From a virus, in IMG/VR virus record IMGVR_UViG_3300023444_000006, positions 1 through 27,059 of that record: 27,059 nt of DNA; one strand, written 5' to 3'. A model generated the notes under the pieces. It was not told the origin of the DNA and made no database searches. It saw nothing but the letters and a program-made list of their open reading frames with translations. Position 1 is the stretch's first letter. The number at the start of each line of letters is the position of its first letter. Shown piece by piece: positions 1 to 27,059 of this stretch. The translations under genes and the position numbers were made by a program.

Positions 1-1351
1 CAACGGCTCGTGTCGCCGGCTTCGGCGCGAACATGGCGCGCCCTTCGGCAATGGTTCCGGCGTTTCGTGCGCCGACCTTCTCAAACTTGCTACCGGAGAA
101 GTCGGTCAAGAATCCCGGGACCAATTTCGTGACGGTCTTCGCCTTGTCGATAACCTTCCCGATACGACCGAGGAATTTGTCAGCCCATTCGATCGCGCCG
201 ACGAAGATATCGATCAGCGCCTGACGCATGCCGGAGAAGATGGTATCGCCGCCTTTGATAGTGTCGTAAACCAGACCGAGGACGACAATCAAACCGACTA
301 CGAGCGCGGTGATGAGAACGAATGGCGCGGCGGCCGTCGCCCATGCGACAGCGGACATCAGTGCGGCAGTGACCGACACGGCTGCAACCGACGTTATAGC
401 GGCGATCCATGCGATTGCGGATGCTGTCGCGGAGATGATAGCTGCGACCTTCAACGCGCCGAACGCGGCCGCAAGTGCTATGAGTGCGACTTTCGTCAAC
501 GTCGCGTGCTCTGCCATGAATGCGATTATCTGGACGACAGCAGCACCAAACTTCGCCGCACCTTTCAGTGCAACGATTAGTGCAACGATCGCATCTTTGA
601 GGCGCTGTTTGATCAGTTCACGATTCGCCTGCACCCAAGCAAGCATTTGCTTGGTCATCTCCTTGAGCGTCGGCAGAAGTGCGATGACGACCTGGTTCCG
701 AATCCCTTTGAGTGCTGTCCTGACGCGGAGTTGGTCGTCGTTGAAAGCCTCGAAGCTCTTCGCTGTATCGCCACTAATCTGTGCACCGAGATCGACGAAC
801 TCCTTTCGGAGCTTTCCGATACCTTTCCGTCCTTCGTTCAGAAACGGAATCAGCTCGGCGCCAGCACGACCGAAGACCTCCATCGACAATGCCGTCTTCT
901 TCGTGCCATCCGGCATCGAAGCGAAACGATCAGCAACGTCCATTAAGAGGTCGTCGAGCTTTCGCAACTTTCCGTGACCGTCGGTAGCCTTCACGCCCAA
1001 GTCGTGCAACGCATCAACGGCCATCTTCGATCCGCGTTGCGCGTCACTAGCTGTTCTGGCGAACCGCTGCAGACCCGTGCGAAGAACTCCGATATCCGTC
1101 CCGGAAATCTTCGCGGCGAACTCAAACTGTTGCAACGCCTCGGTAGAGATTCCCACCTTCTTCGACAGCTTCGAGAAGAAGTCCGCGGCCTGCGCGGTGT
1201 CGTCAATCAAAGATCCGAACCATCGGACCGTCTTGAACGCGGCAATTCCAACGAGGGCTTGCTTGACAGCGCCGAGCATTCGCTCCGCCTGTGAAAAGGT
1301 CTTCTTGTCGGCCTTGATGCCGAGCTTGGCGAATAGGTTGGCTACTTGCAT
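1..1351 (-). CDS. Tail tape measure protein (C-terminal part missing, runs off window)
   Basis: This is an open frame of 450 codons from an ATG at 1351, with no stop before base 1. The tape measure protein sets tail length and is threaded through the tube. The N-terminus (MQVANLFAKLGIKADKK) and the following stretch with SKLSKKVGISTEALQQFEFAAK, FGRAGAELIPFLNEG and GKLRKEFVDLG are typical of phage tape measure proteins. A long hydrophobic Ala/Val/Leu-rich block lies at about residues 275-370 and probably contains membrane-inserting helices. It directly follows the tail chaperone genes, the conserved position for this gene. The start overlaps the preceding 57-aa ORF by 10 bases. The role is firm, but the full length and any C-terminal domain such as a lysozyme cannot be seen. 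Confidence 0.9.
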   Translation of the reverse strand, partial: MQVANLFAKLGIKADKKTFSQAERMLGAVKQALVGIAAFKTVRWFGSLIDDTAQAADFFSKLSKKVGISTEALQQFEFAAKISGTDIGVLRTGLQRFARTASDAQRGSKMAVDALHDLGVKATDGHGKLRKLDDLLMDVADRFASMPDGTKKTALSMEVFGRAGAELIPFLNEGRKGIGKLRKEFVDLGAQISGDTAKSFEAFNDDQLRVRTALKGIRNQVVIALLPTLKEMTKQMLAWVQANRELIKQRLKDAIVALIVALKGAAKFGAAVVQIIAFMAEHATLTKVALIALAAAFGALKVAAIISATASAIAWIAAITSVAAVSVTAALMSAVAWATAAAPFVLITALVVGLIVVLGLVYDTIKGGDTIFSGMRQALIDIFVGAIEWADKFLGRIGKVIDKAKTVTKLVPGFLTDFSGSKFEKVGARNAGTIAEGRAMFAPKPATRAV

Positions 1352-1515
1352 CGTTTCGTTGCCCTACGCTCGGCGTCTTGCCACGCATCGATCGCGAGAC
1401 AGCAAAGATCGACGTCGTCGATCGAGAGATAGTCGAGATCCTTCAACGACGCTTTGCCTTCGAGCACGACTCGCCACGCAGGCCACGCGTCCTCGATGTC
1501 GCGGTCGAGCTTCAA
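1342..1515 (-). CDS. Small tail ORF between chaperone and tape measure (57 aa, TTG start)
   Basis: The frame begins at a TTG that overlaps the TGA of the chaperone gene (TTGA) and reads 57 residues, ending in RATKRCK. AAGAAGGGA lies about 5 bases upstream of the TTG and is a good ribosome-binding site. The protein is acidic and helical, with KDLDYLSIDDVDLCCLAIDAWQDAE. This resembles, from memory, small phage proteins (DUF6889-like) encoded at this position. In many phages a second chaperone ORF sits here and is reached by ribosomal frameshifting. The frame is -1 to the chaperone and stays open upstream of the TTG, so a fusion product is possible. No perfect slippery heptamer is visible, so TTG re-initiation is the simpler reading. 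Confidence 0.65.
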   Translation of the reverse strand: MKLDRDIEDAWPAWRVVLEGKASLKDLDYLSIDDVDLCCLAIDAWQDAERRATKRCK

Positions 1516-1946
1516 TCGGATCCCTTCTTGTTGCCCGGAAGCGTGGCGCTTCCGAGCGTTCCGTCGAAAAAATCCCGGAAGTTCACCTCGATGGCGAACG
1601 CCATGGTTTTCAGGAACGCCAAGAATCGACCGCCGAACACGAGATCGATTGCACCCGATTGTGACAGCTCGGTGATTCGGCCGTCGGCGACGACCGACGT
1701 CGAGATGAGAACGTCGTGCGCTAGTTGCGTAGCATCGGCCGGGTCGAGCTGCGCGAACAGCTCGCCCAGTGCCGGTGCAAGCGCCGACACATCCATGTCG
1801 GGATCGAGTTGAAGGTCTGCCGCGCGCGCGAGAGCGGGCGCGAGCACCTTACCCAGCTTGGTGAAGAGCGCGAACGCGCGCAACACCGGGAGCTGCGTGG
1901 TCGTAACCTCGAGCCCGTCGATCGTACGGGTCTCAGACTTGAGCAT
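1512..1946 (-). CDS. Tail assembly chaperone
   Basis: A 144-aa protein starting MLKSETRTIDGLEVTTTQLP. The ATG at 1946 is chosen because GAGGAGG lies 6 bases upstream, whereas the upstream ATG at 1964 has no ribosome-binding site. Its opening, with a 'TRTIDGLEVTVTQLP' type strand followed by an Ala/Leu-rich helical region, matches tail assembly chaperones of contractile-tail phages of the DUF3277/DUF3383 type. Its position between tube and tape measure supports this. It is expected to bind the tape measure protein and keep it soluble until the tube polymerises around it. The family name comes from sequence resemblance only. Confidence 0.75.
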   Translation of the reverse strand: MLKSETRTIDGLEVTTTQLPVLRAFALFTKLGKVLAPALARAADLQLDPDMDVSALAPALGELFAQLDPADATQLAHDVLISTSVVADGRITELSQSGAIDLVFGGRFLAFLKTMAFAIEVNFRDFFDGTLGSATLPGNKKGSD

Positions 1947-1971
1947 GGCTTCCTCCTCATGCAACTAGATG

Positions 1972-2394
1972 TTAGACGATAGCACCCCCGACGAGCAGTT
2001 CGAGCTCGGCGCAATCGATCGCCCATTCTCGAGTAGATCCCGTGTCGGAATACTCGACGTTGGCGAACTTGCGGATCCAGGCCGACTCGGCCCGGGCAAG
2101 CGTGGTCCCGTTCAGATCCTTGATCATGAGGGCGCCAGTCCCAGTTCCCGACAACTCGTCTGCCGTCGCCATCGCGGAGAGCAGGTCGTTCGTCGGCGAC
2201 TCAGCCTGCAACGTAAGCGTGACGCTACCCGACCGGTTGCGGTTGCGGACACGGGTCACGTCCCCGCCTGCGCCGACGGAGAGCTCGAAACCGTCCTCCG
2301 CGCGCTCGGCGGTAACGAAGGTACCCTCGGCGTATCCTCGGATGAGGATACCACCGAAGGTTACAACGATCTTGCCAGGGTCGTAGTTTCTCAT
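1972..2394 (-). CDS. Tail tube protein (DUF3277-like)
   Basis: A 140-aa protein starting MRNYDPGKIVVTFGGILIRGYAEGTF, with AGGAG 7 bases upstream of the ATG. The opening, the strand-rich body (RNRSGSVTLTLQAESPTNDLL, GTGTGALMIKDLNGTTLA) and the length are characteristic of DUF3277 phage structural proteins. These form the inner tube of the contractile tail. It lies immediately downstream of the sheath gene and upstream of the chaperone, the usual sheath-tube-chaperone-tape measure order. The tube role is known for the family. I infer it here from family resemblance and position. Confidence 0.85.
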   Translation of the reverse strand: MRNYDPGKIVVTFGGILIRGYAEGTFVTAERAEDGFELSVGAGGDVTRVRNRNRSGSVTLTLQAESPTNDLLSAMATADELSGTGTGALMIKDLNGTTLARAESAWIRKFANVEYSDTGSTREWAIDCAELELLVGGAIV

Positions 2395-2404
2395 GGTGTT
2401 GCTC

Positions 2405-3727
2405 CTAGACGCTCACGACACCGGAGATCGTGGCTTTGTGAATAGCGCCGGCGAGAGTGCCGGAGAACTTGACGTCGGGCAGGTTGCGCGCGGTCTTGTC
2501 CACCGTGGCGACGCTGGCGACCGTCGGCACCGACACCGTCGGCTCGGGGCTCGAAGCGAGGATACCGCGCGCCACGGCTCGCTGCAGCGAGGCGCGAACC
2601 TCGGCCTCAACGACCGCAACGCCGGCGTCGGTGTAGGGGATCTTGTCGGCGCCGGCGAGGGCGATGAACACCGCCTTCGACATGTCGTCGTCAAGCCAAT
2701 CGATGCCGCGCTGGACGTCGATGAAATCGCCGTCGGCGGTTGTCCCTTCCTGCATGATGTTTTGCCCCGCAACGTTGCGAAGGAAGTTCGCTTTGCGGTT
2801 CACCAGGTTGGTTCGGTGAGTCTCGGTCATGGTGATCGCCGAGACGCCCTGCAACGTTTTGAACTTCCAGGTGATCGCCCCGGCGTCCGTCGGAAGGCAT
2901 CGTCCCATCCACGCCGCGTCGCAGAAGTCGGCCGGGCTCGGGTGGTAGACACCTGCAACGCGGCCGTAGGCCGAGGTGTACATGTCGTCGAGCGTGTCGC
3001 TGTTCCCGACGGCCTTCGTAATCGCCTCGCTCTCGTTGACGGCGAAGACGTAAATCTTCTTCTTCGCGTTGATCCACGCCGCGGCAGCGGTGACCAGGCT
3101 ATTCGAGTTGTAGAGCGTACAGAGAGCGTACCACGAGTCGTCCTCGTCGGAGATCGCGGTCAGGTCGGCCGCAACACCGGGATCGATGTGTGTCTGCTCG
3201 ATCTTGCCCTCGCTGCCGGGATCGCCGAGCTCGAGCGAGAACCAATTGCCGGCCGAGTCGCCGGTGATCGTGATCTTGGTCGCACCGTCAACCGCGGTGT
3301 AGTTTTTCCCGGTGACGCCGTTGAGCTGAGTCGTCAGGCCGGCGGTGATCTCGGCGACGGTCGCGGTCGCGTCGGACGTGTAACTGACCGTCGTGGTCGT
3401 CACGCCCTCGCCCTCAACGGTGATCTGATACTCGTGTGAGTTGATCGCGATCGGCGTGAACTCGTACTTCTGCGTCGGCTTGTTTGCCGCGCGACCGATG
3501 GCGATCTTCGCCGGATGCGGGCTCTGCGCGAACATCGCCGCGGCCGCGAGATACTCCGGCGAGGTGGTCACGAAATCGCCGGCGACGTCGGAGACCGACG
3601 TGTAGAAGCGGATGCGCTCGACCCATGCAGCGTTGTGTGACAGGATCAGCGGGACGCCAAATCCGGCGCGCGCGACACCGACGGAATCCGTCGTGATCGT
3701 AAGGGAAACGTGATTCGAAAGGGCCAT
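2405..3727 (-). CDS. Tail sheath protein (DUF3383-like)
   Basis: A 440-aa protein starting MALSNHVSLTITTDSVGVARAGFGVPLILSH, with GAGAGG 6 bases upstream of the ATG. It is the contractile sheath subunit that wraps the tube. The N-terminus, the FYTSVSDVAGDF...YLAAAAMFAQSPHPAKIAIGR segment, the middle beta-domain with GEGVTTTTVSYTSDATATVAEI, and the C-terminal region (DWLDDDMSKAVFIALAGADKIPYTDAGVAVVEAEVRASLQ) are typical of the DUF3383 sheath family. That family has a shared C-terminal core and a variable insertion in the middle. The length is usual. This gene is the main evidence that the phage is a myovirus. Confidence 0.9.
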   Translation of the reverse strand: MALSNHVSLTITTDSVGVARAGFGVPLILSHNAAWVERIRFYTSVSDVAGDFVTTSPEYLAAAAMFAQSPHPAKIAIGRAANKPTQKYEFTPIAINSHEYQITVEGEGVTTTTVSYTSDATATVAEITAGLTTQLNGVTGKNYTAVDGATKITITGDSAGNWFSLELGDPGSEGKIEQTHIDPGVAADLTAISDEDDSWYALCTLYNSNSLVTAAAAWINAKKKIYVFAVNESEAITKAVGNSDTLDDMYTSAYGRVAGVYHPSPADFCDAAWMGRCLPTDAGAITWKFKTLQGVSAITMTETHRTNLVNRKANFLRNVAGQNIMQEGTTADGDFIDVQRGIDWLDDDMSKAVFIALAGADKIPYTDAGVAVVEAEVRASLQRAVARGILASSPEPTVSVPTVASVATVDKTARNLPDVKFSGTLAGAIHKATISGVVSV

Positions 3728-3754
3728 GTTTTTCCTCTCAGGTATTGTAACACA

Positions 3755-4561
3755 TCAAGAAATCGGAGGGTTTTCGGAGATTGCAACGGTTTCGATATAC
3801 GTCGCGTCTTCTGTGATTTCCTCCGCAATATGAGCGAAGACCGTAAGAATTCCGCGACTATCGGTGACAGGACCGAGGACGATGTCAAGCTCGTTCACCT
3901 CGGAGAACGACGCGATCGCGATCCCGGCGGTTGTAAGGGCGTCTGCCACGGAAGGTAGCGCGGACTTGGTGATGACGTCGTGGAGAATCGCCGCCGGACG
4001 TGTCGATCCGGTTGCACCTCCTCCGTAGCACTGCAACGAAATGGTAAGCATTCGAGGACCTCGAACCGTCGCCGAGATTTCCTGCCCGGCTCGAGCCGTC
4101 GTCGAGGTTCCCGCGATCGTGTGCGTGCCACTACCGGCGTCGGTAATATCGACAAGCGTCGGTGACGCGGCGACCGAGTTCGGGAACGTCGCCGCCAGCG
4201 AGATGGTGTTCGCATCGACGACCACGATCCAGTAATCGGTTGTGGTCGCGAGGCCGCCGGGAAGCGTTCCGGTGGTCGTCAGGCGAAACGGACCGTCGCC
4301 GGTTACGTACGGATGCCCGGTGACGGTGATCCGATCGGTTGCAGTATCGACCGTTGTGAAGTTCTGATCTGCAACGGAAAGGATCTTATCCTTGACGTCC
4401 ACCCAATCGATCCCCCGCCGCTTGATTCCCGCGCGGATTCCGATCCACGGTCCCGTCGGACGCTGATAGCCCTGCTTCTCCCACAGGATTTGCGAGTCGG
4501 CGAGCCCGGACGTGGACTTAATCCAATCAAAGATCGCGTCCTCTATCGTCGTCCAATTCAT
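3755..4561 (-). CDS. Neck / tail terminator-like protein (LIC_12616 type) with inserted beta domain
   Basis: A 268-aa protein whose ATG at 4561 overlaps the upstream stop (ATGA). The N-terminus (MNWTTIEDAIFDWIKSTSGLADSQILWEKQGYQRP) is characteristic of LIC_12616-family phage neck proteins, which close the tail at the head-tail junction. The C-terminal part (ISLQCYGGG...ADALTTAGIAIAS...ILTVFAHIAEEITEDATYIETVAI) also fits the family. Residues about 65-145 hold an extra domain (TGDGPFRLTTTGTLPGGLA, TDYWIVVVDANTI, TDAGSGTHTI) that interrupts the family fold. The same domain occurs in the protein at 8230-8901. The protein is therefore longer than the usual family member. Confidence 0.8.
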   Translation of the reverse strand: MNWTTIEDAIFDWIKSTSGLADSQILWEKQGYQRPTGPWIGIRAGIKRRGIDWVDVKDKILSVADQNFTTVDTATDRITVTGHPYVTGDGPFRLTTTGTLPGGLATTTDYWIVVVDANTISLAATFPNSVAASPTLVDITDAGSGTHTIAGTSTTARAGQEISATVRGPRMLTISLQCYGGGATGSTRPAAILHDVITKSALPSVADALTTAGIAIASFSEVNELDIVLGPVTDSRGILTVFAHIAEEITEDATYIETVAISENPPIS

Positions 4562-4914
4562 ACAGGCTCCGCTACCGCGATCGCGCTATAGGTCGTCTGC
4601 CCGAACGCGGTCCATTTGCTGACGCTCTCGACGGTGTGATCGTGGCCGTCGATTGATACGAGGTCACCTTTCCCGACGGTTGCGTTCTGGTTGCCGATCT
4701 GCGTCTTGGTCATGATCGTGTAGACCGACTTTCCGTGGAAAGCCTCGGGTAGCTTCGCGAGAGCCTCGCCGGTGACCGGAACGACGACGGCGTCGATCGA
4801 GAACGTGCTATCGGAGCCTGCAACCAATCGTCCCTTGACGAGTGTATTCGCAGCTCGTCGCGTCACGGTGTAGGTGCCGGTCTGAAACCGGCCGATGACG
4901 TCGCCGAGGCTCAC
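4558..4914 (-). CDS. Head-tail connector / neck protein (hypothetical)
   Basis: A 118-aa protein read from a GTG at 4914 that overlaps the upstream TGA (GTGA). This start gives MSLGDVIGRFQTGTYTVTRRAANT. An in-frame ATG at 4932 would add six residues but lies deeper inside the preceding gene and has no clear ribosome-binding site. The composition is strand-rich, with KGDLVSIDGHDHTVESVSKWTAFGQTTYSAIAVAEPV at the C-terminus. The size and place, between an HK97 gp10-like protein and the neck protein, fit a head-tail joining or stopper protein. I do not recognise a named family with certainty. Confidence 0.7.
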   Translation of the reverse strand: MSLGDVIGRFQTGTYTVTRRAANTLVKGRLVAGSDSTFSIDAVVVPVTGEALAKLPEAFHGKSVYTIMTKTQIGNQNATVGKGDLVSIDGHDHTVESVSKWTAFGQTTYSAIAVAEPV

Positions 4915-5408
4915 TTGATCACCACATCCCATTGCACCGATGCAACGAGGCGGCCGGTATCCATGAGCGGACGATCGCTTGTTACACCGTCCTTGCGGCG
5001 GCGACCTTCGATCGTCCGCTTCTTGAGCGGCGGCGGGATATGCTCGTCCTCGGTGACGGTCTTCTTAACCTCGGCGGCGCCCCATGCACCGAGCGCGTTA
5101 AGAGCCTTCGCGAGCGAGATCTTTTCCGCAACCAACTGTTTCGCGAGCTTGGCGGTTACGTCGGCAACGTCTTTCTCCTTCGTGCGGAAGGTGCGCCGGA
5201 TGAACGACCGCTCCGGAATGTTGCGGGACGGCAACCCGAACTCGTGGATCGCCGCCAGGTCAACCATGGTGATCCCCTCCTCGGTTGTCTCGCGGCCGCC
5301 CTTCGTCGAGAGCACACCGACCCGCGCGTGTGGGTCCTTCACCGTCATCCGCTTGAGTAGCTTCTTAAGGCGGCGCCACACTTTGTCATCGATCGTGACA
5401 TCTGACAT
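4911..5408 (-). CDS. Tail completion / HK97 gp10-like neck protein
   Basis: A 165-aa basic protein starting MSDVTIDDKVWRRLKKLLKRM. The ATG at 5408 is preferred. A GTG one codon upstream, overlapping the previous stop, is also possible. The central motif (IHEFGLPSRNIPERSFIRRTF) is the hallmark of minor tail or tail-completion proteins of the HK97 gp10 / Mu-type morphogenesis group ('HEFG...IPxRPFxR'). The C-terminal half carries the usual PPLKKRTIEGRRRK and PLMDTGRLVASVQWDVV segments, where 'L.dTG.L..Si.w.V' is the family's closing strand. It is expected to act in tail completion at the head-proximal end. Confidence 0.8.
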   Translation of the reverse strand: MSDVTIDDKVWRRLKKLLKRMTVKDPHARVGVLSTKGGRETTEEGITMVDLAAIHEFGLPSRNIPERSFIRRTFRTKEKDVADVTAKLAKQLVAEKISLAKALNALGAWGAAEVKKTVTEDEHIPPPLKKRTIEGRRRKDGVTSDRPLMDTGRLVASVQWDVVIK

Positions 5409-5773
5409 CACAGCACCTGAGGCGCGCGCGCCTGCGTCGTGTAGAGGAGAGCGAGGAACGCCTTGCCATAGGTCGTCGCCTCGAGCAGCGACATGGACGC
5501 CGTGACGTTGCCGTATGATCGACTCAGAGGGCCGGCAGCTTCACCGATGACGGGACCGGCGGCGGAGTCACCACGCAACGTGAGCGTGCCATAATGCGCT
5601 GCAAGGTAGATCCTCGCAAGCTTCAAGGTGTTCGACGACTCACCGCCGAACTCATCCACGACGAGGACACCGTTCGCGTAGGCAAGAATGTCAGTCTGCG
5701 TGGCCGTCGGAATGGCCGATCCCGCGAGCTCCGTTGCGTGGTTCGCGACGTCCGTCCAGGCGATGCTAGCCAA
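5408..5773 (-). CDS. Head-tail adaptor (DUF4054-like)
   Basis: A 121-aa protein read from a TTG at 5773, which gives MASIAWTDVANHATELAGSAIPTATQTDILAYANGVL. GGGCGAGGAG lies 7 bases upstream of this TTG. The longer reading from an ATG at 5806 adds an Arg-rich extension inside the upstream gene and is less likely. The short helical N-terminus, the LKLARIYLAAHYGTLTLRG segment, the GPVIGEAAGPLSRSYGNV segment and the helix ending ATTYGKAFLALLYT fit DUF4054-type adaptor proteins, which attach below the portal. It overlaps the upstream gene by 8 bases and the next gene by one. Confidence 0.8.
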   Translation of the reverse strand: MASIAWTDVANHATELAGSAIPTATQTDILAYANGVLVVDEFGGESSNTLKLARIYLAAHYGTLTLRGDSAAGPVIGEAAGPLSRSYGNVTASMSLLEATTYGKAFLALLYTTQARAPQVL

Positions 5774-6203
5774 CGTAGTACTCCTCGCCCTCGACCTCGG
5801 CGCCATCGAGGCCGACGCTGATCGGATTCTCCCCCGCCATCACAACCGGTGGCAGGATACCGACGACGGCTCCGTTGCTCCGCCGGCGGATAACACGCAC
5901 TCCGCGTGCGCGTAACGCTGTCTTCTGTACAGCGGTTAGCTTGCTAACGCGCTTGATGTTCACGCCCTGCCGCTTGAGCCGACGGAACAGCTTGCGGTTG
6001 CACGAGCCCACGAACCACAGCACACCGCCGACGCGGCTGACCTTGCGAACCGTCAAGGAATGCTTGCCAATTGACGCGGTGTAGGTCTTATGCCCGGTCC
6101 TGCGGAAGTGCTCGCGGAACTCTCCGATGTCCGGCACCTTGCGCTTGCGGCTGAATTCATCGGTGACTGCGACGAGTGGAACGCCGATTACGACCGGGAT
6201 CAT
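5766..6203 (-). CDS. Hypothetical structural-region protein
   Basis: A 145-aa protein starting MIPVVIGVPLVAVTDEFSRKRKVPDIGEFREHF, with an ATG that overlaps the upstream stop (ATGA). It is strongly basic in the middle (RKLFRRLKRQGVNIKRVSKLT, RARGVRVIRRRS) and acidic at the C-terminus (AEVEGEEYYVG). I do not recognise a family. It lies between a fibre-like gene and the head-tail adaptor and is translationally coupled to both, so a role in virion assembly is likely. Nothing more specific can be supported. Confidence 0.6.
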   Translation of the reverse strand: MIPVVIGVPLVAVTDEFSRKRKVPDIGEFREHFRRTGHKTYTASIGKHSLTVRKVSRVGGVLWFVGSCNRKLFRRLKRQGVNIKRVSKLTAVQKTALRARGVRVIRRRSNGAVVGILPPVVMAGENPISVGLDGAEVEGEEYYVG

Positions 6204-8230
6204 GGTGTATCACCTCGAGGTGTTGCCCAAACACGGAGGCGAGCCTTGATACCGTTGATGTTATCGCCACCGTACGTAGTATAACCGAATGGTGCGATCC
6301 GCATTACACCGCTACCTCCGGTCCACGTTACGGCTGCACCTGCCGCGCGCGTTCCGTTGGCGATCACGTCCCAATTTTCAGCATGACCCGATAGAACTTT
6401 CTGCGAATCCCACCGATATCGTGCAGTTACTTCTACCGTAAGATCCGACAAGATGCTCTTGTTGCCTGACACCTTGATCGATCCTGCCGAGTCGTAATGG
6501 AACAATCTGTGTTGCGTCGTCGCTGCGTGCATGAACAAGTAACGGTCCGCATTACCTCCCGCACTTCTCTGCGCTTCAACCAACACGTTGTCGGATGCGC
6601 TCTCCGCTGAGTTGCGCACGAAGCTATAGATACACTCGACCTCACCAGCGGAGCTGTTCCAATAATCGCCAGGCGACGATTCGGCGACATAACCCCAAGG
6701 AACCGCCCTCGTTGCCGTTGCGCTCGTCGTCGGAATGTACGAGCTCGCGGCCTCCCATTGCTCGACTTGCGCGCCCCAGGCGAAGACGCTTTCGCCGTTC
6801 GTCGTGATCTCGATGCGCAACGCCGTGGATAGACCGCCAGCAATCGTTGCGGCAGACACCGTGATCCGCTGCCACTTCGACGTTGCAGTGAACGCGGTAG
6901 CCGCAAGTTCGGCACCGCTGCTCACGTCGTACAACACCAGGCGGCCGGCGACGTCAGACGATCCGTTACGCTTGATGAACACAGATCCGGTGTAGTCGGT
7001 GCTCGCGCTTGTAGCGACGCTCTGCGAGATGTACCCGGCGCCTGCGGTAGCGGTGATCGAATCGGCGGTGTCGGTGCCGTCCGGAGCCTCTGCGGCATTG
7101 GCGGACGCGCTGGCATTCGACGTCGTCCACGCTGCGTCGGTGAAGTCCTCGGATTGCAGGATCAGGTTCGTTGCAGCTTGCTCGTCGAGGGCGCCTAGCT
7201 TCGTGGCGTGCGAGAACACGCTCTTGTAGGCGTGCGCGAAGGCGTCAGGTCCGTACTTGGCGACCCTAACACCATCCGTTGCGTCGTCTCCAACGATCGG
7301 ACAAGCAAGGCTGTTGCGGGCGTAGGACGTCAGCTTCGGTTTGGTTGCGGACCCGTCGGACGGGTCGGTCGCGTGAGGCCAGAGGGCCTGACAGTCCGCT
7401 TGGGTGACGCCTTCTGCGGAGGAACCCTCGAGCGCCACAAAGTATGCGACCTGCATCCCAGGGTGTAGAGATGGATTGCTAATGCGGAACCCCGTAGCAT
7501 TTGACAGCGACCCAACGCCGGAGATGCTTGCCGATGTGACCGTCTCACGATCGGTGATGATCTTGAGAACATTTGCCGTTCTGTCGATCAGGAAATAGGC
7601 GAAGTGCCACGCACCATCCCAGTACGTGTTGGACGTGATTGTTGCAACGCCTGGATTGACGCCGTCGTTGATGATCAGGTATGGCTTGCCGCTGCTCAGG
7701 TACGCATGGTATCGCGCGCCCGACGTTGACTTGTCGAAGAATGTACGAGCCCCTACAAGCGGCGGACCAAACATTCGGTAAGCGATAAAGAACCCACGAC
7801 TGGTTGCGCCGTCGTCGTCGAGGTGTGTCGTGGTCGCGTCCTGAAAGTACGTGTTCTCGCCGTCCGGGAAATTGACCGCGTTCAACGAGACCATGTCGGA
7901 TCCGTTGAACAAGCCGACAGCCGATTTCTGATAGGACGGACTTCCCGTCCCGCCCGGAGCCAGCGTGTACCCGCTCACCTTGCCGACGAGCGACCCGGAC
8001 GCCTCGTCACAAGTCCAGATCTCTTTGACGTGCGACGCCGTGACGCCGAGCTTTGCCGCTACAGCAGCCGCAGTGTCGTACTTGGTAACCGCTGCCGGCG
8101 TACGGTAGTCGAGGTCGAGCAAAAGATTTGCGACGGACGCCTTAGGTGGCGCAATGAGTCCGTCCGGCGGAGGGACGAGCCCTCCCCGGTACGAAACTAA
8201 ACCGCCGTCGATGGCGATGAGTCCGGTCAC
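6200..8230 (-). CDS. Lectin-like fibre or capsid decoration protein
   Basis: A 676-aa protein starting at a GTG that overlaps the upstream TAG (TAGTG). Residues about 90-290 look like a LamG/concanavalin A-like jelly roll (GLFNGSDMVSLN, FFDKSTSGARYHAYL, YWDGAWHFAYFLIDRT, ITDRETVTSASISGVGSL). Residues about 355-520 match the carbohydrate-binding-like 'head spike fibre' domain of phages, with NLILQSEDFTDAAWTTSN at its start and VFAWGAQVEQWEAASSYIPT at its end. The rest may be a second sandwich domain. Such modules bind glycans. Its place between capsid and connector genes, rather than among tail fibres, suggests attachment to the head or neck. That location is inference. Confidence 0.7.
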   Translation of the reverse strand: MTGLIAIDGGLVSYRGGLVPPPDGLIAPPKASVANLLLDLDYRTPAAVTKYDTAAAVAAKLGVTASHVKEIWTCDEASGSLVGKVSGYTLAPGGTGSPSYQKSAVGLFNGSDMVSLNAVNFPDGENTYFQDATTTHLDDDGATSRGFFIAYRMFGPPLVGARTFFDKSTSGARYHAYLSSGKPYLIINDGVNPGVATITSNTYWDGAWHFAYFLIDRTANVLKIITDRETVTSASISGVGSLSNATGFRISNPSLHPGMQVAYFVALEGSSAEGVTQADCQALWPHATDPSDGSATKPKLTSYARNSLACPIVGDDATDGVRVAKYGPDAFAHAYKSVFSHATKLGALDEQAATNLILQSEDFTDAAWTTSNASASANAAEAPDGTDTADSITATAGAGYISQSVATSASTDYTGSVFIKRNGSSDVAGRLVLYDVSSGAELAATAFTATSKWQRITVSAATIAGGLSTALRIEITTNGESVFAWGAQVEQWEAASSYIPTTSATATRAVPWGYVAESSPGDYWNSSAGEVECIYSFVRNSAESASDNVLVEAQRSAGGNADRYLFMHAATTQHRLFHYDSAGSIKVSGNKSILSDLTVEVTARYRWDSQKVLSGHAENWDVIANGTRAAGAAVTWTGGSGVMRIAPFGYTTYGGDNINGIKARLRVWATPRGDTP

Positions 8231-8901
8231 TACTGCTCCAGTGCAGGATAGACGGTCAACGAAATGTTGCCAGCGCTGATCGTTGCATCGACGGCGTATG
8301 CAACGACTCGTGGCCGATGTCGCAACCGCTGAGTATATCCTTTCGATGCAGTAAGCGAGATCGACCCGTCCGCGGCCTGACCTAGCAGACCGTGAGCGTG
8401 CCAGACGATGCGCTCCGTCGTCGCCGTGTCCGAGATCGTATGCGTGCCGGACCCCGCGTCGGTGAACGCAACAGCCGTCCCCGCGAGGGCGTTTGCCCGG
8501 GATGTGGCGAGCTTGATCGAGTTCGCGTTGACTTTGATCACGTAGTAATCGGTCCCCGTTGCGAGGCCCGACGGCAACGTTCCCGTCGTCGAGAGCTGCA
8601 CGGGACCGTCGCCGGTCTCGTACGCGTGACCCGTGAGATCGAGCTCGTTGTTCGCGAAATCGACCGTGTCCACGTTGTCGTCGGCGAGGACTTGAGCCTC
8701 AAGCACGCCTCCATAGATGGTTGCGTTCGTAAGAGTGGAAGTCGCCGAGCTCGTGATCTCGAGGTCAAACTCCGGGACGCAACCGATCGATGCGTTCCAA
8801 TCGGATACGTCTGCACCCGATAGTGGCGGGAAGGGGAGGGAAGCGGCGGCGGTCGCCACCGCCGTTCCCTGCTCACCCGCTGCTTTGTGTAGGCGCTTCA
8901 T
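8230..8901 (-). CDS. Small virion-region protein with repeated beta domain
   Basis: A 223-aa protein starting MKRLHKAAGEQGTAVATAAASLPFPPLSG, with a GGGGGAGG ribosome-binding site 8 bases upstream. The N-terminus is low complexity. Residues about 85-165 carry a domain (TGDGPVQLSTTGTLPSGLA, TDYYVIKVNANSI, TDAGSGTHTI) that is roughly half identical to the one inserted in the neck protein at 3755-4561. The C-terminal part (LRHRPRVVAYAVDATISAGNISLTVYPALEQ) is strand-rich. It lies between the capsid and the fibre-like gene, so it may link the fibre to the capsid. No named family is recognised for the full protein. Confidence 0.65.
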   Translation of the reverse strand: MKRLHKAAGEQGTAVATAAASLPFPPLSGADVSDWNASIGCVPEFDLEITSSATSTLTNATIYGGVLEAQVLADDNVDTVDFANNELDLTGHAYETGDGPVQLSTTGTLPSGLATGTDYYVIKVNANSIKLATSRANALAGTAVAFTDAGSGTHTISDTATTERIVWHAHGLLGQAADGSISLTASKGYTQRLRHRPRVVAYAVDATISAGNISLTVYPALEQ

Positions 8902-8916
8902 GGGTGCGCCCTCCCC

Positions 8917-9855
8917 CTAGATGCCGTCGCCGTAGGCAACCGCCACCGGGTATCGGACGACAACCCCACCGCAGGTCGCAACGTTGTTGACCACGAACTC
9001 GAGACCCTTCTGCTGAGGCGCCATCGGCGTGAACTCCATCGGGACGATGCCCGACAGAACCTCCGGCGTGCGCGCGTAGCAGACCATCCTGTCGGTGGAC
9101 GCGGCGCCGGCGCCGGTCGCCTTGTACCACGGGACGATGTCCTCGATGAACGGGCTGTTCTCGCGCGCGAACTTCAGCGGCGTCAGAGCGGCGTTGGCGC
9201 CCATCGGCATCTGCGACGCGAGGTTGTACTGTGCGATCGGGAGGATGATCACGAACCGGTTGAACGCCTCCTTCGTCGCCTCGACGCGCGCGGCGGCGAT
9301 ACCCATGAGATCCTCGACGATCTCGTTCGCGGTTGCGTTCGGCGCGGCGACGGTGCCCCACGTCTTGCCGCCGGCGGCCTTCGTCCCCGGCGTGAAGGTC
9401 GCCGCACCGGTCAGGTTGAGCAAACCCTCGAGGCCGTAGGCGCTGGCGCCGGCGGCAAGGATGGTGTCGATCTTGGTCTCGATCGCGCGACGCGCGGCGA
9501 GAGCCTTCTCGGTGGTGAGGCTGATCCCCTGTGCTGCCATCGCCTTGAGCTCGAAGAAGTCGTAACCGTAGGACGAGCCGACGGCCTTGATCATCTTCGT
9601 GTTCTCGGTCCCGCTTGCATCCGCGCGTGGCAGATCGTCGGCGAGGTTGGCGATGAACTCAGCGTCCCCGTAGTGGGTCAGCTCGCGCCAGGTGTAGACT
9701 CGAGCCCAGTCAGGAATCCCACCCTGAGTTGGAACGAGGCTTCGCGCTTTGAGGGCCGGGAACTTCTCTCGGTACACCTGCGCGTCGATCGCCTCGAGCT
9801 GCCGTTGAAACCAGACACTCTCGGTGGCGTCGAGTCGTGCTTCCATGCGTCCCAT
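8917..9855 (-). CDS. Major capsid protein (DUF2184/HK97-fold type)
   Basis: A 312-aa protein starting MGRMEARLDATESVWFQRQLEAIDAQVYREKFPALKARSLVP, with AAGGAG 7 bases upstream of the ATG. The N-terminal helix, the GIPDWARVYTWRELTHYGDAEFIANLADDLPRAD segment, SYGYDFFELKAMAAQGISLTTEKALAARRAIETKID and the C-terminal strand region (PEVLSGIVPMEFTPMAPQQKGLEFVVNNVATCGGVVVRYP) are characteristic of DUF2184 capsid proteins. These adopt the HK97 fold and build the icosahedral shell. The short length means there is no built-in scaffold domain, which agrees with the separate scaffold-like gene at 10437-11522. Confidence 0.9.
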   Translation of the reverse strand: MGRMEARLDATESVWFQRQLEAIDAQVYREKFPALKARSLVPTQGGIPDWARVYTWRELTHYGDAEFIANLADDLPRADASGTENTKMIKAVGSSYGYDFFELKAMAAQGISLTTEKALAARRAIETKIDTILAAGASAYGLEGLLNLTGAATFTPGTKAAGGKTWGTVAAPNATANEIVEDLMGIAAARVEATKEAFNRFVIILPIAQYNLASQMPMGANAALTPLKFARENSPFIEDIVPWYKATGAGAASTDRMVCYARTPEVLSGIVPMEFTPMAPQQKGLEFVVNNVATCGGVVVRYPVAVAYGDGI

Positions 9856-9879
9856 TGTGTTGCTCCTTTACGTTGCGGT

Positions 9880-10404
9880 CTAGGTGTCAAGAACGGCGTC
9901 GGCGCGATCGAGCATGTCGATCCACAGCTTCACCAGACCGCCGGCGGATGCGCTACCGAGGTAGCGCGCGAACGAAGAGATGTCGATGGTGTCGGTGAGA
10001 TCCTGCGAGGTGCGGAACGCGCCGGGAACTTCACTTCCCGTTGCAACCGCGCGAACGCGAACCGGAGAATCCGGCGTGACGCTCTCCTCGACCTTGACCC
10101 ACACCACACCGCGGCGGAGGACGGTCATCACGACGTCGGGCTTGAGGCCGGTCGCGCCGAGCTCGTTGTCTTTGTTGTACGCGTGCGAGTGCGTGACAAC
10201 GCCGGCGAGCTTGTCGGCCTGCGCGGAGAGATTGAGCGCGCCCTTCTGCTTATCGGCGCTGCCCTCGGCGACCATGACGCCGAAGGGGATCTCGGCGCTG
10301 GCCTCCTCGTTGACGCGGCTCTCGCACTCGGGGCGCGAGGAATCGGCGAGGGCGCCCTCGAAGAGGGCGACACTCTGAGTGTCGTTGACGGTGGTCTGAG
10401 GCAT
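9880..10404 (-). CDS. Capsid cement / decoration protein
   Basis: A 174-aa protein starting MPQTTVNDTQSVALFEGALADSS, with AGGAG 8 bases upstream of the ATG. The body includes RVNEEASAEIPFGVMVAEG, AGVVTHSHAYN, LKPDVVMTVLRRGVVWVKVEESVTPDSPVRVR and PGAFRTSQDLTDTIDISSFARYLGSASAGGLVKLWIDM. This pattern matches the phage structural cement (gp24-like) family seen beside DUF2184 capsids. It would stabilise the mature shell by binding between capsomers. The gene order protease/scaffold, cement, capsid is the usual one for this group. Confidence 0.8.
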   Translation of the reverse strand: MPQTTVNDTQSVALFEGALADSSRPECESRVNEEASAEIPFGVMVAEGSADKQKGALNLSAQADKLAGVVTHSHAYNKDNELGATGLKPDVVMTVLRRGVVWVKVEESVTPDSPVRVRAVATGSEVPGAFRTSQDLTDTIDISSFARYLGSASAGGLVKLWIDMLDRADAVLDT

Positions 10405-10436
10405 CGTTTTTTCTCCTATACCTGGTGAGTTTTCGG

Positions 10437-10949
10437 TTACGCGTCCGCTCGCCAGGCGTTGCGCTGCGCGGCGATCATGTCGGCGCGAGCCTTCTCGGTG
10501 GCGTCCTCGTTGTCACTCTTCGTGGCGGTCTCGGCCGTCTTGCGAGTCTCGGCGAGGCTCTCGTCGGCCTTCGCGGCACGCTCGATCGCGACGTCGAATC
10601 GGGCGTCCACGTAGGCATCCGCCTTGTCGTCGGCGATCTCGGCACCGTCCACCTTCTTGACGACGGCGACCTTGATCTCGCGATCGGTCATCTTGCCGAG
10701 CGCGAGATCGTCGCCGAGCACCTTCAACGCGGCCGTCTGCAGGTCCACTCGAGCCTGAATCTGCCCGGCGAGGGCCTCGGCGGCGTCGGTCCGGGCCTTC
10801 TCGGCGGCGTCGGCGCGAGCCTTCTCGGCGTCGAGCTTGCCCTCGAGCTCGGCAACCTTGGTCTCGGCGGTGTCGGCCCGGGCTTTTTCCATGTCCCGCG
10901 CCACGGTGAGCTCGGCGATCTGTGCGAGCGCCTTCTTGAGTTCGTCCAT
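10437..10949 (-). CDS. Possible nested scaffold product from internal start
   Basis: An in-frame ATG at 10949 is preceded by GGAG at 8 bases and would produce MDELKKALAQIAELTVARD and the rest of the coiled-coil half, 170 aa. The start falls at the junction between the protease-like and scaffold-like parts. Nested scaffold genes inside protease genes are known from lambda C/Nu3 and other phages. Here it is an inference from the site and the domain boundary. Confidence 0.4.
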   Translation of the reverse strand: MDELKKALAQIAELTVARDMEKARADTAETKVAELEGKLDAEKARADAAEKARTDAAEALAGQIQARVDLQTAALKVLGDDLALGKMTDREIKVAVVKKVDGAEIADDKADAYVDARFDVAIERAAKADESLAETRKTAETATKSDNEDATEKARADMIAAQRNAWRADA

Positions 10950-11522
10950 GTTCGTGTCTCCGTGTGTTGCAGTAACGACCATTTCCGCCGCGCCGTCCAT
11001 TCGTACGCGGACGCCCGGACCGGCCCGACCGGTGTCTACGATTGCAACGTGATTTCCGCGGATGTTCCGCTGAATCGCGTCGTACCTCTGCCCGTTGATT
11101 TCGCCTGGTGTATGGTCGAGCTCGCACTCGTAACCGCACGAAATCTGGACCTTTCCTTGCTCCATCTTCGCGATCGTCGTCGCGTCGATAACACTAAGCG
11201 TTGCAGCAACGAAATCCCCATCCTTGCGGATGTTCTCGCCGACGGCGCCGACGGCGTACTTGCGCGCATTCGTTGCGGAGATCAACTCCTCCGGGTGGTT
11301 GTCGGTGACCGGCGCGAGGACGAACGACTCGAGACTTGCCGCGTCGAAGACCTCCTCCGGGGGGCGGTATTCCCGACGCTCGGACCCGTCCGCGTTGCGA
11401 TAGACGAAGATGCCCGTTCGTGTGAGATACGCGTCAGCACGTAGACGCCCGTCCGGCAGTTTCACCGGCGGGCGCAACGTTCCGATATCGACGCGGATTG
11501 CCACTATGGGGTATGGTGGCAC
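10437..11522 (-). CDS. DUF2213 prohead protease fused to coiled-coil scaffold
   Basis: A 361-aa protein from a GTG at 11522. A second GTG at 11504 is an equally possible start, since neither has a strong ribosome-binding site. Residues about 1-185 are DUF2213-like: RADAYLTRTGIFVYRNADGSERREYRPPEEVFD, APVTDNHP, KVQISCGYECELDHTPGEINGQRYDAIQRNIRGNHVAIVD. The GNHVAIV stretch and conserved Cys/His region point to the capsid maturation protease of this group. Residues about 190-361 form a long Ala/Lys/Glu-rich coiled coil typical of scaffolds. An internal ATG at 10949 with its own ribosome-binding site could make the scaffold alone. It sits between the MuF-like gene and the cement gene. Confidence 0.8.
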   Translation of the reverse strand: MPPYPIVAIRVDIGTLRPPVKLPDGRLRADAYLTRTGIFVYRNADGSERREYRPPEEVFDAASLESFVLAPVTDNHPEELISATNARKYAVGAVGENIRKDGDFVAATLSVIDATTIAKMEQGKVQISCGYECELDHTPGEINGQRYDAIQRNIRGNHVAIVDTGRAGPGVRVRMDGAAEMVVTATHGDTNMDELKKALAQIAELTVARDMEKARADTAETKVAELEGKLDAEKARADAAEKARTDAAEALAGQIQARVDLQTAALKVLGDDLALGKMTDREIKVAVVKKVDGAEIADDKADAYVDARFDVAIERAAKADESLAETRKTAETATKSDNEDATEKARADMIAAQRNAWRADA

Positions 11523-11530
11523 AGGTATTG

Positions 11531-12397
11531 CTACGTGTCAACCTGCCCCAAAATGTTGGACACGTCAGGCTCGGCGTAGCACCGACATTGGATAGGCTCA
11601 CCCGGCAAGCCCTCGGATGGAGGGCTCGAGTAGGTGAACCGACGACCATTGAGTGCCTGGTGCTCGTCGCGCACCCGCTCGTCGTTGGCAGTGCGCCAGA
11701 TGAAGTGCGTAACGCCGATGTTTTTCTGCCGGGTTGCGTTGATCTGCCCGTATAGCTTACCGACCTGATCGCGCGCGATGAGTTTGGCGCGACGTTTACC
11801 GATGTTCAAGCGTTCTCGGATTTGCTTTGCCAGGTCGCGATGCAACGTTCCGTTAGTTATCGCTCGAGTGGACATCCGCTCGATTTCGCCTATGATTTTC
11901 GCCGGCAGGTCTTTGGCGAGGGCGGCGTTCTCGGCGGCGAAGCCTTCGACGATCGCCATCAGTCCCTTGTCATCAAGAAACACGTTCACGCCGAGGGCGG
12001 CTCCGAGCTGCTTCGACAGCTCTCGGCGGTTGAACGATTCCACGCGTCGAGACAGTCGATCCATAAGAGCGTCGAGCTCGTGGTCGGTCAGTGCACGATC
12101 GAGCCCTTCGCGGATTTGCTTGACGAGCTCGCGCACGCGCCGACCCTCGCCAACGTCCTGCCGTTGTGCATCGACCCGATCGGCCGACGCACGCTCGAGG
12201 AGCTGTGGCAGCTCGTCGAGAAGCGGTTGTAACGCCTTCTCGGTAAGCTTCACGACCCGAATCAGCGCGCGCGCGTAATCACGCTGAATTCCGCGCGGGA
12301 ACCGCTGTCGAGGAACGCGCCGACGAGGGCGTTTCGCAACTTTTAGTTGTCGTTGGAGTCGGACTTCGGCGGCCGTTCGCCGGGCTCGTTCTGGCAT
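11531..12397 (-). CDS. Minor head protein, phage Mu F / SPP1 gp7-like
   Basis: A 288-aa protein from an ATG at 12397. The first 45 residues are very basic. A helical middle region follows (residues about 45-195). The C-terminal domain has AKLIARDQVGKLYGQINATRQKNIGVTHFIWRTANDERVRDEHQALNGRRF and ends with PGEPIQCRCYAEP. These are the signature motifs of the MuF head morphogenesis family (PF04233), including the 'W.T..DerVR..H..l.G' and 'P..C+C.a.P' motifs. The protein sits in the head near the portal and may be ejected with DNA. No toxin domain is fused, unlike in some MuF polymorphic toxins. It overlaps the small ORF at 12343-12576 by 55 bases. Confidence 0.85.
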   Translation of the reverse strand: MPERARRTAAEVRLQRQLKVAKRPRRRVPRQRFPRGIQRDYARALIRVVKLTEKALQPLLDELPQLLERASADRVDAQRQDVGEGRRVRELVKQIREGLDRALTDHELDALMDRLSRRVESFNRRELSKQLGAALGVNVFLDDKGLMAIVEGFAAENAALAKDLPAKIIGEIERMSTRAITNGTLHRDLAKQIRERLNIGKRRAKLIARDQVGKLYGQINATRQKNIGVTHFIWRTANDERVRDEHQALNGRRFTYSSPPSEGLPGEPIQCRCYAEPDVSNILGQVDT

Positions 12398-12576
12398 ATT
12401 TCACCGTGCTTGGCGATCAGTCTCATGGCGTAATCACCGACGAGGAGGCCGATCCTTTGTGCCGCCGTCAGCTCCCGGGTCAGCTCCCCCGATCGGGTCG
12501 CCGGATCCGCCTGGATCTTGAGGGTTATCTCGTTCTCCGGTCCCGAGTCCCTGATCTGGATTGTTATCGCCGCCAT
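12343..12576 (-). CDS. Small ORF overlapping the portal 3' end (77 aa)
   Basis: The ATG at 12576 has AGGAGG 6 bases upstream, one of the strongest ribosome-binding sites in the late block. It reads MAAITIQIRDSGPENEITLKIQADPATRSGELTRELTAAQRIGLLVGDYAMRLIAKHGE and ends at 12343. The sequence alternates strands and an amphipathic helix and looks like a true protein. About 143 bases overlap the last part of the portal gene in another frame, where the portal tail is Gly/Asp/Pro-rich and probably disordered. The end overlaps the MuF gene start. The function is unknown. Evidence is the ribosome-binding site and protein-like composition only. Confidence 0.6.
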   Translation of the reverse strand: MAAITIQIRDSGPENEITLKIQADPATRSGELTRELTAAQRIGLLVGDYAMRLIAKHGEICQNEPGERPPKSDSNDN

Positions 12577-13975
12577 TCGGATCCTCCTCTTGTGCTTCGG
12601 CTTCCGCCTCGAGCTGTTCCCGCTCATCGAAATCAATCGCCATGTCGGGCGAGTACTGATCCCCGCCCCACCTCGACACCGCAACCTCTTCGGGCGATGC
12701 GACGTCGTTGGCGATGTAGATCGCGTCAGTCTGCGCAACGATCATGCGCTCCTCGGCCTTCTCCTTCGCCGTCGGTTGCCACAAAGGGTTGAAGCTGATC
12801 GACCAATTATCGGGCTCGCCCTTCTCCGCGAGCATCAGCAACTTTGTGATGCGCTCGATCGGCTTGACGAGCTTGCGTGTCTGCAACGATTTGACGCGAT
12901 CATAGAAGAACCGGATGTCGCTGGCGCCGGTTGCATTGAGCCCGTCCGGAGACTGCCCGAAAAGCAGCGTCACCGGCATGTCGGCCGCGGCGGACATCCG
13001 GGTCATGAACAGGCGCAACATTTCGGGAAGGCCGGCGATCGGTGTCTGCTTGCGCTCGAACTCCTCGCCGTCGGCGTCGATGACCATCGCGCGTAGGACA
13101 CTCCGGGTGAGGTTGGCGGCCTTGAGCCGATTCATGAACGCGTCGGCACCATCACGCGCGACGATCTCGGCAAGCCCCTTGATCTTGAACACCGCTTGCG
13201 CGAAGTCCTGGACGAGCACGCCGGCGGATTCCCAGGTCTGATCGAAGTCTCGAAGGACCCGCCACACTCTGTTAAGGTGCGAGTCTCCCCACCCGCTCGG
13301 CGACGTCTGTCGGCGGCTGGTGCGGATGCCGTCGAACGTGACGAGGCGGCTCTCGTGCACCTCGATAGGGCGGAGGTCCTCGAACCCGGCCTCCTTCGCC
13401 GGTCCCGCCGGCGACGGCGTGAGCTGATAGATCATCACCTGCCCGTACTTCTCCGCTCGCGGGTCGGCGTAGTAGTACAAAGGTTTGAGCTCGAGCGGCT
13501 CGAGCACCGTCAAGAAGTTGAACTCGCGGATCGCGCCTTCGTTGAGTGGCTCCCACACCTGCCCGTTGTCGAGCACGCCGAGGAGGATTGCTCCGCCCCC
13601 GTAGGCGCGCTCGTACATCAACGCCGTTTGCAACGCATCGACGAGGCCGAGGTCGGCGTAACGGCTGGTGATGATCTCCTGGTAATCCTTCTCGCCAGTG
13701 TCGCCGGTCTCGTCGTTCGCCTTGATCGACAGCGTGAATCCTTCCCGCAACATTTCGTTAGGGACGGTCTCGACGACGCGCGCGGCAATGTCGTTGCCTC
13801 GCCATAGGTCCATCGCCTCGTCGTCGCTGAGAAGGTCTGCGGCGAACTTCGAGCTCGCGCGCTTGTCGAAGTTGGCATCACCGAGCCCGGAAAGCGTGTT
13901 GCTCCACCCGTCGAGGTTGTGTTTCCGCGGTCGTCCCTTCGGATTCGGCGACGGCATTCCCTTAGTCCAAGCCAT
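12434..13975 (-). CDS. Portal protein (DUF1073-like)
   Basis: A 513-aa protein from the ATG at 13975 (MAWTKGMPSPNPKGRPRKHNLDGWSNTLSGLGDANFDKR). A TTG at 14011 would add 12 residues and is less likely. Motifs of DUF1073 portals include LWRGNDIAARVVETVPNEMLREGF, ALMYERAYGGGAILLGVLDNG, RPIEVHESRLVTFDGIRT, MSAAADMPVTLLFGQSPDGLNATGASDIRFFYDRVKSLQTRKL and WSISFNPLWQPTAKEKAEERMIVAQTDAIYIANDVASPEEV. The portal forms the dodecameric DNA channel at one capsid vertex and docks terminase. The last 55 residues are acidic and Gly/Pro-rich and overlap a small ORF. It follows the large terminase after a 55-base gap. Confidence 0.92.
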   Translation of the reverse strand: MAWTKGMPSPNPKGRPRKHNLDGWSNTLSGLGDANFDKRASSKFAADLLSDDEAMDLWRGNDIAARVVETVPNEMLREGFTLSIKANDETGDTGEKDYQEIITSRYADLGLVDALQTALMYERAYGGGAILLGVLDNGQVWEPLNEGAIREFNFLTVLEPLELKPLYYYADPRAEKYGQVMIYQLTPSPAGPAKEAGFEDLRPIEVHESRLVTFDGIRTSRRQTSPSGWGDSHLNRVWRVLRDFDQTWESAGVLVQDFAQAVFKIKGLAEIVARDGADAFMNRLKAANLTRSVLRAMVIDADGEEFERKQTPIAGLPEMLRLFMTRMSAAADMPVTLLFGQSPDGLNATGASDIRFFYDRVKSLQTRKLVKPIERITKLLMLAEKGEPDNWSISFNPLWQPTAKEKAEERMIVAQTDAIYIANDVASPEEVAVSRWGGDQYSPDMAIDFDEREQLEAEAEAQEEDPNGGDNNPDQGLGTGERDNPQDPGGSGDPIGGADPGADGGTKDRPPRR

Positions 13976-14030
13976 AACCCCTAGCGTGCCACGGATTGTT
14001 TTTCCGTGCAAATCGGCTGTTGTCGGCCTG

Positions 14031-15653
14031 TTACCACGAATTCATCATCCGAGCCCGAACTGCATCAGGAGATTGCAAGAAATAGATAACACCCTGCGAC
14101 AGCGCATCGACCTGGTCATCGTGCGCGCCGTTCGGGAACACGGCGAACTCGCCGACGAACGGCTCCACCCAATCCGCGCCCTCGGGCAGATAGATGTTCC
14201 CCGCCTCCTGGACCGGCTGCATGGCCCATGCTCGAGCCTCCTTGCCGCCCTTCGGCTCGATGGCGATCAGGCCGGAAATCTTCGAGCGCAACGTATCGAG
14301 GATGGCGGTTCCGTTCGCCTTGTCCTCGATCAGCGTGCGAATGACGTTCGGGTTGTCCGCACGAACCCGTTGCAGTAGGTTGAGCGCTTCGGTGAAGCTG
14401 ATCGACTTGGTCCAATTTCCGAGGATGTAGAAGTTCGCGCCGACGACACCGACGTGCAGGAGAGCTGCGCGCGAGCCGTCCTCGGTTCTCTTGAAGTTGG
14501 CGTCGAGGGACAGAAACTCGTGGTCGAACCGCTCGGGCAGGTTGACGGCCGGGTCTGCATTGCAATGTTGCGGACGTCCGAGCATTCCGGTGCGATACCA
14601 TCGCCAGTGCTTGCGCCTAAACATCCCACCGATCGCGGGATCGGGTCGTTGCTGAAACTGTCCCGAGTAGCCATAAGACCCGAGCGACACGCGGAAATCG
14701 TCGAGGACCTCCCTCGGGAATCGCTCCTTGTGGAGGACCTCACCTTCTTCGGTGCGCGGGTCGTGAAACCCGAACTCGTTGGTTTCACTCCGACACGACT
14801 TGCACTTGCAACCTTTGGTTATCTCGTATTCCATCGGCAGGCAAAGGTGCGCCCAGTTACCTTGCGCGAGTACGTAGCCGGTGAAGTCGAGCTCGTGAAC
14901 GCGCTGCTGAATCGAGATTCTGATCGCCGATCGAGCGTCGTTGACCCGGTTGTAGATCGCGCTCGACCACTCGCGCGTCACCGCCTTGCGCTTGATGTCG
15001 GAGTCATCCTTCGGGTCGTTGAGGTCGTCGGCGAAGATGGCGTGCGCGCGCACACCGACGATCTTCGCCGTGGCACCTTTCGCTGTCCGCTCGCCACCGG
15101 CGGTGGTGGTGAACTTCCCCTTGGCGTTCTGATCTTCGCGAAACGACCATTGTGGCCGGAACGTCTCCTGGTACCAGTTAGACTCGATGAGCTGTCGGCA
15201 ATACACCGAGTCACGCATGGCGACCTCGGGATTCGCCGACAGGCATAGCACGCGAAACGACGGCCACCTCGTCCAAGCCCACGCCGGTGCTGCAACAGAA
15301 AGGATGCGGCTCTTTGCGGTTCCCGGCGGCACGTTGATCGCCAGGTTCTGCGCGTGCATCTGATAGTCCGGGTCCTCGGTCTTCTTCGCCCAATCCGTGA
15401 TCATGGTCTGGACGTGGTCGCAGACTACCTCGAGGTGCCAATTCCATAACAACGGCGTGTCAGGCTCGAGCACCTTCCACGACTGCCGGAAGAACTCGGC
15501 GAGGCTACGCCGACACTTCTCCGCTGTCACCAATCGTCGCAGCTCGGCAACGTCGAGGTGCGCGTACGGATTCGGAGGGCAAATCGGGCAGATGCCGCCG
15601 TTCTTCGCGGCGAGGAACGGATGGCATGAGCCCGGCGTCGAAGGATCAATCAT
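14031..15653 (-). CDS. terL: Terminase large subunit
   Basis: A 540-aa protein that packages DNA into the prohead. The N-terminus has an unusual CPICPPNP zinc-like segment. The ATPase domain shows a Walker A-like VPPGTAKS at about residue 111, a Walker B-like HAIFADDLNDP near residue 205, and a coupling region around SAIRISIQQRVHELDFTG. A CKCKSCRSE cluster lies near residue 285. The nuclease domain shows the three expected acidic sites: FLSLDANFK, TLIEDKANG and AHDDQVDALSQG. The ATG at 15653 overlaps the small-subunit gene by 8 bases. Length and motif order are normal for a packaging motor. Confidence 0.95.
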   Translation of the reverse strand: MIDPSTPGSCHPFLAAKNGGICPICPPNPYAHLDVAELRRLVTAEKCRRSLAEFFRQSWKVLEPDTPLLWNWHLEVVCDHVQTMITDWAKKTEDPDYQMHAQNLAINVPPGTAKSRILSVAAPAWAWTRWPSFRVLCLSANPEVAMRDSVYCRQLIESNWYQETFRPQWSFREDQNAKGKFTTTAGGERTAKGATAKIVGVRAHAIFADDLNDPKDDSDIKRKAVTREWSSAIYNRVNDARSAIRISIQQRVHELDFTGYVLAQGNWAHLCLPMEYEITKGCKCKSCRSETNEFGFHDPRTEEGEVLHKERFPREVLDDFRVSLGSYGYSGQFQQRPDPAIGGMFRRKHWRWYRTGMLGRPQHCNADPAVNLPERFDHEFLSLDANFKRTEDGSRAALLHVGVVGANFYILGNWTKSISFTEALNLLQRVRADNPNVIRTLIEDKANGTAILDTLRSKISGLIAIEPKGGKEARAWAMQPVQEAGNIYLPEGADWVEPFVGEFAVFPNGAHDDQVDALSQGVIYFLQSPDAVRARMMNSW

Positions 15654-16110
15654 TCACGCCCGGGATCTTCAAGCCCTCGAGGTCGATCTCCTCGTCATCA
15701 CGCTTCGGTGGATCGACGACCATCGTCCCGAGCAGCTTGTCAAGGTTGCCGAGCTGTTCGTCGGAGAGCTTGCTCGGGTCGAACGCGACGATCTGTTGCG
15801 TTCGGTTATCATCGATGGTGAGCTGCTTCTGCTTCGGCGGCTTGATCCACCCGCGATCGGCAAGGAACTTCAACGCCTCGAGTTGATCACGCACCGTCGG
15901 CATATGCACCGACACCGCGGCTCCGCTATCGGAGTCGCGGACGTGGATTCCCTGACCACGCGCGATCGCGAGGGCGATCTCGACGAGCTCCTCCGGATCG
16001 ACGTTCGCGCGGATGGCGCGGCCGAGAGCTGCGCCTGTTCGTCCCTTGCGGCCATGTGGGTTCGGCGGCTTGCAGCCCTTGAACCACGCCGGGTTTCCTC
16101 GTCGTGCCAT
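15646..16110 (-). CDS. terS: Terminase small subunit
   Basis: A 154-aa protein starting MARRGNPAWFKGCKPPNPHGRKGRTGAAL. The ATG at 16110 has GAGGTG about 4 bases upstream, whereas the ATG at 16122 has none. The 'RGNPAWFKGCKPPNPHGR' opening resembles the DNA-recognition segment of many phage small terminases (DUF5681-like). A helical part follows (VDPEELVEIALAIARGQG...TVRDQLEALKFLADRGW), and then an acidic C-terminus (VDPPKRDDEEIDLEGLKIPG). It would bind the packaging site and regulate the large subunit. It is the first gene of the leftward operon and is preceded by a candidate promoter. Confidence 0.8.
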   Translation of the reverse strand: MARRGNPAWFKGCKPPNPHGRKGRTGAALGRAIRANVDPEELVEIALAIARGQGIHVRDSDSGAAVSVHMPTVRDQLEALKFLADRGWIKPPKQKQLTIDDNRTQQIVAFDPSKLSDEQLGNLDKLLGTMVVDPPKRDDEEIDLEGLKIPGVND

Positions 16111-16179
16111 AGTGCACCTCATCGTTGCGCGGATTGCGCTCCTTCGGTGGAGGGTACCACGTCGCGGCCGGCGGCGGCA

Positions 16180-16207
16180 ATTGTAACCGAATTATTACAA
16201 GTGTCGC
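16180..16207 (-). promoter_or_regulatory. Candidate late (leftward) promoter
   Basis: On the minus strand a -35-like GCGACA (16207-16202) is separated by 16 bases from a -10-like TACAAT (16185-16180), scoring 4/6 and 5/6 against the sigma-70 consensus. It would start a leader of about 65 bases before the small terminase ATG. A TTGTAA-N8-TTACAA dyad fills the spacer and reaches into the -10 box, so binding there would block it. Confidence 0.45.
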
Positions 16208-16230
16208 GGTTTGAATACAAATTGTTACAA
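16181..16230. promoter_or_regulatory. TTGTAA/TTACAA dyads, putative operators
   Basis: TTGTAA at 16181-16186 and TTACAA at 16195-16200 form a perfect 6-bp dyad with an 8-base spacer. A second compact dyad, TTGTTACAA, lies at 16222-16230. The dyads overlap the candidate leftward promoter. Related TGTAA..TTACA sites occur at 16671 and 16803, which suggests one regulator acts at several places in this region. No regulator gene for it is visible in the window. Confidence 0.45.
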
Positions 16231-16319
16231 AAAATCACAGAAAAGTGAAACGGGTTTCAGGTTTTCAGATGAAACGAAACGCCCTTGGAATTTCAGCGAA
16301 AAACCCTCGAAAAACGCAG

Positions 16320-16912
16320 AATTCGAGAATCATTAAGGATTTTAAAAACAAGCAAAAATAAGCAAAAAACCCGATTTTTCTACAAAATTCGAGAATTATT
16401 GAGGAATTCGAAAATCAAGCCTCTGAAGCAGGGGAATTCTGCAACGAGACGGTGACAAAAACCCCAAAACTGTAACGGTCCTAACAAATTCTTTGGCACG
16501 GTTTTTCCCTGAGACCTGGCCCCTAGGACCCGAAAAACGTATAACTTTTCGGGATATAAATTCGAAGTCGATGCGCCCCCGATGCGCCCCCAAGGCGGAA
16601 TCATTACACTTTCGTTTACTCGAATTTTGAAACACGTAATCCCGACTACGAAAACGGCCGATTTTCGAGGTGTAAAATTACACATATACTGTACGGCCTA
16701 TGATTTCGCATACTTACGCGAAAAAATTTGAAATTAATCGTTGCAGAAAAACCCGTCGCAAGCCTGCGGAATTACTAGTGAATTCGGGAATTACAACCCT
16801 ACTGTAAAATTACACAAATACTGTCCGCCCCGCTGGCCCCTGGTATCCGCCCCATGCGCCCCGTACATGCGGGGCGCGTGTGGGAATTCGAGAATGTTGA
16901 AATCATTAAGGA
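16320..16912. repeat. Degenerate AATTCGAGAAT direct repeats
   Basis: A 20-base element beginning AATTCGAGAAT occurs at 16320-16339 and 16386-16405 with two differences. A third, split copy has AATTCGAGAAT at 16885-16895 and ATCATTAAGGA at 16902-16912, with extra bases between. All lie in the same orientation in the AT-rich control region. They may be protein-binding sites of the origin or remnants of duplication. Confidence 0.5.
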
Positions 16913-16992
16913 ATCCGGAGATGCGCCCCATGCGCCCCCAAATCGGGGGCGCATAGCATGGATGCGCCCCATGCGCCCCGCATGCGCCCCCC
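16571..16992. repeat. ATGCGCCCC iterons (eight direct copies)
   Basis: ATGCGCCCC occurs in the plus orientation at 16571, 16582, 16854, 16921, 16930, 16962, 16971 and 16982, with one exact inverted copy at 16946-16954. Spacing within clusters is 9 or 11 bases. Nothing comparable is seen elsewhere in the window. Short GC-rich direct repeats in phased clusters upstream of a replication initiator are typical iterons. Here they precede the Prim-Pol/RepA-like gene. Confidence 0.6.
16671..16830 (+). promoter_or_regulatory. Repeated dyad/-10 element, possible early promoter control
   Basis: A 28-base element beginning TGTAAAATTACACA is present at 16671-16698 and 16803-16830, matching at 25 of 28 positions. 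Each copy contains the TGTAA..TTACA dyad followed by a -10-like hexamer: TATACT at 16685-16690 in the first, AATACT at 16817-16822 in the second. The -35 boxes are poor. The arrangement, a dyad just upstream of a -10 box, mirrors the leftward promoter and suggests shared repression or activation. Confidence 0.4.
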
Positions 16993-17003
16993 TTTAGGGG
17001 GGC
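16856..17003. repeat. Three perfect GC-rich hairpins
   Basis: Hairpin 1 is GCGCCCCG-6-CGGGGCGC at 16856-16877. Hairpin 2 is ATGCGCCCCC-5-GGGGGCGCAT at 16930-16954. Hairpin 3 is GCCCCCC-TTTA-GGGGGGC at 16986-17003. None is followed by a T-run, so they are not simple terminators. Each includes an iteron as its left arm. They could act as single-strand initiation or primase sites, or as initiator-binding structures. Confidence 0.55.
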
Positions 17004-17210
17004 AGCGGCGCGGGCGACATGGGATGAGGGGATAACGAAAAGTGACACGGGTGGTTTTCTCCCCGAGGCGCCCCTATTGCCCTACATGCCCCGAGGTGGT
17101 ATACCCATCCCCATGGTCGCATTGTTTCAGTCTCGCCCCGCCGGTGGGGGCGTCGATCGGTGGTCGCTTGCGACCCGGCCCCGGTCCGTCCCCGCCGGCG
17201 TGGTTCTTCG

Positions 17211-19211
17211 ATGACGTCGCCGCCTACGATGAAGGCCGCCGCCAGGAAATTGGCGGCCGCCGGCTTCGCCGTCTTCCCGCTGCAGCCGCGGACCAAGGTC
17301 CCCTACCCGGGCAGTCATGGTCACCTCGACGCCACGACGGACCCGGACGCGATCGACGCCTGGCCTGATGACTGCAACATTGGGATATCGTGCGCGGCGT
17401 CCGGGATTGTGGTCGTGGACGTCGATCGGCGCAACGCAGGTGACCGGTCGCTCGCCGAGCTCGAGGCGACGCTAGGACCTCTGCCACCGACGGTGACGGT
17501 CCGCACCCAGGACGGCGTCCACGCCTACTACAGATTGCCCGACGGCGCCATCCGCAAGGAGCTCGCCGAGGGCATCGATCTCAAGGCGCGCGGCTTCGTC
17601 TTGGCGCCTCCGTCGGTGCACCCGTCCGGCGTCCGATACGCATGGCTCGCAGGCCCCGACACGCCGATTGCTACCCTCCCCGGCGCTTACCTGCCCCACG
17701 TGGTGAAATCGCCTGACGTGGCGCCGGAGACCACCGTCGCGCCCATCTTCGGCGCCGCGAGCCTCGAGCTCCTGCGCCACGTCCGAGACCACCTGGCGGG
17801 ATTCTCCGGAGGCGCCTACGATGCCGCCTGCATTCTCGTACGAGACTACGCCCTCACCTTAGAGGAGGCCCTGCCGATCCTCTATGATTGGGATGCGTCG
17901 TGGTCGGGTGGTCCTCGGCCGCAGGAGTGGTTGATCGATCGACTCAAGTCCGCGCAACGCTACGGTACAGGCGCCCTCGGCGACGCGCGCACCATGCACC
18001 TACTCCTCGAGGCGACGGCACCGGCGTCCCGGGACGTCGTCCAGGAGGACGACGATTTCCTCGTGGAGATTCGCCGCGCGCACGCCGACCTCCTAGCCCA
18101 TCGCACCGGTGGTCAGAGCTCGAAGACGCCTGGTCCGATATTCAGGCCGGCAACGTCGCTCCTGTCCGCCGACTTCCCGCCGACATCGTGGCTGGTGCAA
18201 GGGGTTGTCACCACCGAGTCGGTCGGCGCGGTCGCCGGCGAGCCGAAATCGGACAAGACATGGGCAGCGTTGGAACTATCGGTTGCAATCGCCACCAATT
18301 CCCCGGCCTTCGGCAAGTACTCCACAGGCCCCCGAGCGCACGTTGCCTTGTTCTTAGCCGAGGACAGCGCAAAGAGCGTCCGCAACAGGTTGCGAGCCCT
18401 CATCGCGCATCGTGGCATGGACCCGGCCGACGTCCTTGAATACCTACACTTCGCCTGCCGCGAACCGATCGATCTACAAGATGACGTGCAGCTCGCACGC
18501 CTGATCGCATCGTGCCGAGTCCTGCCGACGGCGCCGGCGATGATCGTCCTTGACCCGATGCGCGATCTCCACCTCGCCGACGAGGACAGCTCCAAGGATA
18601 TGGCCGACATCCTCGGTCGTCTCCGCGCGTTGCGGGACATCACCGGCGCGACGGTCCTCTTTGTCCACCACTCGGCGAAAGCGAGCGGCGACGTCGCCAA
18701 GAGGCGCAGTGGTCAGAAGATGCGCGGATCGTCCGCGATTCATGGCGCGATCGACTTCGGCCTGTATCTCGGCAACGTCGAGACCGACGGTCAAAGCAAC
18801 TGGACGACGACCGTCGAGTGTGAGATCAAAGCCGCGCAAGGCGCTGGCCTGTTCAAGCTCGATCTTCACGTCGAAGACGACGACCACGGCGAGGCGATCC
18901 TCGCCGAGTGGAACGTGCGACCGATTGATGCAGGTAACGGCGACAAGGCGGCCGCGGACAAGGAGATCGACGCCGTTATCAAAGCCCTTATCACACTTGG
19001 TGGCAGTGCCAAGGTAAAAGACATCGGACCCGTGGCAGGTGTGCGCTGGAATGCCATCACGCGCGCGCTCGCCGAACTCGAGGCTCGCGGGTGGGTCTCC
19101 AAGAAACTGAAAGGGACCAAGCCCGACGGATGGCAGCTTAGTGGACCTATCTTAGATCGATACCGTTTGGAACAACAGCTCAAAAACCAGAAACCCAAGG
19201 ACCGGAGGTAA
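17211..19211 (+). CDS. Prim-Pol / RepA-like helicase replication protein
   Basis: A 666-aa protein from the ATG at 17211. ATG 17229 and GTG 17160 are alternatives, and none has a strong ribosome-binding site. Residues 1-150 are a bifunctional primase-polymerase domain: GFAVFPLQPRTKVP, catalytic GIVVVDVD (Asp70, Asp72), DGVHAYYRLP and PPSVHPSG. Residues about 315-560 are a RepA-type ATPase with Walker A-like GEPKSDKT (343-350), Walker B IVLDP with Asp448, VHHSAK and RGSSAI. The C-terminus (AKVKDIGPVAGVRWNAITRALAELEARGWV) is a winged helix. It would prime and unwind phage DNA. The Gly before the Walker Lys is Asp. It lies beside the candidate origin and heads the early operon. Confidence 0.9.
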   Translation: MTSPPTMKAAARKLAAAGFAVFPLQPRTKVPYPGSHGHLDATTDPDAIDAWPDDCNIGISCAASGIVVVDVDRRNAGDRSLAELEATLGPLPPTVTVRTQDGVHAYYRLPDGAIRKELAEGIDLKARGFVLAPPSVHPSGVRYAWLAGPDTPIATLPGAYLPHVVKSPDVAPETTVAPIFGAASLELLRHVRDHLAGFSGGAYDAACILVRDYALTLEEALPILYDWDASWSGGPRPQEWLIDRLKSAQRYGTGALGDARTMHLLLEATAPASRDVVQEDDDFLVEIRRAHADLLAHRTGGQSSKTPGPIFRPATSLLSADFPPTSWLVQGVVTTESVGAVAGEPKSDKTWAALELSVAIATNSPAFGKYSTGPRAHVALFLAEDSAKSVRNRLRALIAHRGMDPADVLEYLHFACREPIDLQDDVQLARLIASCRVLPTAPAMIVLDPMRDLHLADEDSSKDMADILGRLRALRDITGATVLFVHHSAKASGDVAKRRSGQKMRGSSAIHGAIDFGLYLGNVETDGQSNWTTTVECEIKAAQGAGLFKLDLHVEDDDHGEAILAEWNVRPIDAGNGDKAAADKEIDAVIKALITLGGSAKVKDIGPVAGVRWNAITRALAELEARGWVSKKLKGTKPDGWQLSGPILDRYRLEQQLKNQKPKDRR

Positions 19212-19213
19212 AC

Positions 19214-19891
19214 ATGCGTCGTCGTAACTATTTGTTGTATTTCTTGGCATTATATTCTGCGGCGACGGTGATTATCTCATGTCATTGGCGCAACGCGTCG
19301 TGGCCCCGGTTCGATCGGCGCGCGCACGCCGAAGATCAACGATCGAGGACCGTCGGCGTGTTCGTGTATTGCACCGGTCCACTCGGTCGCCACCCGGGCG
19401 GGAAGGGATCCGGCGTGATCATCGACTCGGAGCATGTCCTCACCGCAAAGCACGTCGTGAGTGTGTGCGGCGCCGGTGAAATCGTCGCGGAAATCGCGGT
19501 CCGCCTCGAGGACAATACGCGAATCGTCGCCGAGCTCGACGCCCTCGGCCGAGGAGATTACGACGTCGCGCTACTCTCCGGTCACTTCGGGCGGCATACG
19601 CCGCTCGAGATCGCATCCGTCGAGGTGGACGATCCTATCTGCGCATCTGTTGCGATTCCGTTGCAGCTACGAGGATGTGGCGTGGTGTACCACGTCGAGG
19701 ACGACGCGGTGTATACCTCGTTCGTCGCCGATTTCGGTAATAGCGGTTCAGGAGTCTACGACGGGTCGAATCGATTGATCGGTCTGGTCGTGCGACTAAT
19801 CCCGTGCGGGATAAACCAAATCTGTGGCTCGATCGTTGAACCTCATATACGACCCACCGACATGGAGAGACTGTGCAATACACCATCCTAA
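19214..19891 (+). CDS. Trypsin-like serine protease with lipoprotein-like signal
   Basis: A 225-aa protein with GGAGG 5 bases before its ATG, just after the replicase stop. The N-terminus (MRRRNYLLYFLALYSAATVIISC) looks like an export signal, and IISC at residues 20-23 is a plausible lipobox, though a membrane anchor is also possible. The body has a chymotrypsin-fold triad: His80 in LTAKHVV, Asp117 in YDVALL and Ser177 in GNSGSG. GKGSGVIID is the usual strand before the His. Such a protein would act in the cell envelope or periplasm. A role in exclusion of other phages or in host-protein cleavage is possible but not shown. It overlaps the next gene by 19 bases. Confidence 0.75.
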   Translation: MRRRNYLLYFLALYSAATVIISCHWRNASWPRFDRRAHAEDQRSRTVGVFVYCTGPLGRHPGGKGSGVIIDSEHVLTAKHVVSVCGAGEIVAEIAVRLEDNTRIVAELDALGRGDYDVALLSGHFGRHTPLEIASVEVDDPICASVAIPLQLRGCGVVYHVEDDAVYTSFVADFGNSGSGVYDGSNRLIGLVVRLIPCGINQICGSIVEPHIRPTDMERLCNTPS

Positions 19892-20157
19892 CCCCACAAA
19901 CCATGTTCGATCGGATTGTGTCCGGTCGGCAGGGATTCCTCGTCCTCAAGGACAACGGCTACGTGCCTCACGACACGATCCTCCTTATCGAGACCGAGGA
20001 TCGATCCACCAAACGCACCGGCAACCGATCGTTGTGCTCGGTCTCCATCTGCCGGCGAGAGTTGGTCGGCATTCGTGAGGGATACTGCGTCGTCGGGATT
20101 GACGTCGCATCCGTAACTATCGAAGGACTCCCCACCGAGATTGAGGCGAAGGCGTGA
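19873..20157 (+). CDS. DUF3850/ASCH-like small protein
   Basis: A 94-aa protein from a GTG at 19873 with GGAGA 4 bases upstream. The pattern FDRIVSGRQGFLVLKDNGYVPHDTILLIETED, CSVSI and VGIREGYCVVGIDV resembles the DUF3850 branch of the ASCH/PUA-like fold. In that branch, a 'F..i..G.K..evR..d..f..GD.l.l.e' segment is followed by 'gl..gyvvlgi'. The usual Lys/Arg-rich 'KtfEvRknD' part is replaced by GFLVLKDN here, so any nucleic-acid binding may differ. These small proteins are common in phage early regions. Their role is unknown. Confidence 0.6.
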   Translation: MQYTILTPQTMFDRIVSGRQGFLVLKDNGYVPHDTILLIETEDRSTKRTGNRSLCSVSICRRELVGIREGYCVVGIDVASVTIEGLPTEIEAKA

Positions 20158-20828
20158 AACAACCACCTCGAGCATTCCCGTACTACGGATCGAAAGCTCG
20201 GATTGCGAAATACTACCCTACGCCTGAGCACGGTACAATCATCGAACCGTTCGCCGGCGCTGCAGCATACAGTCAGAGGTATTGGAAGCACAACATCATC
20301 CTCTGCGACGTCAACCCTAGGGTTGTCGCCTGTTGGAAGTTTCTGATTGCTGCAACTAAGCGAGACATTCTCGCACTCCCGAAGGTGAAACCTGGAATGG
20401 AGCTTCACACGCTCGGACTGTCCGAAGGCGAACACGCACTCCTCGAATTTCATAACTACGACGGTTTTGCTCATGTTCGGGATACCAAAGTCGGGAAACG
20501 TGCGATCTGGAACCGCTATCAGGAGCGTCTAGCGAACTTGGTGCATCACTTCGATCACTGGAAAGTCTTTCAGGTGTCGTTCGAGAAGCTGCCAAACGAT
20601 CATGCAACGTGGTTTATCGATCCTCCATACATGTTCGGCGGTGAACATTACGACTTCGGTACAGACGGCTTTTCGTTTGCATCTGTCGCGCGGTTCGCGC
20701 GTTCGAGAATGGGACAGGTGATTGTCTGCGAGAACACCAAAGCCAATTGGCTACCGTTCCGACCGCTTGTTGAAATCAAAGGATGCACGAACAAAACATC
20801 AGTGGAGGCGATATGGACCCAACCCTAG
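20154..20828 (+). CDS. DNA adenine methyltransferase, D12 class (Dam-like)
   Basis: A 224-aa protein whose GTG overlaps the previous TGA (GTGA). It would transfer a methyl group from S-adenosylmethionine to N6 of adenine. Visible motifs are FPYYGSKARIAKYY (motif X, residues 8-21), EPFAGAAAYS (motif I, 31-40), IILCDVNPRVVACW (acidic AdoMet contact, 48-61) and FIDPPY (motif IV, 154-159). The order X-I-IV is that of the D12/Dam class. It is somewhat short for the class, which implies a reduced target-recognition region. The target is not readable from sequence. Self-modification against host restriction is the likely use. Confidence 0.9.
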   Translation: MKQPPRAFPYYGSKARIAKYYPTPEHGTIIEPFAGAAAYSQRYWKHNIILCDVNPRVVACWKFLIAATKRDILALPKVKPGMELHTLGLSEGEHALLEFHNYDGFAHVRDTKVGKRAIWNRYQERLANLVHHFDHWKVFQVSFEKLPNDHATWFIDPPYMFGGEHYDFGTDGFSFASVARFARSRMGQVIVCENTKANWLPFRPLVEIKGCTNKTSVEAIWTQP

Positions 20829-21013
20829 AAATTCTCGCGCGCATCGCGAAAGAGGCTCGCGCGTTTCGTGATCGCATCTGCGATGATCTCCGTCGTGAGG
20901 GAATCATCGTCGAGCACCGAGGCGAGGTGACGTTCAAGGCGGAACCGTACGACGGCTACGGATCCATCGAGTGGAAGAATTGGGCCTTCACGTTCCCGAG
21001 GCGACGTGGCTAG
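20813..21013 (+). CDS. Small hypothetical protein (66 aa)
   Basis: The ATG at 20813 is preceded by GGAGG at 5 bases and gives MDPTLEILARIAKEARAFRDRICDDLRREGIIVEHRGEVTF, ending ...WAFTFPRRRG. It overlaps the methyltransferase end by 16 bases and the next gene by 8, the tight packing of the whole operon. The first half is an amphipathic, charged helix and the second half strand-like. No family is recognised. Confidence 0.6.
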   Translation: MDPTLEILARIAKEARAFRDRICDDLRREGIIVEHRGEVTFKAEPYDGYGSIEWKNWAFTFPRRRG

Positions 21014-22727
21014 CCTCGGCAAAGTCATTGACCACGGAAGGTTGCGGTATACGTCACCTTCCGCGATCAAAACGTTCCAGCGATGCGCGCGGTCATGGGC
21101 GTTTCGCTATGTTGCAGGAATCCGGCAGCCAACCACGCCGGCGCAACAAAAAGGGATCGATGGTCACGCGCGAATCGAACACTATCTCAGGACCGGCGAG
21201 AACGTCCTAACCGACCTCGAACGACCGGGAAAGATCTGGATTCCGAATCCGAGTGAGTCGATCATCGTTGAGCCTTCAATCGACGTCTCCAAGCCAATTG
21301 CCACTATTAGTGGCGTTCCACTCATCGGAAAGCTCGATTGCTTGAACACCGACTATTACGTGGACCCACAAGGTGATACGCACGTCGAGGACTTCCCCGA
21401 GATCCTCGACTGGAAGTTCTCCTCGGATCCTGAGCGGTGGGGTTTGACGCCCGCGGACATTCAGACCGACATCGCGATGAACGCGTACGGAATTTGGGCG
21501 CTGACACGATCCGGCGGCGATAGAGTTCGCCTATCCCTGGTCTACTTCTCCACCCGTCGGCGGTACGCGTGCAAGCGGACTGCGGTTATCTCCCGAGAGC
21601 ACTGCAACAAAGTGATCGACTCCTACGCGCCGACGGTAGCTGCGATGAAGCAGGCCGCGCAGGTCTCCGACCCGAACGACCTGGATCCGTCCTTGGACGC
21701 TTGCCGTGCATTCGGAGGATGTCCATATCAAGGCGATTGTGTTAGATCGAATGACGCTGTCATTCGTTCTCTATTTCAAACACCCAAACCAAGCACGACG
21801 AGGACTGATACCATGAGCCTTCTTGACCAAATGAGCATGACCGATCGCATCGCCGCCCTTGAGGCGCAAGAGCAGCAGGAGAAAGGCCCCGACGTCGGTG
21901 CCCTCCTGCAACGAATCAGCGCGCACGGTGTCGGCGTTCCGACCTATCGCCGCGAGGCCATGAAGGCCGTGGCCCAGGTCATGGGATGGGAGGTCAAGGG
22001 CGCGGCGTTGCTCGGTAGCGGAAAGCTCGCCAACGTGACGATCTCCACCGTCGATGAGATCGTGCAGCTCGTCGAGGAGCTCGACGCCCGCGCCGCCGTC
22101 ACGAAGAGTGACGACCCGCCGTCCGCCCTTCCACCGGAGGCAACGCTCCCCGCCCCCGAAGAGGCCGCCGTCCCGATCCCCCCGGAGGAGACGCTATCCC
22201 TCACGCCGGAGGTGCGCGCCGAGGTCGAGGCGCCCCCCGTCGCCCCGAAGGCCGAGGTCGAGGCGCCCCCCACCGCCCCGAAGAAACCAGGCCGACCGGC
22301 AACAGCGCCGTCTTTGGCGCGCCTGAAAAAAGCCGAGCTCCTCAAGGCCGCGCTCGAGCTCGAGGCTCGGGTCGCCGAGCTCGAGGCCGGGACCGGCGCC
22401 GCGCCGGCGAAGACCGAGGCCTCCGAATTCGGCGGTGTGGAGCTGTGGGTCAACTGCATGCCCTCGTTCTGTGGCACGCAACCGATCAGTGCATACATCG
22501 ACGCCAAGCTCGCCGAGGTCGCCAAGGCTGGCAAAGCGCCCCACGTCCTCGCCGCCGCGGCAGACTCCCCGCTGGCCTACGGGAAATGGCGCGGGTACCT
22601 GTCCGCCGCTGTGCAGGCCGATCCGCCGCCCCCTGATCGGTACCACCTGCAGGGACGAGGCGACATCGTGGATGCTCTCGTGGACGCCCTGCGAGCCGCT
22701 GGCGCGCGCGTACACCTGGCGCTGTAG
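21006..22727 (+). CDS. PD-(D/E)XK nuclease (RecB/Cas4-like, Fe-S type) with C-terminal extension
   Basis: A 573-aa protein from a GTG at 21006. Residues 1-255 are a RecB-family nuclease: SPSAIKTFQRCARSWAFRYVAGI, His54 in GIDGHARIEHYL, Asp111 in GKLD, Asp135-Lys137 in ILDWKF, and Gln153 in the QTDIAMNAYGIWA helix. Cys27, Cys233, Cys239 and Cys245 (CRAFGGCPYQGDC) are placed as in Cas4/AddB-type iron-sulfur nucleases. Residues about 365-435 are Pro/Ala/Glu-rich. Residues about 475-573 form a second folded module (LWVNCMPSFCG...YIDAKLAEVAKAG) that I do not recognise. It would process DNA ends in recombination or replication. An internal ATG at 21813 lies at the module border. Confidence 0.8.
   Translation: MASLGKVIDHGRLRYTSPSAIKTFQRCARSWAFRYVAGIRQPTTPAQQKGIDGHARIEHYLRTGENVLTDLERPGKIWIPNPSESIIVEPSIDVSKPIATISGVPLIGKLDCLNTDYYVDPQGDTHVEDFPEILDWKFSSDPERWGLTPADIQTDIAMNAYGIWALTRSGGDRVRLSLVYFSTRRRYACKRTAVISREHCNKVIDSYAPTVAAMKQAAQVSDPNDLDPSLDACRAFGGCPYQGDCVRSNDAVIRSLFQTPKPSTTRTDTMSLLDQMSMTDRIAALEAQEQQEKGPDVGALLQRISAHGVGVPTYRREAMKAVAQVMGWEVKGAALLGSGKLANVTISTVDEIVQLVEELDARAAVTKSDDPPSALPPEATLPAPEEAAVPIPPEETLSLTPEVRAEVEAPPVAPKAEVEAPPTAPKKPGRPATAPSLARLKKAELLKAALELEARVAELEAGTGAAPAKTEASEFGGVELWVNCMPSFCGTQPISAYIDAKLAEVAKAGKAPHVLAAAADSPLAYGKWRGYLSAAVQADPPPPDRYHLQGRGDIVDALVDALRAAGARVHLAL
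22218..22283 (+). repeat. 33-bp tandem repeat in nuclease linker
   Basis: Two adjacent 33-base units (22218-22250 and 22251-22283) differ only at the GTC/ACC codon. They encode AEVEAPPVAPK and AEVEAPPTAPK. This in-frame duplication lengthens the flexible Pro-rich linker between the nuclease domain and the C-terminal module. Confidence 0.8.
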
Positions 22728-22732
22728 ATGAC

Positions 22733-22820
22733 GGACAGCTGGGGGATCGATCGGATCCCCCACCGATCGGGCGGAATGCAGCTCCCCTACTCAACCCATT
22801 CCCCCAGCTGTCCACTTTTT
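22733..22820 (+). terminator. Long-stem terminator with competing hairpins
   Basis: Just after the nuclease stop, GGACAGCTGGGGGA (22733-22746) pairs perfectly with 22800-22813, and TTTTT follows at 22816-22820. This is a 14-bp stem with a T-tract. Inside, GGGGGATC pairs with GATCCCCC (22741-22748/22754-22761), and CGATCGG pairs with CCGATCG (22748-22754/22763-22769). The inner stems use bases of the outer stem or of each other, so only some can form at once. It probably ends the early operon, and attenuation is possible. Confidence 0.6.
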
Positions 22821-22827
22821 GATCACC

Positions 22828-22908
22828 GTGACAGGTCGTCACAAGCCGTGACAGGTCATCACAACGGGATTCCGCAAGGTTAGACGATTTGCTGTGACGA
22901 CCTGTCAC
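22828..22908. promoter_or_regulatory. Three GTGAC-N5-GTCAC operator-like sites
   Basis: GTGACAGGTCGTCAC lies at 22828-22842. A one-base variant (CATCAC) lies at 22848-22862, exactly 20 bases further along, or two helical turns. An exact inverted copy of the first is at 22894-22908. Each site is itself a dyad of GTGAC arms. They sit in the 240-base gap between the terminator-like element and the second early gene group, the expected place for operators of that group. No matching regulator is identified. Confidence 0.6.
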
Positions 22909-22968
22909 GACGACGGCTGTAAGTAGTTGAAATCACGTTTGGCACATCGGGTGCAATGACATAGAACC

Positions 22969-23180
<212 letters not shown>

Positions 23181-23181
<1 letters not shown>

Positions 23182-23756
23182 TGAACCGATACGATCTCTA
23201 CCGCGCACTCAAGTGCGCTTCGACCTTCATGAAGTCCGATCGACCTCACGCAGGGTTGCACTTCGACCGTCACGACGACCACCTTCGGATCTCGGCGACC
23301 GACGGTCACGGTCTGATCCGGGTCACCGTTCCCGGCGCCGCCCCATCGGTCGCGTACACCGAGAAGGGATGGCAACTCCAGATCAGTGCGTGCGATGACG
23401 TCCTCGCGACACTCAAGCCACGCGCGGCGATGCGTGGGAACACCGTCGAGTTCGAGCTCGACGACGGTCGCCTCAAGATTCGGACCGGCGAGGTGTCGAT
23501 CGATCGCCAGGTCACGCCGACCGAAATCCCGTTCGACAAGGTCACGCCCTCACGTGGCGATGGGATCGGAGCCCCGGTGATCGGGATCGATCCACTCCTG
23601 ATCGCGAGGATCGCGACCGGGCTTAAAGCCCTCGGATGGAAATCACCGCACATCGGGCGGTGGCAATTCTCGGAGGAGCTCGGACCGATCCGCTTCGACG
23701 CGGAGATCGAAGGGTTCGGAATTGTTGCAGCGATCATGCCTGGAAGGTTGGACTGA
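23181..23756 (+). CDS. Reduced DNA sliding clamp-like protein (DnaN-like)
   Basis: A 191-aa protein with an ATG overlapping the previous stop. The first half has LKCASTFM...GLHFDRHDDHLRISATDGHGLIRVTV, matching the bacterial beta-clamp pattern 'l.ka......l..i.l....g.L.l.aTDg..li'. The C-terminus has IGIDPLLIARIATGLKALG, then WQFSEELGPIRFDAEIEGFGIVAAIMPGRLD, matching the clamp ending 'f.p.yl...l.....v.......pl.....g....viMP.Rl'. At 191 aa it is about half a bacterial clamp and near T4 gp45 size. It would tether a polymerase to DNA, probably as a two-domain subunit forming a trimer. No DNA polymerase other than the Prim-Pol is seen in the window. Confidence 0.7.
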
Positions 23757-23813
23757 TGACCGCGACCCCAAGCAGTGTTAATGAGAGTAACTCTAATTAG
23801 AGAAGGAGAACCC

Positions 23814-24125
23814 ATGAAGAGCGTAACCGGTAAGTATTGCATCATCGCGAACAAGGCCTACGGGCTGTATTGCGGCGTGGTCACGAACGTTACACCGTCG
23901 GCCGTCGATGAGACGATGACCGTCGAGATTGCCGGCTGTCGGCATATCGCAAAGTGGTATGGGCGCGGTGGCGGCATCACCTCGCTTGCGCGATACGGTA
24001 TCTGTGGAGACAGTGCGGACCAGAGCAGGATCGGCGCCGCTGTCGATGCTGTTTGCGGCGGAGTCGTGAACATCTTCGTGTGCCACGAGGAATCGCGCGC
24101 GTCGCTGGAGGCATACGGTGCCTAG
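23814..24125 (+). CDS. DUF6948-like small phage protein
   Basis: A 103-aa protein with GAAGGAG 6 bases before its ATG, which favours this start over an upstream GTG/ATG. The sequence YCIIANKAYGLYCGVV...VEIAGCRHIAKWYGRGGGITSLARYGI...VVNIFVCHEESRASLEAYGA matches, from memory, DUF6948 proteins, in which 'Y.ivRt.saGv..G.l........v.l..ar+.w.w.Gaasl..la..G' is typical. These proteins are widespread in phages and of unknown role. It is the first gene of the cassette bounded by direct repeats and overlaps the next gene by 8 bases. Confidence 0.65.
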   Translation: MKSVTGKYCIIANKAYGLYCGVVTNVTPSAVDETMTVEIAGCRHIAKWYGRGGGITSLARYGICGDSADQSRIGAAVDAVCGGVVNIFVCHEESRASLEAYGA

Positions 24126-24684
24126 CTCCGGCTCCGGCTACGGTAGCGGCGACGGCCATGGCTACGGATATAGCTACGGCCATGGTGACGACCATGGCGA
24201 CGGATATGGAGACGGATATAGCGATGGCTATGGCTATGGCTACGGTCATGGCCGTGGCTATGGAGACAGCGACGGCTCCAGCTGCGGCTGCGGCTGCGGC
24301 TGCGGCTACGGCTACGGTAGCGGCTATGGCCATGGCTCCGGATCCGGCTCCGGCGAGTACACGGTAAGCCACGACACACCGGTAGTGGCTTACCACTACG
24401 TCTCGCGTGACGGACGGCTGTTGCGCGAGCACAACGGAGAGAGAGTGATGGTGGGAGTCGGGACGGTGCTCGATGTCGATCCCGACAAACTCAAGATGTG
24501 CAGGTACGGTCTGCACGCTAGTCTCACTCCAGGCGATGCTGCCAAGCATGTCGGCGGGGCAACAGGTCACCTGCTGTGCAAGGTGGGTTGCTCCGGGAGA
24601 GTGATCTACGGAGACGACAAATTGGTGTGCTCGAGGCGAGAGGTTCTGGAGATCCTGTCGTCGTCGTCGGAGGAAAGAATATGA
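24118..24684 (+). CDS. Gly-X repeat protein with DUF7666-like domain, copy A
   Basis: A 188-aa protein from a GTG at 24118 overlapping the previous TAG. Residues 1-79 are an almost perfect alternation of Gly with Tyr, Asp, His, Ser or Cys, including a run of Gly-Cys. The rest is a compact domain: VAYHYVSRDGRLLREHNGERVMVGVGTVLDV, CRYGLHASLTPGDAAKHVGG and KVGCSGRVIYGDDKLVCSRREVLEIL. This pattern, with 'C..GLHAS..p.dAl' and 'gddK.v.s.R..l', fits phage DUF7666-like proteins. Known relatives often carry low-complexity tails, whereas here the repeat is N-terminal. Repeat DNA uses GGN-NAY hexamers, so length can change without frameshift. Function is unknown. Confidence 0.7.
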   Translation: MPSSGSGYGSGDGHGYGYSYGHGDDHGDGYGDGYSDGYGYGYGHGRGYGDSDGSSCGCGCGCGYGYGSGYGHGSGSGSGEYTVSHDTPVVAYHYVSRDGRLLREHNGERVMVGVGTVLDVDPDKLKMCRYGLHASLTPGDAAKHVGGATGHLLCKVGCSGRVIYGDDKLVCSRREVLEILSSSSEERI

Positions 24685-25202
24685 ACGGTGACGGCTACGG
24701 ATCCGGCGACGGTAACGGATCCGGCTCCGGATCCGGCTACGGCTACGGCTACGGCTCCGGATCCGTCTACGGCTCCGGAGCCGGCTATGGCTACGGCCAT
24801 GGCGACGACTATGGCGACGACCATGGCGACGGCTATGGCGACGGCTATGGCGACGGCTATGGCCATGGCTCCGGATCCGGCGAGTACACGGTAAGCCACG
24901 ACACACCGGTAGTGGCTTACCACTACGTCTCGCGCACCGGGCGACTGATGCGCGAGCACCGTGGAGAGAGAGTAACCGTAGCAGTCGGGACGGTGCTGGA
25001 TGTCGATCCTCAGGATCTCAAGATGTGCAAGTACGGTCTGCACGCTAGTCTCACTCCAGGCGATGCTGCCAAGCATGTCGGCGGGGCAACAGGTCACATA
25101 CTGTGCAAGGTGGCCTGCTCGGGGAGAATAATCTACGGAGACGACAAATTGGTGTGCTCGAGACGGCGGGTGCTGGAGATCCTGCCTGGAAGGTTGGGCT
25201 GA
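24681..25202 (+). CDS. Gly-X repeat protein with DUF7666-like domain, copy B
   Basis: A 173-aa protein starting MNGDGYGSGDG, with GGAGGA 6 bases before the ATG. That ATG overlaps the end of copy A. Residues 1-67 are Gly-X repeats with a different order of X residues. The C-terminal domain is a near copy of that in copy A: bases 24882-25184 align with 24355-24657 without a gap at an offset of 527, with several long identical stretches. It ends in PGRLG, whereas copy A ends in SSSSEERI. The changed tail coincides with the direct repeat shared with the clamp gene. The stop overlaps the ThyX ATG. Confidence 0.7.
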   Translation: MNGDGYGSGDGNGSGSGSGYGYGYGSGSVYGSGAGYGYGHGDDYGDDHGDGYGDGYGDGYGHGSGSGEYTVSHDTPVVAYHYVSRTGRLMREHRGERVTVAVGTVLDVDPQDLKMCKYGLHASLTPGDAAKHVGGATGHILCKVACSGRIIYGDDKLVCSRRRVLEILPGRLG

Positions 25203-25795
25203 TGCGAGTCGTTAAGCCAATCGTAACTCTGCTCTCGATCACACCGGACGCCGAGAAACTCATTGAGCGAGCCGGTCGGGTCTGTTACAAGTCCGAGGAC
25301 AAAATCACCGAGGACTCCGCGCAGACGTTCATCAAGATGCTCATCCGCCGAGGGCATGAGTCGGTGCTCGAGCACGCCGTGGCGACCATGCTGATCGTCA
25401 CGGACCGTGGCATCAGTCACGAGATCGTGCGGCATCGGATCGCGTCGTATTCCCAGGAGAGCACGAGGTACTGCGCCTATCGGGACGAGATCGAGGTGAT
25501 CGAGCCGAGCGGTTTGCACGACCCGGGCATGTACGCTACATGGCGCAACGCCATGACCACGGCTGAGAAAAAGTACAAGTTCCTCCTTCTTGAGGTTTCA
25601 TCACAGGTTGCACGGTCAGTCCTGCCCACCTGCACAAAAACCGAGCTTGTCATGACCGCGAACTCCCGCGAGTGGCGACACTTTCTCAAGCTGCGGCTGG
25701 CGAAGGCCGCGCACCCGGACATGCGGATCATTGCGGCGAAGATTCACGATATCCTGGCGCGCGAGGCGCCGGTGGTTTTTGGAGATGTGGGATGA
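25202..25795 (+). CDS. thyX: Flavin-dependent thymidylate synthase
   Basis: A 197-aa protein that makes dTMP from dUMP using FAD, NADPH and methylenetetrahydrofolate. The ATG at 25202 overlaps the previous stop (TGATG). The signature RHRIASYSQESTRYC (residues 77-91) is the ThyX motif. GHESVLEHAV (51-60), ARSVLPTCTKTELVMTANSREWRHFLKLR and AHPDMRIIAAKIHDIL are further family segments. Length is normal to slightly short. It supplies dTTP for phage replication together with the MazG-like protein downstream. Confidence 0.95.
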   Translation: MRVVKPIVTLLSITPDAEKLIERAGRVCYKSEDKITEDSAQTFIKMLIRRGHESVLEHAVATMLIVTDRGISHEIVRHRIASYSQESTRYCAYRDEIEVIEPSGLHDPGMYATWRNAMTTAEKKYKFLLLEVSSQVARSVLPTCTKTELVMTANSREWRHFLKLRLAKAAHPDMRIIAAKIHDILAREAPVVFGDVG

Positions 25796-25823
25796 CCGAT
25801 CGACTCTATAGAGTGAGGGCAAA

Positions 25824-26147
25824 ATGAAACCGAACGAATACCAGCTACTCGCTTACCGTACAGCAACTGGCACAAGGGACGAGCAACTGCTCCACGCCAC
25901 GCTAGGCATTCAGACCGAGGCCGGTGAGTTTGCCGACATCCTCAAGCGGAACATGTTCTACGGTACCGTCTACGATCGCCGGCACGCCGTCGAGGAACTC
26001 GGAGACCTGCTGTGGTACGTCTCTCTTGCGTTGACGTCCCTCGGTATCACCATGGAGAAGTGCATGAAGGAGAACACCAAGAAGCTCAAGAAGCGGTACC
26101 CTGGCGGGTTCACGCACAAGGCGGTGATCGAAAGGACTGACAAGTGA
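25824..26147 (+). CDS. MazG-like nucleotide pyrophosphohydrolase
   Basis: A 107-aa protein with GAGGG upstream of its ATG. The all-alpha NTP-PPase signature is visible: GIQTEAGEFADILKR (E-x-x-E) near residue 30 and AVEELGDLLWYVSLAL (E-E-x-x-D) near residue 55, the Mg-binding pair. The N-terminus MKPNEYQLLAYRTA is typical of single-domain phage MazG proteins. It would hydrolyse nucleoside triphosphates to monophosphates. Suggested roles include adjusting nucleotide pools or the host alarmone level. It overlaps the next gene by 4 bases (GTGA). Confidence 0.88.
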   Translation: MKPNEYQLLAYRTATGTRDEQLLHATLGIQTEAGEFADILKRNMFYGTVYDRRHAVEELGDLLWYVSLALTSLGITMEKCMKENTKKLKKRYPGGFTHKAVIERTDK

Positions 26148-27052
26148 AAACCGTAGCGATCTACAACGAGATCAACCCGTATGCGGCCCAGTGGCTGCAC
26201 AGCCTGTCGGACGCAGGCATGATTGCACTCGGCAAGGTTGTTAGCACCCCCGTGCAGGAGCTCAATCCGGATGACATCACGACACCACAATTCCACGCCT
26301 TCGCCGGAATCGGGATCTGGTCCTACGCCCTGCGTCGGGCAGGAGTCCCGGACGACGCGAACGTCTGGACAGGATCGTGCCCGTGTCAACCGTGGTCGTC
26401 CGCCGGCCGCGGAGGAGGTGCAGAAGATCCGCGCCACCTCTGGCCCGCTTGGTTCCGCCTCATCCGCGAGCATCGCCCTGCAGTCATCTTTGGAGAGCAG
26501 GTTGCGTCACCGTCTGGAAGGGCGTGGCTCGACGCTGTATCGGCTGACCTGGAAGCATTGGGATATGCCGTCGGGTCGGCGGATTTGTGCGCTGCGAGCG
26601 TCGGTGCCCCGCACATCCGACAACGGCTGTTCTTCGTGGCCTACGCCGATGGCGAACGACGCGAAGATGTCCGGGTATTGTCGAGGGAAGCGCAGGAAAG
26701 ACGGATCGAGGCCGATATTCCTGAAGCTTCCGGGAGCCGCTGCGCTCACCGGGTGGGGAACACCGACGGCGGTCGTTTGGGAGGACTCCGTCGAGAAGAA
26801 CCTGTTGCGGAAGATCAAGGCCGGGATGAAGCCAACAGTAACGATGCTACAACTGCAGGTTACACTCGTGGATTCTGGTACCCGCCCGAATGGGTCGGAT
26901 GTGCTGACGGGAAGACGCGCCCTCTTGAACCCGGAACTCAGCCGATGGTTGATGGGAATCCCGAGTTCGTGGAGCAACTGCGCGCCTACGGAAACGCCAT
27001 AGTCGGAGAACTTGCGGCTGAGTTCGCCTCGGTGGCGCTTAGTGTATTATGA
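26144..27052 (+). CDS. C5-cytosine DNA methyltransferase (Dcm-like phage type)
   Basis: A 302-aa protein from a GTG overlapping the previous TGA. The N-terminus (MKTVAIYNEINPYAAQWLHSLSDAGMIALGKV) is the usual phage-type lead-in. Motif I is FAGIGIWSYALRRAG (53-67). Motif IV is GSCPCQPWSSAG with catalytic Cys81. Motif VI is GEQV, in place of ENV, as is common in this phage group. Motif VIII is RQRLFFVA (159-166), and motif X is YGNAIV near residue 280. The enzyme would methylate C5 of cytosine for protection from restriction. The middle (about 175-230) is low in conserved motifs and acts as the target region. A long +1 ORF overlaps it. Confidence 0.88.
   Translation: MKTVAIYNEINPYAAQWLHSLSDAGMIALGKVVSTPVQELNPDDITTPQFHAFAGIGIWSYALRRAGVPDDANVWTGSCPCQPWSSAGRGGGAEDPRHLWPAWFRLIREHRPAVIFGEQVASPSGRAWLDAVSADLEALGYAVGSADLCAASVGAPHIRQRLFFVAYADGERREDVRVLSREAQERRIEADIPEASGSRCAHRVGNTDGGRLGGLRREEPVAEDQGRDEANSNDATTAGYTRGFWYPPEWVGCADGKTRPLEPGTQPMVDGNPEFVEQLRAYGNAIVGELAAEFASVALSVL
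26223..27002 (+). other. Overlapping +1-frame ORF inside the cytosine methyltransferase gene
   Basis: An open frame of 259 codons in +1 to the methyltransferase. From about 26420 its translation reads as a recognisable phage protein type: TSGPLGSASSASIALQSSLESR, GRGSTLYRLTWKHWDMPSGR, ICALRASVPRTSD, SSWPTPMANDAK, KLPGAAALTGWGTPTA and LNPELSRWLMGIPSSW at the end. I recall such 'STLYRLTWK...WPTPTA.D...LNP..SRWLMG.P..W' sequences in phage proteins annotated near Dcm genes. No start or ribosome-binding site clearly serves it. It may be expressed by frameshifting, be a true overlapping gene, or be an annotation artefact. Confidence 0.35.
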
Positions 27053-27059
27053 GCATCCT

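Follow-up and report, generated by a model that had tools for sequence, protein, structure and literature searches.

A nested +1 reading frame under purifying selection within a phage C5-cytosine methyltransferase gene

Towards the end of the viral sequence IMGVR_UViG_3300023444_000006 from IMG/VR, of which positions 1 to 27,059 (27,059 nt) form the window analysed here, a methyltransferase gene shares most of its length with a long open frame on the same strand. An earlier reading made from the sequence alone (the sequence-only reading) had recognised conserved-looking phage protein motifs in both frames, and proposed that either both are translated, or one database family is a long-standing shadow of the other. 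Which of these holds, and how the product of the second frame might relate to that of the first, is the question considered here.

The locus and its two reading frames

The two frames, termed alpha and beta, were delimited as follows.

26144..27052, + strand: alpha, predicted catalytic subunit of a C5-cytosine methyltransferase, frame 0, 302 aa (phrog_363, PF00145)
26271..27002, + strand: beta, nested +1-frame gene, 243 aa (phrog_1008, stop depletion, dN/dS)

Frame 0 matches phrog_363 at 5e-65 and PF00145 at 4e-17 (profile 58-177), whilst the +1 reading matches phrog_1008 at 9e-23 and phrog_31772 at 3e-12; no family was matched in a Pfam search of the beta protein. These are separate families, all of them labelled 'DNA methyltransferase', which match two frames of one gene, and nowhere does the search output state that two frames of one DNA are involved. 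The alpha gene starts with a GTG at 26144 that overlaps the stop codon of a MazG-like gene, which suggests translational coupling. The latter, encoding a MazG-like pyrophosphatase, and a thymidylate-synthase-family gene (phrog_85) lie directly upstream of the methylase, at 25103-26147.

The +1 frame is open from 26223 to 27002, as the sequence-only reading had it, and would encode 259 aa from the TTG start given by the ORF finder; however, the start is more likely to be the ATG at 26271 than the TTG at 26223. The frame ends with a TAG at 27000-27002. The +1 motifs quoted in that reading, STLYRLTWK, SSWPTPMAND and LNPELSRWLMG, are all present in the window and conserved.

Both frames are already annotated as two genes in Escherichia phage K1ind2, Xanthomonas phage PhiXhv-18 and Paenibacillus phage Gryphonian. 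Loci L001, L005 and L169 have both frames annotated as separate genes ('Mte8-like', or 'DNA methyltransferase' twice), but most other phage records annotate one frame, sometimes the +1 frame alone (L002), such that annotation of the gene pair is inconsistent. A search of the literature on 'Mte8' returned nothing useful.

Stop codons, start sites and selection

Eighty viral loci were fetched using patterns in the N-terminal half of alpha; as these patterns precede the main overlap, the loci were not selected for their +1 frame. An unfiltered scan for stop codons, in which these loci, six phage records and the window were treated alike, covered the 85 loci for which an alpha ORF was found. No +1 stop occurs between the PCQ and GNA motifs in 79 of the 85, at GC contents of 51-71%, and the +2 frame of these 79 has between 3 and 17 stops over the same interval; the remaining six loci have one to three +1 stops. 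Across 75 distinct loci, two +1 stops were observed, against 192 expected when each locus had its own synonymous codons permuted and 427 expected from base composition, whilst the +2 frame exhibited no depletion (767 observed, 693 expected). Alignment of 80 loci places the depletion of +1 stops across codons 44-281, with regional observed to expected counts of 4/35, 0/4, 0/112, 0/67 and 2/50; there is no depletion before codon 44, and an excess at codons 284-300, where beta ends. A flanking control of 176 unrelated ORFs gave an observed to expected ratio of 0.97. The openness of the +1 frame is far beyond chance.

Just upstream of the point at which stop depletion starts is a cluster of ATG codons, at codons 33, 39 and 43, several of them with Shine-Dalgarno-like sites. 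In 72 of 80 loci, the best beta start is preceded by a match of at least 4 nt to such a site, compared to 50 of 310 control starts in the +2 frame. The beta reading begins near codon 33-44. The proposed ribosome binding sequence in the window, and the regions distinguished by the tests of selection, are:

26256..26260, + strand: AGGAG, a Shine-Dalgarno-like 5-nt match 10 nt upstream of the proposed beta start
26450..26986, + strand: strong synonymous constraint on alpha, codons 103-281 (synonymous diversity)
26639..26863, + strand: variable region, an unstructured spacer in alpha and WPTP/target-recognition-like modules in beta (dN/dS, AF2)

Relative to expectation, synonymous diversity in alpha is 0.9-1.0 up to around codon 78, 0.7-0.8 at codons 81-101 and, in well-occupied columns, mostly 0.2-0.6 at codons 102-281, with the tail at 0.8-0.95. 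Certain codons are fixed against usage, P112 being CCT and V120 being GTT in 80 of 80 loci. Among close pairs, the number of third-position changes per first-position change is 3.3 upstream, but only 0.31-0.35 within the variable region and the C-terminal block.

Selection on each frame was estimated through an overlap-aware dN/dS, in which differences are scored by their effect in both frames, from 42 close, non-overlapping pairs drawn from 84 loci, each locus being used once; the region bounds were defined by motif searches. As SS sites are few, the values quoted are based on NN/SN and NN/NS. Between PCQ and motif VIII, dN/dS is 0.22 for alpha and 0.43 for beta; in the variable region it is 1.05 (0.83-1.32) for alpha, which is neutral, and 0.19 (0.15-0.25) for beta; in the C-terminal block it is 0.39 and 0.42 respectively, all these being values from mutually related loci for which the independent pairs and bootstrap correct for kinship only partly. 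This pattern implies that both frames are coding and that the variable region serves beta. The sequence-only reading had specified what would count against translation of both frames: changes synonymous for the methyltransferase that freely introduce stops or non-conservative changes into the +1 frame. Instead, +1 stops are nearly absent, synonymous diversity is low and the beta dN/dS is 0.19-0.43 throughout all tested parts of the overlap; selection on both frames argues for both being translated.

Division of the methyltransferase motifs

The conserved motifs are divided between the two readings in the following manner.

26300..26314, + strand: alpha motif I, FAGIG, residues 53-57 (F53, A54 and G55 invariant, I56 and G57 nearly so, in alignment A7)
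26381..26389, + strand: alpha motif IV, PCQ, with the catalytic Cys81 (invariant in A7; HMMER alignment to M.HhaI)
26495..26503, + strand: alpha motif VI, E118 Q119 V120 (invariant in A7)
26618..26626, + strand: alpha motif VIII, R159 Q160 R161 (R159 and R161 invariant in A7)
26637..26660, + strand: beta WPTPMAND motif (near-invariant W94 and W133 in the +1 alignment)
26925..26963, + strand: beta motif IX-like block, LNPELSRWLMGIP (best-scoring match to canonical motif IX in beta)
26987..27004, + strand: alpha motif X, YGNAIV (G283 and N284 invariant in A7; helix 288-301 confident in AF2)

Alpha has the motifs I, IV, VI, VIII and X and the large-domain catalytic fold of a C5-cytosine methyltransferase. 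Its AF2 model (pTM 0.71) consists of a confident core and motif X helix, and was matched by Foldseek to M.HaeIII and M.HhaI with E values of 1e-8 to 1e-7; the HMMER match to M.HhaI ends at motif VIII. However, a self-sufficient enzyme of this type has a target recognition domain (TRD) and motif IX in the same chain, and alpha has neither: residues 196-245 are both unstructured, with a pLDDT below 50, and neutral, and the C-terminal parts of 67 alpha proteins yielded no motif IX-like block. The statement that the methyltransferase frame carries every motif was therefore mistaken with regard to motif IX.

In beta, W-x-TP blocks repeat in the region where C5 enzymes have their recognition domain, the WPTPMAND motif being accompanied by a second WPTP-type copy, GWGTPTA, at 26751-26771; LNPxxxxWLMGxP comes next. 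This last block aligns without gaps to canonical motif IX, as exemplified by RKLTPRECARLQGFP of bacterial enzymes. LNP..LMG is the best canonical motif IX site in 117 of 143 beta proteins (50/64 and 67/79 in two groups) and in none of the alpha proteins, although single scores are weak, most of those in beta failing to surpass the 99% level obtained with shuffled sequences. The two groups of beta, SRW and WVE, were shown by hhalign to be homologous (E value 1e-29). On this evidence the variable region of beta would be the TRD, and the LNP..LMG block is a putative motif IX. AF2 produced a poor model of beta alone (pTM 0.31), with which Foldseek found no fold match, and a search of PDB sequences with the beta profile gave chance matches only.

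Relatives, alternative explanations and known two-subunit enzymes

A second set of 80 viral loci was fetched using the +1 protein alone, and frame 0 is open through the overlap in all but one of them. In the exception, L148, the +1 frame is intact and frame 0 has a stop 146 codons ahead of the LNP block, which is possibly a loss of alpha or a sequence error. The same nesting is seen in 12 of 12 bacterial loci that have the LNP block, and further bacterial examples exist; when fused forms were sought in 593 bacterial genomes of two phyla, only nested copies were found among those inspected. A different arrangement is seen within the WVE group, where frame 0 of L196, L207 and L208 closes soon after motif VIII and the +1 frame carries motif IX followed by motif X; L239 has a similar C-terminal part, and in L244 frame 0 is closed and motif IX is in the +1 frame.

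In two further loci (L272:108-1160:- and L281:4036-5112:+), a single frame holds both the catalytic motifs of alpha and the LNPxWVEWLMG block of beta. The pattern fits single indels in metagenome contigs, where sequencing error, a broken gene and a real fusion are indistinguishable, hence these were left out of the evidence. In Klebsiella virus KpV2811 (L006, 1390-2739), the beta ORF continues, without a change of frame, into the endonuclease VII-domain gene that follows it, and the joined ORF of 449 aa could be a natural fusion or chance.

It is scarcely credible that the +1 family is a database shadow, conserved only through the conserved methylase DNA. The motif codons of one frame do dictate some residues in the other, and GC-rich DNA has few stops, but this explanation is excluded by the codon-permutation nulls, the +2 frame and the 176 control genes, and of the two readings of the variable region, the methylase one is neutral; furthermore, relatives at 42-45% GC (L207, L244) keep the +1 frame open though their frame 0 is full of stops. 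Stop counts, nulls and dN/dS thus dispose of this half of the choice originally posed. Alternatively, ribosomes translating alpha might undergo a programmed +1 frameshift and so make a methylase that differs at its C-terminus, with no separate start for beta; the fused product would unite motifs I-VIII with the beta C-terminus, and this explanation could draw on the fact that synonymous constraint becomes strong only from codons 80-103. Yet a shift at codon 80-100 would leave codons 44-78 free, whereas +1 stops are scarce already from codon 44, after the ATG cluster (4 against 35 expected); in N15-like loci the +1 frame is interrupted by a stop at codon 65 but offers a start at 93/94, and no common slippery site was noticed in an unsystematic look. 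Because stop depletion begins at codon 44, frameshifting is disfavoured, and we regard it as very unlikely.

Beta might otherwise be made and selected for a role of its own, for instance in anti-restriction or regulation, rather than as a methylase subunit, the overlap with the methylase being incidental. This would suit the failure to detect a fold or Pfam match and the weak likeness to motif IX. It is nevertheless unlikely, as the methylase frame is present at essentially every locus fetched by the beta sequence, alpha is without a structured recognition domain or motif IX, the methylase motif X sits in the beta frame of split relatives, and the division of motifs agrees with those of M.EcoHK31I and M.AquI described in PMC3404938.

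Conservation and purifying selection are thus seen in both frames, with the catalytic fold in alpha and the variable region constrained only in beta. The locus very probably specifies one C5-cytosine DNA methyltransferase in the form of two polypeptides that share their coding DNA. Alpha, read in frame 0 from the GTG at 26144, would form the large domain, which binds SAM, performs catalysis and contains motifs I, IV, VI, VIII and X. Beta would be translated from the same mRNA, starting at an ATG of its own roughly 127 nt inside alpha, and would supply the DNA-recognition region, with its WPTP modules, as well as the motif IX-like block absent from alpha. The active enzyme would be a heterodimer of the two, and its probable role is to modify the DNA of the phage as a protection from restriction by the host. 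This probable subunit relationship between the two products had been overlooked in the sequence-only reading.

The gene for the small subunit of M.EcoHK31I lies within that for the large one, in a different frame, and the window likewise has a nested +1 gene under selection. M.EcoHK31I is a two-subunit C5-methyltransferase (YGGCCR; Lee, Kam and Shaw 1995, cited in PMC3404938), one subunit of which has motifs I-VIII and X and the other motif IX. By that description the division of motifs in the window would be M.EcoHK31I-like, with I-VIII and X in one chain and the putative motif IX in the other, and alpha corresponds to the large subunit in having I-VIII and X without IX. However, M.EcoHK31I belongs to a restriction-modification system, whereas the gene in the window is that of a phage. 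The same paper places the predicted TRD of M.EcoHK31I in the large subunit, whereas the variable region in the window is neutral in alpha and constrained in beta; this mismatch may reflect a wrong prediction for M.EcoHK31I. In M.AquI, a two-subunit C5-methyltransferase (CYCGRG), the large subunit has motifs I-VIII and the small one IX-X and a distal variable region, again according to PMC3404938. Such a split, with IX and X in the small subunit, is seen in relatives L196, L207 and L208; unlike M.AquI, the window keeps motif X in alpha, and its beta is fully nested.

We lean towards a broader interpretation, with less assurance than for the locus itself: a large superfamily of phage and bacterial C5-methyltransferases would consist of nested pairs of genes on one strand, in which the +1 subunit alone holds specificity as exchangeable WPTP modules, and the catalytic subunit reads the DNA of these modules as no more than a neutral spacer. 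Reading in two frames would then be of ancient origin, and the TRD of M.EcoHK31I would have been wrongly assigned in the literature.

An out-of-frame protein inside a phage methylase gene is also known from the ShiLan domain, a hidden HNH endonuclease within a mycobacteriophage methylase (PMC11855218). That domain is a mobile insertion with a patchy distribution (PMC11855218), whereas the window-type +1 gene is integral to nearly every member examined. No likeness to such a hidden HNH endonuclease was seen in the +1 protein.

The nested two-frame methylase design has apparently already been described for M.EcoHK31I, and is apparently widespread in phages and bacteria; what is new here is the breadth, the mapping of the start, and the evidence for the recognition region being in beta rather than alpha. 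The double annotation across phage databases is resolved, in that two 'DNA methyltransferase' families are two frames, neither being a shadow. The group also represents a well-sampled, deeply conserved instance of nested same-strand genes with selection measured per frame. Annotating or cloning only frame 0 of such orphan methylases would, these data suggest, yield an inactive half-enzyme, and beta is a testable place for specificity.

Further upstream in the window, at 24118-25202, are two adjoining paralogous ORFs, each of which has a long Gly/Tyr/Ser/Asp-rich repeat (GSGYGYGDGYG...) followed by a conserved domain, VVAYHYVSR..GRL.REH.GERV..VGTVLDVDP..LKMC.YGLHASLTPGDAAKHVGG. This pair looks like a recent tandem duplication.
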